Source of the DNA: Lysobacter capsici | Lineage (GTDB): Bacteria; Pseudomonadota; Gammaproteobacteria; Xanthomonadales; Xanthomonadaceae | Direction of reading: 5' to 3' | DNA length: 64,000 nucleotides | Assembly: GCF_014779555.2 (NCBI RefSeq) | Contig: NZ_CP094357.1 | Coordinates: forward strand, 3,720,001 to 3,784,000 | Part shown: positions 1 to 64,000 of the stretch, one piece after another | Layout: every line of letters starts with the position of its first letter | Position numbering within the stretch: the stretch's first letter is position 1 | The notes under the pieces: model-generated | What the model was told of the DNA's origin: nothing | The model's database searches: none | The model's input: the letters and a program-made list of their open reading frames with translations, nothing else | Program-made: the position numbers and the translations under genes

Positions 1-431
1 CGCAGATTGTCGAGCGGCGATACCGCGGGCTGTCCGGGCACGCCCGGCTGATTGGCGGCCGACAGCGGAAACACTTTGTAGGACAGCTCGCTGTCCTTGC
101 CGACCGCGATATCGACATTGAACACCTGCGCCTGCTGCTCGCCGCCGCCGATGCCTTCATAACGCAGCGAACGCAGCCCGCTGAAACCGACCTCGGGCTT
201 GGCGGTCAAGGCCGCGGCCGCGGGCGGGCCGCCGTCGGCGCTCAGGCGCGGGCTGTCGGCCGGGCCGAGCGCGAGCGGCGGATCGGCCGCTTCGAACGAG
301 GTCCAGAAGGTCCGCGCCGGCTTGGCGACCGCGCCCTGGGCCATGGACATACCGATCAGACCGATCAGGGCCAAGGCGCCGGCGCGGTTGCCCGCCCTGC
401 CGCCACGGCGATTGCTGCTGTAAGCCGACAT
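1..431 (-). CDS. 5' part of a secreted protein, probable GH92-type glycosidase (runs off left edge)
   Basis: The minus frame is open from an ATG at 431 to the window edge, giving the first 143 residues. It starts with a basic stretch and a hydrophobic segment (about residues 18-32, ending GAVA), which reads as a signal peptide. The mature part begins FWTSFEAADPP and later has LRYEG followed by DIAVGKDSELSYKVFP. From memory this layout (F-SSFE-DP, then V-D-V-x-KDTELSYK-FP) is how GH92 alpha-mannosidase-type secreted enzymes begin; the catalytic part lies outside the window. The gene is divergent from pgaA, and LacI-like palindromes lie just upstream. The reading frame is secure; the family is a moderate-confidence call from an N-terminus only. 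Confidence 0.6.
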   Translation of the reverse strand, partial: MSAYSSNRRGGRAGNRAGALALIGLIGMSMAQGAVAKPARTFWTSFEAADPPLALGPADSPRLSADGGPPAAAALTAKPEVGFSGLRSLRYEGIGGGEQQAQVFNVDIAVGKDSELSYKVFPLSAANQPGVPGQPAVSPLDNL

Positions 432-480
432 GCCCGCTCCCGTTCGCGCGGGCGATCTCGCCCGTGATTCGCCGTGGCAC

Positions 481-494
481 TGAAAACGTTACCA
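481..494. promoter_or_regulatory. LacI-family-type operator candidate
   Basis: TGAAAACGTTACCA is a near-palindrome centred on AACGTT, with outer TG/CA pairs. This matches the general TG-x-x-AACGTT-x-x-CA form of LacI/GalR-family operators with a central CpG. It lies 50 bp upstream of the probable glycosidase gene that starts at 431, where a sugar-responsive repressor would be expected. No regulator gene is visible in the window. Confidence 0.45.
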
Positions 495-509
495 CCGCCC
501 CTTGACCTC

Positions 510-529
510 GATTTGAATCGATCTAAATC
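510..529. promoter_or_regulatory. Second imperfect palindrome (possible operator)
   Basis: GATTT-GA-ATCGAT-CT-AAATC is a 20-bp interrupted palindrome with a central ATCGAT, 15 bp beyond the first candidate operator and upstream of the same leftward gene. It could be a second half of a two-operator repression arrangement or chance symmetry in an AT-richer stretch. Confidence 0.25.
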
Positions 530-664
530 GGGCTTGTCAAACCGCGACGCAGCATCCGCAGACCGTTTCGCACTGCAAAAAAACCAATTCAGACAAGCAC
601 TTGTGGCATGCGATCAGGGCCGTGTTCACAGAGCTTTGGCACAGCTTTTGCGTCAATACCTCGC

Positions 665-684
665 AATGTGATGCAAATCACATT
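665..684. promoter_or_regulatory. Clp/CRP-type binding site upstream of pgaA
   Basis: AATGTGATGCAAATCACATT contains TGTGA-N6-TCACA with perfect dyad symmetry extended by AA/TT on each side, the consensus for CRP and for its Xanthomonadaceae homologue Clp. It is centred about 70 bp before the pgaA start codon, in the 312-bp region between two divergent genes. Clp in this family is known to lose DNA binding when it binds c-di-GMP, so pga may be directly linked to second-messenger levels (inference). Confidence 0.75.
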
Positions 685-743
685 TCATTTGGAACTGCTT
701 CACCCTCTGCAACCTCCCCCCGCCACACGGAACTCGGTCGCCC

Positions 744-2834
744 ATGCCGATACAGCATCGTCTTGCCCTCTCCATCGCCTTGGCGACCGCAGCCGCAACC
801 TGTCCTGTTACGTCAGCTTTTGCCGTTACGCGTCACGAATCCACCCCCGACCCCCTGCCCGAAATCGAGCGCCTGCGCTCGGATCGGCAGTGGCTGGCCG
901 CGCTTGCGCATATCGAACGTGCACAAACCCAGCGCCCGGATGATGAGCAACTGTACCGGCTGCAAGTCCTGACCCTGGCCGACCTGGGCGGCGCCGAGCG
1001 CGCCTGGTCCCTCGCGCAGGCCCGACCGGGCTTGTTCAGCGACGCCGAACGCCAACGCCTGAGCTCGGACCGCCTGGCGCGCCGGGTCCTGTGGGGCACC
1101 CTGTTTCCCGAGAACGAAGCCCAGCGCCTGTCCGAGATGCGCGATGCCCGCGGCATCCTCGAACAGCACCGCGCCGGCCAGACCCCGGCGCAGCAACAGG
1201 CCGAGCTGCGCACGCGGTTCGACGAACTGGTGATGCTCAACCATCTCGAGCGCCACGCCGAGGTCGTGCAGCGCTACCGCGCGCTGCAGGCCGAGAACGT
1301 GCAACTGCCGATGTACGCGCTGGCCAAGGTCGGCGCGTCGCTGCTCGCCGACAAGCATCCCGAGGAAGCCGCGAGCGTGCTCGAACACGTCGTGCGCGAA
1401 TGGCCCGACGACAACGACTCGCAGCTGCAACTGGCCTACGCCTATTCCGAAAGCGAGCGCTTCGACGACGCCTACGCGCAACTGGACAAGATCAAGGCGG
1501 CCGAACCGGCGTTCGTGCGGGTCAAGGGCGCCAAGGAAAGCCACGAGAACTGGCGCCACTACGACGCCGACAGCCACCAGACCATGATCCGCCTGTACGG
1601 CGAAGACACGGTCGGCGCGCAGCGGCGCCTGGAGGAAATGGCCGCGATCGGGCCCAACAACGCCGGCCTGCAGAGCGACCTGGGCGTCACCTATCAAAAG
1701 CGCGGCTGGACCGATCGCGCGCTGGAACGTTTCCAGATGGCCAGCACCATGGAACCGACCAATGTCGGCGCGCGCATCGGCCAGATCGGCGCGTACCTGG
1801 AACACGATCGGGTCGACCTCGCCCGTCCGATCCACGACGAATTGCTGGCCAATCGCGCGCGCGACGTGCAGGTCAAGCAGATGGCGCAATCCTGGGATCA
1901 ACGCCTGGGCTGGCAATGGCTGATCGGCACCGCCGGCGGCCGCAGCGACGCGCGCGGCGGCGGCGCGACCGCATCGCCGCTGGGCTCGCGCGATGGCGAG
2001 CACCGTTTCGAAATCATGAGCCCGCTGATCCACGACCGCTGGCGCCTGACCGCGCATGCGCGCGACGCCTGGGCCGATTACCCCGACGGCGCGCTGCGCA
2101 CCGAGCGCGTCCACGACCGCCGCAGCGGCGTCGGCGGCCTGTACGCCTACGATCGCCTGACCGTCGGCTTCGGCGTCGATCGCGCCAACGATCGCTGGCT
2201 CGACCGTGGCGATCGCACCGGTTACTACCTCGATGCCGGCTGGCGCTTCAACGATCTGTGGCGCGGCACCGCGTCGTGGTATCGCGGCACGCCGGAGGCT
2301 TCGCTGCAGGCGCGCCGCGCCGGCATCGATGCCGACGCGTTCAGTCTGGGCCTGCGCTACACCCCGAGCGAACGCACATCCTTGAGCGCGAGCGCGCAGC
2401 AACTGCGCTACAGCGACGACAACACCCGCACCGCGTTCGGCCTGAGCGGCGCGCAGCGCCTGTACACGCAGCCGCATCTGCTGATCGACGGCCTGGCTGA
2501 TCTGGCGACCAGCCGCGCCAGTCGCCGCGACAACGAGGTGCCCTACTTCAATCCCAGCCGCGACGCGTCCTTGAACCTCGGCCTGCGCATCGATCACCTG
2601 GCCTGGAGACGTTACGAGCGCCACTTCCGCCAGCGCCTGACCGTACAGGCCGGGCCGTATTGGCAGCAGGGCTACGGCAGCTACTGGGTGCCGCAGGTGC
2701 GCTACGAACACGAATGGCGTTTCGCCACCGGCCGCACGCTCGACTACGGCATCAACTGGTCGCGCCCCGTCTACGACGGCGTGCGCGAGGACCGGCTGGG
2801 CTTCGATATGACTTTCCGTTGGGGTGAGCAATGA
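744..2834 (+). CDS. pgaA: Poly-beta-1,6-N-acetyl-D-glucosamine export porin PgaA
   Basis: The 696-residue protein has a signal peptide (about residues 1-27, ending SAFA), a long tetratricopeptide-like helical region (about 35-390, with typical W/L/A-Y-x-P patterns), and a C-terminal region of alternating hydrophobic and aromatic strands (about 400-696) ending in the beta-barrel signature MTFRWGEQ. This is the PgaA plan: a periplasmic TPR superhelix that binds deacetylated polymer, then a 16-strand outer-membrane porin. E. coli PgaA is somewhat longer (about 800). It is first in pgaABCD, overlapping pgaB by ATGA. A perfect Clp-type operator lies just upstream. No strong ribosome-binding site precedes the ATG; it is chosen because the signal peptide follows directly. 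Confidence 0.93.
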   Translation: MPIQHRLALSIALATAAATCPVTSAFAVTRHESTPDPLPEIERLRSDRQWLAALAHIERAQTQRPDDEQLYRLQVLTLADLGGAERAWSLAQARPGLFSDAERQRLSSDRLARRVLWGTLFPENEAQRLSEMRDARGILEQHRAGQTPAQQQAELRTRFDELVMLNHLERHAEVVQRYRALQAENVQLPMYALAKVGASLLADKHPEEAASVLEHVVREWPDDNDSQLQLAYAYSESERFDDAYAQLDKIKAAEPAFVRVKGAKESHENWRHYDADSHQTMIRLYGEDTVGAQRRLEEMAAIGPNNAGLQSDLGVTYQKRGWTDRALERFQMASTMEPTNVGARIGQIGAYLEHDRVDLARPIHDELLANRARDVQVKQMAQSWDQRLGWQWLIGTAGGRSDARGGGATASPLGSRDGEHRFEIMSPLIHDRWRLTAHARDAWADYPDGALRTERVHDRRSGVGGLYAYDRLTVGFGVDRANDRWLDRGDRTGYYLDAGWRFNDLWRGTASWYRGTPEASLQARRAGIDADAFSLGLRYTPSERTSLSASAQQLRYSDDNTRTAFGLSGAQRLYTQPHLLIDGLADLATSRASRRDNEVPYFNPSRDASLNLGLRIDHLAWRRYERHFRQRLTVQAGPYWQQGYGSYWVPQVRYEHEWRFATGRTLDYGINWSRPVYDGVREDRLGFDMTFRWGEQ

Positions 2835-4768
2835 GCGGTTCGATGGGCGGCGCGATGCGGCGCTGGATGATCTTCGTGTTGGTGCTTGCGATGACGAGCG
2901 TGGGTTCGGCCTGGGCCACGGATGCCGGCACGGCCGCGCAAGCGCCGGATATGACCCGGGTCGAGGTGGGCAACGGCGAACTGCTCGTGCTGAGCTACCA
3001 CGACATCCGCGACGACGTCGCGCGCAAGGGCGACCCCGACGCCTACGCGGTCAGCACCCAGAACTTCGCCGCGCATCTGGATTGGCTGTCCGGCCACGGC
3101 TATCGCCCGGTGCCGCTCAGCGAGGTCATCGCCGCTTCGCGCGGCGGCAAGCCGTTGCCGCCCAAGGCCGTGCTGCTGACCTTCGACGACGGCCTGCGCA
3201 GCATCTACACACACGTGTTCCCGCTGCTGCGCGCCTATCGCTATCCGGCGCTGATGGCGGTGGTGACCGGCTGGGTCGATCTGCCGCGCGAGCAGCAGGT
3301 CGACTACGGCCCGCGCATGTTCACCCACGACGATTTCGTCACCTGGGACCAGCTGCGCGAAATGCAGGCCTCGGGCCTGATCGAGATCGCCTCGCACAGC
3401 GATAACCTGCACCGCGGCGTGACCTCCAACCCGCAGGGCAACACCATGCCCGCGGCGATCACCCGCGAATGGGACAGCAAGACGCAGCGTTACGAAACCG
3501 AGGCGCAGTACCTGGCGCGGGTGCGCAAGGACCTCACCGACAGCGCCGCCAGGATCAAGCGCGAACTCGGCGTCGCGCCGCAGTCGGTGGTGTGGCCGTA
3601 CGCGGCCTACAACAGCCAGACCAACGCGATCGCCGACCAGCTCGGCATGACCGTGACCTTCGATCTGGAAGGCCGCCACCAGAAGATCGGCGCCGACCTG
3701 CACGGGCTGGCGCGTCTGCTGATGTTCGACAACCCGACCGTCAACGACCTGGCCTATGAACTGCGCCACGACGAAGAGCTCGACGGCGTGCGCGCGCTGC
3801 AGATCGATCTGGATTACGTCTACGACGCCGACCCGGCCCAGCAGGCGCGCAATCTCGACAAGCTGATCGAGCGGGTCAAGCAGATCGGCCCGAGCCACAT
3901 CTTCCTGCAGGCCTTCGCCGATCCCGACGGCAACGGCTCGGCCGACGCGCTGTATTTCCCGAACCGGCACATGCCGATGCGCGCCGACCTGTACAACCGC
4001 GTCGCCTGGCAGCTCAAGACCCGCGCGCACGTCAAGGTGTTCGCATGGTTGCCGGTGCTCGGTTACGAATTGCCCGACGCGGCCCTGCGTGATCGTCTGG
4101 CGATCAAGGCCAGCAATCCGAAGGAAACCTTCCGCCTCAATCCGTTCGAGCCCGACACCCGCCGCATCGTCGCCGACATCTACGAAGACCTGGCGATCAG
4201 CGGTTACACCGAAGGCCCGCTGTTCCACGACGACGCCTTGCTGCGCGAGGACGAACTGCGCGGCCAGGCGCCGGCCGATCCGGCCGCGCGCACCGCCGCG
4301 CTGATCGGCTTCACCCAGGAACTCGCGCGCGCCGCCGGCAAGTGGCGGCCGAAGCTGATCACCGTGCGCAACCTGTTCGCCGCGCCCGTGCTCGATCCCA
4401 ACAGCGAGGCCTGGTTCGCCCAGGACCTGGCCGCGTTCAACCGCGCCTACGACTACACCGCGGTGATGGCGATGCCGTGGATGGAGAACAGCCGCGATCC
4501 GCAGGCATGGATGGATCATCTGGTCGCGCAGGTCAAAAAGTCGCCGCGCGGCCTGGCGCGCACCATCTTCGAATTGCAGACGGTCGACTGGCGCCAGCGC
4601 GACAAGCCGATCCCCGCCGCGCGCCTGAAGGCCATGGCGCATCGCCTGCAGGCCGACGGCGCGCGCCACCTGGCCTGGTACCCGGACAACTTCATCGACG
4701 ATCAGCCCTCGACCCGCGACGCGCGCGAAATCATGTCCGCGCGCGGCTTCCCTTACCTCGAGCGCTGA
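2831..4768 (+). CDS. pgaB: Poly-beta-1,6-N-acetyl-D-glucosamine N-deacetylase PgaB
   Basis: The 645-residue protein partly deacetylates PNAG in the periplasm, which is needed for export through PgaA. The N-terminal polysaccharide deacetylase (CE4) domain shows TFDDG at 117-121 (catalytic and metal-binding Asp) and the metal histidines H189 and H194 (HSDNLH). The C-terminal half (about 265-640) is the GH153/GH13-like hydrolase domain of PgaB. The hydrophobic leader (MRRWMIFVLVLAM then SAWA) is an ordinary signal peptide. Unlike E. coli PgaB there is no cysteine after it, so this enzyme is probably soluble periplasmic rather than a lipoprotein. Translation may begin at 2831 (coupled ATGA with pgaA) or at the ATG at 2855. 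Confidence 0.95.
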   Translation: MSGSMGGAMRRWMIFVLVLAMTSVGSAWATDAGTAAQAPDMTRVEVGNGELLVLSYHDIRDDVARKGDPDAYAVSTQNFAAHLDWLSGHGYRPVPLSEVIAASRGGKPLPPKAVLLTFDDGLRSIYTHVFPLLRAYRYPALMAVVTGWVDLPREQQVDYGPRMFTHDDFVTWDQLREMQASGLIEIASHSDNLHRGVTSNPQGNTMPAAITREWDSKTQRYETEAQYLARVRKDLTDSAARIKRELGVAPQSVVWPYAAYNSQTNAIADQLGMTVTFDLEGRHQKIGADLHGLARLLMFDNPTVNDLAYELRHDEELDGVRALQIDLDYVYDADPAQQARNLDKLIERVKQIGPSHIFLQAFADPDGNGSADALYFPNRHMPMRADLYNRVAWQLKTRAHVKVFAWLPVLGYELPDAALRDRLAIKASNPKETFRLNPFEPDTRRIVADIYEDLAISGYTEGPLFHDDALLREDELRGQAPADPAARTAALIGFTQELARAAGKWRPKLITVRNLFAAPVLDPNSEAWFAQDLAAFNRAYDYTAVMAMPWMENSRDPQAWMDHLVAQVKKSPRGLARTIFELQTVDWRQRDKPIPAARLKAMAHRLQADGARHLAWYPDNFIDDQPSTRDAREIMSARGFPYLER

Positions 4769-4816
4769 GCGGCGCCCCGCCGCCCAGCGCATCGGATCGA
4801 TCGTCCCGAGACCGTC

Positions 4817-6076
4817 ATGAATCAAGCCGCCAGCCCGCTGCTCGCCTTGCTGTTCCAGTTCGCGTTCTTCTACCCGATCGTGATGTCGTTCTTCTGGATT
4901 TCCGGCGGGCTGTACTACTACTTCCGCCGCGAACGCGGGTCGCTGCCGCGGACCACGCCGCCGGCGATGGACGACGCGCCGTTCGTGTCGATCCTGATCC
5001 CGTGCCACAACGAAGGCGACCACGTCCACGAAACCATCGCCGCCGCGCTGGCCCAGCGCTATCCGCAATTCGAAGTGATCGCGATCAACGACGGCAGCCG
5101 CGACGACACCGGCGACAAGCTCAATCGTCTCGCCGCCCAGCATCCGCAACTGCGCGTGGTCCATCTGGACCGCAACCTCGGCAAGGCCAACGCGATGCGC
5201 ATGGGCGCGCTGGCCGCGCGTTCGGAGTATCTGGTCTGCATCGACGGCGACGCGTTGCTCGACGAGTACGCGACCCACTGGATGGTCTGGCATCTGTGCC
5301 AGGGCGCGCGGGTCGGCGCGGTCACCGGCAACCCGCGCATCCGCAACCGTTCGACCTTGCTCGGCCGCCTGCAGGTCGGCGAGTTCTCCTCGATCATCGG
5401 CATGATCAAGCGCGCGCAGCGCGTGTACGGCCGCATCTTCACCGTGTCCGGAGTGATCTGCGCGTTCCGACGCAGCGCCCTGCACCGGATCGGTTACTGG
5501 TCCGACAGCATGGTCACCGAGGACATCGACATCAGCTGGCGCCTGCAGATGGACCATTGGGACATCCGCTACGAACCCAATGCGATGTGCTTCATCCTGA
5601 TGCCCGAAACCCTGAAGGGCCTGTGGAAACAGCGCCTGCGCTGGGCCCAGGGCGGCGTCGAAGTGCTGATGCGCCACACCCGCGATCTGTTCTCGTGGCG
5701 CAAGCGACGGATGTGGGCGGTGCTGGCCGAGTATGTGCTCAGCGTGATCTGGGCCTACACCATGGCCTTCATCATCGCGCTGTGGGCCATCGGCCTGTTC
5801 GTCGAACTGCCGGTGCAGTTGCGCGTGACCACGCTGTTGCCGTCGTGGCACGGCGTGATCCTGGCGCTGATCTGCCTGCTGCAGTTCGCCGCCAGCATCA
5901 TCATCGACCGCCGCTACGAAACCGGGGTCGGGCGCAATTACTACTGGATGATCTGGTACCCGATGGCGTACTGGCTGTTGAGCTTCGCGACCACGGTCAC
6001 CGCCGTGCCCAAGGCGCTGCTCAAGCGCCGCGGCACCCGCGCGACTTGGGTCAGCCCGGATCGGGGCATCCGATGA
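4817..6076 (+). CDS. pgaC: PNAG synthase glycosyltransferase PgaC
   Basis: This family 2 inner-membrane glycosyltransferase polymerises UDP-GlcNAc into beta-1,6-linked poly-GlcNAc. The 419 residues include an N-terminal membrane segment (about 8-36), then the processive GT2 catalytic core with NDGS at 91-94, DGD at 143-145, the catalytic-base motif TED at 234-236 and QRLRW at 272-276 (QxxRW). Three or so membrane segments follow (about 297-390). Length matches E. coli PgaC (441). The stop overlaps the start of the next gene by ATGA (6073-6076), so PgaD-TonB and PgaC are translationally coupled. All catalytic motifs are intact. Confidence 0.96.
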   Translation: MNQAASPLLALLFQFAFFYPIVMSFFWISGGLYYYFRRERGSLPRTTPPAMDDAPFVSILIPCHNEGDHVHETIAAALAQRYPQFEVIAINDGSRDDTGDKLNRLAAQHPQLRVVHLDRNLGKANAMRMGALAARSEYLVCIDGDALLDEYATHWMVWHLCQGARVGAVTGNPRIRNRSTLLGRLQVGEFSSIIGMIKRAQRVYGRIFTVSGVICAFRRSALHRIGYWSDSMVTEDIDISWRLQMDHWDIRYEPNAMCFILMPETLKGLWKQRLRWAQGGVEVLMRHTRDLFSWRKRRMWAVLAEYVLSVIWAYTMAFIIALWAIGLFVELPVQLRVTTLLPSWHGVILALICLLQFAASIIIDRRYETGVGRNYYWMIWYPMAYWLLSFATTVTAVPKALLKRRGTRATWVSPDRGIR

Positions 6077-7281
6077 GTACGGATCAAATGAATACGGATA
6101 TTCGCAACGCCGCCGGCGCAGGCGGCTCCGGCCGCCCGGTCAAGATGCCTCCGAACGCGCACAAGCACGACTCGCGCCTGATCCAGAAACCCGGCGCGCA
6201 GCGCGCGTTGCCGCGCACGATGTGGGGCGTGATCACCGGCGCGTTCTGGCTGGCGTACCTGTATCTGTGGACGCCGGTGGTGACCCTGGTGATGTGGCTG
6301 CTCGGCATCCGCAGCGTCGCCTCCGAGTTGTACCTGCGCAAGCACGAAGTCGACCCGTTCCTGATGCTCGCCCTGCCCGCCACCGCCGGCGTGGTGGTCG
6401 CGTTGCTGCTGATCTGGGCCGAGTACAACCGCTGGCGCTTCGCCGCCAAGAGCAGCGAACGGCGCGGGCAACAACGCGAAGTCGGCCTGGACGAAGTCGC
6501 GCGCGGGCTCGGCGCCGACGCGCAGGTCGCCCGCGCGCTCAACGCCGGCCGCGTCAGCGTGCTGCACATGGACCCCAACCACGCGGTGCCGCTGTCGGTC
6601 ACCGCGGTCACGCCCACCCTGCCCGCGCAGCCGTTCCCGCCGACCGCGCCGATGCCGCGCTTCACCCGCCAGGCCGCGCCCGGCAACGGCTGGATGGTGG
6701 TGCTGGCGTTGGCCACGATCACGCTGGTGGTCGGCGTGCTGTTGCTGGTGTCGCAGGCGTATCGACAGATGGAAAGCAGTTCGCCGCTGCAAAGCATCGA
6801 AGGCACGCCCGGCATGGACCGGCCCGCATTGAGCGCCGAACAACTCGCCGAGCAGACCCAGGCGATGATGACGCGCCTGTCCGACGAACCGATCAAGCTC
6901 GCCAGGGCGATCGCTGCGGCGGTGGAAAAGGCTGAAGCCGAGCGCGCCGACGCCGAGCGCTCGCGCACCAAAACCCGCGCGAACGCCAAGCCGCTGGCCA
7001 CCAACGCCAAACCGCGCCCGCTACCGGGATTCAGCCCGAAACCGCCGTACCCGCTGGAAGCCCAGCGCCATCGCGAAGGCGGCCTGGTGAAATTGAAGGT
7101 GCAGGTCTCGGCCGACGGCCGCGCGCTCCGGGTCGACCTGCTCAAGCGCAGCGGCCATCGCGACCTCGACCGCGCCGCGGTCAACACCGTGCGCACCTGG
7201 CGTTTCGCGCCGGCGGTGCGCAACGGCAAGGCGATCGCGGCGGTGGTGATCGTGCCGGTGGAGTTCAAGCCACGGGACTGA
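6073..7281 (+). CDS. pgaD: PgaD fused to a TonB C-terminal domain
   Basis: PgaD is the small inner-membrane partner that activates PgaC and forms part of its c-di-GMP-dependent complex; E. coli PgaD is about 137 residues. This protein is 402. Residues about 30-150 are PgaD-like: basic N-terminus, TM1 at 50-79, TM2 at 96-116, ending AEYNRWRF. A linker leads to a third membrane segment (206-228), an acidic/Ala-rich helix (about 255-297), a Lys/Pro stretch (about 300-325), and residues 322-399, a clear TonB_C domain (PYPLEAQRHREGG, VSADGRALRV, DLDRAAVNTVRTWRFAP, VPVEF). One uninterrupted frame covers everything. With PgaD's C-terminus cytoplasmic, TM3 would place the TonB domain in the periplasm, a consistent topology. 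It is the last pga gene; a convergent gene follows at 7424. Confidence 0.9.
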   Translation: MSTDQMNTDIRNAAGAGGSGRPVKMPPNAHKHDSRLIQKPGAQRALPRTMWGVITGAFWLAYLYLWTPVVTLVMWLLGIRSVASELYLRKHEVDPFLMLALPATAGVVVALLLIWAEYNRWRFAAKSSERRGQQREVGLDEVARGLGADAQVARALNAGRVSVLHMDPNHAVPLSVTAVTPTLPAQPFPPTAPMPRFTRQAAPGNGWMVVLALATITLVVGVLLLVSQAYRQMESSSPLQSIEGTPGMDRPALSAEQLAEQTQAMMTRLSDEPIKLARAIAAAVEKAEAERADAERSRTKTRANAKPLATNAKPRPLPGFSPKPPYPLEAQRHREGGLVKLKVQVSADGRALRVDLLKRSGHRDLDRAAVNTVRTWRFAPAVRNGKAIAAVVIVPVEFKPRD

Positions 7282-7423
7282 ACATAAATCCAACCACCAG
7301 ACCAACCGAAGAAGCGACAAACCCACCCCGCTCTTCCGCCCCCGGAGCGGCGCGATTTACACCATCGCCTATCGCATCACTCCACGGCCGTGGCCCGCCA
7401 CAGCCGCAGCGCCGCATCAACCG

Positions 7424-9706
7424 CTACTTCGCCAGCGGCACCTCCAACCAACTCCCACCCAACCACTCGATCCGCAACGGCTCCCCCGCATCCGCCAGCG
7501 TCTCATCGCTGACATCCTTGCCGCTGCCGTAATTGATCTGGTCCTGCGGCGACTTGCCCGGCCACAGCAGCGCCACGACCCGGCTGCCGGGCTGGAACTG
7601 ACGGCTGCCCAGCCGTCCCGCGCTGAAATCGAAACGCTCGCGTCGGCCCGGCGTGAGCAGGCGGCGGTACTCGGGATGCCCCTGATAACTCAGTCGCGAC
7701 TGATACCGCGCCAACTCGACGTACTCGCCTTTCGCGGTGAGTTCGTACAGATCCACGTGCAGGTCGAGATCGCGCTTGTTGGTCTTGAGCTCCAGATGCC
7801 CACCGAACAAACCGCTGTATTCCACCGCCTGCGCGAACGGTTCGCTGACCAGCACCACGCTGCCGACCGTGTCGATGACCGTGTCGACCGCATTGCCGCC
7901 CGGACTGATCCGATCGACATCGCCGCGATCGGCCAGATTCAAGGTCTGCACGATCGGCGCCACGCCCTTGGACTGCTTCTCGCTGAGCACCCAAGTGCCG
8001 TCCTCGCGCGCCGCGCCGAAATGCAGGCGCAACCTGCGCGGCCCCATCGCCGCCAGCGACGGCGCATGCTTCCACACATTCGCGCCCATCACCTCGTAGT
8101 TGATCCGGTCCTTCAGCAACGCCGGCTTGGGCGCGCCCTTGAACACGTAATCGAACCACTGGTAGCGCAACTGACCGATGTCGATATGCGCGACCGGGTC
8201 GACGGTGTAACCGCGCACGCTGTTGCCGGCCACCACGGTGCCGCGCTGGCCGCTGAAATGATCGTACGGGCCGACCACCAGGTAATGCTCGGCCTTGGGC
8301 CGATAGCAATAGTGTTCGCGCAGATGATGCAGCGCGCCGATCTGGGCGCCGTCGAAATAGCCGGTGGTGGTCAGCACCGGGATATCGATCGCGCCGTACT
8401 CCTGGCGATACGGAATCATGCTCTGCCAATAGGCGTCGTAATCGGGATGATCGAGCCAGCGCCGATACAACACGTTGGTGGTTCCGTCGAGCTTGTCGCG
8501 TTCGCGATACGCACCGCCCTCCACATACCACTGCCGGAACATGCGCCGCCAACGCGCGTTGTCCTCGTACGGCGCATTGTCCAAGGTTTTGTTGTTGGCG
8601 ACATAGAACGGCCAGTAATGCTGGAAGCCGTAGAAGATGCCGCCCTCCATCGGCACGTCGATCCCGGGCGCGCCGGTCACCGACGGCATCATCGCCTTGA
8701 GCGCCTTCGGCCGGTGCTTGGCCGTGGCCCATTGAGTAAAGCCCTCGTAGCTGCCGCCGAACATGCCGACCCGACCGTCGCTCCAGTCCTGCGCGGCGAT
8801 CCAGTCGATCAACGCCGCCGCATCGGCGCCGTCGTGCTCATACGGCACCGGCGTATCGGGACTGCAGCCCTTGCCGCGGCTGAGCCCGGTCACGCCCGCA
8901 TAGCCGTTCGACGCACTGCGCCGCGCTTCGTTGAGCATGGTCGACGCATTGGCGTAGATGGTGAAGTTGAGCAGCGTGGGAAGCCTGGCCGGCGCCTCGC
9001 GCTGGCGCACGATCAGCGCGCACACGGTCGCGCCCTCGGGCGTGCGCACCGCCACATCGCGCTGGATCAGGTAACGCCGCGCATCGTCGGCCGCCAGCAG
9101 GTCGGCGGCCTGCGCTTTGAAGTCGCCGTAGACCGTGGCGATCATGTAGAGGCGAACCAGCGCCAGCGCGGCCGCCTGATCGATGCGCGGCTTGTCCTTC
9201 TGCGCCGACAGCGCGGCGTCCACCGCCTGCTGCTGCGAGGCCAGATCGAACTGATCGCCGCCGAACCCGCGCATCGCGATGGCCGCGGCGCGATCGTCCA
9301 TCGACCCGAACGCCGCCTGGAAACTGCGCCGGAACGCACTGTCGAAATCGACCCGTTCGCGCGCCTGCAACTGCTTGCTGGCCGCGTAGATCTCGTACTG
9401 CGCCATCGTCGCGCGCTGCTGCGGCGGCCCGCCGAGCGGCGACAATCGCCGTAGTTCCTCGATCGACGCCAGCGCCTGCGGGTACTGCCCGGCGACGATC
9501 TGCAAGCGCGCGGCGTTGCCCAGATAGCGGACCCGATCGGCATCGGCGTAATCGGCGAGGACCTGGCCGGCGAGCTTGGGCATGGCCCGATCCAGCTCGG
9601 CGCGGTTGTCGATCGCGGTGGCGGGGAATGGATAGTCGGGGGCGGCGAACGCCGGGCTGGACAGCAACGACAGCACTACAAGACAAACCGCGACAGCGCG
9701 AAGCAT
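7424..9706 (-). CDS. Secreted CocE/NonD (X-Pro dipeptidyl-peptidase S15) family hydrolase
   Basis: The 760-residue protein begins at the ATG at 9706, which has a purine-rich SD (GGGAGAAAGGG) and a clean signal peptide (MLRAVAVCLVVLSLLSSPAFA). Residues about 25-210 form a helical N-terminal region I do not recognise. The alpha/beta-hydrolase S15 core begins near 211 and carries the nucleophile motif GGSYEG (Ser319); TGYFDG and GPYDHFSGQ supply the likely Asp/His region. A C-terminal jelly-roll domain typical of CocE-like enzymes follows (about 560-760). Substrate cannot be read from sequence: family members cleave Xaa-Pro peptides, beta-lactam esters or other acyl groups. Monocistronic; faces the pga operon convergently. 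Confidence 0.85.
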   Translation of the reverse strand: MLRAVAVCLVVLSLLSSPAFAAPDYPFPATAIDNRAELDRAMPKLAGQVLADYADADRVRYLGNAARLQIVAGQYPQALASIEELRRLSPLGGPPQQRATMAQYEIYAASKQLQARERVDFDSAFRRSFQAAFGSMDDRAAAIAMRGFGGDQFDLASQQQAVDAALSAQKDKPRIDQAAALALVRLYMIATVYGDFKAQAADLLAADDARRYLIQRDVAVRTPEGATVCALIVRQREAPARLPTLLNFTIYANASTMLNEARRSASNGYAGVTGLSRGKGCSPDTPVPYEHDGADAAALIDWIAAQDWSDGRVGMFGGSYEGFTQWATAKHRPKALKAMMPSVTGAPGIDVPMEGGIFYGFQHYWPFYVANNKTLDNAPYEDNARWRRMFRQWYVEGGAYRERDKLDGTTNVLYRRWLDHPDYDAYWQSMIPYRQEYGAIDIPVLTTTGYFDGAQIGALHHLREHYCYRPKAEHYLVVGPYDHFSGQRGTVVAGNSVRGYTVDPVAHIDIGQLRYQWFDYVFKGAPKPALLKDRINYEVMGANVWKHAPSLAAMGPRRLRLHFGAAREDGTWVLSEKQSKGVAPIVQTLNLADRGDVDRISPGGNAVDTVIDTVGSVVLVSEPFAQAVEYSGLFGGHLELKTNKRDLDLHVDLYELTAKGEYVELARYQSRLSYQGHPEYRRLLTPGRRERFDFSAGRLGSRQFQPGSRVVALLWPGKSPQDQINYGSGKDVSDETLADAGEPLRIEWLGGSWLEVPLAK

Positions 9707-10037
9707 CCCTTTCTCCCCTGGCCGCGAAGGGCGGCCGTATTGCCATGGATGAGCGAACGGGCCAAATGGTCGCATGGCGGCGACGCGAACACGCGAATCG
9801 GGGTAACGGCGATGGGCCGATGCGACGGAACCGGCCGCAGGCGGAGCGAAACCGCCTGGAGACGGTGCGACCTCGGGGAAACACGACTGGCTGGCCCTTG
9901 AACACGGCACGGCGCGACGACGGCCGTTGCGGCGATGTCAGGCTGCAGCGCGCATGAGCCTCACCCGAGCCGCCTCCGTGTCCGATGCTCACGCCGATCT
10001 TCGTAGAAATACATGTCTTCCCAGGCGAGAGACGGTC

Positions 10038-10547
10038 ATGACTCGAATATGGATGTCGATATTGATGGCAATCGCGCTGCTCGGCTGCGACACGCAGGCG
10101 TCCCCCGCGCACAGGCCCGGAGCCTCGTCAAAACCCGAGCGTCCGGCCGCGGCCGTATCGGGCAAGGCGCCGCAAGTCGTCAAGGCGATTCGAATTCCCG
10201 CGGGCGTCAAGTTCAATGAGAAGCTGGATGCGTCGGGAAAACTGCAAGGGCTCACGATCGTCGCTCGCGACAACTCTGTGCAGACGCTCGCTTGCGGCTG
10301 CAGCGGAGCCTGTAGGCCCAGCGGGTCCAATCCCTGCAAGGCGACCAAGCAAGAGCCCACCGGTTCGACGATTTACCAATGCTCGGGAAGCTGCGTCGGC
10401 AGCGAGCAAGGCCCATGCGGCCGATGCTCCATGCAACCCTCCGGAGACATCCTGACGCCTCACGATTTCAAACGTGTGCTGGGTGTCGAGGTCGTCGGCA
10501 ACGCTCGGCCCGCCGTGCAACGCGATCCCGAACGGAACGAGCCGTAG
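10038..10547 (+). CDS. Cys-rich lipoprotein with duplicated C-S-G-x-C motif
   Basis: The 169-residue protein starts at 10038 behind GAGAGACGG and has a lipoprotein leader with lipobox LLGC (Cys17). After a Pro/Ala-rich linker comes a conserved-looking segment (about 45-80), then eight cysteines at 86, 88, 92, 100, 115, 119, 127 and 130. Two units with identical spacing, C-S-G-A-C-x7-C (88-100) and C-S-G-S-C-x7-C (115-127), sit 27 residues apart. I do not recognise a family. The pattern could bind a metal or form disulfides in the periplasm. No partner gene is obvious; the next gene is convergent. Confidence 0.72.
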   Translation: MTRIWMSILMAIALLGCDTQASPAHRPGASSKPERPAAAVSGKAPQVVKAIRIPAGVKFNEKLDASGKLQGLTIVARDNSVQTLACGCSGACRPSGSNPCKATKQEPTGSTIYQCSGSCVGSEQGPCGRCSMQPSGDILTPHDFKRVLGVEVVGNARPAVQRDPERNEP

Positions 10548-10859
10548 CGCCGCCGTTTGCTTGGCGGCGAACCGATCCGCACGCTGACTGTCATGATTTC
10601 CAAGGTTCCCGCGCACGACTCGAAATAAGCCCACCGCTGCCGCCCATTGCATTCGCCGCGGGCGGCCGCGGTCTGCTGATCCGCGAACCGGATCTCCAGA
10701 ACGTCTCGTGCTGCCCAATGCGGTTGCGCGGCGTCCAGGCTTGCCGATGGAACCGATGCCGAAAGCATCCAAGCCTGGCTCCAGAACAAAACCGAGTCCT
10801 GAAGCAGGCAATGAACCTGAGCCTTTTGCAGGTTTCGCTTCTACCCAACCAAGCCAGCG
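10548..10859. other. Gene-free stretch with one GC hairpin
   Basis: This convergent intergenic region between the Cys-rich lipoprotein and a leftward gene holds a 7-bp GC stem (CGCCGCC at 10548-10554 with GGCGGCG at 10563-10569) right after the lipoprotein stop. It has no T-run, so it is at best a weak terminator. Open frames here lack ribosome sites and family resemblance. Confidence 0.4.
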
Positions 10860-11516
10860 CTACGGGACTGAGGTCAACCTGAGCGTGTCGTATTTCTGGC
10901 GATACAGGTAAAGCATCGGACGCACGACCCGCACGTATTCCTCCATCGCATCGACATTGACCTGGTCGATGTTGCCCGCGTTATTTCCGGTCTGCACGAA
11001 GCGTATTCCGTACTCGCCGATATCCAGCAACTGCTCCGCCCACTGCGCGAGGGTTTCGTCCTGCTTCCATGACGCGGGATTCAGCATTCCCAGGATCGCC
11101 AACTGCTCCTGCGACAGCGCGCGGGGCTGGATCTTCTCGTTGACCGCGTTGCGGTAGCTTCCGATGTAATCCTTGGCGACTTCCGCCGCCATCGAGATCA
11201 AGTCGCCCACGCTGGCCGGGCCCGAGGTCGGTACGAAGGCAGTCATCGCCTTGACCAGCTCGCCCATCGACTCCTTTTCGCTATGCATTTGACCGTACAC
11301 GCCCCAGACCAAAGCGACGCACTTCGCGCACTTCTGCAAGTTGCTCATATAGGGCTGCTGAAGGGTTTTCTGCACGGTGTTGATCTGCGCCGTCCACTGA
11401 TCCGCGGGGATGTCCTGAACCCGCCTGAGCTGGTCGTACACCAGGACCTGGATGCTGAAGTTGCGCAAGGGAGTCTTTCCCTTGGCGTTGCTCGGATAAA
11501 CGTTTTCCCATCCCAT
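10860..11516 (-). CDS. Uncharacterised helical protein (muramidase-region gene)
   Basis: The 218-residue protein has no signal peptide or membrane segment and starts at an ATG with a strong SD (AAGGAG, 6 nt before). Composition suggests an all-helical soluble protein; visible features are MGWENVYPSNAKGKTPL at the N-terminus, a CAKC pair near residue 64 and a Tyr-rich C-terminus. I do not recognise it. It lies downstream of, and in the same direction as, the duplicated-module membrane protein and muramidase genes but is separated from them by 405 bp, so it may have its own promoter. A role in the cytoplasm alongside that gene set is inferred from position only. Confidence 0.75.
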   Translation of the reverse strand: MGWENVYPSNAKGKTPLRNFSIQVLVYDQLRRVQDIPADQWTAQINTVQKTLQQPYMSNLQKCAKCVALVWGVYGQMHSEKESMGELVKAMTAFVPTSGPASVGDLISMAAEVAKDYIGSYRNAVNEKIQPRALSQEQLAILGMLNPASWKQDETLAQWAEQLLDIGEYGIRFVQTGNNAGNIDQVNVDAMEEYVRVVRPMLYLYRQKYDTLRLTSVP

Positions 11517-11921
11517 TACATTCTCCTTCGTGATAAATGAGCGCGCGGCTCGCTTGCGGCGCAAGAGGCGCCGCGCACCGGTGTGAATTCCCCGAAATAT
11601 TCATGCGGCCATGTCGGTATCGACATGCATGGCGCGCGATCGCGCCGTGGCCCGAGGTGATGTTTCGCAAGGTTTGGATCCTCGCGCTCGGTCGCACGCC
11701 GACGTGGCGGCAGCCTCGCCCCCTTCGCCAGCTTGCGCCGCTCCCTGGTTAAACGTCGCGGCCGCGCCGATGTGAAATCGCAACGGATGCAGTCGTCCGA
11801 AAGAGATCGAACGATGCCCGGCTCCGTGGCCGACCGAGCGGAATCCACACGGCATGCATCGGCTTAGGTTCGCAGCCGACGGGGCCTCATCGCGGTCAAG
11901 AGCCGGCCTGCGGCCCGACCG
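11517..11921. other. Long gene-free spacer
   Basis: 405 bp between two leftward genes. I see no gene, tRNA, strong terminator or recognisable repeat. The part next to 11516 is the likely promoter/leader for the 218-residue protein gene. Open frames across it are rich in Arg and Pro with no SD, typical of high-GC shadows. Confidence 0.35.
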
Positions 11922-13202
11922 CTAGTCCTGTTTCTCGGGAAACTTGAATCCGATATAGGTGCCCGAACTCAGGCCCATCAGTCCCAACAGCGTGGCGCTG
12001 AATTCCGGCATGGCCAGACTGTTGTAGACGGACGACATGAACATGATTCCGAGCACGATCGTCCAGGCGAAGATCTGGAAGCGATGGAAGGAATAACCAT
12101 GGCGATCGGCCATCACATCGCGAAGAAACCCGCGTGTCGCGCGCGCCGACTTTGTCGACTCGAGCGATGAGAACTGCTGGTCTGTCTGGGCGAGCCGCAT
12201 TCGGCCCTGCTGGATCTGCTGGTCGAGGCTGTCCCGATTGACCCGGTCGTCGGACGAGCTCGCGGTCGCCGAGTCCAGCCCGGCGCGCCTGGACTGCAAG
12301 TCGGCGACGCTCTGCCCGAGCGCCTGCCGTTCCGCCGACAGCTCCCGTCGTTGTTCCGAGCGCGCGGTGTCCTTGCTGGAATCGATCAGCGCTTCGCTCA
12401 GCGCGGTGCCGGCGCTGATTCCCATCAATCCGAGCAGCGATGGCGTGATCGTGTCGAGCCTGTCGGTGACCAGCCAGATCACCAGGTAGGAAACGTAGAT
12501 AAGAAAAAACCAGAAGGCCATCTGGGTGCGGCCCAGGTTATAGGCCTTGGCTCGTCCGTCGGCCGGATCCGGGCCCGGGTCGCGAATGATGCTGGTCTTG
12601 CGCGCCAGCCGGACGAACAGCACGAGGGTGAGCAAGGCGACGATGGTCGCGGTCGCGCCGGACACGGGAGGGACGACCATCATCTGGACCCGATGGCCCT
12701 CGTCGTAGACGCTGTCGAACGGTGAGTGATCCTCCAGGCCGACGCTGAACCTCACCGGCCGCTGGATGCTGTCCGGCGCGCCGAGCAGATCCGTCCACAG
12801 CTCCGTGTTCGCGGCGGTGATCTTCAGATGGAAATAGAGACGGCCGTCATGCGGGTGGATTTCCTCCGGGTAGTTGCCGCGAATCGCCCTGCCGTCGATG
12901 AAAGGAACGAGCTTGGCCGGGTCGTGCGTGGCCGACCACTCTTTCAAGTTCGCGACCGTGACCTTGGCGATGTCGTTGAGCTGGATGATTTCATTCACGG
13001 TGGTCACTTTCGGGGCCACGATCGGCTTTGTCGCGGGGTTGCCCGCGCTTGCGCTTGCCGGAGCGGTGGGAACCGCGTCGGCGGATGTCGTGACGTCGGG
13101 CGCTTCGGCATCGCGTGCGTGCGCCGGTTGAAAGCTTGCGCACAGCAGCGTCAGCGCCAACACAGGAACGACGGCAAGCTGATTCGATACCCTGGTCGAC
13201 AT
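11922..13202 (-). CDS. Membrane protein with two copies of a TM-LLGLMGxSxGT module
   Basis: The 426-residue protein starts at 13202 behind GGAGAA. It has a signal peptide (about 1-29), a Pro/Ala linker, an extracytoplasmic domain (about 65-178) and a TM at 180-199. Two related modules follow: residues 221-272 (GRTQMAFWF, membrane segment, LLGLMGISAGTALSEA) and 370-422 (HRFQIFAWT, membrane segment, LLGLMGLSSGTYIGF). Between them is a charged heptad-like coiled coil (about 275-350). The pattern indicates an internal duplication. I have seen the LMGxSxGT ending in uncharacterised bacterial membrane proteins but cannot name a family or function. It lies 65 bp after the muramidase gene and is probably co-transcribed with it. 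Confidence 0.85.
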   Translation of the reverse strand: MSTRVSNQLAVVPVLALTLLCASFQPAHARDAEAPDVTTSADAVPTAPASASAGNPATKPIVAPKVTTVNEIIQLNDIAKVTVANLKEWSATHDPAKLVPFIDGRAIRGNYPEEIHPHDGRLYFHLKITAANTELWTDLLGAPDSIQRPVRFSVGLEDHSPFDSVYDEGHRVQMMVVPPVSGATATIVALLTLVLFVRLARKTSIIRDPGPDPADGRAKAYNLGRTQMAFWFFLIYVSYLVIWLVTDRLDTITPSLLGLMGISAGTALSEALIDSSKDTARSEQRRELSAERQALGQSVADLQSRRAGLDSATASSSDDRVNRDSLDQQIQQGRMRLAQTDQQFSSLESTKSARATRGFLRDVMADRHGYSFHRFQIFAWTIVLGIMFMSSVYNSLAMPEFSATLLGLMGLSSGTYIGFKFPEKQD

Positions 13203-13267
13203 GATCGTTCTCCGCGCGAATCCTTGAAGCCCAATCCCCAGACATCCCGGCAAGCACGACGATCCGG

Positions 13268-13852
13268 TCATTGGCTCTGCGCGGCGAACCGCGCATAGGC
13301 CGTCGCGAGCTTGGTGTCGTAGCGATTCTTCGCAAACTCCGGTCCGTTGTACGCCGCCGCGAAGCCTTTCCAGTTTCGCCCCCGCAATGCATCGAGGAAC
13401 TTCGGCCGCGAGATGAAGTGGGCGAAAGCGGCCAACTGGGCGTCCGCGCTTTCCTTGTGCGCGGCGACGAAGGCATCGACATCGTCGAATCCGCAAGCGG
13501 CGTAGTTGAAACCCATGATCTGGAACGCGCCCCAGCTCGCGGACTCCAGCGCGGCGACGCGGTCGAGCGCGCTGGCGGCGTCGAGCCGCTTCCATTCGCC
13601 CGCCATCGAACCGGAGTACTTGCTCCGGTCCCAGCGCGGGTAGCTCAGCCCGGGATGGCTGGCGCCGAAACGCCCCTTCGTCCGGCGATGGAACACGTGG
13701 CCTTCGAAAAGGATCTTGGGCAGTTGCGAAGGCGAGCGCATGAAGCCGCCGCCGGACGATTCGACCTCCGCGACTGCTTTCAGACAGGCCTCATCCACGC
13801 CAAGCGTTTTCGCTATCAGCTTCCACGCCTGTGGCGAGATGATCCGGTTCAT
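13268..13852 (-). CDS. Phage-type N-acetylmuramidase (DUF3380/Muramidase family)
   Basis: The 194-residue protein starts at 13852 behind AGGAGAG. It resembles the N-acetylmuramidase domain of phage endolysins: the catalytic-glutamate segment AVAEVESSGGGF lies at 27-37 (Glu31 the likely acid), then KILFEGHVFHRRT, PGLSYPRWD, ASWGAFQIMGFNY and FAAAYNGPEF. It should cleave the MurNAc-GlcNAc bond of peptidoglycan. No signal peptide or separate binding domain is present, so access to the wall needs a holin, lysis, or another export route. Neighbours are not phage structural genes. The adjacent membrane protein with internal TM modules is a candidate partner (inference from position). Confidence 0.88.
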   Translation of the reverse strand: MNRIISPQAWKLIAKTLGVDEACLKAVAEVESSGGGFMRSPSQLPKILFEGHVFHRRTKGRFGASHPGLSYPRWDRSKYSGSMAGEWKRLDAASALDRVAALESASWGAFQIMGFNYAACGFDDVDAFVAAHKESADAQLAAFAHFISRPKFLDALRGRNWKGFAAAYNGPEFAKNRYDTKLATAYARFAAQSQ

Positions 13853-14288
13853 GGCGCTCTCCTGCGAGATGGCGTTGATGCGAAGGGCGGACCGCGCGAC
13901 GGCGCGGGTGGCTGGCGACGATGCGGGCGGCGAAAGCGCGAATCCCACGATCGACGCCTGCGGTCGCACGCACCCTCATCCAACGCCGCGGGGGTCGATG
14001 CGTGAACCTCGGCGTGTTCGGGCGCCGCCGACGACGGCCGCCGCGGCGATGGCGGCGGCCGCGCCCACGAGGTGGTCCGTGGCGAGTGCAGCGAATGCGT
14101 CTTCCGCAGCCTGCTACCGGCGCATGCCGGGCGAGGCGATGACGGCTTCTCGCGCGCGACGCGACGCATCTGAAACAAGCACAAGAAAACGCCCGCGGGA
14201 CACGCGGGCGAAATTCGAGCGAAAGCCGAAGCATCGACGCGGGCCTGGCGCGGATGCCGGATGCGGCGCATCGCCCTTTGCCGCGAGT
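13853..14288. other. Spacer that separates two leftward transcription units
   Basis: 436 bp between the small helical protein gene and the muramidase gene. It contains a leftward intrinsic terminator (14183-14210) just after the upstream unit, so the muramidase and membrane-protein genes need their own promoter within about 13853-14180. No gene is supported here; the open frames are Arg-rich shadows. Confidence 0.45.
14183..14210 (-). terminator. Rho-independent terminator of the lipoprotein/small-protein unit
   Basis: CGCCCGCG (14190-14197) pairs perfectly with CGCGGGCG (14203-14210) across a 5-nt loop. Read leftward, the stem is followed by TTTTCTTG, a good intrinsic terminator. It lies 79 bp beyond the stop of the 119-residue protein gene. 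Confidence 0.75.
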
Positions 14289-14648
14289 TCAGGCCAGCTT
14301 GATCTTGTCCAGCACCTTGTCGACCAGGCCCAGGAACTTGCTGGCCGCCTTGATCACCGCGGCGATCCTGGTCGCGGATGCGATAGCCGATTCCAGATCG
14401 CCGGTCGCGTCGATCACGCTTTCCACCTGCGTATCGATCTGCGCGCTGGTCTGCTTGAACAACAGGCTGCCGCAGGTCATCACGCGGAAGTTGATCTCGT
14501 GCATTTCGCGAACCAGGGCATCGGCCTCGTCCGAGGATCGCACCCGGCTCAGGCGATCGACCAACGCCTGCTGCTGCGCGATCAGCGCCTTATGCAGGTC
14601 CTTAACGCCTGCGTTGATCCGCGGCGCGGTGGTTGCGGTGTCGTTCAT
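14289..14648 (-). CDS. Small helical protein coupled to the 311-residue lipoprotein
   Basis: The 119-residue protein begins with the ATG at 14648, which overlaps the upstream stop as TGATG and has GGGGGA at SD distance; a GTG at 14651 is an alternative. It appears all-helical, with charged heptad-like stretches (residues about 15-55) and an amphipathic C-terminal end (RIAAVIKAASKFLGLVDKVL) that could associate with membranes. There is no signal peptide. I do not recognise a family. It forms a two-gene unit with the lipoprotein, closed by the terminator at 14183-14210. Confidence 0.8.
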   Translation of the reverse strand: MNDTATTAPRINAGVKDLHKALIAQQQALVDRLSRVRSSDEADALVREMHEINFRVMTCGSLLFKQTSAQIDTQVESVIDATGDLESAIASATRIAAVIKAASKFLGLVDKVLDKIKLA

Positions 14649-15583
14649 CACGATTCCCCCTCATGCTCGGCCGCTTCTTCGCGGCGCGCTTTCTCGATCT
14701 GTTCCTGCCGATCGGCCCATCGCGCATGCTCGTCCCGCAAGAGGGCGAGCAGATCGCGCGCCCCCTTGGCCCGCCCGGCCGCGAGCTCCGCGTGCGCGTC
14801 GGCCAGCAGACCGAGGGATCGGCGCAACGAAACCAGCGAAAGGTCGCGCGCATCGCGCTGATCGAGCGTGGCGATGAAACTCAGGCTGATCGCGCGCTTG
14901 TCGGCCTCGCTGGTGGCGCGAAGGAACTGCGCGGACTTGCCGGCCAGGACCACCTGCCAGGAACTTCGAACCGTGCCGCGAATCGCATCGTCCTTGTCTT
15001 CGCCGATGGCGGCCATCATGGTCTTGAATACCGCCTGGACGCCGGGGTCGGCCTTGCGTATCGCCGCCATCGCATCGCGCTGCGTCTTGATCTGCACCAG
15101 CAGGCCGCCCAGCGTCGAAAAGCCCGCCGCGACGCCGCTGGGAAGCTGATCGTCCCCGACTGTGCCGATCGCCGCTCCCAGACCGGCGAGTTCCTGCTCC
15201 ACGCCCGCCCTGATCTTCGGATCCAGCAGGGCCTGTACGGATTGCGCGTACTTGTCCATGAGTCCGAAGGCGCGATGCCATTTCTCGACGTCTTCCGGCG
15301 CCAGCACCGTGACGATCTGGGTTTCGCTGATCGACGGCTGCAGCATCACCCGGTCGATCTGCCGCTCGCGCAGGAACGAATTGATCTCCACGAACGCCTG
15401 CGTGGTTTGTTGATCCGCGATCACCACGCCTTGGCGAAACGGCGGAATCTGCTCGACGTTCGGCGCCGTGGCGCATCCGGCCAGGGCCAATAGTGCTGAT
15501 ACGAGGCAGACGATTGGGCCGCGTCGGATACGAGCATCGGAAGCGAATTTTTCGCGCCTGTTGGACTGGAATACTGCTTGCAT
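14648..15583 (-). CDS. Uncharacterised lipoprotein, mostly helical
   Basis: The 311-residue protein starts at 15583 behind AGGGA. A basic N-region (residues 1-22) precedes a hydrophobic core and the lipobox LAGC (Cys37). The mature protein is strongly alpha-helical and charged throughout, ending in an Arg/Glu-rich coiled-coil-like tail (about 255-305). I do not recognise a family. The residue after Cys37 is Ala rather than Asp, so outer-membrane targeting is expected under the usual Lol rule. It heads a two-gene unit with the 119-residue protein; the muramidase unit lies just downstream on the same strand. Confidence 0.85.
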   Translation of the reverse strand: MQAVFQSNRREKFASDARIRRGPIVCLVSALLALAGCATAPNVEQIPPFRQGVVIADQQTTQAFVEINSFLRERQIDRVMLQPSISETQIVTVLAPEDVEKWHRAFGLMDKYAQSVQALLDPKIRAGVEQELAGLGAAIGTVGDDQLPSGVAAGFSTLGGLLVQIKTQRDAMAAIRKADPGVQAVFKTMMAAIGEDKDDAIRGTVRSSWQVVLAGKSAQFLRATSEADKRAISLSFIATLDQRDARDLSLVSLRRSLGLLADAHAELAAGRAKGARDLLALLRDEHARWADRQEQIEKARREEAAEHEGES

Positions 15584-15830
15584 GTTGCTTCCCTATCGAG
15601 TGACTGAGCCGTCCGATGAGCCTGTGATGCGGCAGTGCGCATCGCCGCTACTGTGTGGGCCGCCCACGGCTCTCTAGATGACGCAACCCGCGAGTGATGT
15701 CCATGCGGACTGTGGACCCACGTAGAAACCAGTGCCTTCGGCCGGTTGCGTATTCAACCGAACTGCAAGGAGATAAATGCTCTCGGTGAATTCGAGGATC
15801 GTTCCGCGCCTGGGATGTACTGCAGTCGTG

Positions 15831-15862
15831 GAAACGAAAGAGCCCCGCCAGTGACGGGGCTC
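15831..15862 (-). terminator. Intrinsic terminator downstream of proBA
   Basis: GAGCCCCG (15840-15847) pairs with CGGGGCTC (15855-15862), loop 7 nt. Leftward it is followed by TTTCGTTTC. It is the first good terminator after proA and probably ends the arginine-proline transcript. Confidence 0.65.
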
Positions 15863-15977
15863 GACTGATCATGGCCCGAATTAGGCTCGATGTGAGTTCG
15901 CGGGACGTTTGGCCTCGTGGCAGGCACGGCTGAACGTCGTCGATGGGATTGTCGCGACAACGCGCTGAAGTCTCTGG

Positions 15978-15997
15978 ATCCCCGCTTTCGCGGGGAT
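15978..15997. repeat. REP-like hairpin with GCGGGGATGAC tail
   Basis: ATCCCCGC-TTTC-GCGGGGAT is a perfect 8-bp stem with 4-nt loop, followed by GAC. A second copy with the same core and tail is at 45406-45424. Short palindromes of this type are dispersed between genes in many proteobacteria. Confidence 0.7.
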
Positions 15998-16065
15998 GAC
16001 GACTCCGTGGGCGGCGCCGTGGATTGGGGAACCGAAGTCGCGGGTGGAAACGGCCCCGCCGTTGT

Positions 16066-17348
<1,283 letters not shown>

Positions 17349-17352
<4 letters not shown>

Positions 17353-18605
17353 TGCGACAGCTCCTGTGACGGTCCGATCCGAGCATCGGATGCGTCGTCG
17401 TCGAAGGGTTGGGTCGGTCCGGGCGAAGCCGCCGCCGCGTCCGCGCGTTCGAGCAGCACCAGATCGTCGCGATGGACCAGCGATTCGCCGTAGCGAAACC
17501 CAATCAAGGCTTCGATATCGCGGCTGTGGCGGCCCTTGAGGCGGCCGACCTCGACCGAGTTGTATTGCACCAGGCCGCGCGCCAGTACCGCGCTGCCCTC
17601 GCCCAGCGCGCGCAGTTCCACCACGTCGCCGCGGCGGAATTCGCCTTCGACCGCGACCACGCCGCCCGGCAGCAGCGATGCGCCGCGCTCGTGCAGCGCC
17701 GCGATCGCGCCCGCATCGATGCGCAAACAACCGTTGGCCGGCGCATGCCGCAGCCATTGCTTGCGCGCGCGCAGGCGATCGGTGCGCGCGGCGACCAGAG
17801 TGCCGTGCAAGCGGCCCTCGCTGAGCGCGGCCACCACCTGCGCATCGCGACCGCAGAACAGCGCGGTCGCGACGCCGGCGGTCGCGGCTTTCGCCGCGGC
17901 TTCGAGCTTGGTGCGCATGCCGCCGGTGCCGAGCGCGCCGGCGCCGCCGCTGGCGGCGAGCAGCAATTCGGGCGTGACCGCGGCGACCTGCGAAATCGGC
18001 CGCGCATTCGGATCGCGCTGCGGGTGGCCGCTGTAGAGGCCGCCGATGTCGGTCGCGATCAGCAGCAGATCGGCATCGACCAGCGAGGCCACCGCGGCGG
18101 CGAGGTTGTCGTTGTCGCCGAGCTTGAGCTCATCGACCGCGACGGTGTCGTTTTCGTTGATGACCGGCAGCGCGCCCAGTCGCAGCAGCTCACGCAGCGA
18201 GGCGCGCGCGTTGAGATAACGGCGGCGGTTGCGCAGATCGTCGTGGGTCAGCAGCACCTGCGCGACCGGCACCGGCGACAGGCCCTGCCAGAACGCGATC
18301 AACGAAGCCTGGCCGAGCGAGGCCAGCGCCTGCCGCAGCACGATGCCGTTGCCGCCGGCCTCGATGCGGCTGCGTCCGGCCGCGACCGCGCCGGACGACA
18401 CCAGCACCACTTCGCGCTGCTGCGCACGCGCATCGGCGATGAAGCGCGCCAGCCCGGCGGCGTAACGCGGATCGAGGCCACCGCCGCTTTGGTCGGCGAA
18501 ACCCGCGAGCAGACTGCTGCCGACCTTGAGCACGGCGCGGCGCCAGGCGGGCAACGGTTGCGCCGGAAAGTCCGCTGCCGCGCTATGCATATCGGCGCCT
18601 GTCAT
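17349..18605 (-). CDS. proB: Glutamate 5-kinase
   Basis: ProB phosphorylates glutamate to gamma-glutamyl phosphate, committing it to proline. The 418-residue protein starts at 18605 (ATGA overlap with argH; an ATG at 18590 is an alternative). The amino-acid-kinase domain shows [10 protein letters not shown] near 26-35, [26 protein letters not shown] and [12 protein letters not shown]; a PUA domain follows (about 280-375). The 418 residues exceed E. coli ProB (367) because of a 14-residue start extension and a poorly conserved acidic C-terminal tail. It sits between argH and proA. Confidence 0.96.
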
Positions 18606-19891
18606 GTCAGGTCCCGCAAGCGTCGTTGCAACTCGTCCAGGCGCAGATCGGCGGCCGCGCCGGGCGACACGCGCGCGGCCAGACTGGCTTCGGGATCGCC
18701 CTGCGCCCAGCGCGCCGGATCGGCGGCCTGCTTGTAGGCCTCGCGGAACGGCAGGCCCTGGCGCGCGAGGTCGACGGCGAGATCGGTCGAGTACATCGAC
18801 GGATCGAGCGCGGCGCGCAGCTTTTCCGGCTTCCATTCCAGGTTGCGCAGCAGATCCGGCAGCAGTTCCAGCGCGCCCAGGCCGCGGCCGAAGGCGTGGA
18901 AGATCGCGCCCTTGGAGAATTGCAGATCGCGGTGATAGCCCGACGGCAGCGACAGCAGATGCTCGATCTCGCTGCGGCCGGCGGCGATGCTGGCGTAACT
19001 GGCGCGCATCAGCTCGATCACGTCGGGGTTGCGCTTGTTCGGCATGATCGAACTGCCGGTGGTGTACTCGGCCGGCAAGGCGACGAAGCCGAACTCGGCG
19101 CTGGTGAACAGGCTCAGGTCCCAGGCCAGCCGGCGCAGGTCGAGCACCGCGGTCGACAGCGCGTCGATCGCGCCGAGTTCGAACTTGCCGCGCGACAACT
19201 GCGCATACGCCGCCGACACCTGCATGCGGCCGAAGCCGAGCGCGGCGGTGGTGTGATCGCGCGCCAACGGCAGATTGACGCCGTAACCGGCGGCGCTGCC
19301 GAGCGGATTCGCGTCGACCCAATCCAAGGTCTGGCGCGCGCGCACCGCATTGTCGATGAAGCCTTCGGCCCAGGCCGCCCACCACATGCCGGCGCTGGAC
19401 ACGACCGCGCGCTGCAGATGGGTATAACCCGGCAGCGGCAGCGCGCGTTCGGCATCGGCGCGGGCCAGCGCGACTTCGGCGGTTTCGCGGCACAGCGCGT
19501 ACAGCTTGCCCAGACGATCCTTCAACCACAGGCGCGTCGCAACCAGGATCTGGTCGTTGCGGCTGCGACCGGTGTGGATCTTGCGGCCGGCGTCGCCCAA
19601 GCGTTCGATCAAGCGGCCTTCGATCGCCGAATGGCCGTCCTCGAAACGTTCATCGAGCACGAAGCGGCCGGCAGTGAAATCGTCGGCCAGCACGTCCAGT
19701 TCCCGCGACAGGCCGTCGAGTTCCTCGCTGGTCAGAATGCCGATCTGCTGCAGGCCCTGCGCATGCGCGCGGCTGGCCTGGATGTCGAACAGGAAGAATT
19801 CGCGGTCGAGAATCACGTCCGCGCCGGCGAGGAAATTCTGGATGCGCGCGTCGACCTTGACGCCGGGTTTTTGCCAAAGCAGATCGGACAT
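18602..19891 (-). CDS. argH: Argininosuccinate lyase
   Basis: ArgH splits argininosuccinate into arginine and fumarate, the last step of arginine synthesis. The 429-residue protein starts at 19891. It shows the fumarase/aspartase superfamily segments GRSRNDQ near 107-113, [11 protein letters not shown] and the signature [12 protein letters not shown]. There is no SD before the ATG; instead a run of five C residues directly abuts it, as with argG and argE in this cluster. It overlaps proB by ATGA and lies downstream of proS across a 112-bp gap filled by an inverted repeat. Confidence 0.97.
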
Positions 19892-19926
19892 GGGGGCGTG
19901 CTCGGGAGGAGGAGAAAATAATTCAC

Positions 19927-19987
19927 AGGAGTGAAGAGTGAGCAAGAGCGGTCGCGTCGGGTTGGCCTTTACTCGCTCCTCACTCCT
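19927..19987. repeat. Inverted repeat of the arg-operon family, copy 1
   Basis: AGGAGTGAAGAGTGAGCAA (19927-19945) is nearly complementary to TTACTCGCTCCTCACTCCT (19969-19987); the right arm continues with TCTACACTCG. It belongs to the same family as the copies at 25571-25664 and 26891-26982 and fills the argH-proS gap. Confidence 0.7.
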
Positions 19988-20003
19988 CTACACTCGTTTT
20001 TCC

Positions 20004-21332
20004 TTACGCCGCAGGCGTAAGGACATGGGCCAAGGCATCGGCCGGCGACAGCTCCAGGCGTTCGCCGCCGGCGCGGCGCTTGAGTTCGACCACGCCGCGG
20101 CTCAGGCCGCGCTTGCCGACCACGATTTGCCACGGCAGGCCGATCAGGTCCATGCGCGCGAACTTGACCCCGGCGCGCTCGTCGGCGTCGTCGTGGAGTG
20201 CGTCGAGGCCGTGCGCCTGCAGGCCGGTCACGAGATCGGCGCAGACTTGATCGATCGTCGGGTCGCTGGGATCGAGATTGACGATGCCGACATTGAACGG
20301 CGCCACTGCGTCGGGCCAGACGATGCCGGCCTCGTCATGACTCGCCTCGATGATCGCGCCGAGCAGGCGCGACACGCCGATGCCGTAGGAGCCGCCGTGG
20401 ATCGGCCGTTCCTCGCCTTCGGGCGTGGTCACCAACGCCTTCATCGGCGCGGAATACTTGGTGCCGAAGTAGAACACCTGGCCGACTTCGATGCCGCGGG
20501 TCTGCACGCGTTGCTCGGCCGGCACTTCGCGTTCGAAACGCTCGATGTCGTGGACGTCTTCGGTGGCGGCGTACGGCGTAGTCCATTGCCGGACGATGCC
20601 GCTCAGGTCGCCGTCGTAATCGGTGTCGGCGGCGGGAATCGGCAGGTCGAGCACGGCGCGGTCGCAGTACACCGCCGATTCGCCGGTCTGGGCCAGCACC
20701 AGGAACTCGTGCGACAGATCGCCGCCGATCGGGCCGGTCTCGGCGCGCATCGGGATCGCGCGGATGCCCATGCGCGCGAAGGTGCGCAGGTAGGCCACGA
20801 ACATGCGCTGATAGGAGCGTCGCGCGGCGGCTTCGTCCAGGTCGAAGGAGTACGCGTCCTTCATCAGGAACTCGCGCCCGCGCATCACGCCGAAACGCGG
20901 ACGCTGTTCGTCGCGGAACTTCCACTGCACGTGGTACAGGTTCATCGGCAGCGCGCGATACGACTTGACGTTGTTGCGGAAGATCGCGGTGATCATGTCC
21001 TCGTTGGTCGGCCCGTACAGCAGCTCGCGCTCGTGCCGGTCCTTGATCCGCAGCATTTCCGGGCCGTAGGCGTCGTAGCGGCCGCTTTCGCGCCACAGGT
21101 CGGCCAGTTGCAGGGTCGGCATCAGCAGCTCGAGCGCGCCGGCGCGGTTCATCTCGTCGCGCACGATCGCTTCGATCTTGCGCAGCACGCGCAGGCCGGC
21201 CGGCAGCCAGGAATAGATGCCGGCAGCCTCCTGGCGGATCAGCCCGGCGCGCAGCATCAGGCGATGCGAGGCGATCTGCGCGTCGGCGGGGTTTTCCTTG
21301 AGAGTCGGCAAGAGATAACGCGACAGACGCAT
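20004..21332 (-). CDS. proS: Prolyl-tRNA synthetase, short form without INS editing domain
   Basis: ProRS charges tRNA-Pro. The 442-residue class II enzyme has [18 protein letters not shown] at the N-terminus, motif 2 ([19 protein letters not shown]) near 131-149, MKDAYSFD, motif 3 ([17 protein letters not shown]) and a C-terminal anticodon-binding domain. Only about 150 residues separate motif 2 and motif 3, so the roughly 180-residue INS (YbaK-like) editing domain of standard bacterial ProRS (about 570 residues) is absent. The short form is typical of Alphaproteobacteria. It has a normal SD (GAGGAAAG). Its place between argC and argH, flanked by repeat elements on both sides, suggests insertion into the cluster. 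Confidence 0.93.
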
Positions 21333-21388
21333 GACTTTCCTCGATTTTCCGATTTACCTGCGCAGCACCCACACGCCGCGCAGCAGTT

Positions 21389-21520
21389 CCCCCCTTTGTA
21401 AAAGGGGGGTTAGGGGGGATTTGCTTTTGCTTGTGCTCTTTTGAATCAAGCAAAAGCAAAAGCGAATCCCCCACGCCCGCTTCGCGGTCGTTCGCCCCCT
21501 TTTCCAAGGGGGGCAAAAGC
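21389..21520. repeat. Large palindromic intergenic element (CCCCCC-TTT / GGGGGG family)
   Basis: The left part has CCCCCC (21389-21394), TTTGTAAAA and GGGGGG, then TTAGGGGGGATTTGCTTTTGC. The right part is its rough inverse: GCAAAAGCAAAAGCGAATCC, then CCCCCTTTTCCAAGGGGGGC and CAAAAGC. The whole could fold into one long hairpin. A single half copy is at 49925-49966. It lies between argC and proS and looks like a miniature non-autonomous element. Confidence 0.65.
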
Positions 21521-21550
21521 AACAGCAATCAACTCGACAGCAAAAATCGC

Positions 21551-22513
21551 TCAGGCCGGATCGATCTCGATCCCGGCCAGCTCATCGAATCCGAACGCCA
21601 CATTCAAATTCTGCAAGGCCTGTGTCGCCGCGCCCTTGAGCAGATTGTCCAGAGTCGACACCACCACTACCCGGCGCCCGTCCTCCGACATCGTGAAGCC
21701 GCCGATATCGACATGATGCTTGCCGGCGATCCCGCTGACCCACGGCGCTTCGTCCAGCACCCGCACCATCGGTTCGCCGTCGTAATGGCGGTGATAGTGC
21801 TCGACCAGCTCCTCGCGATCGAAACGCCGCGACAGGTGTAGATTGGAGGTGATGGTCAGCCCGCGAAAATGCGCGGCCACATGCGGCATGAACTCGACCG
21901 GATGGCCCAGGTGGCGGGTGACTTCGCGTTCGTGCATATGCCCGGTCAGCGCGTACGGCATCAGGTTGTCGCGCAGTTTTTCGGGATCGTTCTTGTCCGA
22001 CGGACTGGTGCCCGCGCCCGAATACCCCGACACGCCGAAGCATTGCACCGGGCCTTCGAGCACGTTGAGCAGCGGCGCGATCGCCAACTGCATCGCACTG
22101 GCGTAGCAGCCCGGATTGCTGATCCGGCGCTGGCCGTGATAGCCAGCGCGGGTGAGTTCCGGCAGGCCGTAGTACCAGTGATCGTCGAAGCGATAATCCG
22201 CCGACAGATCGATCAGCACCGGATCGGCGCCGGCCGCGTCGAACGCCGCCACGCAATCGGCGGCCTTGCCGTTGGGCAGCGCCAGCACCACCGCGTCGGC
22301 GCCCAGGCCCGGCAGTTCCTCGTGGCTCGGCGAGCCGTAGCGCAGTTCGGGATTCTTGGCCGCGTACTGCGGGATGTGATCGGCCAGCTTTTGCCCGGCC
22401 AGTTCGCGCGAGGACACGAATGCCAGCTCGAACCGCGGATGCGCGGCGATCAGGCGAATCAGGTCGGCGCCGACGTGACCGCGCGCGCCCACGATGCCTA
22501 TGCTCTTAGCCAT
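21551..22513 (-). CDS. argC: N-acetyl-gamma-glutamyl-phosphate reductase
   Basis: ArgC reduces N-acetylglutamyl phosphate to N-acetylglutamate semialdehyde with NADPH. The 320-residue protein shows the NAD-binding [13 protein letters not shown] at 6-18, the catalytic-cysteine segment NPGCYASA (Cys136) and [14 protein letters not shown]. Start at 22513 is preferred over the ATG at 22528 because GGAG lies 9 nt before it and conservation begins there. It overlaps the end of the acetyltransferase gene by 8 bp. The length fits the ArgC type found in Xanthomonadaceae. Confidence 0.95.
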
Positions 22514-23129
22514 CTTGTCCGGCTCCATGCTGTTGCAGCTTGTATTGAAGATTACGCTTCACCGCCGGCCATTCGCCATCGATGATCGAAAACGCGACGG
22601 TGTCGCGCGCGCTGCCGTCGGCGTGGCGGCGGTGGTTGCGGATGATGCCGTCCTGCTTGGCGCCCAGACGCGCGATCGCCGCGCGCGAGGCCAAGTTGAA
22701 CCAGCTGGTCTCGAAGCCGACGCTGATGCAGCCCAGCTGCTCGAACGCATGGCTCAGCAGCAACAACTTGGCCTGGGTATTGAGCCCGGTGCGCTGCACG
22801 CGCGGCGCATAGAAGGTATAGCCGATCTGGACGCGCGGAACGCTCGCGTCCATATCGTAGTAACGGGTGCTGCCGACCACCTCGCCGTCCGCGTCGAGCA
22901 CCGCGAACGCCCAGGCCACGCCCTTGGCCTGCATCGCCAGCGCCGATTCGATGTAGGCGTCGACGCCGTCGGGCGCGGGCACGTTGGTGAACCAGATCCG
23001 CGCCAGTTCGCCGCCGGCCAGCGCCGCGCGCAGGCCGGCGGCGTGGGCGCGCGTCAACGGTTCCAGCGCGACGTGCTCGCCGCGCAACCGCGGCTGTGCG
23101 TCCCAGGCGCTGCCGCCGTGCTCGCTCAT
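22506..23129 (-). CDS. GNAT N-acetyltransferase (RimJ/RimL type) in the arginine operon
   Basis: The 207-residue protein has the GNAT_3-like layout: [19 protein letters not shown] at the N-terminus, [40 protein letters not shown] (acetyl-CoA-binding region) and [19 protein letters not shown]. It resembles the RimJ/RimL group that acetylates protein N-termini or small amines. The gene is 1 bp from argAB and overlaps argC, and a GNAT gene at this place is, from memory, also present in Xanthomonas. Its substrate is unknown. It is not the acetylglutamate synthase, because that activity is fused to the kinase next door. Confidence 0.9.
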
Positions 23130-23130
23130 C

Positions 23131-24459
23131 TCAGTCCTCCAGGGTCGGTGCGCGGCGGCTGGAGTAATCGACGCAGGCGGCGATCTCGTCGAAGCCGTCC
23201 ATGCCGTACCAGAACACTTTCCACTTCTCCTGCTTGAGGCAGCCGTCGGATTCGGAGTAGTAGAACGGATTGACCGAATTGCCGTGGCGCGAACGCCAGA
23301 ACACGCTCGGGTTCTGCTCGCGCATGACTTGCCACACCGCGCGGCCGAGACCTTCGCCCTGGGCATCGTCGAGCACCGCGAATTTATCGAGGTAAGTGCG
23401 GCCTTCGGCCTCGATCAGGATCACCGCCGCGCGATAGTTCTCGCTGACGTAGGCCTGCTTGAGCGTGGTGCGTTCGAAGTAATCGTCGACCAAACGACGC
23501 CCGAACGCCGAATCGATCAGCGAACGCAGCCGCGGCAGATCCAGCTGATCCCAGCGCTGCGCCTGCAATACGCGCTCGCCGCGCCGCACCAGGGTGCCCG
23601 AGCCCTTGTGGGTGAACAGTTCCTTGGCCAGCTCGGCCGGCTTGGTGATCGACACCGACGAAGTCAGCGGCAACTTGTCGAGCAAATCCTTGATCTGTTC
23701 GATCTTGACCCGCATGCCGCCGTTGATCCACGGCTGTTCGATCAGGTGCTCGTACTCGGTCGACAGGTTGATCGAATCGATCACCTTGCCGTTGTCGTCG
23801 AGCAGGCCGCCGGTGCCGGTCAGGAACACGATCTTGTACGGCTGCAGCACCTGCACCAGCTCATTGGCGGCGAAGTCGGCGTTGACGTTGAGGATCTGCC
23901 CGCCCGCGGTTTCGCCGAGGCTGGCGATCACCGGGATCGAACCGGCCTGCAGGCTGGCCTCGATCGGCGCGAGGTTGACCTTCTTCACTTCGCCGACCAA
24001 CCCATAGGTGTCGCGGTCCAGGTAGTCCGCCTCGAACACACCCGAGATGATCGACGTGGCGCGGCCGTCTCCCGATTGCAGCGCCTCGACCAGCTTGAGG
24101 TTCTGCGACTGGAACACCCGGCGCACGATCGCCAAGGCCTCGGGCGAGGTCACGCGCAGGCCGTTGACGGTCTGCTTGACGATGCCGGCGGCCGACAATT
24201 CCTCGTCGAGCTGCGGGCCGGCGCCGTGGATCACGATCGGGGTCAGGCCCACGTCCTGCAGGAACGCCAGCGACGAGGTCAATGCGGCCAGATCGTCGCG
24301 CAACACCGCGCCGCCGACCTTGACCACCGCGAAGCGCTTGGAATCGAGCTGGGAAAAGCGCTTGAGGTACTGCGAAATCTCCTTGGCGCTGGCCATGCTC
24401 GACAGCAGCCGCACGATGGTTTGTCGCGTCTGCAGGTGGGCATCCATCGAAACGCTCAT
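23131..24459 (-). CDS. argB: Bifunctional N-acetylglutamate synthase-kinase (ArgA-ArgB fusion)
   Basis: The 442-residue protein combines an amino-acid-kinase domain (about 25-285; [48 protein letters not shown]) with a C-terminal GNAT domain (about 295-430; [49 protein letters not shown]). This is the NAGS-K architecture described in Xanthomonas, where one protein both acetylates glutamate and phosphorylates N-acetylglutamate; the fusion resembles vertebrate NAGS. Arginine feedback inhibition is known for the family. Its start overlaps the argE' stop as TAATG. Confidence 0.93.
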
Positions 24460-25550
24460 TACCCGTTGCTCCCCATGATGCGCGCGACGCTGTCGGCGTA
24501 GCGCTGCAGTTGTTCCAGTGCGACCCATTCGTCGGCGGTGTGCGCTTGCGCGATGTCGCCGGGGCCGTACACGATCGCCGTCAGGCCGCCGGCCGAGAAC
24601 AGCGAGGCCTCGGTCCAGAAGTCGACCGCGTTGCCGATGGGCAGGTTCAGCGCGTCGGCCAGATCGCGCGCTTCCAGGCGCCGCTGTTCGGCGTCGGCGA
24701 CATTGCCGGCCGGCAGCGACGGGCCGCGGAAGGTTTCTTCGTAACGCTCGATCACCCCGGCCTCGCTGAGCGTGCCGAACAGTTCGTGCAGCGCATCGAT
24801 CGACTGCGACGGCAGCGGACGGAAACCGAAGCGCAGCTCGGCGCTGGACGCGATCATGTTCGCCTTGATCCCGCCTTCGACCCGGCCGATGTTGAAACGC
24901 AGCCCGGTCAGGCCGCCGAAACGCTGGTGCGACTGCGATTCGACGTAGTCCAGGGCCTTGCCGCCCCAGCGGATCGCCTGATGCAGCGCGCTGGCCTGCA
25001 TCGCATTGGCGCCGGAGGCGTGACCGGCGACGCCGCGGAAACGCAACTGCACCGAGCTGATGCCGCGATGCGCGAGCACCGCTTCGCACATCGTCGGTTC
25101 GGCGACGATGGCTTCGAGAAAGCCGTGTTCGGTGGCGAGGAAACCGTCGATGCAGCGCGCGTCGTTGGCTTCCTCGTCGGTGCTGAACAAGAACGCGGCA
25201 TCGCCGTTGGTCACCGCGGCGGCGGCCAGCAAGCCGGCGGCGGCGCCCTTGATGTCGCAGGCGCCCAGGCCGATCGCGCGGTCGTCGGTGACGCGCAGCG
25301 TATGCGGGTCGGCGCTCCAGGCTTCCGAGGACGGCACGGTGTCCAGATGCACGTTGAACAAGCGGCACGGGTTGCCGCGCACGGCGAGCATCGACACCGC
25401 GCCGGCGCCGTGGTCGGTCACTTCGATACGGAAGCCGTCGAGCTGGCTGCGCAGATAATCGAATATACCGCCGGTGCCGATCTCGCGCGGCGGGTTTCGG
25501 GTGTCGTAGGACACCAGGGCCTGCAGGTGGTTGAGGACGTCGGGGAGCAT
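24459..25550 (-). CDS. argE: N-acetylcitrulline deacetylase (ArgE-like, M20 family)
   Basis: This 363-residue M20 metallopeptidase-fold deacetylase has metal-binding segments NVHLDTVP near 66-73, [11 protein letters not shown] and [11 protein letters not shown], and the dimerisation-domain histidine in [11 protein letters not shown]. In Xanthomonas the paralogue that follows the acetylated route removes acetate from N-acetylcitrulline rather than N-acetylornithine; the neighbouring N-acetylornithine carbamoyltransferase makes that the likely substrate here. No SD: a C6 tract directly precedes the ATG. The 120-bp gap to argG holds copy 2 of the arg inverted repeat. Confidence 0.92.
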
Positions 25551-25570
25551 GGGGGGTCGCGGCCAGAAAT

Positions 25571-25664
25571 GAGTGGAGAGGAGTGAGGAGTGAGTAAAAA
25601 CCGGAGCGCGGAGAGATCGGAGAAACGAGCTGTTGCCTCTACTCGTTCCTCACTCCTCTCCACT
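25571..25664. repeat. Inverted repeat of the arg-operon family, copy 2
   Basis: The left arm 25571-25595 (starts GAGTGGAGAGGAGTGAGGAG) is nearly complementary to the right arm 25641-25664 (ACTCGTTCCTCACTCCTCTC then CACT), with about 2 mismatches and a 45-nt loop. It fills the gap between argG and argE'. The left arm is identical in sequence to that of the copy at 26891. Confidence 0.85.
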
Positions 25665-25670
25665 GATTCC

Positions 25671-26870
25671 TCAGCTTTTCCGATTGATCTCCGCCCACAA
25701 CGTGCTGCTCATTCCGAACAGCTTGATGAAGCCTTCGGCCTCCTCCACGCCCCAGTCCGCCGCCTGCGCATAGGTCGCGCCCTTGGCATTGAGGATGTGC
25801 GGCGAGCTGATCGCGACCGCGTTGACCACGCCGCCGTTGGTTTCCAGTACGACTTCGCCGTTGACGGTGGACTGCGAGCTCGCGAGGAAGGCTTCCAGAT
25901 CGGTCTTGAGCGGATCGTGGAAGAAGCCTTCGTAGACCAGTTCCACCCACTTGCGCGCGATCTCGGGCTTGAAGCGGTTCTGGTGCTTGCTCAGCACCGC
26001 TTCTTCCAGCGCGCGGTGCGCGGTCAGCAGCGCGAACAGGCCCGGCGCTTCATAGATGATCCGGCCCTTCAGGCCGATGGTGGTGTCGCCGGTGTACAGG
26101 CCGCGGCCAACTCCGTATTGGGCAAAAAGCCCGTTGAGCTTGGCCAGCATCTTGTGGCCTTCGATCTTTTCGCCGTCGAGCGCGACCGCTTCGCCGTTCT
26201 CGAACGCGATCGTGACCTTGAGCGCTTCGCTCGGCCACTGCGACCGCGGCTTGCACCAGCCGACCGCGCCCTCGCCCGGCGCCTGCCAGCGATCGATCTC
26301 GCCGCCGGACATGGTCAGGCCGAGCAGGTTCTCGTTGATGGTGTAAGCCTTTTGCTTGGCGCGCACGCCGAAGCCGCGTTCTTCCAGGTACTTCTGCTCG
26401 TAGGCGCGGACTTCGGTGTGTTCCTTCTGGATTTCGCGGATCGGCGCGACGATGTCGTAGTCGCCCAGCGCCTTGACCGCCAGGTCGAAACGCACCTGAT
26501 CGTTGCCCATGCCGGTGCAGCCGTGCGCGATCACCTTGCAGCCCAGTTCGTCGGCGCGCTTGAGCGCGGCTTCGACGATCAGATAGCGGTCCGACACCAG
26601 CAGCGGGTACTGGCCCTGATAGCCCTCGCCGGCCCAGACGAAGGGCTTGACGAAGCCCGACCAGATCGCCGGGCCGCCGTCGACGGTGACGTGGCTGGCG
26701 ACGCCGAGCTCGGCCGCGCGCTGTTCGATGAATTCGCGTTCTTCCGCGTCCACGCCGCCGGTGTCGGCGAACACGGTATGCACGGCCCAGCCGCGCTCTT
26801 GCAGGTAAGGCACGCAGAAGCTGGTGTCGAGGCCGCCGGAGAAGGCTAGGACGATGTTGCGCTCGGTCAT
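25671..26870 (-). CDS. argG: Argininosuccinate synthase
   Basis: ArgG condenses citrulline and aspartate with ATP. The 399-residue protein has the ATP-pyrophosphatase P-loop SGGLDTS at 11-17, [14 protein letters not shown] and [15 protein letters not shown]; length matches the short bacterial ArgG. It sits between the carbamoyltransferase and the deacetylase genes in the leftward operon, with repeat-filled gaps on both sides (116 and 120 bp). There is no SD, with CCCCC next to the ATG. In this pathway its citrulline comes from deacetylation of N-acetylcitrulline. Confidence 0.97.
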
Positions 26871-26890
26871 GGGGGATTCCGGGGAGAAAT

Positions 26891-26982
26891 GAGTGGAGAG
26901 GAGTGAGGAGTGAGTCAGAGCGGGATGGTGGAGAAGCTGGGAGAGGAGCAGTTTTTTACTCGCTCCTCACTCCTCTCCACTC
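26891..26982. repeat. Inverted repeat of the arg-operon family, copy 3
   Basis: Arms 26891-26915 (GAGTGGAGAGGAGTGAGGAG then TGAGT) and 26958-26982 are complementary with a single mismatch over 25 bp; the loop is 42 nt. A T6 tract (26952-26957) directly precedes the right arm. It fills the 116-bp gap between argF' and argG and could form a strong RNA hairpin in the operon transcript. Confidence 0.88.
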
Positions 26983-26986
26983 GTTC

Positions 26987-27988
26987 CTAGATCAATGCAG
27001 CCATGATCGCCTTCTGCACATGCAGGCGGTTCTCGGCCTCGTCGATGGCGATGCACTGCGGCGAGTCCATCACGCCGTCGGTGGCCTTGACGTTGCGGCG
27101 CAGCGGCAGGCAGTGGCTGAACACGCCGTTGTTGGTCAGCGCCATCTTGGCTTCGTCGACGATGAAGTGCTGGTACTGGTCGCGGATCGGCTTTTCCGGG
27201 CCCCAGTTGCCGAAGTACGGCAACGCGCCCCAGCTCTTGGCGTAGACCACGTCGGCGCCGGCGTAGGCGCTTGCGATGTCGTGGCTGACCTTGAGCGAAC
27301 CGCCGCTCTCGGCGACGTTCTGCTCGGCCCAGCCCATGTAGCGCTCATCGAGGATGTACTCGGGCGTCGGGCACAGCAGGGTCACGTCCATTCCCAACCG
27401 CGTGGCGATGGTCAGCGCCGAATTGGCGACCGCGGTGTTGAGCGGCTTGGGGTGATAGGTCCAGGTCAGCACGTACTTCTTGCCGCGCAGGTCGGAGGTG
27501 CCGAAGTGCTCCTGCAGGGCCAGCGCATGCGCCAGTTCCTGACATGGATGGGTGATGGTCTCCATGTTGATGACCGGCACCGGCGAGTACTTGGCGAAGC
27601 TGGCGAGCACCTTGTCCTGGCGGTCGTTGGCCCAGTCGACGAACTTCGGGAACGCGCGCACGCCGATCAGGTCGACATAGCGGCCGAGCACCCGCGCCAC
27701 TTCGGCGATGTGCTCCTCGGTGTCGCCGTCCATCACCGTGCCCAGGTCGAACTCGATCGGCCACGCGTCCTTGCCCGGCTGCAACACCACCGCATGCCCG
27801 CCGAGCTGGAACGCGCCCAGTTCGAAACTGGTGCGGGTGCGCATCGAAGGGTTGAAGAACACCAGCGCGATCGACTTGCCCTTGAGCTGGTCGCCGAGCT
27901 TGCTGCGCTTGAACACGGCGGCCTGCGCCAGCAGCGCGTCGAGGTCGGCGCGCGACCAGTCTTGGGTGTTGAGGAAGTGTTTGGTCAT
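26987..27988 (-). CDS. argF: N-acetylornithine carbamoyltransferase (AOTCase)
   Basis: The 333-residue enzyme transfers carbamoyl to N-acetylornithine, giving N-acetylcitrulline. The carbamoyl-phosphate motif is SMRTRTSFE (48-56, in place of STRTR of ordinary ornithine enzymes), followed by HPCQELAHALALQEHFG, TWTYHPKPL and HCLPLRRNVKATD. These variants match the Xanthomonas AOTCase (also called argF'), which cannot use free ornithine. It is the first gene of the leftward run. The 5' leader consists of a GGGAATC-type repeat that comes within 5 nt of the ATG; no SD is visible. Confidence 0.94.
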   Translation of the reverse strand: MTKHFLNTQDWSRADLDALLAQAAVFKRSKLGDQLKGKSIALVFFNPSMRTRTSFELGAFQLGGHAVVLQPGKDAWPIEFDLGTVMDGDTEEHIAEVARVLGRYVDLIGVRAFPKFVDWANDRQDKVLASFAKYSPVPVINMETITHPCQELAHALALQEHFGTSDLRGKKYVLTWTYHPKPLNTAVANSALTIATRLGMDVTLLCPTPEYILDERYMGWAEQNVAESGGSLKVSHDIASAYAGADVVYAKSWGALPYFGNWGPEKPIRDQYQHFIVDEAKMALTNNGVFSHCLPLRRNVKATDGVMDSPQCIAIDEAENRLHVQKAIMAALI

Positions 27989-27992
27989 TTTT

Positions 27993-28133
27993 CGGGAGTC
28001 GGGAATGGGGAATCGGGAATGGGAAAATCAACAGCGGGGCAGCGGACAGCGGCGTTGGCTTGGAAGTCGCGAGAGGAAGTGGGTTACGTCGATCCTGCCC
28101 TGACGATTCCCGACTCCCCATTCCCGATTCCCG
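27993..28133. repeat. Inverted pair of GGGAATC heptad repeats at the argF' leader
   Basis: The left array 27993-28023 (CGGGAGTCGGGAATGGGGAA and onward) and the right array 28105-28133 are inverted copies, matching over 28 bp with about 2 mismatches across an 81-nt spacer. The same heptad family occurs at 49648-49720, 54571-54609 and 57893-58000. Confidence 0.8.
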
Positions 28134-28146
28134 TGGCGAAAAACAA

Positions 28147-28173
28147 AAAAGCCCAGCGCTAGGCTGGGCTTTT
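28147..28173. terminator. Bidirectional intrinsic terminator
   Basis: AAAAGCCCAGC (28147-28157) and GCTGGGCTTTT (28163-28173) form a perfect 11-bp stem with a 5-nt loop. Leftward the stem is followed by TTGTTT. It separates the leftward gene at 28410-28883 from the arginine operon. Confidence 0.85.
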
Positions 28174-28409
28174 CGTGTGTGCGGCTTGTTACACGAACGA
28201 CGGCGCGGGCCGTCACCCAGCGGATTGGCAGGGCAACGGTCGACGAGCACGCGAGGTCATTCCCGCCGCCATGTAGGCAGAGGTCAGCACGTCGGCGTCG
28301 GCGTAGTTCGGGTTCATGAGGCCGCGAATGCTCGCATGGGCGGGGGCACGGCGCAAGCCGCAAAATCGGGAAACGCGACCTGGGCCGGGGGCCGGATGCG
28401 GCCGCGAGC

Positions 28410-28883
28410 TCAACGCGAGGTGCTGATCGGGGTGATCACCGGGGTCACCGCGACCCGGACCTTGAGCTTGTTGCCCGGGTCCTCGGGCAGGCGCGAGCGG
28501 AACCGGCTGCCCTTGTAGACGTAGTCCACGTCGTAAGCGATCGGGCGGCGGAATTCGCGCTCCACCGGCACCGGCTTGCAGTTTTCGCCGGTGCTGGGCT
28601 TGGGGTCGCGTTCGCGGCCCAGGGCCTCGCGGACCGCCCCGACCACCCGCGACAGCCGCGAATCGGACTTGTCGGCCGGCTCGGGCTCGCACTGCTGCTC
28701 GACCGTGGTCGCGCGCAGGGTCTGGTAGATCGGGGTCACCCGCAGCACCTGGGCGTAATCGAACCGCACGTTCTCGGCCTGCAGCACGGTGGTGTGCGGC
28801 TGCGCCGCCACGGGCACCGTCCACAGCGAGGCCGCGGCGCTGACCAGCACCAGGATCGAGACCTGCAGGACGGTTCGGTTCAT
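28410..28883 (-). CDS. Secreted UmoD/SlyB-related protein lacking the glycine zipper
   Basis: The 157-residue protein has a signal peptide (ending VAAQP) and the segments FDYAQVLRVTPIYQTLRATTVEQQCE and IAYDVDYVYKGSRFRSRLPEDPGNKLKVRVAVTPV. These frame regions are typical of envelope proteins annotated 'glycine zipper 2TM domain' in Xanthomonads. In those proteins a Gly-rich two-helix membrane segment lies between them; here it is replaced by a charged stretch (about residues 75-105). It is probably a periplasmic or membrane-attached stress protein. Function is unknown. Single gene, terminated by 28147-28173. Confidence 0.75.
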   Translation of the reverse strand: MNRTVLQVSILVLVSAAASLWTVPVAAQPHTTVLQAENVRFDYAQVLRVTPIYQTLRATTVEQQCEPEPADKSDSRLSRVVGAVREALGRERDPKPSTGENCKPVPVEREFRRPIAYDVDYVYKGSRFRSRLPEDPGNKLKVRVAVTPVITPISTSR

Positions 28884-29196
28884 CGGGCTCGCGGAGTGGA
28901 TTCGTGAATAAAGTGTAAGAGCAGTGTCCGCTAATGGCCTGAATCCCGCCTTTAGGCCCCGTCCGTCCGGGCCTTGCAAGCACCCCGATCGTGCGTGATT
29001 GCGACCGCGCGCTCGGCTTTCGCGCGCGCTTGCGCGGTTTCGGCCGGCCGCGACCGGGGCCTTGATCGGACGTCGGGCGTTGCCGGCCATGGCGAATCGG
29101 CCGCCGCGTTGCGCCGATCGGCCGTCGTGGCCGCGCGATCGCGCACGCGGGCCCGCGCGGCCCGCTAGAATGAACCCGACCCCAAGCCGCCTATCC
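28884..29196. other. Divergent promoter region
   Basis: 313 bp between the leftward envelope-protein gene and rightward cysS. It should contain both promoters; I see no clear operator, repeat or RNA gene. An upstream in-frame ATG for cysS at 29170 lacks an SD. Confidence 0.35.
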
Positions 29197-30570
29197 ATGA
29201 GCCTGCATCTCTATAACAGCCTGTCGCGACAGGTCGAAGCCTTCGTCCCGCTGGATCCGGCACGCCCGACGATGTATGTCTGCGGCCCCACGGTCTACAA
29301 CTACGTGCATATCGGCAACGCGCGCGGTCCGGTGGTGTTCGGCGTGCTCGCCGACCTGCTGCGGCGACGCTATGGCGCCCTGGCCTACGCGCGCAACATC
29401 ACCGACGTGGACGACAAGATCAATGCCGCGGCCGCCGAACAGGGTGTGCCGATCGCGGCGATCACCGACCGCTTCGCCGCCGCCTACCGCGAGGACATGG
29501 CGGCGCTCGGCGTGCGCGCGCCCGACCTGGAACCGACCGCGACCGGCCATATCGGCCAGATCGTGGAGATGATCGAGCGTTTGATCGACAGCGGTCACGC
29601 CTACGAAGCCGCCAACCACGTCCTGTTTTCGATCGGCAGCTATGCCGACTACGGCAAGCTCTCGCGCCGCGACATCGACGACATGCGCGCCGGCGCGCGG
29701 GTCGAGGTCGCGCCGTACAAGCGCGATCCGGGCGACTTCGTGTTGTGGAAACCCTCCACCGGCGACCTGCCGGGCTGGGATTCGCCGTGGGGCAGCGGCC
29801 GCCCGGGCTGGCACATCGAGTGCTCGGCGATGGCCGCCGCGCACCTGGGCGAGACCATCGACATCCACGCCGGCGGCGTCGACCTGCAGTTCCCGCACCA
29901 CGAGAACGAGATCGCGCAGAGCGAATGCGCGCACGGCGGCAAGGTGTTCGCGCGCTGGTGGCTGCACAACGGCATGCTCAACTTCGACGGCGGCAAGATG
30001 TCGAAGTCGGTCGGCAATATCCAGAAAGTCCACGACCTGGTCGCCGAGCATTCGCCCGAAGCACTGCGCTATGCCCTGCTCTCGGCGCATTACCGGCAAC
30101 CGCTGGAGTGGTCGGACGGGTTGATCGAGCAGAGCAAGCGCACGCTGGAACGGCTGTACGGCACGCTGCGCGATCTGGCGGGCGTGGATGCGGGCGCGAT
30201 CGCGATCCCCGACAGCGTCGAGGCCGCGCTCGAGGACGACCTCAATACCCCGCGCGCGTTGGCCGAATTGGCGCGCATCGCCGGCGAAGCGCGCAAGGCG
30301 ACCGATCCGGCCGAACAGGCGCGGCTCAAGAACGAATTGCTCGGCGCCGGCCTGGCCCTGGGCCTGTTGCAGCAAGACCCCGCCGCCTGGTTCGCCGGCG
30401 CCAGCGAAGACGGCGACGACGCCCGTATCCAGGCCCTGGTCGACGAACGCAACCAAGCCAAGAAAGACCGCGACTTCGCCCGCGCCGACGCGATCCGCCA
30501 GCAGCTCGCCGACGAAGGCATCCTGCTGGAAGACACGCCGGCCGGCGTGCGCTGGAAGCGTTCGCGATGA
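29197..30570 (+). CDS. cysS: Cysteinyl-tRNA synthetase
   Basis: CysRS charges tRNA-Cys. The 457-residue class I enzyme starts at 29197 ([11 protein letters not shown]). It shows the Zn-ligand Cys29 in [19 protein letters not shown], the HIGN motif at 38-41, [28 protein letters not shown] and KMSKSVGN. The C-terminal DALR and tail region is present, and the length agrees with E. coli CysS (461). It overlaps sufE by ATGA, and sufE overlaps the next gene, making a three-gene unit. Confidence 0.97.
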
Positions 30571-31016
30571 GCGAGGTCACGATCACCTCGCCCTTCCCCA
30601 TCGAAGCCACCGCCGCGCAAGCGCAGGCCGCGATCCGCGAGGAATTCGCATTCTTCGGCGATTGGTCCGAGCGCTATCAGTACCTGATCGACCTCGGCCG
30701 CAAATTGCCCGACCTGCCCGCGCAGTGGAAGACCGAGGAGCATCGCCTGCTCGGCTGCCAGTCGATGGTGTGGATCGTGGTCGAAGGCGACGCCGAGCGG
30801 TTGACCTTTCACGCGATCAGCGATTCGGCCATCGTCTCGGGCCTGATCTATCTCGCGCTGCGGGTGTATTCGGGCCGCAGCGCGACCGAGATCGTCGCCA
30901 GCCCGGCCGACTACATCGCCGACATCGGCCTAGCCAAGCATCTGTCGCCGACCCGCAGCAACGGCCTGGCCGCGCTGCTCGCCTTCATCCGCGAGCAAGC
31001 GCAGCGCCGGCTGTGA
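30567..31016 (+). CDS. sufE: Cysteine desulfuration protein SufE
   Basis: SufE accepts persulfide sulfur from a cysteine desulfurase (SufS/CsdA) for Fe-S cluster assembly. The 149-residue protein has the conserved active-site loop [12 protein letters not shown] with Cys64 and the C-terminal [14 protein letters not shown]. The gene overlaps cysS by ATGA; no suf genes are nearby, so it is a stand-alone acceptor. The partner desulfurase (SufS or CsdA) cannot be assigned from sequence. Confidence 0.93.
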
Positions 31017-32305
31017 GCGCCGACGCCTCCAACGACACCGACGGCGCGCCTGCCGCCAACCCGCCTCCGATCAGCGCCCTGCGCCTGCTGCGCAATCCCG
31101 GTTTCGCCGGGCTGCTGGTGTACCGGTTGCTGGCGATGCTGTCGTACCAGATCGTCGCGGTCACGGTCGGCTGGCACATCTACGAACTGACCCGCGACCC
31201 GTTCGCGCTGGGCCTGATCGGCCTGACCGAGGTCATTCCGTATTTCTGTTTCGCCCTGTTCGCCGGCTACGCGGTCGATCACCTGCCGCGGCGCAAGCTC
31301 GGCATGTTCGCCTGCAACGGCTTGCTGGTGACGACGCTGATGCTGGCCGGCGTCGCCAACGGCGTGCTGCCCACCGGAGGCTTCGGCTTCGACACCTTGA
31401 CCATCTACGTGGCCATCGCGGTCAACGGCGTGGTCCGCGCGTTCCTGTCGCCGGTGTACATGTCGCTGTTCGCGCGGGTGCTCAAGCGCGAGCATTTCGC
31501 GCGCGGCGCCGGGGTCAGCAGCGTGGTCATGCAGACCGGGCTGGTGCTGGGGCCGGCGATGGGCGGCGCGCTGATCGCCTGGGGCGGCAAGACCTCGGCC
31601 TATCTGGTCGCGGCCGGTTTCGCCCTGGCCGCGGCGATCGCGATTATCACCCTGCGGGTCAGCGAGCCGGCGCCGCAGGCCGAGCGCGCGCCGGTGTTCA
31701 AGAGCATCGGCGAAGGCCTGCGCTTCGTGTTCAACAATCAGGTCGTGCTCGGCGCGCAGGCGCTGGACATGTTCTCGGTCTTGTTCGGCGGCGCGGTGGC
31801 GCTGCTGCCGGCGTTCATCCACGACGTCCTGCATTACGGGCCCGAAGCGCTCGGCGTGCTGCGCGCGGCGCCGGCCGCGGGCGCGGTGCTGATGGGGCTG
31901 TGGCTGGCGCGACGGCCGCCGCAGAAGAACGCCGGCCGCCTGCTGCTGTACGCGGTGGCCGGGTTCGGCCTGTGCATCATCGGCTTCGCCCTGTCGCGCG
32001 ATTTCTGGCTGTCGGCGGCGATGCTGATGCTGTCGGGCATGTGCGACGGCGTGTCGGTGGTGCTGCGTTCGACCATCCTGCAACTGTCCACGCCCGACGA
32101 GATGCGCGGACGGGTGTCGTCGATCAACGGCATCTTCATCGGTTCGTCGAACGAGCTCGGCGCGTTCGAATCGGGCCTGGCGGCCAGGCTGATGGGACTG
32201 GTGCCGTCGGTGATCTTCGGCGGCTGCATGACCCTGGCCGTGGTCGGCGCGACCGCGAAGCTGGCGCCGAAGCTGCGGCGGCTGGATTTGCGCGATTTGC
32301 AGTAG
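31013..32305 (+). CDS. Major facilitator superfamily exporter (EntS-like)
   Basis: The 430-residue protein is read from the GTG at 31013, which overlaps the sufE stop (GTGA). Twelve hydrophobic segments span about residues 30-420. Features include the loop motif GYAVDHLPRRKLG between TM2 and TM3 (MFS motif A) and the second-half TPDEMRGRVSSINGIFIG. The pattern resembles the enterobactin exporter/MFS_3 group. The substrate is not evident; no siderophore genes are nearby. It ends the cysS-sufE unit. Confidence 0.88.
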   Translation: MSADASNDTDGAPAANPPPISALRLLRNPGFAGLLVYRLLAMLSYQIVAVTVGWHIYELTRDPFALGLIGLTEVIPYFCFALFAGYAVDHLPRRKLGMFACNGLLVTTLMLAGVANGVLPTGGFGFDTLTIYVAIAVNGVVRAFLSPVYMSLFARVLKREHFARGAGVSSVVMQTGLVLGPAMGGALIAWGGKTSAYLVAAGFALAAAIAIITLRVSEPAPQAERAPVFKSIGEGLRFVFNNQVVLGAQALDMFSVLFGGAVALLPAFIHDVLHYGPEALGVLRAAPAAGAVLMGLWLARRPPQKNAGRLLLYAVAGFGLCIIGFALSRDFWLSAAMLMLSGMCDGVSVVLRSTILQLSTPDEMRGRVSSINGIFIGSSNELGAFESGLAARLMGLVPSVIFGGCMTLAVVGATAKLAPKLRRLDLRDLQ

Positions 32306-32430
32306 CGGTGCGGGCCGCGGCTTGATCTAAGCCCTCGGGTGATCGTTCCGCGCCGATCCACGCGCAATCTTTAACTTGCCCACCATCTTCAACTCGCGCG
32401 AGCCGCGTCGCCCCAGCGGCGACCCGTGCC

Positions 32431-32772
32431 TCAGTCGCTGCGCAACCTGACGCGTTCACCATTCGACGCCTGCTTCGGCGCGACCGGTTTGCGCACGGCC
32501 GCGGCGACCGCGCCGATCAAGGCGAGCGCGGCGTTGAACGCGCCCGCGGCGAGCGCCACCAGGGCGTCGCCCTGAGTGTTGCCGAAGCTGCGTTCGAGCT
32601 GACTCGCCTGCCAGCACAGCATGCCGATCAGCGGCGAGGCGATCAGTCCGCTCAGCAGCACGAACATCGCCGCGCCGGCGAATCGGGTGTAGCCGCGCGA
32701 CAAGCGCCACAGGCCGAAGTTCAGGCCGATCGCCAGTATCGGCATGGCTATGAGCAACAAGTCTTCATCCAT
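32431..32772 (-). CDS. Small membrane protein next to an Imm30-like gene
   Basis: The 113-residue protein starts at 32772 and has three hydrophobic segments (about 4-24, 35-57 and 78-98) with a basic C-terminal tail. I do not recognise a family. It overlaps the upstream Imm30-like gene by 8 bp, so they are co-transcribed and probably translationally coupled. A membrane companion to an immunity gene could be a second immunity factor, but nothing in the sequence proves this. Confidence 0.75.
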   Translation of the reverse strand: MDEDLLLIAMPILAIGLNFGLWRLSRGYTRFAGAAMFVLLSGLIASPLIGMLCWQASQLERSFGNTQGDALVALAAGAFNAALALIGAVAAAVRKPVAPKQASNGERVRLRSD

Positions 32773-33256
32773 TGAAGGGTCGTCGTTCCGAAGTGGAGGG
32801 CGGCATGGCCTGGAGCCGTTCGATGCCGATCCGACACCGTAGCGCAAAGTCCGGATCGGCGGCTATCCGGCGCAGTATCGCGATCTCCTGCTCGCGGATC
32901 GCGGGATGAAGCGATGCGAACGAGGCCAGGAAGCGGTCGAAGTGCGGCGGCGAGTTCAATATCCGGGTGTGCAGCAGCTCGCACCACTCCCGCGCCCGCG
33001 TCTGCAGCTCGGCCAGATGGCTTGCGAGTGCGCGAAAATACGCTTCGTCGGAAAAACGCTCGACGGCATGGACCACGCCGAAAACGACCTCGTGGAAGTC
33101 GCAATCGTCGTCCAGCCGCATCAGCAACGCCGGGATCAGCGCTTCGTCGCGCGACTGGCAGACTTCGGCCAGCAGTTCGTCGAACCGCGCGACGTTGGCC
33201 TCGTCGATAAGCCCGAACGCGTTCAGATCCTGGGCTATCTGGGCAGCGGTGCGCAT
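32765..33256 (-). CDS. Imm30-like immunity protein
   Basis: The 163-residue cytoplasmic protein is helical, with the segment DCDFHEVVFGVVHAVERFS in the middle. An acidic residue followed by E-V-x-F-G-x-x-H-x-x-E is the core pattern I associate with the Imm30 family, which protects against polymorphic (CDI/T6SS-type) toxins. No toxin gene is next to it: the upstream neighbour is dksA and the downstream one a small membrane protein. It is therefore probably an orphan or acquired immunity gene. Family assignment is from memory and moderate. Confidence 0.65.
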   Translation of the reverse strand: MRTAAQIAQDLNAFGLIDEANVARFDELLAEVCQSRDEALIPALLMRLDDDCDFHEVVFGVVHAVERFSDEAYFRALASHLAELQTRAREWCELLHTRILNSPPHFDRFLASFASLHPAIREQEIAILRRIAADPDFALRCRIGIERLQAMPPSTSERRPFNG

Positions 33257-33338
33257 CCTGGTGTCCAGCTTCGAGCCCTCGGCGAACCCGCCAGCGCGAA
33301 GGATATCGATCGCGGGCCGGCTTTTGGATCGGACGAAA

Positions 33339-33370
33339 GCAAAAAGCCCCGCTCACGCGAGGCTTTTTGC
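33339..33370. terminator. Intrinsic terminator downstream of dksA
   Basis: GCAAAAAGCC (33339-33348) pairs with GGCTTTTTGC (33361-33370), with an inner CGC/GCG pairing. Both strands have T-runs, so it can act in both directions. It lies 26 bp beyond the dksA stop. Confidence 0.85.
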
Positions 33371-33395
33371 TGGATCGGGTCGGTCGAGGCGGGCC

Positions 33396-34493
33396 TCAGT
33401 CGCCCATCTGCTTCTGCAAATGCTCCCAACGCTCCTGCGCGTCGATGGTGCGTTCGGCGGTCAGGCGCGCTTCCAGGCGCTCCAGGCCGATTTCTTCGCC
33501 GGTGTCGACGCAGAAACCGTAATCGCCCGAATCCACCCGCTTGAGCGTGCTGTCGATCTTGCTGATCAGCTTGCGATAGCGGTCGCGGGTACGCAGTTCG
33601 AGCGAGTTCTCCGTCTCACGCGTCGCGCGTTCGGCTTCGTCGCCGACGTCGCGCACTTCGTCCTTGAGGTTCTCGATGGTCTGCTTGGATTCCTCGACCA
33701 GGTCGGTACGCCATTGCAGCAGGCGTTGACGGAAGTACTCGAGCTGCAACGGGCTCATGTACTCCTCGTCGGAGGCCGGCTTGTAACCGTCCGGCACGAT
33801 CGGACGACCGGTTGCGGGATCGTTCTTGTAGGCCACGACCTTGACCTTGGTCTTGGGCGCGGGCGTCTGCTGGGTCTTGGCCGTAATGGCCACGGCGACC
33901 TTGCCGGCCGGGCGCGTGGCCGGGGCGGGGGTCGTTGTCGCGGGCTTGGCCGCGGGTGTCTTGCTGGATACTGGTTGGGTCACTGTGTTCTTGCTTTGGT
34001 CGGAGATGATGCTGTCGGCCGGTCCCGCGGAAGCCGCCTTGGCGGGCTTGGTCGGGGCGGGCTGTTTGTCGGCAGGCTTGGCTGCGGGCTTCACAGCTTC
34101 GGGCTTTTTCACTTCAACTTTTTTAAGCTCGGGCTTCTTTGTTCCGCTGGCCTTGCTCGCCGTGGGTTTGTTCGCCGCCGCCGGCTTGGACGGCGCGGGC
34201 GCCGCCTTCTTCGCCGCGGGCGCCACTGGCTTCTTCGCCGCGGGCGCCGCCGCCGGTTTCTTCACCGCGGCCGCCTTGGCGGGCGCCGGGGTGACTTTCT
34301 TCGCCGCCGCCTTGCTCGCCGTGGCCTTGCTGGCCGGGGCCGGCTTGGCCGCCGCCTTCTTCGCCACCGGCTTGGTGGAGACGGCCTTCTTCGGCGCGGG
34401 CTTGGCCGCGGGCGTGGCCGCCTTCTTCGCAGCCGGCTTGGCGGTCTTCTTGGCGGCCTTGGCGGCCTTCTTCGCAGGTTTTTTCACTGCCAC
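33396..34493 (-). CDS. dksA: DksA-family RNA polymerase factor with histone-like tail and no zinc finger
   Basis: DksA binds the RNA polymerase secondary channel and works with ppGpp. The 365-residue protein is more than twice E. coli DksA (151). Residues 1 to about 235 are a Lys/Ala/Pro repeat tail like histone H1 (PAAKKAA, KPAAAPAAKK). The DksA core covers about 245-365 with the coiled coil and SLELRTRDRYRKLI. Of the four zinc cysteines only Cys328 remains: CVDT (328-331) and TIDA (349-352) replace CxxC and CxxC. At the coiled-coil tip E288-R-A290 stands where E. coli has D74-R-A76. Long-tailed DksA is known in Xanthomonadaceae, and zinc-less DksA2 exists in Pseudomonas. Confidence 0.92.
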   Translation of the reverse strand: MAVKKPAKKAAKAAKKTAKPAAKKAATPAAKPAPKKAVSTKPVAKKAAAKPAPASKATASKAAAKKVTPAPAKAAAVKKPAAAPAAKKPVAPAAKKAAPAPSKPAAANKPTASKASGTKKPELKKVEVKKPEAVKPAAKPADKQPAPTKPAKAASAGPADSIISDQSKNTVTQPVSSKTPAAKPATTTPAPATRPAGKVAVAITAKTQQTPAPKTKVKVVAYKNDPATGRPIVPDGYKPASDEEYMSPLQLEYFRQRLLQWRTDLVEESKQTIENLKDEVRDVGDEAERATRETENSLELRTRDRYRKLISKIDSTLKRVDSGDYGFCVDTGEEIGLERLEARLTAERTIDAQERWEHLQKQMGD

Positions 34494-34850
34494 GAGCGGC
34501 TTGTCCTTCTATTCCCTGAGGGCGCCTCCGGATGCGATCCGGAAGCATCGCGGGTCAAGCATGACCCACCCGGCCATCAAATGCACATGCGTTCGATGAC
34601 CGCAAGTGAAATCCGGCCGATCGCCGGTTTTCGCCCGGTCCGCGCAGCACGGCAGCTTGGCTTCCAAGCCGCTGCGGACCTTCGTCTTGCACTTGCCTTG
34701 TTTGGGGAAAGCGCGCTGTTATACCCTGCTGCGACACCTGCGGCAACCACACCGACAACCGGCCGATCGCGGCGTAAAATAGCGGCTGCAACGGGGCTTG
34801 CGACATCGAGTCCCCGCACCCGTCACTACCGATGCCGGCATTAAGGAAAC
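34494..34850. other. Divergent promoter region of dksA and yidD
   Basis: 357 bp between two divergent genes. A TAAAAT-like -10 candidate near 34776 faces yidD, and TTATAC lies near 34719. No RNA gene or operator could be assigned. Confidence 0.35.
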
Positions 34851-35126
34851 GTGATCGACCGCCTGCTCATCGCCCTGCTTCGCGGCTACAAACGCTGGAT
34901 CAGCCCGCTGCTCGGCCAACGTTGCCGCTTCCATCCGAGCTGTTCGGCTTATTCGATGGAGGCGATCGGGCGCTTTGGCGCGCTCAAGGGCAGCTGGCTC
35001 ACGCTCAAGCGCCTGGGACGCTGTCATCCTCTGCATCCGGGCGGCTTCGATCCGGTGCCGCCGCTCGATCCATCCGCCGATCCGCCCTCCTCCGAGCCTG
35101 GAAACCACTCATGTCATCGACACTGA
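34851..35126 (+). CDS. yidD: Membrane protein insertion efficiency factor YidD
   Basis: The 91-residue protein begins with GTG at 34851 behind AAGGAAAC. It has the family signature: [32 protein letters not shown], then [14 protein letters not shown]. YidD helps YidC-dependent insertion at the inner membrane. It is normally encoded between rnpA and yidC. Here it stands alone and overlaps dihydroorotase by 16 bp, so it is not in the usual locus. Confidence 0.92.
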
Positions 35127-36442
35127 TCGTCAACGCCCGCCTGGTCAACGAAGGGCGCGAATACGACGGCGACCTGCGCATCGAGGACGGCCGCATCGGC
35201 CAGATCGGCGCCGGCCTGTCCGCGCGCGGCGGCGAAACCGTGGTCGACGCGCGCGGCCGCCGGCTGCTGCCGGGGATGATCGACGACCAGGTGCATTTCC
35301 GCGAACCGGGCCTGGAGTACAAGGCCGACATGGCCACCGAGTCGGCCGCGGCGGTGGCCGGCGGCCTGACCACGTTCATGGACATGCCCAACACCAGCCC
35401 GCCGACGCTCGACGCCGCCGCGCTGGAAGACAAGTACCGCCGCGCGGCCGGCCGCGCCTGGGGCAACTTCGGCTTCTACCTGGGCGCCAGCAACGACAAC
35501 CTCGCCGCGATCCAGTCGCTGGACCCGCGCACCGCGCCGGGGGTGAAGGTGTTCATGGGCGCCTCGACCGGCAACATGCTGGTCGACGATCCGGTCACGC
35601 TGGATGCGATCTTCCGCGACGTGCCCACGCCGATCATCACCCATTGCGAAGACACGCCGATGATCGACGCCGAGCTGGCGCGGTACAAGGCGAAGTACGG
35701 CGATGATATCCCGGCGCGGTTCCACCCCGACATCCGCTCGCGCGAGGCCTGCAAGAAATCGACCGAGCTGGCGATCTCGCTGGCGCGCAGGCACAACACC
35801 CGCCTGCACGTGCTGCACATCAGCACCGCCGACGAACTGGCGCTGTTCCAGGCCGGGCCGATCGAAGGCAAGCGCATCACCGCCGAGACCTGCATCCACT
35901 TCCTGCGCTTCGATCGCGAGGATTACGAAACGCTCGGCCATCTGATCAAGTGCAACCCGGCGATCAAGGACCCGGCCGATCGCGAAGCGCTGATCCGCGC
36001 GGTCGCCGAGGACGTGATCGACGTGCTCGCCACCGACCACGCGCCGCATACCCTGGAAGAAAAGGCCCGCCCCTACACCTCGGCGCCGAGCGGCCTGCCG
36101 CTGGTGCAGTTCGCGCTCAACGCCGCGCTGGAACTGGTCCACGAAGGCCGCCTGACCACCGCCCAGGTGGTCGACAAGTTCGCCCACGCGCCGGCCAAAT
36201 TGTTCGACGTGGAAAACCGCGGCTTCCTGCGCGAAGGCTATGCCGCCGACCTGGTGCTGATCGACGACACGCCCTACACCGTGCAGCGCGAGGACGTGCT
36301 GTCCAAGTGCGGCTGGTCGCCGTTCGAGGGCCGCACCTTCCACAGCCGCATCGCTTCGACCTGGGTCAACGGTGTGCTGGCCTGGGACGGCATGTCCCTG
36401 GTCGGCGCGCCCAACGGACAGCGATTGGCGTTCGCGCGATGA
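35111..36442 (+). CDS. pyrC: Dihydroorotase
   Basis: The enzyme closes carbamoyl-aspartate to dihydroorotate in pyrimidine synthesis. The 443-residue amidohydrolase has [15 protein letters not shown] (56-68), DMPNTSPPT, the carboxylated-lysine segment [22 protein letters not shown] and [11 protein letters not shown]. The first metal histidine of the usual HxHxR is Gln60 (Q-V-H62-F-R), a variant I recall from one dihydroorotase subgroup (for example Bacteroidetes), so activity is still likely. The start at 35111 overlaps yidD; the stop overlaps the M23 gene by ATGA. Confidence 0.9.
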
Positions 36443-37332
36443 GGTTGGGTTTCGCCGCGCTCGCGGCGCTTGCCGCGACGGTGCTGTTGTCGCCGGTGCA
36501 GGTCGTGTTTGCGCAGCAGACGTCCGCGGTCGCGGGTTCTACGCCGGCCGATGCGAGAATCGTTTTTCCTTCGGCGGTATCGCAAGGCGGGTTGGTGATC
36601 GGCAAGGTGCCGCCCGGCAGCGTGGTGCGTTACGGCGAACGCCAGCTGCGCACCACCGCTTACGGCACCGTCGTGTTCGGCGTGGGCCGCGATGCGACCG
36701 GTCCGCTGAGCGTGCAGGTCGAGATCGCGCCGGGCCGCGTGCAGACCGCGAGCATCGCGGTCAGCAAGCGCGACTTCCCGACCGAATACATCAACGGCGT
36801 GCCGCCCAAGACGGTCAATCCGCCGCCGGAGATCGCCGCGCGGATCGAACGCGAGCAAGCGCAGGTGGTGGCCGCGCGCGCGCGCGACGACGACCGCGCC
36901 GATTTCGCCCAGGCCTTCATCTGGCCGGTGCAGGGCCGCATCAGCGGCCGCTTCGGCAACCAGCGCGTCTACAACGGCCAGAAAGGCTCCGGCCATTCGG
37001 GCATGGACATCGCCGCGCCCACCGGCACCGCGATCAAGGCCCCGGCCGCGGGCGTGATCACCTTCGTCGGCCCGGACCTGTACCTGACCGGCGGCACGGT
37101 GTTGCTCGATCACGGCCACGGGGTCAGTTCGAACTTCCTGCATATGTCGCGGATCGACGTGAAGGTCGGCGACCGGGTCACGCAGGGCCAGGTGATTGGC
37201 GCGGTCGGCGCGACCGGCCGCGCGACCGGGCCGCACCTGCATTGGGGCATGAACTGGTTCGATGTGCGGATCGATCCGCTGCTGATACTGGAACGCGCGC
37301 AGGCGACGCAGGCCGGCAAGAACACGCCTTGA
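36439..37332 (+). CDS. Secreted M23 (LytM) metallopeptidase
   Basis: The 297-residue protein has a signal peptide ending VFAQQ, an N-terminal beta-rich region (about 35-120) and a C-terminal M23 domain. Zinc ligands are the HSGMD segment (HxxxD) and HLHWG (HxH), plus GRFGNQRVYNG at the domain start. All ligands are present, so it is probably an active peptidoglycan endopeptidase rather than an EnvC/NlpD-type activator. It overlaps dihydroorotase by ATGA, an odd functional pairing. Cleavage specificity is unknown. Confidence 0.92.
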   Translation: MRLGFAALAALAATVLLSPVQVVFAQQTSAVAGSTPADARIVFPSAVSQGGLVIGKVPPGSVVRYGERQLRTTAYGTVVFGVGRDATGPLSVQVEIAPGRVQTASIAVSKRDFPTEYINGVPPKTVNPPPEIAARIEREQAQVVAARARDDDRADFAQAFIWPVQGRISGRFGNQRVYNGQKGSGHSGMDIAAPTGTAIKAPAAGVITFVGPDLYLTGGTVLLDHGHGVSSNFLHMSRIDVKVGDRVTQGQVIGAVGATGRATGPHLHWGMNWFDVRIDPLLILERAQATQAGKNTP

Positions 37333-37484
37333 GTCGGCGTGTCGGCGGATCGCCGCGGTCGCAATCGCGCAGCGGTTTCGCGGCTGCGCTACCGCTTGAG
37401 GCGGTGTGTCGCGGCTGAAGCCCTACACCCAAAACGATAAACCGCTGGCGCTATCGCCTGCCGCAACACCACGCGACCGGCGAC

Positions 37485-38345
37485 TCAGTTCGTCGATTGC
37501 GCCGCTTGGAACAACCGCCCCAGCGGCTGCTGCGAAGGCGACAATTCCAGTTCGCGCAAGCGCAGCCATTTCGGGCTCGCCGCGCGCGGCGCCGCGGCCA
37601 GCAATCCCGCGCCGCGAGCCAACAGGCCCAGGCGCGAACGCGCCGCGATCAAGGCCTGTTCGAGCGCCGCCGCGTCGATCGGCGCATCGCCTTCGAAATC
37701 CGGCACCTCGCGCCGTTCTTCGGGCAGCCACGGCGCGATCTGCGACCACAACGCCGCCCAATCGATCGCCGGAAACGCCAGGGCGCGCGGCGAGGACGGC
37801 AGCAACTGCGGCGCCAGCCGCCCACGCGGCTGCACCGGGCTTTCGGCGAAACAGCGGTAGACGAATTCGCTGGCAGTCATCGCCTCCGCGCCGCTGTTGG
37901 CGACCCGCAGCAAGGCTTCGTGCAGCACCCGCCGCAACGGCGGCTGCGGCGGCAGTTCGCGTTCGCGCAAGGCCGCGAGCACGCCGAGCGCGCGCAAGGG
38001 ATCGCCGGCGAAATGCGGCCGACGCAGCGACAGCGCATGCGCGAGCACCGCGATGCGGTCGTTGTCCTGCAAGACCTCGCCCTGCCCGGCCAACGGCCGG
38101 CGCGCGTCGACCACGAGCAGGTCGGGCGCGCGCAGGTACTCGTTCAAGCCCGGCTCGGACACCCCGTCGGCGGCGAATTCGAGCACGCAGCCGGCGCGGC
38201 CGATCAAGGCGACATGGTCGTAATCGCTGTCGCCGAACCACGCGGTCAACGCCGCCAGATCGCCGCGCCGGCGGATCAGCAGCAGATCGCCGGTGCGCAG
38301 TTGCGCGGCGGCGACAACGCCCGATCCGGCGCCATCGGGGGTCAC
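37485..38345 (-). CDS. Permuted papain-fold (YiiX/C92-like) protein, probable inactive form
   Basis: The 286-residue protein starts with GTG at 38345, overlapping the cyclase stop (GTGA). It begins LRTGDLLLIRRRGD, then DSDYDHVALIGRAG (His44) and VLEFAADGV, and later TASEFVYRCF (157-166). This order (GDL, HVxL, then C-S-E-x-V) is that of circularly permuted NlpC/P60-like amidases. The Cys expected before Ser-Glu is Ala158, so the nucleophile appears missing. The C-terminal part (about 200-286) is Ala/Leu-rich with no domain I know. Coupling to a diguanylate cyclase suggests a shared regulatory role. Confidence 0.65.
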   Translation of the reverse strand: MTPDGAGSGVVAAAQLRTGDLLLIRRRGDLAALTAWFGDSDYDHVALIGRAGCVLEFAADGVSEPGLNEYLRAPDLLVVDARRPLAGQGEVLQDNDRIAVLAHALSLRRPHFAGDPLRALGVLAALRERELPPQPPLRRVLHEALLRVANSGAEAMTASEFVYRCFAESPVQPRGRLAPQLLPSSPRALAFPAIDWAALWSQIAPWLPEERREVPDFEGDAPIDAAALEQALIAARSRLGLLARGAGLLAAAPRAASPKWLRLRELELSPSQQPLGRLFQAAQSTN

Positions 38346-40108
38346 GTCACCACCTCGCGCACGGTGTCCGGGCTGTGCCCGGTGACCCGGTCGCGACCGG
38401 CCGACTTGCTCGCGTACAAGGCCGCGTCGGCGCGTTCGAGCAGTTGTTCCGGGGTTTCGCCGGGCAGCAGTTCGGCCACGCCCAGGCTCAGGCTGACCGG
38501 CAGCAGGCGGCCATCGATCGACAAGGGGCTGCCGCTGACCGATTCGCGCAGATGCTCGGCGACCCGCACCGCATCGCGCAGGAAGGTGTCGGCCAGCACC
38601 ACCAGCACTTCGTCGCCGCCGTAGCGGCCGAACAGGTCGTAGGCGCGCAAACGGTTGCGCGTGCGCAGCGAGACGATGCGCAGGGTTTCGTCGCCGACGC
38701 GGTGGCCGTGTTCGTCGTTGATGCGCTTGAAGTGATCGATGTCGAAGAACACCACCGACAACGGCCGGCGCGAACGCTGCGCGCTCTCGACCGCCTGACG
38801 CAGGCTCTGCGAAATCGCCGCGCGGGTCATCGCCCCGGTCAGGCTGTCGTAGGTGGCCAGGCGGTTGGCGGTGTCGCGGTCGCGACGCAGTTGCTGCAGT
38901 TTCGAGGTCAGGCCGAGCAGCAGGCCCAGGCCGCCGAACGCCAGGCCGACCGGGAACGCGTATTCGAGCCAGTGGTACTCCGGCCACCACTGATGGTGCG
39001 CGCCGACCAGGGCGACCAGCAGCGACATCAGCGGCAACCACGCCAGCAGCAGGAAATAGGCTTCGCGCTGGCGCCGCCACACCGCGACCGCGGCGCAGTA
39101 CAGCACCAGCGCGATCACCATCAGCAGGTTGAGGTTGCCGTACAGCGCGCTGTACTTCCAGGTGCGAAACAACGACACCAGCAGCAGGCCGCCGAGCGAG
39201 ACGCTGAGCCAGTCGAGGATCTGCGCGACCTTCGGCTGGGTCGTGCGCAGGCCGAGGAAGAACACCAGGAAGCGGATGCTCGCCAGCACCGCGGCGGTGT
39301 TGAGCACGATGTTGGTGCGGCTGTCGGGCGCGATCTGGTTGAGCCACGGGATCACCCGCATCTCGCCGCCGTCGGCGGTCAGGGTGAGGATCTGCAGCAC
39401 CAGCGTGAGGCCCAGGTAGGCATAGCCGCGTTCGCGCAGGCCGGCCCAGAAGCCGAACGCGAGCACCGCGACCACGCCCATCGCGGTCAGCACCACGCTG
39501 CGCAGGCCGACGTGCAGCATGTCCTCGCGCTGGACCTTGGCCAGCGGCTGGATCAGCACATCCGACGGCAGCACGTCGGTGGCGAGCACGCGCAGGTACA
39601 GCGAATCGCCCTTGCGCAGCCCTTGCGGCAAGGGGAACACGATCATCCGGGTGGAATGATTGAAATCGGTGTCGGGGCCGTAGATCGAACGGCGCAGCGG
39701 CACGTCGTCGCCGGGACGCCACAGCTCGATCTCGCGCCGGTACGGCCGGTTGATGGTCAGCTGCGGCGAATCGACCGCGGCCACGTCCTCATTGAGGGTG
39801 ACCCGCCACCACACCGGCTGGCGCTTGGGCGCCCAGATTTCGTGGCCCGACACCGCTTCGAAGCGGCTGTCGAATTCACCGGCGAGCACGCGCGCGGGCA
39901 CCGGGTCCTGCCCCAGCCGCGCCAGACTCAGCGACGGGGGACGGTAACCGGAGGGATCGTACGGAAGGTGGCCGGTGGGTGCGGTTTGTGCTGCCGATTG
40001 AGCCACCGAGGACAGGCTTACGGCCTGCGCCGACGCGATCGCCGCCACCACCCACATTCCCAGCAGAACCAATAGGGTCTGCCAGCCACGACGCCAGGGT
40101 TTCCCCAT
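38342..40108 (-). CDS. 7TMR-DISM diguanylate cyclase
   Basis: The 588-residue protein starts at 40108 (AGGGG SD). It has a signal peptide, a periplasmic 7TMR-DISMED2-type sensory domain (about 45-190), seven hydrophobic segments (about 195-395), a short coiled coil and a GGDEF domain (about 415-588). The active-site motif is GGDEV (497-501), where Val replaces the last Phe, a tolerated change. An inhibitory I-site RAYD (488-491) is at the correct five-residue distance. It should make c-di-GMP with product feedback. The ligand of the sensor domain is unknown; in this family it is thought to be a carbohydrate-like molecule. Confidence 0.9.
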   Translation of the reverse strand: MGKPWRRGWQTLLVLLGMWVVAAIASAQAVSLSSVAQSAAQTAPTGHLPYDPSGYRPPSLSLARLGQDPVPARVLAGEFDSRFEAVSGHEIWAPKRQPVWWRVTLNEDVAAVDSPQLTINRPYRREIELWRPGDDVPLRRSIYGPDTDFNHSTRMIVFPLPQGLRKGDSLYLRVLATDVLPSDVLIQPLAKVQREDMLHVGLRSVVLTAMGVVAVLAFGFWAGLRERGYAYLGLTLVLQILTLTADGGEMRVIPWLNQIAPDSRTNIVLNTAAVLASIRFLVFFLGLRTTQPKVAQILDWLSVSLGGLLLVSLFRTWKYSALYGNLNLLMVIALVLYCAAVAVWRRQREAYFLLLAWLPLMSLLVALVGAHHQWWPEYHWLEYAFPVGLAFGGLGLLLGLTSKLQQLRRDRDTANRLATYDSLTGAMTRAAISQSLRQAVESAQRSRRPLSVVFFDIDHFKRINDEHGHRVGDETLRIVSLRTRNRLRAYDLFGRYGGDEVLVVLADTFLRDAVRVAEHLRESVSGSPLSIDGRLLPVSLSLGVAELLPGETPEQLLERADAALYASKSAGRDRVTGHSPDTVREVVT

Positions 40109-40423
40109 GCCCCTTCCGGTCATTAAGTCTGCTGACCCGAGCATAGCCCAAGGGCCGCGCATTCCGATGGAGGGGGCCGTCACGCTTTCGGTGTTGGGCC
40201 TGCGCCTTCGCGCCGGGTTGCGTGCCTTGCCGCATTCGCGCGGCATCGTCGGCTACCGATTCGCATCGCCGATGCGTGGCTTTTCGGCCCATCGCGGACG
40301 TTGCACCGAGCCAACCGGCTAACAGTGCAAAGTCGACGTGAGGCGCACGGTTCGGTGCCGGGCATCCCGGCCCGGCCCGCGACTTTGGTTAAAACCGCCG
40401 ACGCGCAGCGCCGGACGCGCGGA
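40109..40423. other. Gene-free region upstream of the diguanylate cyclase
   Basis: 315 bp between two leftward genes: it lies after folE2 ends (40424) and before the cyclase begins (40108). It should hold the cyclase promoter and any folE2 terminator. I see no convincing hairpin, repeat or gene. Confidence 0.35.
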
Positions 40424-41359
40424 TCAGTCGCGCGCGCCCTCGCCGGTGACCCGGGCCACCGCATCGTGTGCGTGCAGGCTTTCGAAGTGCGAGACCTGCG
40501 CATCGAAGCGTTCGATGCGCGGATCGCGCGCCAACGCCGCGGCGACACGGCGCGCGGCGTCTTCGCAGAACATCAGGTTCTCGGCGTTGAGGCGGGCGAA
40601 GGCCTGCTCGTCCTCGCGCTTGACCGCGGTCTGCACCGGCGTGCCGAGCGCCTGCTCGATCGCGTCGATCAACGCGGTCAGCGGCAGTTCGTCGAAGGCC
40701 GGGCGCAACTCGACGCGCACGTCGGCGCGGCTGCGCTGCGCATGCGGGGTCGCGGCCAGGCCGCGCTCGGACGCGAGCCAGTCGCTGACCACCGCGGTCG
40801 ACAGCGGATGCACCGCGGCGAAGTCGGCGGCGAAGCGTTCGGCGTTGAGCTGGCGCGACAGCGCCGCCGAGGCCGGACAGGTGCTGGAGTATTCGACCGA
40901 AAAACGCAGGCCCAGTTGCAGGTGGCCGTCGATCAGCCGTGCGTCGATCTCGACCGGGTAGCGCTTCCAGCCGGCGTTCTGGCTGGCCAGGGCCGGACGC
41001 AGCAGCAGTTGTTCGTAGCGCAGGACCACCCGCGCGGCGCTGGAAATGCCGCCCTGGCCGTCGACCAGCCCCTGCAGCACGCGGCGCAGGCCGGCCGGGG
41101 TCAGGCTTTCGCTGGCGAACGCGGTCTGCAGTTGCAGGTACATGCGCGACATATGGATGCCGCGCGCGTTGGCGTCGCGCAGATCGACCGACACGTCGAC
41201 CGAGGCCGCGACCTGGATCGCGCCGCCGTCGGCGCTGGCGATGCGCAGCGGCAGCGCGATGTTCGCCATGCCGACCCAGTCCAGCGGACGCGCGGCGGCG
41301 GCGGCGTCGAAGGCGACGTCGGGAAGGGTCGAACGGTGGGGCAGATGAGAAGTAGTCAC
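40424..41359 (-). CDS. folE2: GTP cyclohydrolase FolE2 (type IB)
   Basis: FolE2 makes 7,8-dihydroneopterin triphosphate from GTP, the first step of folate and queuosine synthesis, using metals other than Zn when needed. The 311-residue protein starts from GTG at 41359 (VTTSHLPHRSTLPDVAFD); no upstream ATG fits. It shows GIHMSRMY, the conserved-cysteine segment YSSTCPASAALS, HPLSTAVVSDWL and NLMFCEDAARRV. All are typical of COG1469. In many bacteria folE2 is controlled by Zur; I see no clear Zur box here. Confidence 0.92.
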   Translation of the reverse strand: MTTSHLPHRSTLPDVAFDAAAAARPLDWVGMANIALPLRIASADGGAIQVAASVDVSVDLRDANARGIHMSRMYLQLQTAFASESLTPAGLRRVLQGLVDGQGGISSAARVVLRYEQLLLRPALASQNAGWKRYPVEIDARLIDGHLQLGLRFSVEYSSTCPASAALSRQLNAERFAADFAAVHPLSTAVVSDWLASERGLAATPHAQRSRADVRVELRPAFDELPLTALIDAIEQALGTPVQTAVKREDEQAFARLNAENLMFCEDAARRVAAALARDPRIERFDAQVSHFESLHAHDAVARVTGEGARD

Positions 41360-41448
41360 GGCGACGAAGATGGGGGCGCGTGGGGGGAACGCAACGAAGG
41401 CCATTCTACCGGCCGGGGCCGGCGGGCCCCTGCCCGGCCCTGCAACGG

Positions 41449-42192
41449 TCAGTTGCGGGCGCCGCGCCAGGCCGCCAGCAATGCGGTCCAGGGCGACAGC
41501 GGCCGCGCCGCGTCGCCGCGCTGCAGGCGGGTATGCGCCAGCGCGGTCCACAGCCGCCGCGGCACGGTCGCGCCGCCGCGGTCGGGCCATTGCGCCAGCA
41601 GATCGCGGCTCCATTCGGCCGCCGCGCCCTCGCCCGGCCGCGCCATCGCGCGCGCGACCACGCTCAGCGGCACCGCCGCGTCGCCTTGCAGCACCAGCCG
41701 GGCTTCGAGCAGCGAGGACTGGATCGCCGGCACCGCGGCTTCGGCCAACTGCCCGGGCACCGGTTCGAACAGGGCCGCGTCGATCGCGCCGATCGCCTCG
41801 GCCACCGGCAGCAGATGATCGAAGGCTTCGCCGCGATCGCCGGGACGCTCGCGGCTGTCGCGCAGCGCCGGCAGCGCCGCGGCCAAGGCCTGCCACGGCG
41901 CGGCCTGACGTTGCAGCGCCAGCCCCAGCGGATGACGTCGGCGCCCCTGGCGCCAGCCTTGCAGTTCTTCCATCCACCAGCCCAGCTTGGCTTCGCCGGG
42001 CAAGGCGTCGCTGCCGCCCCAGGCGGCATCGGTGAGTTCCTGCTGCAGCGCCGCCCAGGCCACCGCGGTGGCGCGCTGGCTGCGCGGCACGAACACTTCG
42101 GCCACCGACCACTCCGGCCAGCGCGCGCGCCATTTGCCGGCGAAATCGTGCAGCGCCTGCTCGTCCCCGGCGGGCGCCGCGGTCGCGCTCAT
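41449..42192 (-). CDS. Squalene/phytoene-synthase-like protein
   Basis: The 247-residue helical protein starts at 42192 (ATGA overlap with the upstream HAD phosphatase gene). The segment AWAALQQELTDAAW followed by KLGWWMEELQGWRQGRRRHPLG resembles the second half of the isoprenoid-synthase region 'RLAWWREEL...HPL' found in short squalene/phytoene-synthase-family proteins of Xanthomonadales. The aspartate-rich DxxxD catalytic motif is not visible, so prenyl condensation is doubtful. It is co-transcribed with mupP and ubiG. Function unknown; a role in ubiquinone or lipid metabolism is only suggested by position. Confidence 0.7.
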   Translation of the reverse strand: MSATAAPAGDEQALHDFAGKWRARWPEWSVAEVFVPRSQRATAVAWAALQQELTDAAWGGSDALPGEAKLGWWMEELQGWRQGRRRHPLGLALQRQAAPWQALAAALPALRDSRERPGDRGEAFDHLLPVAEAIGAIDAALFEPVPGQLAEAAVPAIQSSLLEARLVLQGDAAVPLSVVARAMARPGEGAAAEWSRDLLAQWPDRGGATVPRRLWTALAHTRLQRGDAARPLSPWTALLAAWRGARN

Positions 42193-42887
42193 CGCGTCGC
42201 CGGCCATGCGCCCGCCTCGATCAGGTCCGACGGCGCGTCGATCAGGACATCGCCCTGCCACGCGATCGGGTCGTCCTCGGCCAAGCGATACCCCCACAGC
42301 GCGACTACCGAGGCCATGCCGGCCCCGCGCGCGGCGAGGATGTCGCGTTCATCGTCGCCGACGTAGACGCAATCGGCCGGATCGATGCCGATCTGTTGCG
42401 CGGCGACGGTCAACGGCAGCGGATCGGGCTTGCGCACCGCCAGGGTGTCGCCGCCGATCAGCACCGCGCAACGGGTTTCCCAACCCAGCAGCGGCATCAG
42501 CTTGCGCGCCAGGTACTCAGGTTTATTAGTGACGATGCCCCACGGCCGGCCGGCGGCTTCCAGCGCCGCGAGCATCGGTTCGACGCCGTCGAATGGCGCG
42601 CCGTGCAGGCCGAGCTCGCGTTCGTACAGATCGAGGAACTGATGCACCCAGCCGTCGCGCTCGCTCGCATCGACATGCGGAAACGCCGCGCCGAGCATCG
42701 CCCGCGAACCCTTCGACACGTGCGCGCGCAAGTCGTCGAGCGGCATCGGTGCGAGCCCGTGCTGCGCGCGCATGAGGTTGGCGACCGCGAGCATGTCCGG
42801 CGCGCTGTCGAGCAAGGTGCCGTCCAGGTCGAACAGCACCGCCTTGGGGAACGCCTGCGTCGCTTGAGCCGCTACCGCCGCGCTCAT
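42189..42887 (-). CDS. mupP: HAD phosphatase MupP/Gph type
   Basis: The 232-residue HAD hydrolase has motif [10 protein letters not shown], motif II IVTNK, and motif [18 protein letters not shown] with [16 protein letters not shown]. It was long annotated as phosphoglycolate phosphatase. In Pseudomonas the gene in the same place, next to ubiG, encodes MupP, which dephosphorylates N-acetylmuramic acid 6-phosphate in peptidoglycan recycling. The identical ubiG neighbour supports MupP here, but Gph activity cannot be excluded by sequence. It overlaps both neighbours by ATGA. Confidence 0.85.
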
Positions 42888-43651
42888 GCGCTGAGTTCCG
42901 GCTTGAACGCGCAGGCCAGGTAATTGATCTCAGTGCGCGAGGTGATCCGCGCGGTGTTTCGCCACGGCTCGTACATCAGCCCGCTGACGTCTTCCAGCTG
43001 CAGACCGTTGTCGCGCAGCCAGCCGGCCAGCTCGGACGGCTTGATGAAGTCGCGGTATTGATGCGTCCCCTTCGGCACCAGCCGGGTCAGGTACTCGGCG
43101 CCGACGATCGCCAGCGCGAACGCGGCCGGGGTGCGATTGAGGGTCGACACGAACAGGCGTCCGCCGGGCTTGAGCAGGCTCGCGCAGGCGCGCACGATCG
43201 CGGCCGGGTCGGGCACGTGTTCGAGCATTTCCATGCACGTGATCGCATCGAAACTTTCCGGCCGCTCTTGCGCCAACGATTCGACCGACTGCAGCCGGTA
43301 ATCCACCGCCACGCCGGTTTCGAGCCGATGCAGCTTGGCGACCTTGATCAGCTCGGGCGCCAGATCGATCGCGCTGACCTGCGCGCCGGCGCCGGCCAGC
43401 GCCTCGCTGAGCAGCCCGCCGCCGCAGCCGACGTCGAGCACCTGCGCGTCGCGCAACGCCGCGCGCTGGGCGACGTAGTCCAGGCGCACCGGATTGAGCG
43501 CGTGCAGCGGCTTTTGCGGACCTTGCGGGTCCCACCAGCGGTTGGCCAGGGCGCCGAACTTGTCGAGTTCGGCCTGGCTGAAATTGTCGTGGCTCGCGCC
43601 GGTGCCGGACGAATCGCCGGAGGAAGTCGATGCGTTGCTGGCTGCGCTCAT
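42884..43651 (-). CDS. ubiG: Ubiquinone O-methyltransferase UbiG
   Basis: UbiG does both O-methylations in ubiquinone synthesis. The 255-residue SAM methyltransferase has [22 protein letters not shown] (a UbiG signature, residues about 37-58), the SAM motif [24 protein letters not shown] and [13 protein letters not shown], and [15 protein letters not shown]. Start at 43651 is chosen over longer forms because conservation begins soon after. The stop overlaps mupP by ATGA. Confidence 0.96.
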
Positions 43652-43808
43652 GAGTCCTGCTCGTGGTGTCCGTCGAGCGCCTGCGCACGGGTCGCGCAAG
43701 GCGTCGAGGTGGGGCCGATAGTGTGAGGCAAGCGCATCGGCAGCGGTGTTAACGCGACGCGATGACGCGGCGCGATACGTGTAATGCGTCGTGTTTCTCG
43801 GCGCGCGT

Positions 43809-45149
43809 TCAACGCTTGATCGCGGCGATCCGCTCGCGCCACTGGCGTGCGTTGGCGATCAGCGCCGCGGTGTCCATGTCGACCAGCCGGCGCTCGCGCA
43901 GCTTGGCGCGGCCGGCGATCCACACGTCGCCGACCTGATGCCGGCCGGTCGCGTAGATCAGCTGCGAGACCACGTGATGCACCGGCTGGGTCTCGATCTG
44001 GCCCAGGTCGACGCAGACCAGATCGGCCTGCTTGCCGATCTCGATCGAACCGACCTTGGCGTCGAAGCCCAGCGCCTTGGCGCCGCCCAGGGTCGCCGCG
44101 CGCAGCGAGGCGAACGCGTCCAGCGCCGAGGCGTCGTCGGCGACGGCCTTGGCCAGGATCGCCGCGGTGCGGGTCTCGCCGAACATGTCCAGGTCGTTGT
44201 TGCTGGCGCAGCCGTCGGTGCCGATCGCCAGGTTGACCCCGGCGTGGTGCAGCTTGCAGGCCGGGCAGAAGCCCGAGGCCAGCTTGAGGTTGGATTCGGG
44301 GCAATGCACCACGCTCACGCCGCGCTCGGCGCAAAGGGCGATCTCCGCGTCGGTGAGCTGGGTCATGTGGACCGCGATCAGGCGGTCGGTGACCAGGCCC
44401 AGCCGGTCCAGCCGCGCCAGCGGGCGCTGGCCGTGCTGCTTGATCGAGTCGGCGATTTCCTGCGCGGTCTCGTGGGTGTGCAGATGCACCGGCAGGTCGA
44501 GCTGATCGGCCAGCATGCGCACGCGTTCGAAATTGGCGTCGCTGACCGTGTACGGCGCATGCGGCGCGAACGCGGTCGCGACCAGCGCGTCGTCGCGCCA
44601 CAGGTCGTGGACCTCGCCGGCGCGGTCGAAGTATTCGTCGGAGGTCTTGGCCCAGGCGGTCGGGAAATCGATCACCGGCAGGCCGACCCGGGCGCGGAAG
44701 CCGTGGCGCTTGTAGACCGCGGCCTGCACGTCGGGGAAGAAGTAGTTTTCGTTGGCGCAGGTGGTGCCGCCGCGCAGCATCTCGGCGATCGCCAGGGTGA
44801 TGCCGTCCTCGACGAACTGCGGCCCGATCACCGCCGCCTCGACCGGCCAGATATGGCCTTGCAGCCATTCCATCAGCGGCAGATCGTCGGCGATCCCGCG
44901 CAGCAGGGTCATCGGGTTGTGGGTGTGGGCGTTGACCAGGCCCGGGATCAGCGCCGACTCGGGGCGGCTGACGGTTTCCGCGGCGGCGTAGCGCTCGCGC
45001 GCGTCGGCGATCGGCAGGATGTCGACGATGACGCCGGCCTTGACCGCGACGGCGTGGTCTTCGAGCACGACCGCATGCGGTTGGACCGGTACCACCCAGC
45101 CTGCTTCGATCAACAGGTCGCAAGGAACAGGGGCGTTCTCGGTCATCAT
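43809..45149 (-). CDS. mtaD: 5-methylthioadenosine/S-adenosylhomocysteine deaminase-type amidohydrolase
   Basis: This 446-residue TRZ/ATZ family metal hydrolase deaminates methylthioadenosine or S-adenosylhomocysteine in the family best characterised. It shows [10 protein letters not shown] (HxH metal site), [18 protein letters not shown] and [14 protein letters not shown]. Upstream position relative to ubiG matches the mtaD-ubiG-mupP order seen in Pseudomonas and makes sense, because UbiG releases S-adenosylhomocysteine. The start is 45149 or the adjacent ATG at 45146. The exact substrate is not proven by sequence. Confidence 0.9.
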
Positions 45150-45363
45150 GCGCGTCTCGATGCGGGTGTAAGAGAAGCCCGGCGCGTGGCGCGGGCGAAC
45201 CGGCGATCAAGCTGGCATGCGCCGGTTACTGCTGGGCGACGCCGGGAGTGTGGTTCGCGGCGGCGCGGGTAAAACCAGTGGTTCGAAGAAGCGAAAGGCA
45301 TTGCGTCGGGTCTGCGCGTTTCGCGCTCGCCCGGCCCGGCCCGGGCTGGTCGCCCGGGCGTTC

Positions 45364-45400
45364 GCGCAAGCGCGAGCCGGTGGCTCGCAAGCGCTTGCGC
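45364..45400. repeat. Stable GC hairpin downstream of efp
   Basis: GCGCAAGCG (45364-45372) pairs with CGCTTGCGC (45392-45400), and the inner GCGAGCC/GGCTCGC also pair. It lies in the efp 3' flank but has no T-run, so termination is unproven. Confidence 0.5.
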
Positions 45401-45405
45401 TCACC

Positions 45406-45424
45406 CCCCGCTTTCGCGGGGATG
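45406..45424. repeat. REP-like hairpin, second copy
   Basis: CCCCGC-TTTC-GCGGGG (45406-45421) followed by ATG, the same core and tail as the element at 15978-15997. Confidence 0.65.
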
Positions 45425-45486
45425 ACGCATCGGCAAAGCCGTGGCCGCCTTGGGCGGCCACGGGCCGACACGCCATCAACAGCAGG

Positions 45487-46053
45487 TCACTTCACCCGGC
45501 TGACGTACTCGCCCGAACGGGTGTCGACCTTGATGATCTCGTCCTGGCCGACGAACAGCGGCACGCGCACGACCGCGCCGGTTTCCAGGGTCGCCGGCTT
45601 GCCGCCGCCGCCCGAGGTATCGCCGCGCACGCCCGGGTCGGTCTCGGTGATCTTGAGCTCGACGAAGTTCGGCGGCTGGACCGCGATCGGCACGCCGTTC
45701 CACAGCGTCACCACGCACTCTTCCTCGCCCTTGAGCCACTTCTCCGCGCCGCCCATGCCGGCCTTGTCGGACTGGACCTGCTCGAACGATTCCTGGTTCA
45801 TGAAATGCCAGTACTCGCCGTCGGAGTACAGGTACTGCATGTCGGTGTCGACCACGTCGGCCTGCTCGACGTTGTCGGTGGCCTTCATGGTCATTTCGAC
45901 CACGCGGCCGGACTTGATGCTGCGGTACTTGATGCGGGTGAACGCCTGGCCCTTGCCCGGCTTGACGTACTCAGTCTCGGTGATGATGCACGGGTCGTTG
46001 TTGACCAGGATCTTCTGTCCGGTCTTGACGTCGTTCATGCCTAGGCTGGCCAT
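45487..46053 (-). CDS. efp: Elongation factor P
   Basis: EF-P rescues ribosomes stalled at polyproline. The 188-residue protein starts at 46053 behind AGGAG. The modification loop is VKPGKGQAF with Lys34 at the position beta-lysylated in E. coli, and the C-terminal domain ends [13 protein letters not shown]. The three-domain length is standard. The presence of Lys34 (not Arg) together with epmB directly upstream and divergent shows that this organism uses the EpmA/EpmB lysylation route. Sequence is fully conserved. Confidence 0.98.
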
Positions 46054-46344
46054 GCTGAAACTCCTGCGAAATGAAAGTATTGAGGCGATGAGGGTGCCGG
46101 TGGTCCGCGACCGTGGGGTCCGCAGGCTGCCGCTGGCCGTCGTGGCGGCGCCGCCCGGACCGGCCTGCGGCTGCGCGACGGGGTCCGTGGAGCGCCGGGG
46201 TCGGGCTCGCCCGGACCGCCGGATCGGCGACGGAAGGCTAGAATGTCGGGCTGCGCCGGCCCCGTCCGCAGCGGTACTCCGCGTGGTCGGGACCCGGGCG
46301 CCGGAACCCATGACGGCATTCGGAACCCTGAAGGCTAGCCCTGC

Positions 46345-47370
46345 ATGATACCTGCTGCACCACTCGCCTTACACCCGGCCCCCACGGCCGCCACGCCCGC
46401 GCGCTGGCAGGCGCTGTGGCGCGACGCGATCCGCGACCCGCGCGAGCTGCTGGCCCTGCTCGGCCTGGACGGCGCCGGCCTAGCGATCAGCGACGCGGCC
46501 GCGGCCCAGTTCCCGCTGCGGGTGCCGCGCGGCTTCGTCGCGCGCATGCGCCACGGCGACCCGAACGACCCGCTGCTGCGCCAGGTCCTGCCGCTGGACG
46601 ACGAGATGCGGCCGATGCCGGGCTTCAGCCTGGACGCGGTCGGCGACGGCGCGGCCAAGGCCGGCGCCGGGGTCATCCGCAAATACCGCGGCCGCGCCCT
46701 GCTGATCGCGACCGGCAGCTGCGCGGTCCATTGCCGCTACTGCTTCCGCCGTCACTTTCCCTATGCCGAGGAAACTGCCGCCGCGGCCGGCTGGCGCGAG
46801 GCGGTGGCGGCGATCGCCGCCGATCCGGACATCGACGAGGTGATCCTGTCGGGCGGCGACCCGTGGTCGCTGGCCACGCCGAAGCTGGCCGAACTCAGCC
46901 ACGCCCTGGCCCAGGTCGGGCACATCAAGCGCCTGCGCATCCACACCCGCCTGCCGGTGGTGCTGCCCGAGCGGGTCGATGCCGCCCTGACCCAATGGCT
47001 GCGCGCCCTGCCGTGGCCGGTGGCGATCGTGCTGCATGCCAATCACGCCAACGAATTCGACGCCGACGTCGACGCCGCGATGCAGCGCCTGCGCGCAAGC
47101 GGCGCCACCTTGCTCAATCAGGCGGTACTGCTGCGCGGGGTCAACGACAGCCTCGAGGCGCTGGCCGCGCTGAGCGAGCGCAGTTACGCCGCCGGCGTGC
47201 TGCCCTACTACCTGCATCAACTCGATCGCGTGCAGGGCTCGGCCCATTTCGAAATCGGCGACGACGCCGCGCGCGAGCTGCATCGCCGGCTCGCCGCGCG
47301 CGTTTCCGGCTACCTCGTGCCCAAGCTGGTGCGAGAAGTGGCAGGCGACCCGGGCAAGCGACCGTTGTAA
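46345..47370 (+). CDS. epmB: EF-P beta-lysylation protein EpmB (radical SAM lysine 2,3-aminomutase)
   Basis: EpmB converts (S)-alpha-lysine to (R)-beta-lysine, which EpmA attaches to EF-P Lys34. The 341-residue protein has the radical-SAM cluster motif [15 protein letters not shown] (Cys126, Cys130, Cys133), [22 protein letters not shown] and GVNDS. Being shorter than clostridial lysine 2,3-aminomutase, it fits EpmB. It is divergent from efp, with a 291-bp shared promoter region. EpmA is not in the window. Confidence 0.94.
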
Positions 47371-47552
47371 GGTTGTAATCTGTCGGGGGTTTGATTGGGG
47401 GCGTGGTCCGATGACCGCACGCGGGCGCAAGCACATGCGCCGGCAAAGCGCATCGGCCGCGTGATCGAACCCAACAACGGGTCACACATTTTCGTCCTTA
47501 CATGGACGAGGCCGGCGCTTCGTGTCATAAAACCGGCCCACGGAGGTGGTCA

Positions 47553-49643
47553 ATGCAATTCGGCAAAGACATGGTGTTGCGCTTGCTGATCGTCGACGAC
47601 AGCGTCGAGGCGGCCGAAGCCATCGTCAGCGCGTTGCGCAACAGCGGCATCGCGGTGCGGCCGACCCGGCCGGAAAACGAACAGGAACTGACCGCGCTGA
47701 TCCTGCAGCATCCGCCGGATCTGGTGCTGGCCGCGCGCAATTCGCGCAACGTCTCGATGCACAAGCTGATGCAGAGCGTCGACGCCAGCGGCAAGGACCT
47801 GCCGGTGCTGGTGCTGATGGAGACCGTCGACGAAGCCGCCTTGCTCGCGGTGATGGAGATCGGCGCGCGCGGCGTGGTCCTGCGCTCCAACATCGTGCAT
47901 CTGCAGAACGTGGTCCGCGCCGAATGGGCCGACCTGGAAGCGCGCCGCTCGCTGCGCCGCCTGGAAGCCCAGGTGCGCGAGACCGAGCGCCGCTGCGACG
48001 CGCTGATCGATTCCTCGCGCGATCCGATCGCCTACATCCACGAGGGCATGCACATCCGCGCCAATGCCGCGTACCTGGAGATCTTCGGCTTCGAATCGTT
48101 CGAGGACATCGAGGGCATGTCCCTGCTCGATCTGGTCGCGCCCGGCCAGGTCGACGGCTTCAAGCAATTGCTCAAGCAGCTCAGCAAGGGCGACGCGCCG
48201 CCGCCGAGCTACGAGACCCAGGCCCGCGCGCTCGACGGCAACGCCTTCCCGGCGGTCATGGAATTCACCGCGGCCACCTATGAAGGCGAGCAATGCCTGC
48301 AGGTGGTGCTGCGCCGTCAGGAGATCGATCCGGAACTGGCGCGCGAAGTCGAAGCGATGCGCCAGCGCGATCAGGTCACCGGCCTGTTCAACCGCGCGAC
48401 CTTCCTGCGCTCGCTCGAGGACGCGGTCGCCGATGCGGCGCAGAACTCGGCCCATCACGGCCTGCTGCTGATCGAGCCCGACCATTACAACCAGTTGCTG
48501 CAGGAAATCGGCCTGGACCAGGCCGACCAGCTGATCAAGGCCTGCGGCGAGCGCCTGCGCGAGGCGATCGGCCCGGACGACGTGGCCGCGCGCTTCGGCG
48601 AGCACCAGTTCGCGGTGCTGACCCTGCACAGCGATCACTCCCATACCTCCGAGCTGGCCGACAAGCTGCGCGAAGCCTTCGCAGGACGCGTGCTGGAAAC
48701 CGACCACCTCTCGCTCAGCGCCACCGCCAGCGTCGGCGGCGTGCAGATCGGCGAGAAGATCGCCAGCGTCACCGCGGTGCTGGGCAAGGCCAGCCAGTGC
48801 CTGCAGTCGGCCAGCGACATCGGCGGCAACCGCACCGAACTGTTCGATCCCGGCGCGGTCGATCGCGCCGAGGAAGAGCGCATCGCCGCCTGGGTCGCGC
48901 GCATCCGCGACGCGCTCGACGCCGACCGCTTCGTGATGAACTACCAGCCGCTGATCAACCTGCACGGCGAGCCGATCGAGATGTACGAGGCCTACCTGCG
49001 CATGCAGAGCCTGGGCCCGGACGACAGCAGCGAACTGGTGCAGCCGCTGTCGTTCCTGCAGATCGCCGAGGAGCACGGCCTGCTGTGGGAAATCGACCGC
49101 TGGGTGGTGGGCAAGGCGATCCAGGTGATCGGCGAGCGCATGCGCCAGGGCCGCCAGACCACCTTGCTGGTCAAGATCACCCAGGCCTCGCTGCAGGACG
49201 AAAGCCTGCAGCAGCACATCGTCGAGCAACTGGCCAAGCACGGCGCCGACGGCAAGCTGCTGGTGCTGCAACTGTCCGAATCCAAGGTGTTCACCAACCT
49301 GCGCGCGGCGCAGGAGTTCCAGTCGCGGGTCTACCACTACGGCGTGCGCGTCGGCCTGGAGCAGTTCGGCGCCGGCCTGAACTCGTTCCAGTTGCTGACC
49401 CACTTCGATGCGGCCTTCCTCAAGATCGACCGCAGCTACATGGAAGACCTGACCTCCAACCCCGACCATCAGCAGCGCGTGCGCGAGATCGCCGAAAAGG
49501 CCCGCGAGCTGGGCCGCCAGACCGTGGCCGAATTCGTCCAGGACGCGGCCAGCATGAGCCTGCTGTTCGCCGCCGGCATCGACTACGCCCAGGGCCACTT
49601 CCTGGCCGCGGCGGGGCCGGAGATGGATTACGACTTCCAGTAG
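47553..49643 (+). CDS. FimX-like REC-PAS-GGDEF-EAL protein with degenerate catalytic motifs
   Basis: The 696-residue protein starts at 47553 behind GGAGG. It has an N-terminal receiver-like domain (about 8-125: LRLLIVDDS, but the phospho-Asp position reads LVLAA at 57-61), a PAS domain (about 145-255), GGDEF (about 270-430; active-site motif is GEHQF at 349-353) and EAL (about 445-690; EAY at 479-481 and KIDRSYME). Neither cyclase nor phosphodiesterase activity is expected. Length and order match FimX of Pseudomonas (691) and Filp of Xanthomonas, which bind c-di-GMP through the EAL domain and control type IV pili with PilZ. No pilus genes are adjacent. Confidence 0.9.
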   Translation: MQFGKDMVLRLLIVDDSVEAAEAIVSALRNSGIAVRPTRPENEQELTALILQHPPDLVLAARNSRNVSMHKLMQSVDASGKDLPVLVLMETVDEAALLAVMEIGARGVVLRSNIVHLQNVVRAEWADLEARRSLRRLEAQVRETERRCDALIDSSRDPIAYIHEGMHIRANAAYLEIFGFESFEDIEGMSLLDLVAPGQVDGFKQLLKQLSKGDAPPPSYETQARALDGNAFPAVMEFTAATYEGEQCLQVVLRRQEIDPELAREVEAMRQRDQVTGLFNRATFLRSLEDAVADAAQNSAHHGLLLIEPDHYNQLLQEIGLDQADQLIKACGERLREAIGPDDVAARFGEHQFAVLTLHSDHSHTSELADKLREAFAGRVLETDHLSLSATASVGGVQIGEKIASVTAVLGKASQCLQSASDIGGNRTELFDPGAVDRAEEERIAAWVARIRDALDADRFVMNYQPLINLHGEPIEMYEAYLRMQSLGPDDSSELVQPLSFLQIAEEHGLLWEIDRWVVGKAIQVIGERMRQGRQTTLLVKITQASLQDESLQQHIVEQLAKHGADGKLLVLQLSESKVFTNLRAAQEFQSRVYHYGVRVGLEQFGAGLNSFQLLTHFDAAFLKIDRSYMEDLTSNPDHQQRVREIAEKARELGRQTVAEFVQDAASMSLLFAAGIDYAQGHFLAAAGPEMDYDFQ

Positions 49644-49647
49644 AGCC

Positions 49648-49720
49648 GGGATTCGGGATTGGGGATTCGGGATTCGGGGGTAAAGCCGGGAATCGGGAAT
49701 CGGGAATCGGGAATCGGGAA
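49648..49720. repeat. GGGATTC/GGGAATC heptad arrays
   Basis: Two short tandem arrays right after the FimX-like gene: GGGATTC-type units at 49648-49680 and GGGAATC units (about four and a half) at 49688-49720. The two arrays use opposite variants of the unit. Confidence 0.85.
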
Positions 49721-49740
49721 AGCCTAAAACCTCGGCAACA

Positions 49741-49766
49741 AAAAACCCGCCATCTGGCGGGTTTTT
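49741..49766. terminator. Intrinsic terminator after the FimX-like gene
   Basis: AAAAACCCGCC (49741-49751), loop ATCT, GGCGGGTTTTT (49756-49766): a perfect 11-bp stem with T-run on both strands. Confidence 0.88.
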
Positions 49767-49795
49767 CGTATCCGCTTCGCGAGCCGCGTTTGCGA

Positions 49796-49882
49796 CTGTA
49801 GGAGCGGCGCGAGCCGCGACCGCGAATCCACGCCGACGACGCAACTGTAAATTCGCGGTCGCGGCTCGCGCCGCTCCTACAG
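49796..49882. repeat. REPIN-like inverted pair, copy 1
   Basis: The 32-bp arm at 49796-49827 (CTGTAGGAGCGGCGCGAGCC then GCGACCGCGAAT) is perfectly complementary to 49851-49882, spacer 23 bp. TGTAGGAGCG-type REPs arranged as inverted pairs are known in Pseudomonas and relatives and are moved by RAYT transposases; no such transposase is in this window. Confidence 0.88.
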
Positions 49883-49924
49883 CTTGAAACGAAACAGCTT
49901 CGCATCTGCCCTACCCTCGCTGTT

Positions 49925-49966
49925 CCCCCCTTTGAAAAAAGGGGGGCCAGGGGGATTTGCTTTTGC
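49925..49966. repeat. Half copy of the CCCCCC/GGGGGG palindromic element
   Basis: CCCCCCTTTGAAAAAAGGGG (GG) followed by CCAGGGGGATTTGCTTTTGC closely matches the left half of the element at 21389-21520. It ends 8 bp before the htpX stop. Confidence 0.7.
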
Positions 49967-49973
49967 TCCTGCC

Positions 49974-50894
49974 TCAACGCGTAACCACACGCCCCGAGCC
50001 ACGCACCGGCTCATCGACCGCACTCTGCAACGCCGCGATACGCTCCTCCAACGGCGGATGGCTGCGCATCAGGCGCGACAGACCATGCCCGACCGCGCCG
50101 CTGATACCGAACGCCTGCACCTGCTTGGGCAAGGTGCTTTCGCCATAGGTCTGGGCCAGACGCTTCAGCGCCGCGATCATCTTCGGCCGGCCGGCCAGAC
50201 GCGCGCCGCCCGCATCGGCGCGGAACTCGCGATAACGCGAGAACGCCATCGCGATCATGCTCGCGAGCAGGCCGAACACGATGTCGAGCACGAACACGGT
50301 CACGAAGTAGAACAAGCCCGGGCCGCGCGATTCGCGGCCGCCGCTCATCATCGCGTCGATCCAGCCGCCGACCACGCGCGCGGCGACCAGCACGAAGGTG
50401 TTGAGCACGCCCTGGATCAGCGCCATGGTCACCATGTCGCCGTTAGCGACGTGGCTGACCTCGTGGGCGAGCACCGCCTCGGCCTCGTCCCGGGTCATCG
50501 CGCGCAGCAGCCCGGTCGACACCGCGACCAGCGAGTTGTTGCGATTGGCGCCGGTGGCGAAGGCGTTGATTTCCGGCGCGTCGTAGATCGCGACCTCGGG
50601 CATGCCGATGCCGGCGGCCTGCGCCTGCGCGCGCACGGTCGCGAGCAGCCATTGCTCGTCGGCGTTGCGCGGTTGGGTGATGACGTAGGCGCCGGTGGTG
50701 CGCTTGGCGATCCACTTGGAGCTCAGCAGCGAAATCAGCGAGCCGCCGAAACCGAACACCGCGGCCATCACCAGGATCGCGCCGTTGTTGCCCAGGCGGA
50801 TGCCGAAAACGTTCTGCAGCACCGACATCACGATGCCGAGCAGGATCAGCACGGCCAGATTGGTGGCGAGGAAAAGCGCTATGCGTTTGAACAT
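49974..50894 (-). CDS. htpX: Membrane protease HtpX (M48)
   Basis: HtpX is an inner-membrane zinc protease that degrades misfolded membrane proteins. The 306-residue protein has two N-terminal membrane segments (about 4-24 and 38-56), the zinc motif HEVSH at 144-148, two further hydrophobic segments (about 155-175 and 190-215) and the third ligand region [14 protein letters not shown]. The length matches E. coli HtpX (293). In E. coli it belongs to the CpxR/heat-shock regulon; no such signal could be assigned here. Confidence 0.95.
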
Positions 50895-51070
50895 GGTCGT
50901 GGCTTGCTTGTCGTGCCGCGCACCGCGCGCGGCTTCAGGCGAACCTCCGTGTCCGGTTTTCGTGTCCAGTGGCGGCGTATTCGCCGCGTCGTCAGCTGTA
51001 AATGTGGCGAAGCGGCCGTTAATTCAACGAGAATCGCCACCACCCACACCGCCGCCCGAGCCTTCGTTCA

Positions 51071-52009
51071 TTGTCCGGACATGCTGCCGCCGCCATCCGC
51101 CGCTACCGCGGCCGTTTCGCGCCCTCGCCGACCGGCGATCTGCACGCCGGCTCGCTGCTGGCCGCGTTCGGCAGTTGGCTGCTGGCGCGCCACCACGGCG
51201 GCGACTGGCTGGTGCGTATCGAAGACCTCGATCCGCCGCGCGAAGTTCCGGGCGCGGCTGAACGGCAGCTGCGCGCGCTGGCCGCGTTCGGCCTGGACAG
51301 CGACGAAACCGTGGTCCGGCAAAGCCAGCGTCACGCGCTGTACCAGCACGCCCTCGACCGTCTGATCGACCAAGGCCGCGCCTTCGTCTGCCGTTGCAGC
51401 CGCAGCGACCTGGCCGCGGTCGGCGGCATCCATCGCCGCTGCGTGACCTCGTCGGCCGAGCACAAATCCGCCGCGCCGCAGGCCGCGATCCGGCTGCGCG
51501 TGAACGACGGCGACATCGTCGCCTTCAATGATGCGATCCAAGGCCCGCAAGCGCAGGACCTCGCCCGCGAGGTCGGCGATTTCGTGCTGCGCCGCGCCGA
51601 CGGTTACTGGGCCTACCAACTCGCGGTGGTGGTCGACGACGCCGATCAGGGCATCACCGACGTGGTCCGCGGCGCCGACCTGCTCGATTCGACCGGCCGC
51701 CAGATCCTGCTGCAACGCGCGCTCGGCCTGCCGACGCCGGCCTACGCGCATTTGCCGCTGCTGCTCGACGCGCACGGCCGCAAGCTGTCCAAGTCCGATG
51801 CCGCGCGGCCGCTCGACCCGGCCGACCCGCTGCCCGCGCTGCGCGCCGCCTGGCGGGCGCTGGGCCAGTCGACGCAGGCGCTCGATGCGGTGGCGAGTGT
51901 CACCGAAGCATTGGATGCCGCACGTGTTTCGTTCAATCCGGCACAGATTCCGAACCACGTTTCCGGTCTCGCCGCGATGCACAACGATCCTGGCGCAAAT
52001 GCTGTCTAG
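51071..52009 (+). CDS. gluQ: Glutamyl-Q tRNA(Asp) synthetase
   Basis: GluQ-RS attaches glutamate to queuosine in tRNA-Asp. The 312-residue protein lacks the anticodon-binding part of GluRS, as is typical. It shows YRGRFAPSPTGDLHAGSL (class I HxGS motif), VRIEDLDPPRE, the zinc-type CRCSRSDL...RRC, and KLSKSDAARPL. The only in-frame start before the conserved block is TTG at 51071, so a TTG start is assumed. Conserved block placement supports this. Confidence 0.9.
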   Translation: MSGHAAAAIRRYRGRFAPSPTGDLHAGSLLAAFGSWLLARHHGGDWLVRIEDLDPPREVPGAAERQLRALAAFGLDSDETVVRQSQRHALYQHALDRLIDQGRAFVCRCSRSDLAAVGGIHRRCVTSSAEHKSAAPQAAIRLRVNDGDIVAFNDAIQGPQAQDLAREVGDFVLRRADGYWAYQLAVVVDDADQGITDVVRGADLLDSTGRQILLQRALGLPTPAYAHLPLLLDAHGRKLSKSDAARPLDPADPLPALRAAWRALGQSTQALDAVASVTEALDAARVSFNPAQIPNHVSGLAAMHNDPGANAV

Positions 52010-52051
52010 AATCGGGCCGAGACCGCCCCCCGCGGTCAAGGAGAGCTCAGC

Positions 52052-52792
<741 letters not shown>

Positions 52793-52807
52793 ACCCGGCA
52801 CGCGTCG

Positions 52808-52836
52808 CGCCGGAGGCCCTGTTCAGGTCTCCGGCG
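52808..52836 (+). terminator. Hairpin after phaB copy 1 (weak terminator)
   Basis: CGCCGGAG (52808-52815) pairs with CTCCGGCG (52829-52836), loop 13 nt. Only TT follows, so termination is uncertain. The rest of the 347-bp gap to phaR is GC-rich with no gene. Confidence 0.4.
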
Positions 52837-53080
52837 TTCGCGCATCGGCGTGCGCGATCAGCCGCGCGGCCGCATCCGACACTGACCGGTTCACGCTCCG
52901 ACCACGCCCTCGCCGCCGCTTCCGCGGCGCGCTCCGCTCGCGCCGCGCGCTTGGATCACCCGCGCTTTTCCGCTGATTTTTCGCGATATCGCGTGTTCGC
53001 CGGCGCTCGCGCCGGATCGCTTCGTGCACTGCCGCCGGACGCGCGCGGCACGGCGCCCGCGTCCGGCGACACGCCCCAGT

Positions 53081-53115
53081 TGCAAGGCCTCACGGCCTGC
53101 GCCATGCTGCAAGGC
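53081..53115. promoter_or_regulatory. TGCAAGGC direct repeat upstream of phaR
   Basis: TGCAAGGC occurs at 53081-53088 and 53108-53115, 25 bp before the phaR start at the closer copy. PhaR proteins are autorepressors that bind TGC/GCA-rich sites, so these may be operators. The match to any published PhaR box is loose. Confidence 0.3.
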
Positions 53116-53139
53116 ACCACGTTTTAGAGCCAAAGCTCC

Positions 53140-53652
53140 ATGGCCTCGACCCGCATCATCAAGAAGTACCCGAACCGTCGTCTCTACGACACCGAGATCT
53201 CCAGCTACATCACCATCGAGGACGTACGCCAGCTCATCGTCGACGGCGAGGAGTTCGAAGTTCGCGATGCGCGCTCCGGCGACGACCTCACCCGTCAGGT
53301 GCTTCTGCAGATCATCGCCGAGCACGAACAGGACGGCGAACCGGTGCTCTCGACCCAGTTGCTCAGCCAGATCATCCGTTTCTACGGCGACTCGCTGCAG
53401 GGCTTCATGGGCAACTACCTGGAACGCTCGATGCAGGTCTTTCTCGACCAGCAACAGCAGTTCCGCAACCAGATGGGCGGCATGCTCGGACAGACTCCGT
53501 GGGCGATGATGAATCAGCTCACCGAGCGCAACATGACCCTGTGGAAGGAATTCCAGCAGAACCTGTCCGGCAGCGTGGGCCAGCCGACCACGCCCAAGCC
53601 CAAGAGCGACAAGCGCGAACCGGACAAGCGCGAGCCCGACAAGCGCGGTTGA
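53140..53652 (+). CDS. phaR: Polyhydroxyalkanoate synthesis repressor PhaR
   Basis: PhaR binds DNA and PHA granules, repressing phasin and its own gene until polymer is present. The 170-residue protein has the family's N-terminal DNA-binding domain (RIIKKYPNRRLYDTEISSYI, then TIEDVRQLI) and the following accumulation-regulatory repeat (QVLLQIIAEHEQ, LSQIIRFYGDSLQ). The tail ends with the short repeat DKREPDKREPDKRG. The stop codon lies inside the loop of an intrinsic terminator. It sits between two phaB paralogues. Confidence 0.95.
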   Translation: MASTRIIKKYPNRRLYDTEISSYITIEDVRQLIVDGEEFEVRDARSGDDLTRQVLLQIIAEHEQDGEPVLSTQLLSQIIRFYGDSLQGFMGNYLERSMQVFLDQQQQFRNQMGGMLGQTPWAMMNQLTERNMTLWKEFQQNLSGSVGQPTTPKPKSDKREPDKREPDKRG

Positions 53653-53665
53653 CCCGCGCTTTTTT
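53641..53665 (+). terminator. Terminator overlapping the phaR stop codon
   Basis: AAGCGCGG (53641-53648), loop TTGAC (contains the TGA stop), CCGCGCTT (53654-53661), then TTTTC. The stem's left arm is the final phaR codons, so a ribosome at the stop would cover the hairpin. Confidence 0.82.
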
Positions 53666-53826
53666 CTTGCGTGCCTGAAACGGCGCGCAACGGGCGACAT
53701 CCGGTCGACGAACCGTGGGGACGGTTCGCGGCGCGTGCATCGACCGCGCCGCTTCGCACGCCACGAACCCATTCCGATCCAATCAGCACGATCGCATCCG
53801 CGTGATCCAGGCAGGGGCACGATTCC

Positions 53827-54567
53827 ATGAGCAAACGCATCGCCGTGGTCAGCGGCGGCATCGGCGGTCTCGGCACCGAGATCTGCAAATCCCTGGCCCG
53901 CGCCGGCCGCCGCGTGATCGCGCTGGACCTGAGCACGCGCGCCGAACGCATCGCCGAATTCGCGCAACTCACCAGCGATTTCGACATCCGTTTCGAAGCG
54001 GCCAACGTCGCCGACTTCGACGATTGCGGCGCGGCGATCGAACGCATCGTCGGCGCCGACGGCGCGATCGACATCCTGGTCAACGCCGCCGGCATCACCC
54101 GCGACGGCAGCCTGCGCAAGATGGAAAAGCGCGCCTGGGACGAGGTGCTCAGCGTCAACCTCGACGGCGTGTTCAACCTGTGCCGGCACGCGGTCGACGG
54201 CATGGCCGAGCGCGGCTTCGGCCGCATCGTCAACATCAGCTCGGTCAACGGCCAGACCGGCCAGTTCGGCCAGACCAACTACTCCGCGGCCAAGGCCGGC
54301 ATGCACGGCTTCACCATGGCGCTGGCGCGCGAAGTCGCGCGCAAGGGCGTCACCGTCAATTCGGTGTCGCCGGGTTACTGCGAGACCGCGCTGGTGATGG
54401 CGGTGCCCGAGGAGATCCGCAGCAAGATCATCGACTCGGTGCCGGTCGGCCGGCTCGGCCAGCCCAGCGAGATCGCGCGCACGGTGGAGTTTTTGACCGC
54501 CGACGATGCGGGGTTCATCACCGGGGCGAATATTCCGGTGAATGGCGGGTTGTTCATGAGTTTTTGA
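53827..54567 (+). CDS. Acetoacetyl-CoA reductase (PhaB-type SDR), copy 2
   Basis: The 246-residue short-chain dehydrogenase has SGGIGGLG, NAAGITRDGSL, ISSVNGQTGQFGQTNYSAAKAG and the C-terminal ANIPVNGGLFMSF. It matches copy 1 in length and in most active-site segments, so the two are probably paralogues that have diverged. It may be PhaB or a FabG-like 3-ketoacyl reductase; the NGQ-x-GQ segment favours PhaB. A 174-bp gap with the phaR terminator precedes it, so it has its own promoter. Confidence 0.85.
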   Translation: MSKRIAVVSGGIGGLGTEICKSLARAGRRVIALDLSTRAERIAEFAQLTSDFDIRFEAANVADFDDCGAAIERIVGADGAIDILVNAAGITRDGSLRKMEKRAWDEVLSVNLDGVFNLCRHAVDGMAERGFGRIVNISSVNGQTGQFGQTNYSAAKAGMHGFTMALAREVARKGVTVNSVSPGYCETALVMAVPEEIRSKIIDSVPVGRLGQPSEIARTVEFLTADDAGFITGANIPVNGGLFMSF

Positions 54568-54570
54568 GGC

Positions 54571-54609
54571 GGGATTCGGGATTCGGGATTCGGGATTCGG
54601 GATTCGGGA
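54571..54609. repeat. GGGATTC heptad array
   Basis: Five and a half tandem GGGATTC units begin 3 bp after the stop of the second reductase gene. Confidence 0.88.
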
Positions 54610-54634
54610 AAAGATTACGGCCCCGGCAACGAAC

Positions 54635-54658
54635 AAACCCGCCTTTCGGCGGGTTTTT
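54635..54658. terminator. Intrinsic terminator after the second phaB-type gene
   Basis: AAACCCGCC (54635-54643), loop TTTC, GGCGGGTTT (54648-54656), then TT. The stem sequence is the same as in the terminator at 49741-49766. Confidence 0.87.
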
Positions 54659-54687
54659 CGTATTCGCCTCGCATGTCGCGCTTCCGA

Positions 54688-54774
54688 CTGTAGGAGCGGC
54701 GCGAGCCGCGACCGCGAATCCTCAGCTACGTCGCCAGCGTGGGTTCGCGGTCGCGGCTTGCGCCGCTCCTACAG
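54688..54774. repeat. REPIN-like inverted pair, copy 2
   Basis: The left arm 54688-54719 has the same 32-bp sequence as copy 1. The right arm 54744-54774 has one mismatch. Flanks also match copy 1 (CGACTGTAGG on the left, CAGCTTGAAACG on the right). Confidence 0.87.
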
Positions 54775-54845
54775 CTTGAAACGTGGCCGCATGGGGATCG
54801 GGCGGCAGTGGCTTGCCCGCATCCACGCCAACGACGTCGTTGCGG

Positions 54846-54875
54846 ATTCTCGGTCGCGGCTCACGCCGCTCCTAC
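54846..54875. repeat. Single REP half-element
   Basis: TTCTCGGTCGCGGCTCACGC followed by CGCTCCTAC is a degenerate single right arm of the same REP family, about 70 bp beyond REPIN copy 2. Confidence 0.65.
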
Positions 54876-54909
54876 CCTTGATTGAAAACGCGGGGAAGCG
54901 ACTTCGCGA

Positions 54910-55839
54910 TCAGCGGCTCGCCAACGGCTTGTTCGCGCAATTGGCCTGATAGAACTGCATCGCCGCCGGCATCAGCGCCTGTAGGGTCTGGATGCGGTTG
55001 GCCGGATCGGGATGGGTCGAGGCGAACTCGGGCGGGCGCTGGCCGCCGCCGAGCTGCGACATGCGCTCCCACAGCGGTATCGCCTGACGCGGGTCGTAGC
55101 AGGCCGCCGCGGCCAGCATCAGACCGACCTTGTCGGCCTGGGTCTCGTGGTTGCGCCCGTACGGCAACACCAGCCCGTACTGCGCGCCAGCGCCGAGCGC
55201 GCCCATGATCATCTGCTGCTGTTGCGGGTCCATCCCGCCCATCGCCACGCCGGCGGCCATCTGGCCCATCTGCACCAGCTTCTGCTGGGCCATGCGCTGC
55301 GAACCGTGGCGCAGCAGCGCGTGGGCGATTTCGTGCCCCATCACCACCGCCAGCGCATCGTCGTTCTGGGTCACCGGCAGCAGGCCGGTGTACACCGCCA
55401 TCTTGCCGCCGGGCAGGCAGAAGGCATTGGCCTCCTGCGAATTGATCACCGCCACGCTCCACTGGAAGTTCTTGTAGTCCTCCGGCGCGGCCTGCTGATT
55501 CTGTTGCGCCAGGGTCTGGGTCACCTGCGGCACCTTGTTGATCAGGCGCTGGGCGATCTCGCTGACGTCCTGGCTCTGCGGCGAATTCGACGGCAGCAGC
55601 GCGCGCTGCGCGTTGGCGTCGCTGAGCACCTGCTGGAACGCCTGCGCGCCCAGTTGCACCTCTTCGTCGGCGCTGGCGCCGTAGTGCGCCTTCTCGCCGG
55701 TGTAGGGGTCGGTCTTGGCGCCGCCGAACCACGACACCAGCGCGTAGATGCCGAACGCCAGCAGGATCAGCCAGCGAAACCCGCCGCCGATGCCGAAGCC
55801 GCGCCGCCCGCCCTGCACCTGGTTGCCGTAGACACTCAT
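54910..55839 (-). CDS. Membrane-anchored M48 metallopeptidase
   Basis: The 309-residue protein starts at 55839 (GGAG 7 nt before; the GTG at 55845 is too close to the SD). It has one N-terminal membrane segment (about 20-38) after a Gly-rich start, then an M48 peptidase domain with HEIAH at 169-173 and the third-ligand region NHETQADKVGLML. The body after the TM resembles the LoiP/YcaL/BepA group of periplasmic proteases that maintain the outer membrane, but here the anchor is a TM rather than a lipid. Converges on the reductase/repeat region. Confidence 0.88.
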   Translation of the reverse strand: MSVYGNQVQGGRRGFGIGGGFRWLILLAFGIYALVSWFGGAKTDPYTGEKAHYGASADEEVQLGAQAFQQVLSDANAQRALLPSNSPQSQDVSEIAQRLINKVPQVTQTLAQQNQQAAPEDYKNFQWSVAVINSQEANAFCLPGGKMAVYTGLLPVTQNDDALAVVMGHEIAHALLRHGSQRMAQQKLVQMGQMAAGVAMGGMDPQQQQMIMGALGAGAQYGLVLPYGRNHETQADKVGLMLAAAACYDPRQAIPLWERMSQLGGGQRPPEFASTHPDPANRIQTLQALMPAAMQFYQANCANKPLASR

Positions 55840-55995
55840 CTGCACACTCCCGAATCCTGCTCGCGGACGTCAATCGCCCTGCCATCGGGCGCCGCGTCCG
55901 CCTGCGCGAACCGCACCGCCCTCGCTTCGCCAACCTGTCCCGCCTTGCCGCCGACCCGCCGCGGGCGGCCCATCATGGACCGCCGGCCGCCGATC

Positions 55996-57879
55996 TCAAA
56001 TATCCCGCACCACGCGAAAACCCAGACGCCCGTTGGTGGTGTCGGCGCTGGTGCCCTGACGCCACGCCGCGCGTGTCTGCGCGGGCGAGCTCGACCACGA
56101 ACCGCCGCGAAACACGCGCGTGCGGCAGCCCGGATTGAACCAGGCCGCGCCATCGCGCGGCGCGCGGCGGTAGTTGTCGTGCCAGCAATCGGCTACCCAT
56201 TCGCTGACATTGCCGCCCATGTCGTGAAGACCGAATGCATTAGGCAGATAGCTGCCGACCGGCATCGGCCCCCAGGCGCCGTCGCCGTAGCCCTGGAACG
56301 CGTTGCGCCAATGCCGGCCGCTGGGCGAAACGTCCAGGCTGCCGGTCAGATTGCCGATCTTGTTGGTCGGCGCGCCGTCGCCCCACGGATAGCGACCCTG
56401 CTTGCCCGCGCGCAGCGCGTATTCGTACTCGGCCTCGCTCGGCAGGCGGTAGCGCTGGCCGGTGATCGCCGACAGCCACTCCACGTAGGCCGCCGCGTCC
56501 TTGGCGCTGACGTGGACCACCGGCAGATTGTCGGCCGCCGGCTGGCCGGCGTAATCGGACTGCCAGTCGACGCCGCCGCGCCGGACCAGATTGCCGCTGC
56601 GTTCGTCGTAAGCGGTCGAATAGCCGCGGCGGGTGGCGCGCGCGCGGTGCTTGCTGGAATTCATGAAGCGGCGGAACTCGCCGACGGTGATTTCGTAACG
56701 CGACACCGCCAGACCGCGCTCGAAGCGGATATTGCGCAGCGGCCGCTCGGCATCGCTGGAGTCGGCCTCGCCGACCGGCGCGCCCATCCGGAATGCGCCG
56801 TGCGGAATCACCACCATCGCCGGGCCGCGGCCGCCGAAGTTCATCGCATCGGTGAACACCTGGCCGGGGCGGAACAGGCCGTAATGGGTCGCCAGTTCGA
56901 TCCGCTCGCGCAGTTCGGCCGCGGCCGGGTCGCCGGCCGGCGCGATCCGCAGCAAGGTCGCCAGCAGGCCGCGGGCCTCGTCGATGCCGCGCAGCTTGGG
57001 CAGCGCGGCGATGCCCTGGTCGCGCAGGCTGCCGATCCGCGCCCGACGCTGCTCGGCGATCCGTCCTTGCGCATCCGACACGGTCGACAGCTTGGGCCGC
57101 ACCAGCGCGGCCTTGGCCAGCCAGCGCTCGGCGCCGGCGTAATCGTCGCGGTCGGCGGCGACCTCGGCGCGGCGGATCAGCGCGCTCTCGGCCGCGGCGA
57201 TGCCCTGCAGCGCGCGCACGTCGCCCGGCCGCAGTTCCAAAGCCTCGCGGAACCGCGCCAGCGCGCCGTTCTGGCCGGCCTGGGCGCCCTCGCCGATCCG
57301 TCCGGCGTTGAGGTCCTCCTCGCCCAGCCGGTCGGCTTCCTGCGCCTGATCGGCGCGATCCACGCGTTCCAGATAGGCCTCGACCTTGCGATGCTCCGGC
57401 GCGACCGCGCGCGCCACCGCCGCCACCTGATGCGCGTCGCGCAGCGACAGCGGCTCGTCGTCGATCTTCTTCAGCGCGGCGTCGCCCTCGATCAGCAGCA
57501 GCGCGATGGCCCGATCCAGGCCGGCGGCGATGCGGCGGTCGTTAGGCGCGAACCCGCGCAAGGCCACGAACAGCGGGATCGCCGAATCGGCATCGGCGTA
57601 CAGCTTGCCCACGCTCAACGCGGCTTCGGCGCGCTTGCGCAGGTCTTCGGCGTTGTCCGGGCTCACCGCGATCGCCGGCGCGCGCCACGGCGGCACCGGC
57701 GACACCGCCTGATCGGCGCTGACGGTCACGATCGGTTTGCGCGCGGCCGCCTCGGTCGAGGCCGCCTTGCCGGCGCGGTCGCCGCAACCGCTCAACAGCC
57801 CCAGGGCCACGATGCTGGTCCACATCAGTGCGCGCAAACCGCAACCTCTCCCGGATGAATTGAGCGATTGATGCAGCAT
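55996..57879 (-). CDS. Lipoprotein with C-terminal formylglycine-enzyme-like (SUMF1) domain
   Basis: The 627-residue protein has a lipoprotein signal with lipobox LLSGC (Cys32), a long helical, TPR-like Ala/Arg/Glu-rich region (about 65-345) and a C-terminal FGE-sulfatase (SUMF1) domain (about 350-627): PAMVVIPHGAFRMGAP, VSRYEITVGEFRRFM, RLPSEAEYEYALRAG, MGGNVSEWVADCWHD, RVFRGGSWSSS and GFRVVRDI. In most bacterial proteins of this plan the domain acts as a binding or regulatory module rather than converting sulfatase cysteines. No sulfatase gene is nearby. The function is unknown. Confidence 0.85.
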   Translation of the reverse strand: MLHQSLNSSGRGCGLRALMWTSIVALGLLSGCGDRAGKAASTEAAARKPIVTVSADQAVSPVPPWRAPAIAVSPDNAEDLRKRAEAALSVGKLYADADSAIPLFVALRGFAPNDRRIAAGLDRAIALLLIEGDAALKKIDDEPLSLRDAHQVAAVARAVAPEHRKVEAYLERVDRADQAQEADRLGEEDLNAGRIGEGAQAGQNGALARFREALELRPGDVRALQGIAAAESALIRRAEVAADRDDYAGAERWLAKAALVRPKLSTVSDAQGRIAEQRRARIGSLRDQGIAALPKLRGIDEARGLLATLLRIAPAGDPAAAELRERIELATHYGLFRPGQVFTDAMNFGGRGPAMVVIPHGAFRMGAPVGEADSSDAERPLRNIRFERGLAVSRYEITVGEFRRFMNSSKHRARATRRGYSTAYDERSGNLVRRGGVDWQSDYAGQPAADNLPVVHVSAKDAAAYVEWLSAITGQRYRLPSEAEYEYALRAGKQGRYPWGDGAPTNKIGNLTGSLDVSPSGRHWRNAFQGYGDGAWGPMPVGSYLPNAFGLHDMGGNVSEWVADCWHDNYRRAPRDGAAWFNPGCRTRVFRGGSWSSSPAQTRAAWRQGTSADTTNGRLGFRVVRDI

Positions 57880-57892
57880 ATCGCTTCAGGGC

Positions 57893-58000
57893 CGGGATTC
57901 GGGATTGGGGATTCGAGAATCGGATAAGCCAAGGCCGCGTGCCGGACGCCGCGATGCGAGGTGCTTTTACGATTCCCGACTCCCCATTCCCGATTCCCGC
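57893..58000. repeat. Inverted pair of GGGATTC-family arrays
   Basis: The array at 57893-57922 (GGGATTCGGGATTGGGGATT and onward) and the array at 57971-58000 (GATTCCCGACTCCCCATTCC and onward) are inverted relative to each other, as at 27993-28133. They lie between a leftward lipoprotein gene and rightward rnd. Confidence 0.8.
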
Positions 58001-58077
58001 CCACCCCAATCCCGGCCCTTTGAGCTATTGTCGCCCGCCCGGCCCCGCTAACGGCCGCGACCCGAAAGAACCGGAAC

Positions 58078-59202
58078 ATGCCCGACTGGATCACCACGCC
58101 CGCCGCGCTGCAAGCGCATTTCGAGGTCAAGCCCGCGCGCATCGGGCTGGATACCGAATTCATCCGCGAACGCACTTACTGGCCGCAACTGGCCCTGGTG
58201 CAGATCGCGATCGAACGCGAGGGCGAGGCCGAACCGACCATTCTGCTGGTCGACCCGCTACGTCCGGGCATCGCCGCCGCGCTGGCGCCGATCCTGGCCG
58301 ACACCGACATCCTCAAGATCGTGCACAGCCCGAGCGAGGACCTGGTCGCGTTCAAGCACGCCTGCGGCGTGGTGCCCAAGCCCTTGTTCGACACCCAGCA
58401 GGCCGCGGCCCTGGCCGGCATCGGCAGCGGCCTGGGCTATCAGAAACTGGTCGAACAACTGACCGGCGTGGCCCTGGCCAAGGGCGAAACCCGCTCGGAC
58501 TGGATGCGCCGGCCGCTGTCGCCGTCGCAGCTGGAATACGCCGCCGACGACGTGCTGCACCTGTTCGCGATGCACGACGCGCTCGACGGCATGCTCGGCC
58601 AGCTCGGCCGCCGCGAATGGCTGGCCGAGGACGCCGCGCGCACCGTGATCAACGCCGAGAACGAAGGTCCCGAGCGCTGGCCGCACCTGTCGATGCGCAG
58701 CGCCCAGTTCCTCGATCAGGCCGCGCAGCGCCGGCTGGTGCGGCTGCTGCGCTGGCGCGACGTGTACGCGCGCGACAGCGACAAGCCGCGCAGCTGGATT
58801 CTCGACAACGAACTGGCGGTGGCGATCGCGCGGCAGGCGCCGGCCGATCTGGACGCGCTGCAGCGCCAGCTCGACGCCCATCCCAAGGCGCCGCGCAAGC
58901 TCGGCGAGACGATCTGGGCCGCGCTGGCCGCGGTCCAGCCCGACGAAGACCAGACCCCGGACGCCGGCGTCGCCGAAACCCGCGACAAACAGCGTCTGCG
59001 CCTGTTGCAGGACGCCGTCGCCACGCGCAGCGCCGCGCTCGGCCTGCCCGACGGCGTGCTCGCCTCGCGGCGCTGGCTCGAGGCTCTGCTCGATCACGGC
59101 GACTGGCCCGACGCCCTGTCCGGCTGGCGCCGCGCCGCGCTGGAACCCGATCTCGCACCGTTGCTGGCCGCGCCGGCGAACGCATCGAGCAGCCGGGGCT
59201 AG
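58078..59202 (+). CDS. rnd: Ribonuclease D
   Basis: RNase D trims the 3' ends of tRNAs and other small RNAs. The 374-residue DEDD exonuclease has motif Exo I DTEF (Asp25, Glu27), HSPSEDLVAF (Exo II) and YAADDVLHL (Exo III, DEDDy), followed by HRDC-type helical domains (about 205-290 and 310-370). The length matches E. coli RNase D (375). It lies directly upstream of tRNA-Ala on the same strand, 45 bp apart. Confidence 0.95.
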   Translation: MPDWITTPAALQAHFEVKPARIGLDTEFIRERTYWPQLALVQIAIEREGEAEPTILLVDPLRPGIAAALAPILADTDILKIVHSPSEDLVAFKHACGVVPKPLFDTQQAAALAGIGSGLGYQKLVEQLTGVALAKGETRSDWMRRPLSPSQLEYAADDVLHLFAMHDALDGMLGQLGRREWLAEDAARTVINAENEGPERWPHLSMRSAQFLDQAAQRRLVRLLRWRDVYARDSDKPRSWILDNELAVAIARQAPADLDALQRQLDAHPKAPRKLGETIWAALAAVQPDEDQTPDAGVAETRDKQRLRLLQDAVATRSAALGLPDGVLASRRWLEALLDHGDWPDALSGWRRAALEPDLAPLLAAPANASSSRG

Positions 59203-59247
59203 CGCGAGCGGTTTCATCCCGCTAAACTTCGTCCCCTTGAAGTATGT

Positions 59248-59323
59248 GGGGCGGTAGCTCAGCTGGGAGAGCGTCGCGTTCGCATCGCGAAGGTCAGGGG
59301 TTCGATCCCCCTCCGCTCCACCA
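59248..59323 (+). tRNA. tRNA-Ala(CGC)
   Basis: 76 nt with GGGGCGG acceptor arm, D-arm GCTCAGCTGGGAGAGC, anticodon stem TCGCG/CGCGA around loop TTCGCAT (anticodon CGC, reads GCG), T-arm AGGGGTTCGATCCCCCT and an encoded CCA. The acceptor has the G3-U70 pair that identifies alanine tRNA. A terminator follows within 13 bp. Confidence 0.97.
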
Positions 59324-59335
59324 CTTCATGCGAAC

Positions 59336-59363
59336 AAGCCGACGAGCGATCGTCGGCTTTTTT
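59336..59363 (+). terminator. Terminator of tRNA-Ala
   Basis: AAGCCGACGA (59336-59345), loop GCGA, TCGTCGGCTT (59350-59359), then TTTT. The remaining stretch to 59632 holds no gene I can support. Confidence 0.88.
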
Positions 59364-59632
59364 GTTGTCCGCGCCCGGCCTGCCGGGGCTCTCGGTGCGC
59401 AGAGCGACGCTGTTGTCGCGCAGTGCGCGCAGTGCGACGAAACCGCGCATTCGCGCCCGATCCATCCACACACCAGCCGCTTGCGCCGGCTCAGATCGCC
59501 GTCACACTATGCGCCGGGACGACGGGCGCTCGATCGAACCATCGCTCCGCGCCAACACAGCCCATCCGCAGCACGTTCGACTCCAAGGACGTTTCACTCA
59601 ACGGCGATCCGCCGCCACGCAGGAAGCAAGCC

Positions 59633-60250
59633 ATGCCCCGTCGAATCCGCACCATCCTGAGTTCCGCACTGATCCTGGCCGCGCTCGCGACGACGCCGTG
59701 CGCAGCCGCCAGCTGGGGCAAAGTCGAGACACCTTTCGATGCCGCGCAAGCCGCGCAGATGCTCGAACCCGGCAGCGCCACCCTCAAGGGCCGCGGCTTC
59801 ATGCGCCTGAAGGGTCTGATCGGCGGCAAGACCTACGCCGACAACACGGCGGTGTATCTGTTTCCGATGACCGGCTACATGCAGGAGTGGTATCGGCGTT
59901 TCAAGAACGATCCCGGCATCGGCTTCGATACCACTATCGGCTATGCATCGACCGACGCCTTGCGGGTCCATCGCCAGACCCGCACCGACGGCGGCGGGCA
60001 GTTCGCGTTCGACAAGCTCAAGCCCGGCAAGTATCTGCTGTATCTGGGCATCGGCTATGTGGTCACCGCCAGTTGGCAGGATCAAGTCGGCACGCAGACG
60101 GTCTATAACGGCTACGGCCAGGAACTGTCGTCCACGCCGATCTACGGCGGCGACGTGCATACCGGCAGCGCGCCGGTCACTCACCACATCCTGAAAATCG
60201 TCGAAGTGAAGCAGGACGGGCAGGCGCTGGATCTGGGCGATATCCGCTGA
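59633..60250 (+). CDS. Secreted protein with carboxypeptidase-regulatory-like fold
   Basis: The 205-residue protein starts at 59633 behind AGGAAG and has a signal peptide ending PCAAA. The mature part includes LRVHRQTRTDGGGQFAFDKLKPGKYLLYLGIGYVV, which is the T-D-x-x-G-x-F-x-F-x-x-L-x-P-G-x-Y pattern of carboxypeptidase regulatory-like/CNA-B Ig folds. Many Tyr and Gly residues follow. It is probably an envelope or secreted adhesion/structural protein. I do not recognise a specific family, and no partner is obvious. Confidence 0.8.
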   Translation: MPRRIRTILSSALILAALATTPCAAASWGKVETPFDAAQAAQMLEPGSATLKGRGFMRLKGLIGGKTYADNTAVYLFPMTGYMQEWYRRFKNDPGIGFDTTIGYASTDALRVHRQTRTDGGGQFAFDKLKPGKYLLYLGIGYVVTASWQDQVGTQTVYNGYGQELSSTPIYGGDVHTGSAPVTHHILKIVEVKQDGQALDLGDIR

Positions 60251-60322
60251 TTCATACGGGCCGGCGCGGACAGGCCGCGTCGGCCTGGCTCGACTTGATC
60301 GCTTACCCGCGATCAGCCGCTG

Positions 60323-61954
60323 TCAATCGCTCACCGCCGCCAACGCCTCGAACGCCCGCGCCACCGCTTCGGCGCCCGGATCGATCGCGCCGGCAAGCGC
60401 GTGCTCGGGCACGTAGGACGCGCGACCGGCCCCGGCGCGCGTCATCGTCGCGGTGAGGACGGCGCCTTCGCGCGCCGCGCGCGCGGCTTCGACGAAACCC
60501 CGCGGCAAGGCCTGCACCGCCGGGATCAGCGCATCGAGCATGGTGCGATCGCCCGACCCCGCGCCGCCGTAATGGCGCATGCGCGCGATGCCTTCGTTCA
60601 AGGCCGCCGGCCAATCGCGACCGGCGGCGAGCGCGGTACCGGTGGCGGTAAATAGAATCGACAACAGCACGCCGCTGGACCCGCCCATCGCATGCGCGAG
60701 CACACGTCCGAGTTCGTCGCACAGGCGCGCGGGCTCGCCGGTGCTCAGGGCGTTGCGCTGCAACCGCGCCTGCACCGCGCGCGCGCCGGCGGCGAAGGTG
60801 CTGCCCGCGTCGCCGTCGCCGATACGCGCATCGAATGCGTCCAGGATTTTTTCCGCATCGAGCAAGGTCCGCGCCACCCGCTCGATCTTCGCCGCGACCG
60901 CGGTGTCCTGGGCGCCGGGCGCGATGCGATCGGCGGCGTCGAGCGCTACTTCGAACACGCCCGGTTCGCGCGGAACATACGTCCCCGGCCACGCCAGCGG
61001 TTCGACCGGCGCGCGCAACGCATCGAGGTATTCGGTTTCGGCCGGCAACAAGGTCACCGAGAAACCGTGCATGTCGAGCGAGGTCATCAGCGAGGCCGGA
61101 CGCACCATCAGGGTGACGCGCGACGGGCCGATGCGATTGAGCACTTCGTCGGCGAGCACCGCCAGTTCCTGGGTCGAGCAGCCGCCCAGATCGTTGAGCA
61201 TCGCGATCACCGGCGCGCCCGGGCCGTAACGCAGATCGGCGTGTTCCAGCAGCGGCGTCAGCACCATTTCCACCGCGCTGTTCGCATCGCGCGGACGGAT
61301 TGCACGCGCGCCGCGTTCGTTGTGGATGCCCAATCCGAGTTCGGCGCCGCGCGGCTCGGGCGTGTGGCCGGGCAAGGTGCAACTCGCCAGCGACAGCCCC
61401 AACGACAACAGCCGATCGGCGAACGCCTGCGTGCGCGTCGCGACCTCGTCCAAGGCCCGCCCTTGCGAGGCCAGATACCCGGCGTATTTATGCACCAGCA
61501 CGGTGCCCGCGATGCCGCGCGGTCGCGCGCTATCGGGCAGCGCGATATCGTCGGCGACGATGCACATGCGCACGTCCAGGCCTTCGCTGCGCGCCTGCTC
61601 GGCGGCGAGTCCGAAGTTGAGGCGATCGCCGGTGTAATTCTTCACGATCAGCAGGCTGCCGCCGCGGCCGGTGCAATGACGGATCGCGGCGAGCACCGCG
61701 GCGACGCTTGGCGAAGCGAATATTTCGCCGGAGATCGCCGCGCTGAGCATGCCGCGACCGACGAAGCCCGCATGCGAAGGCTCATGCCCTGCCCCGCCGC
61801 CCGACAACACCGCGACCTGCGCGCGATCCAGGTCGCTGCGCGCCAGGATGCGCATGCCCGATGCGGGAGCGGCGACGTCGACCGCCGCGCCGGCCGCGGT
61901 GCTGGCGAGCACCTGCCGAACCACATCGCCGGGATGGTTATAGAAACGATCCAT
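60323..61954 (-). CDS. dhaK: ATP-dependent dihydroxyacetone kinase (DhaK-DhaL fusion)
   Basis: This enzyme phosphorylates dihydroxyacetone (and D-glyceraldehyde) with ATP. The 543-residue protein has DhaK (about 1-330: SGGGAGHEPSH at 51-61, VKNYTGDRLNF, LGLGIHNERGA with the His that binds substrate covalently, MLNDLGG) and DhaL (about 360-543: DARIGDGDAGSTF, MGGSSGVL, GAGSGDRTMLDAL, AGRASYV). All ligand motifs are intact. The chosen start is MDRFYNHPGD at 61954; an ATG at 62017 is possible. It ends 73 bp from the convergent secreted-protein gene. Confidence 0.94.
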   Translation of the reverse strand: MDRFYNHPGDVVRQVLASTAAGAAVDVAAPASGMRILARSDLDRAQVAVLSGGGAGHEPSHAGFVGRGMLSAAISGEIFASPSVAAVLAAIRHCTGRGGSLLIVKNYTGDRLNFGLAAEQARSEGLDVRMCIVADDIALPDSARPRGIAGTVLVHKYAGYLASQGRALDEVATRTQAFADRLLSLGLSLASCTLPGHTPEPRGAELGLGIHNERGARAIRPRDANSAVEMVLTPLLEHADLRYGPGAPVIAMLNDLGGCSTQELAVLADEVLNRIGPSRVTLMVRPASLMTSLDMHGFSVTLLPAETEYLDALRAPVEPLAWPGTYVPREPGVFEVALDAADRIAPGAQDTAVAAKIERVARTLLDAEKILDAFDARIGDGDAGSTFAAGARAVQARLQRNALSTGEPARLCDELGRVLAHAMGGSSGVLLSILFTATGTALAAGRDWPAALNEGIARMRHYGGAGSGDRTMLDALIPAVQALPRGFVEAARAAREGAVLTATMTRAGAGRASYVPEHALAGAIDPGAEAVARAFEALAAVSD

Positions 61955-62549
61955 GAGCTGCGCCTTGAGAGGTCGGTACGCAGTCCATGGTAAGTCAGCG
62001 ATCGGGTCGGACAACATGCGATTTCGTTCCGAATGTGGCGATGCGAACGGCGCGGATGCGAGCAGATTGCGCAATAGCGAATTAGTCCAGAACAGATTCC
62101 GCCTCAAGCGCGAAGCCAGGGTCATGCGATCCATCAAATGGAAAACTCGATAACGGTTTTCGTCGTGATTCCAACGGGCGGCGCCCGTGACCGTGTTGTA
62201 TCGGCCGGGCCTGTCGCGGACCTGTCGAATGCGGCGTTTGCGCGCGGCAGCGGTGGATACCGCGACGGACGTCACCACGGGGTGTGGACGTGGCTACGAA
62301 TCGACGTCGGGTTGCCGATGCGGCAATGTCAGGCGAAACCGACGATGACGTGATCCCTCGCCCGCTGCCGACTGGCTACTTCACAAGGGCTATGCGACCA
62401 GTCGGCCTTGCGAATCGCCGAACCCCTGACACGACAACGCCGGACGCAGAGCGCCCGGCGGTCAGGTCGATTGTCGAATCCGGTCGCGAACGACCGCGCC
62501 CTCGGCGCGGCGGTGTCGCCATAGGCCGCTGCGGCGCCGTATCGCCGCT
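61955..62549. other. Gene-free region between dhaK and a small membrane protein gene
   Basis: 595 bp with no supported gene. It contains a GC hairpin near 62441-62463 (CGCCGGACGC / GCGCCCGGCG) in the 3' flank of the leftward gene at 62550, without a T-run. The part next to 61954 should hold the dhaK promoter. Short Arg-rich open frames lack SD sequences. Confidence 0.4.
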
Positions 62550-63083
62550 TCAGACGCTCACTGCGCAGACATGGCGCGAATCGAGACTGTCGACCACCGC
62601 GCCCGCGAGACGGCGATAGCTCACTTCCCCGGTGGCGAAGTGCATCACGAACAGCAAGGTCGTAATAGCGAACAAGACTTCGCCGCCGGGCACCAGGCCC
62701 GGCAAATGCATCACGAACGGCAGACCGGCCATGCTGAACACCACCGGCCAGGCGCTGAGCGCGGGCACGAACGAGGCCAGCAGATAGCTACGCAACTGAC
62801 GGATGTCGTCGCGCCTTACGCCGCGCCAGGAGGCCTTGACGTACCGCCAGGCCTTGAACACCAGGCCGGTTTCGAGCACCGCTTCGCGCAGCCTCAGTAA
62901 CGCGGCCAGCGCCGCGGCTACCTGCGCCAGCATCAGCAGCGCCCCGATGCCGGTCTTGAGCCAATACACCGCCAGCACGAACGCCGACATCATCGTGCAG
63001 AACGCCATCGCGGCCGTCCAGCGAATCCGCTGCAGCGTACCGACCCAATCGACGCGCTCCCATCCGTGGAATCGCGAGGCCAT
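62550..63083 (-). CDS. Small integral membrane protein, unknown
   Basis: The 177-residue protein starts at 63083 with the upstream stop overlapping (TGATG). It has four to five hydrophobic segments (about 22-42, 45-65, 100-140 and 145-162) and short basic loops. I recognise no family. Coupling with the secreted protein upstream suggests that the two work together, perhaps with this one as membrane partner. Confidence 0.75.
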   Translation of the reverse strand: MASRFHGWERVDWVGTLQRIRWTAAMAFCTMMSAFVLAVYWLKTGIGALLMLAQVAAALAALLRLREAVLETGLVFKAWRYVKASWRGVRRDDIRQLRSYLLASFVPALSAWPVVFSMAGLPFVMHLPGLVPGGEVLFAITTLLFVMHFATGEVSYRRLAGAVVDSLDSRHVCAVSV

Positions 63084-63409
63084 CAGAAGGTGGCTGCCGG
63101 GTCCGACGAACCGCCGCCCTTCTTGCCCGCGCCATGGCTCGGCACCATCGGCCGGCCACCGGCCATGCAGACGTACATGAAGGTGTTGATGTACTGGTAA
63201 TTGACCGAGTAATACGGGTTGATGACCGTCCACAACCCCATCTTGCCGTTGATCGCCATCCAGTTATGCGCCGGATACCCGATCGTGCAGAACTTGTCCG
63301 GATTGTTGTTGTACGGCACTTCCTCGTACACACCGCGCTTGCCCTGCGCCATCGCCGGCGCGACCGCGAACAACGCCACCAGACCGAACGCCACGATTGA
63401 ACGTTTCAT
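63083..63409 (-). CDS. Small secreted protein, unknown
   Basis: The 108-residue protein starts at 63409 behind AAGGAGAG. A signal peptide (ending PAMAQ) precedes a mature part rich in Tyr, Asn, Gly and Met: VYEEVPYNNNPDKFCTIGYP, NGKMGLWTVINPYYSVNYQY, and a C-terminal HGAGKKGGGSS. Two cysteines (FCTIG and YVCMAGG) could form a disulfide. Not recognised. It is translationally coupled to the membrane protein gene by TGATG. Confidence 0.78.
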   Translation of the reverse strand: MKRSIVAFGLVALFAVAPAMAQGKRGVYEEVPYNNNPDKFCTIGYPAHNWMAINGKMGLWTVINPYYSVNYQYINTFMYVCMAGGRPMVPSHGAGKKGGGSSDPAATF

Positions 63410-63535
63410 GCAACTCTCCTTGTGAATACCGCACCTGATTTTGAACACGGATAACGAGCAAGAATTATCTTGGAAGCGCCACCAATCCACTCGAGCCCAA
63501 CATCGCTGCGACAGCCGAAAGCCGGCACATCTATC

Positions 63536-64000
63536 TCACCTGCCCCGCACCGGATAACTACAACCAGAGTAGTAAACCTTGCAGTTCTCCAGCCCGTCAC
63601 TAACACACTGTTTTAAGCCCAGATCAGCGGCTCGCTCAGCCGTCGCAGCCCTCATCGACGTATATCCCGCATTTCCCGCAACAAGAACGCCGCATTGATT
63701 GTAATAAGCCAAAACAACCTCGCACTGTGTCCCACCTTTAGAACGACAGTCATTCATGGCAGCCTCTTTCGCTTTACGCTGACTTGCCATCTCCACGGCG
63801 ACACCGATGCCAGCGCTGTCTTTCGCATTGTCTACAGCAATTGCGCCCCAACGATCTTCCCAATGAACAGTTGGCGTACTAGACGAAGTCGAAGCGCCGG
63901 AATCCGACTGATAATAAGGAGAGCTTGGATTGTCGGGCGGGATGCAAAGCGGATTGTTTCCCGCAGGAATTCCCGCCGGACAACCTTGCGCTGCCGCCAG
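63536..64000 (-). CDS. DUF4189-type secreted protein, C-terminal part (runs off right edge)
   Basis: The frame is open from the edge to a TGA at 63536-63538, giving 154 residues without an N-terminus (probably a signal peptide outside the window). The segment WEDRWGAIAVDNAKDSAGIG then C-CEVVLAYYNQCGVLV, AERAADLGLKQCVSDGLENCKVYYSGCS matches the DUF4189 pattern (WGAIA, paired cysteines at both ends, spaced A-x3-A-x3-C). DUF4189 proteins are small, secreted and of unknown function, common in Xanthomonadaceae. Base composition here is noticeably less GC-rich than in the neighbouring genes. Confidence 0.72.
   Translation of the reverse strand: MAAAQGCPAGIPAGNNPLCIPPDNPSSPYYQSDSGASTSSSTPTVHWEDRWGAIAVDNAKDSAGIGVAVEMASQRKAKEAAMNDCRSKGGTQCEVVLAYYNQCGVLVAGNAGYTSMRAATAERAADLGLKQCVSDGLENCKVYYSGCSYPVRGR

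Follow-up and report, generated by a model that had tools for sequence, protein, structure and literature searches.

The pga operon ends in a pgaD-tonB fusion gene

The window analyzed here, a stretch of 64,000 nucleotides of Lysobacter capsici (contig NZ_CP094357.1, positions 3,720,001 to 3,784,000 of the forward strand), contains a pga operon in the order pgaA-B-C-D. A first-pass annotation, made from the sequence alone, had described the last gene as pgaD fused to a TonB domain in one uninterrupted 402-residue frame, coupled to pgaC by ATGA. Translation bore out the frame, and as pgaC ends at 6076, the two genes overlap by 4 nt. The gene order and the pgaC/pgaD ATGA overlap are found in all 20 genus loci examined, and the overlap also in one outgroup. 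Positions within the window are as follows:

744 to 2834, plus strand: pgaA, encoding TPR repeats and an outer-membrane barrel (TIGR03939, 394 bits; barrel PF21197)
2831 to 4768, plus strand: pgaB, encoding a deacetylase and a GHL13 domain (TIGR03938, 785 bits)
4817 to 6076, plus strand: pgaC, encoding the PNAG synthase, with the ATGA overlap with pgaD (TIGR03937, 642 bits)
6073 to 7281, plus strand: pgaD-tonB fusion gene, 402 aa in one stop-free frame
6181 to 6573, plus strand: PgaD core, residues 37-167, two transmembrane (TM) helices (PF13994, 5.5e-21; TIGR03940, 104.5 bits)
6424 to 6432, plus strand: Y118-N119-R120, where TM2 ends on the cytoplasmic side; identical in every fused protein and also found in unfused relatives
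6574 to 6687, plus strand: Pro-rich linker in the cytoplasm, residues 168-205, with a length of 37-41 aa in the species compared
6688 to 6759, plus strand: third TM helix (TM3), residues about 206-229, without Ser-x3-His and without a mid-membrane His
6769 to 7041, plus strand: periplasmic spacer, residues 233-323, starting with an EGxPGxDRP block; 81-99 aa, dN/dS up to about 1.3
7036 to 7269, plus strand: TonB C-terminal domain (CTD), residues 322-399 (PF03544, 1.6e-20; TIGR01352, 2.6e-18)

By every test made, the product of 6073-7281 is a PgaD with an added module. Its PgaD matches lie well above the cut-offs (TIGR03940, 4.3e-30, 104.5 bits versus 31.45; PF13994, 75.5 versus 27). Compared to PgaD/HmsS proteins (TIGR03940, PF13994), it has the full two-TM core, the pgaABCD operon and the YN[KR]xRF sequence after TM2, but carries about 235 extra residues, consisting of a linker, a third TM, a spacer and a TonB CTD. 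Hydropathy analysis gave three hydrophobic segments, the third at about residues 206-229, which is a helix at 206-235 in the AF2 model. The AF2 model of the whole fusion was poor (mean pLDDT 55.6), with residues 341-400 at pLDDT 79-87. When the model was searched with Foldseek, solved TonB CTDs ranked at the top (6i97_D, TMt 0.81; 1u07_A, 0.76), and a PDB sequence search with the fusion returned the same TonB CTD family, with no PgaD chain among the matches. Since profile and fold searches both give genuine TonB CTDs, a non-TonB repeat was ruled out. Together, profiles, hydropathy and AF2/Foldseek confirm the architecture proposed in the first-pass annotation, in which a complete PgaD with two TMs is followed by a third TM and a canonical TonB CTD. 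The topology also stands: the N-terminus is in the cytoplasm, and the two PgaD TMs, cytoplasmic linker and TM3 place the TonB CTD in the periplasm.

We aligned Y118-N119-R120 by eye with the YNK motif of E. coli PgaD, which is implicated in the response to c-di-GMP. The YNR motif is kept; the fused PgaD is probably a c-di-GMP-responsive partner of PgaC and may form with it the c-di-GMP-stabilized complex expected of a PgaD.

We considered whether the TonB part might be translated separately. None of the in-frame internal starts at residues 161-330 is preceded by a Shine-Dalgarno-like sequence, and no internal Met is conserved, the ATG inside TM3 included; separate translation was rejected. A frameshift or pseudogene was also rejected, since none of the fused relatives, 14 of them in Lysobacter and two outside it, has a break in the frame.

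The fusion is conserved in Lysobacter and found in a second genus

PgaD is encoded in all 20 Lysobacter genomes compared, among which the named records are Lysobacter antibioticus, L. enzymogenes and Lysobacter sp. Root690, ISL-50 and yr284. The fused form (378-443 aa) is present in 15 of these, including the window, while the remaining five encode an ordinary PgaD of 169-189 aa, and no remnants of the tail were found 3′ of the unfused pgaD genes. A search of PgaD homologues for fused PF03544 domains, which the first-pass annotation had recommended, placed the fusion in two genera of the family: 14 other Lysobacter genomes, at 55-95% identity, and, at 45% identity, a second genus, where two of the 18 genomes with PgaD carry it. 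In other genera, orders and classes, no fusion was detected in the PgaD-positive genomes that we scanned with the fused profile, a scan that included only some of those in genera g17 and g29. At the class and phylum levels, PgaD itself is sparse. Plasmids yielded ordinary TonB matches only. Since the architecture is conserved across the 14 other Lysobacter species, the fusion did not arise by chance; it is genuine and conserved rather than a strain artefact.

In two genomes (G026 C1:1468775-1471090 and G122 C1:123749-126037), two PgaD-like ORFs lie about 1.9 kb apart, which suggests that pgaD or pgaCD has been duplicated there.

The closest TonB_C paralogues of the fusion are a tandem pair of TonB-like genes on the minus strand (C1:2421125-2421484 and 2421978-2422268), which is conserved across the genus. 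The encoded proteins have a short cytoplasmic N-terminus, one His-less TM, a spacer and TonB_C. Thus, their layout is that of the C-terminal half of the fusion, but the genes are free-standing, beside aroA and serS. In a TonB_C tree, the fused domains formed one group (94/87) near the tandem pair and apart from canonical TonB; the outgroup, E. coli TonB, has a very long branch that leaves the root unsure. All fused proteins also grouped in a tree of the PgaD core (91/87). The PgaC tree, in which Lysobacter is one clade at 99/98, needs two changes for the fusion. Two independent fusions are disfavored, as the PgaD core and the TonB domain each group all fused proteins, and they fit less well because the junction sequence, PLSVTA, is common to both fused genera. 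One ancestral fusion, followed by losses or transfer, would fit these sequences. The genome contains 23 TonB_C stretches in all, and several TonB_C proteins have two TonB_C copies.

The TonB domain and the length of the spacer are constrained

Across eight close pairs, dN/dS ranged from 0.06 to 0.31 in the PgaD core and from 0.11 to 0.43 in TonB_C. The TonB domain is therefore under purifying selection. For the spacer, values ranged from about 0.1 to 1.3 across the eight pairs and were near neutral in several, while its length was kept at 81-99 aa in the fused proteins as its sequence drifted. The spacer is 9-23% Pro, Ala-rich and partly helical in a low-confidence model. The EGxPGxDRP block just after TM3 is invariant in Lysobacter and is replaced by another sequence in the second genus. 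Because dN/dS of TonB_C is near that of the PgaD core, and the spacer is near neutral yet of constant length, both the reach and the end domain appear to be constrained. We infer that such a pattern is what one would expect of a functional end domain held on a tether of constrained length.

The selection data bear on whether the tail has no periplasmic partner and is either a passenger that the protein tolerates or a tag that stabilizes PgaD. That five of the 20 Lysobacter genomes, and nearly all PgaD proteins elsewhere, lack the tail is consistent with a passenger. However, purifying selection on the TonB domain, the constancy of spacer length over the depth of the genus and the retention of the tail in two genera make such a role very unlikely.

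Known features of energy coupling are absent from the fusion and from PgaA

The first-pass annotation had inferred a direct mechanical link between the synthase and an outer-membrane component, PgaA or a TonB-dependent receptor, through a TonB domain of the kind that delivers proton-motive force. If the fused PgaD were an energized TonB, TM3 would engage ExbBD encoded elsewhere, and proton-motive force delivered to PgaA or to a TonB-dependent receptor would drive or gate PNAG export. The genuine TonB CTD and a topology that puts it in the periplasm favor this possibility. As had been stated, there is no ExbD gene within the window; the six ExbD genes of the genome all lie outside its coordinates. 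Canonical TonB (G000 C1:11638) is encoded with exbB and three exbD genes, and this cluster and the six ExbD genes could serve in trans.

TonB is tied to ExbBD by two features: Ser-x3-His, which belongs to the SHLS motif of the TM helix and contacts Ser34 and Trp38 of ExbB, and a beta-prone motif just beyond the TM, the D-box, which binds ExbD (PMC12215075, PMC10907165). None of the 17 fused proteins has Ser-x3-His in TM3, and a mid-TM His is also absent. The conserved His near TM3 is located where the helix meets the periplasm; five of the 17 proteins, including that of the window, have Q or F instead. Using a strict pattern, we found no D-box after TM3 in any of the 17 proteins, and inspection by eye revealed no VTMVN core. 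The strict patterns also miss canonical Lysobacter TonB, which has Ala for the Ser of SHLS but keeps the mid-TM His and the VTMVN D-box core; our verdict rests on the absence of the mid-TM His and on reading the post-TM sequences. The spacer of the fused proteins is not a polyproline linker of the periplasm-spanning kind. Compared with TonB energy transducers (PF03544, TIGR01352), then, the fusion has a complete TonB CTD by profile and predicted fold and an N-in single TM before a periplasmic spacer, but lacks the SHLS Ser-x3-His, the D-box, the polyproline rod and linked exbBD, and its TonB part sits behind a two-TM synthase subunit.

We also examined the proposed recipient. A Pfam profile search revealed no plug domain in the window PgaA. 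The first-pass annotation had suggested checking PgaA for a TonB-box-like peptide; our motif scan detected none in PgaA or PgaB of the fused lineages. The sequence DMTRVEV near the PgaB N-terminus resembles a TonB box but was discounted, as it is limited to the window and the two genomes nearest to it. A protein other than PgaA may be the partner that has a plug and a TonB box. Because the fused proteins have no mid-TM His or D-box, and PgaA has neither a plug nor a TonB box, the fused PgaD is, on these sequence features, unlikely to be an energized TonB. Two further findings weigh against that role: the closest paralogues form a His-less subfamily, and the same fusion occurs alongside different PgaA lineages. 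Thus, of the two parts of the original proposal, the idea of a physical link between synthase and periplasm stands, while transfer of proton-motive force to PgaA is not supported.

The fusion occurs with two PgaA/PgaB lineages

Two PgaA/PgaB lineages, which share about 45-60% identity, accompany fused PgaD, and each is also found with unfused PgaD. In trees, the PgaA and PgaB sequences of Lysobacter with the fusion cluster with their counterparts from other genera that have unfused PgaD, and PgaA and PgaB of the second fused genus are placed elsewhere. Lysobacter monophyly was rejected for both proteins (PgaA, p 3e-6; PgaB, p 3e-4), and monophyly of the fused lineages more strongly still. Branch-length comparison revealed that the stem to the fused clade is not accelerated in PgaA/PgaB. 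Raw identities had suggested that PgaA/PgaB diverged together with the fusion, but the trees and the unaccelerated stem do not bear this out. Since the PgaA/PgaB trees split the fused lineages, the tail is, as far as these phylogenies indicate, not tied to one PgaA/PgaB type. It may either recognize a conserved feature of PgaA/PgaB or bind another component of the envelope.

Two other observations concern these operons. The pga operons are mosaic (L032-L051, L109-L110, L122-L133; window 744-6076), with PgaA and PgaB trees that conflict strongly with the PgaC tree. Within the fused Lysobacter, the PgaB N-termini before the deacetylase domain (window 2831-2990) vary widely in length and sequence, unlike the remainder of PgaB, which is >83% identical.

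If another envelope component is bound, the TonB-type domain could anchor or position the synthase through a general component, such as peptidoglycan or a non-Pga outer-membrane protein, and might set the site of PNAG on the cell. Compatibility of fused PgaD with two PgaA/PgaB lineages accords with such an anchor, as does the identity of the nearest relatives, which are stand-alone TonB-like proteins encoded next to the housekeeping genes aroA and serS rather than next to transporters. There is also a precedent in SjdR, a TonB-like protein that takes no part in siderophore transport and functions at the septal cell wall (PMC8262864). However, a cell-wall ligand for the fused domain is only putative, and we regard a general anchor as a modest possibility.

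Discussion

The explanation that we find best, and to which we give an even chance, is that a gene fusion added a non-energized, periplasm-spanning tether to PgaCD. A complete pgaD would have merged, with the frame kept, with the whole of a gene for a single-TM TonB-like protein, which probably was copied from the family's tandem pair that lacks the TM His. The resulting protein would retain the role of PgaD as a c-di-GMP-responsive partner of PgaC and gain TM3, a spacer of fixed length and a beta-alpha-beta TonB-type domain. This domain would pass on no proton-motive force and would instead dock, probably by beta-strand addition, on a periplasmic or outer-membrane partner. The PgaA TPR or PgaB would be the first candidates, with general envelope components second. 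Docking would hold the PgaCD synthase below the export and processing machinery, much as the Alg44 periplasmic domain does in alginate synthesis. The observations behind a tether are the fusion itself, its conservation, selection on the domain, the constraint on spacer length and the absence of ExbBD-coupling motifs.

Several points argue against it. For a tether to PgaA or PgaB, there is no sign of co-adaptation with either protein, because fused PgaD pairs with two lineages that both also occur with unfused PgaD. Five Lysobacter species manage without the tail. Moreover, our motif test is one of sequence, and a divergent form of ExbBD coupling is possible; a TM His is also missing from another TonB-like paralogue in the genome, C1:1981717. 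More tentatively, and with some doubt, we propose PgaD-TonB as a built-in linker across the envelope, through which c-di-GMP-activated PNAG synthesis at the inner membrane would be physically coupled to the export complex of PgaA and PgaB.

A parallel in layout is Alg44, which combines a c-di-GMP sensor, one TM and a periplasmic domain (PMC8461298). In the alginate system, AlgK-Alg44 provides a physical link of this kind (PMC9384988). Like the fusion, Alg44 responds to c-di-GMP, partners a GT2 synthase and has both a TM helix and a domain in the periplasm, which in Alg44 contacts export proteins (PMC8461298, PMC9384988). However, Alg44 has a PilZ domain, a membrane-fusion-protein fold and one TM, while the fusion consists of PgaD and a TonB CTD with three TMs. 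No Pfam match to a PilZ or membrane-fusion-protein domain was found in the 402-aa protein, and the likeness is one of layout only.

We found no description of a PgaD-TonB fusion in the literature searched. A transcriptome study of L. capsici CK09 noted a PgaD domain in the pga cluster; TonB goes unmentioned in the main text of that study (PMC10384520). The use of a TonB CTD without the known coupling motifs warns that TonB_C proteins should not all be annotated as energy transducers. For PgaD, the extra helix and TonB-type domain are more likely to form a passive tether from the synthase into the envelope than a proton-driven TonB motor.

PNAG has to pass from the inner-membrane PgaCD to PgaAB, and as of a 2022 study, there was no experimental evidence for a physical link between PgaC/D and PgaA/B (PMC9384988). 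The natural fusion offers a defined handle on this passage in a biocontrol genus and renders the question of PgaCD-PgaAB linkage testable. If the fusion is indeed a trans-envelope linker, it would be the missing link of the PNAG secretion machine, present in Lysobacter as a covalent part of the synthase partner.
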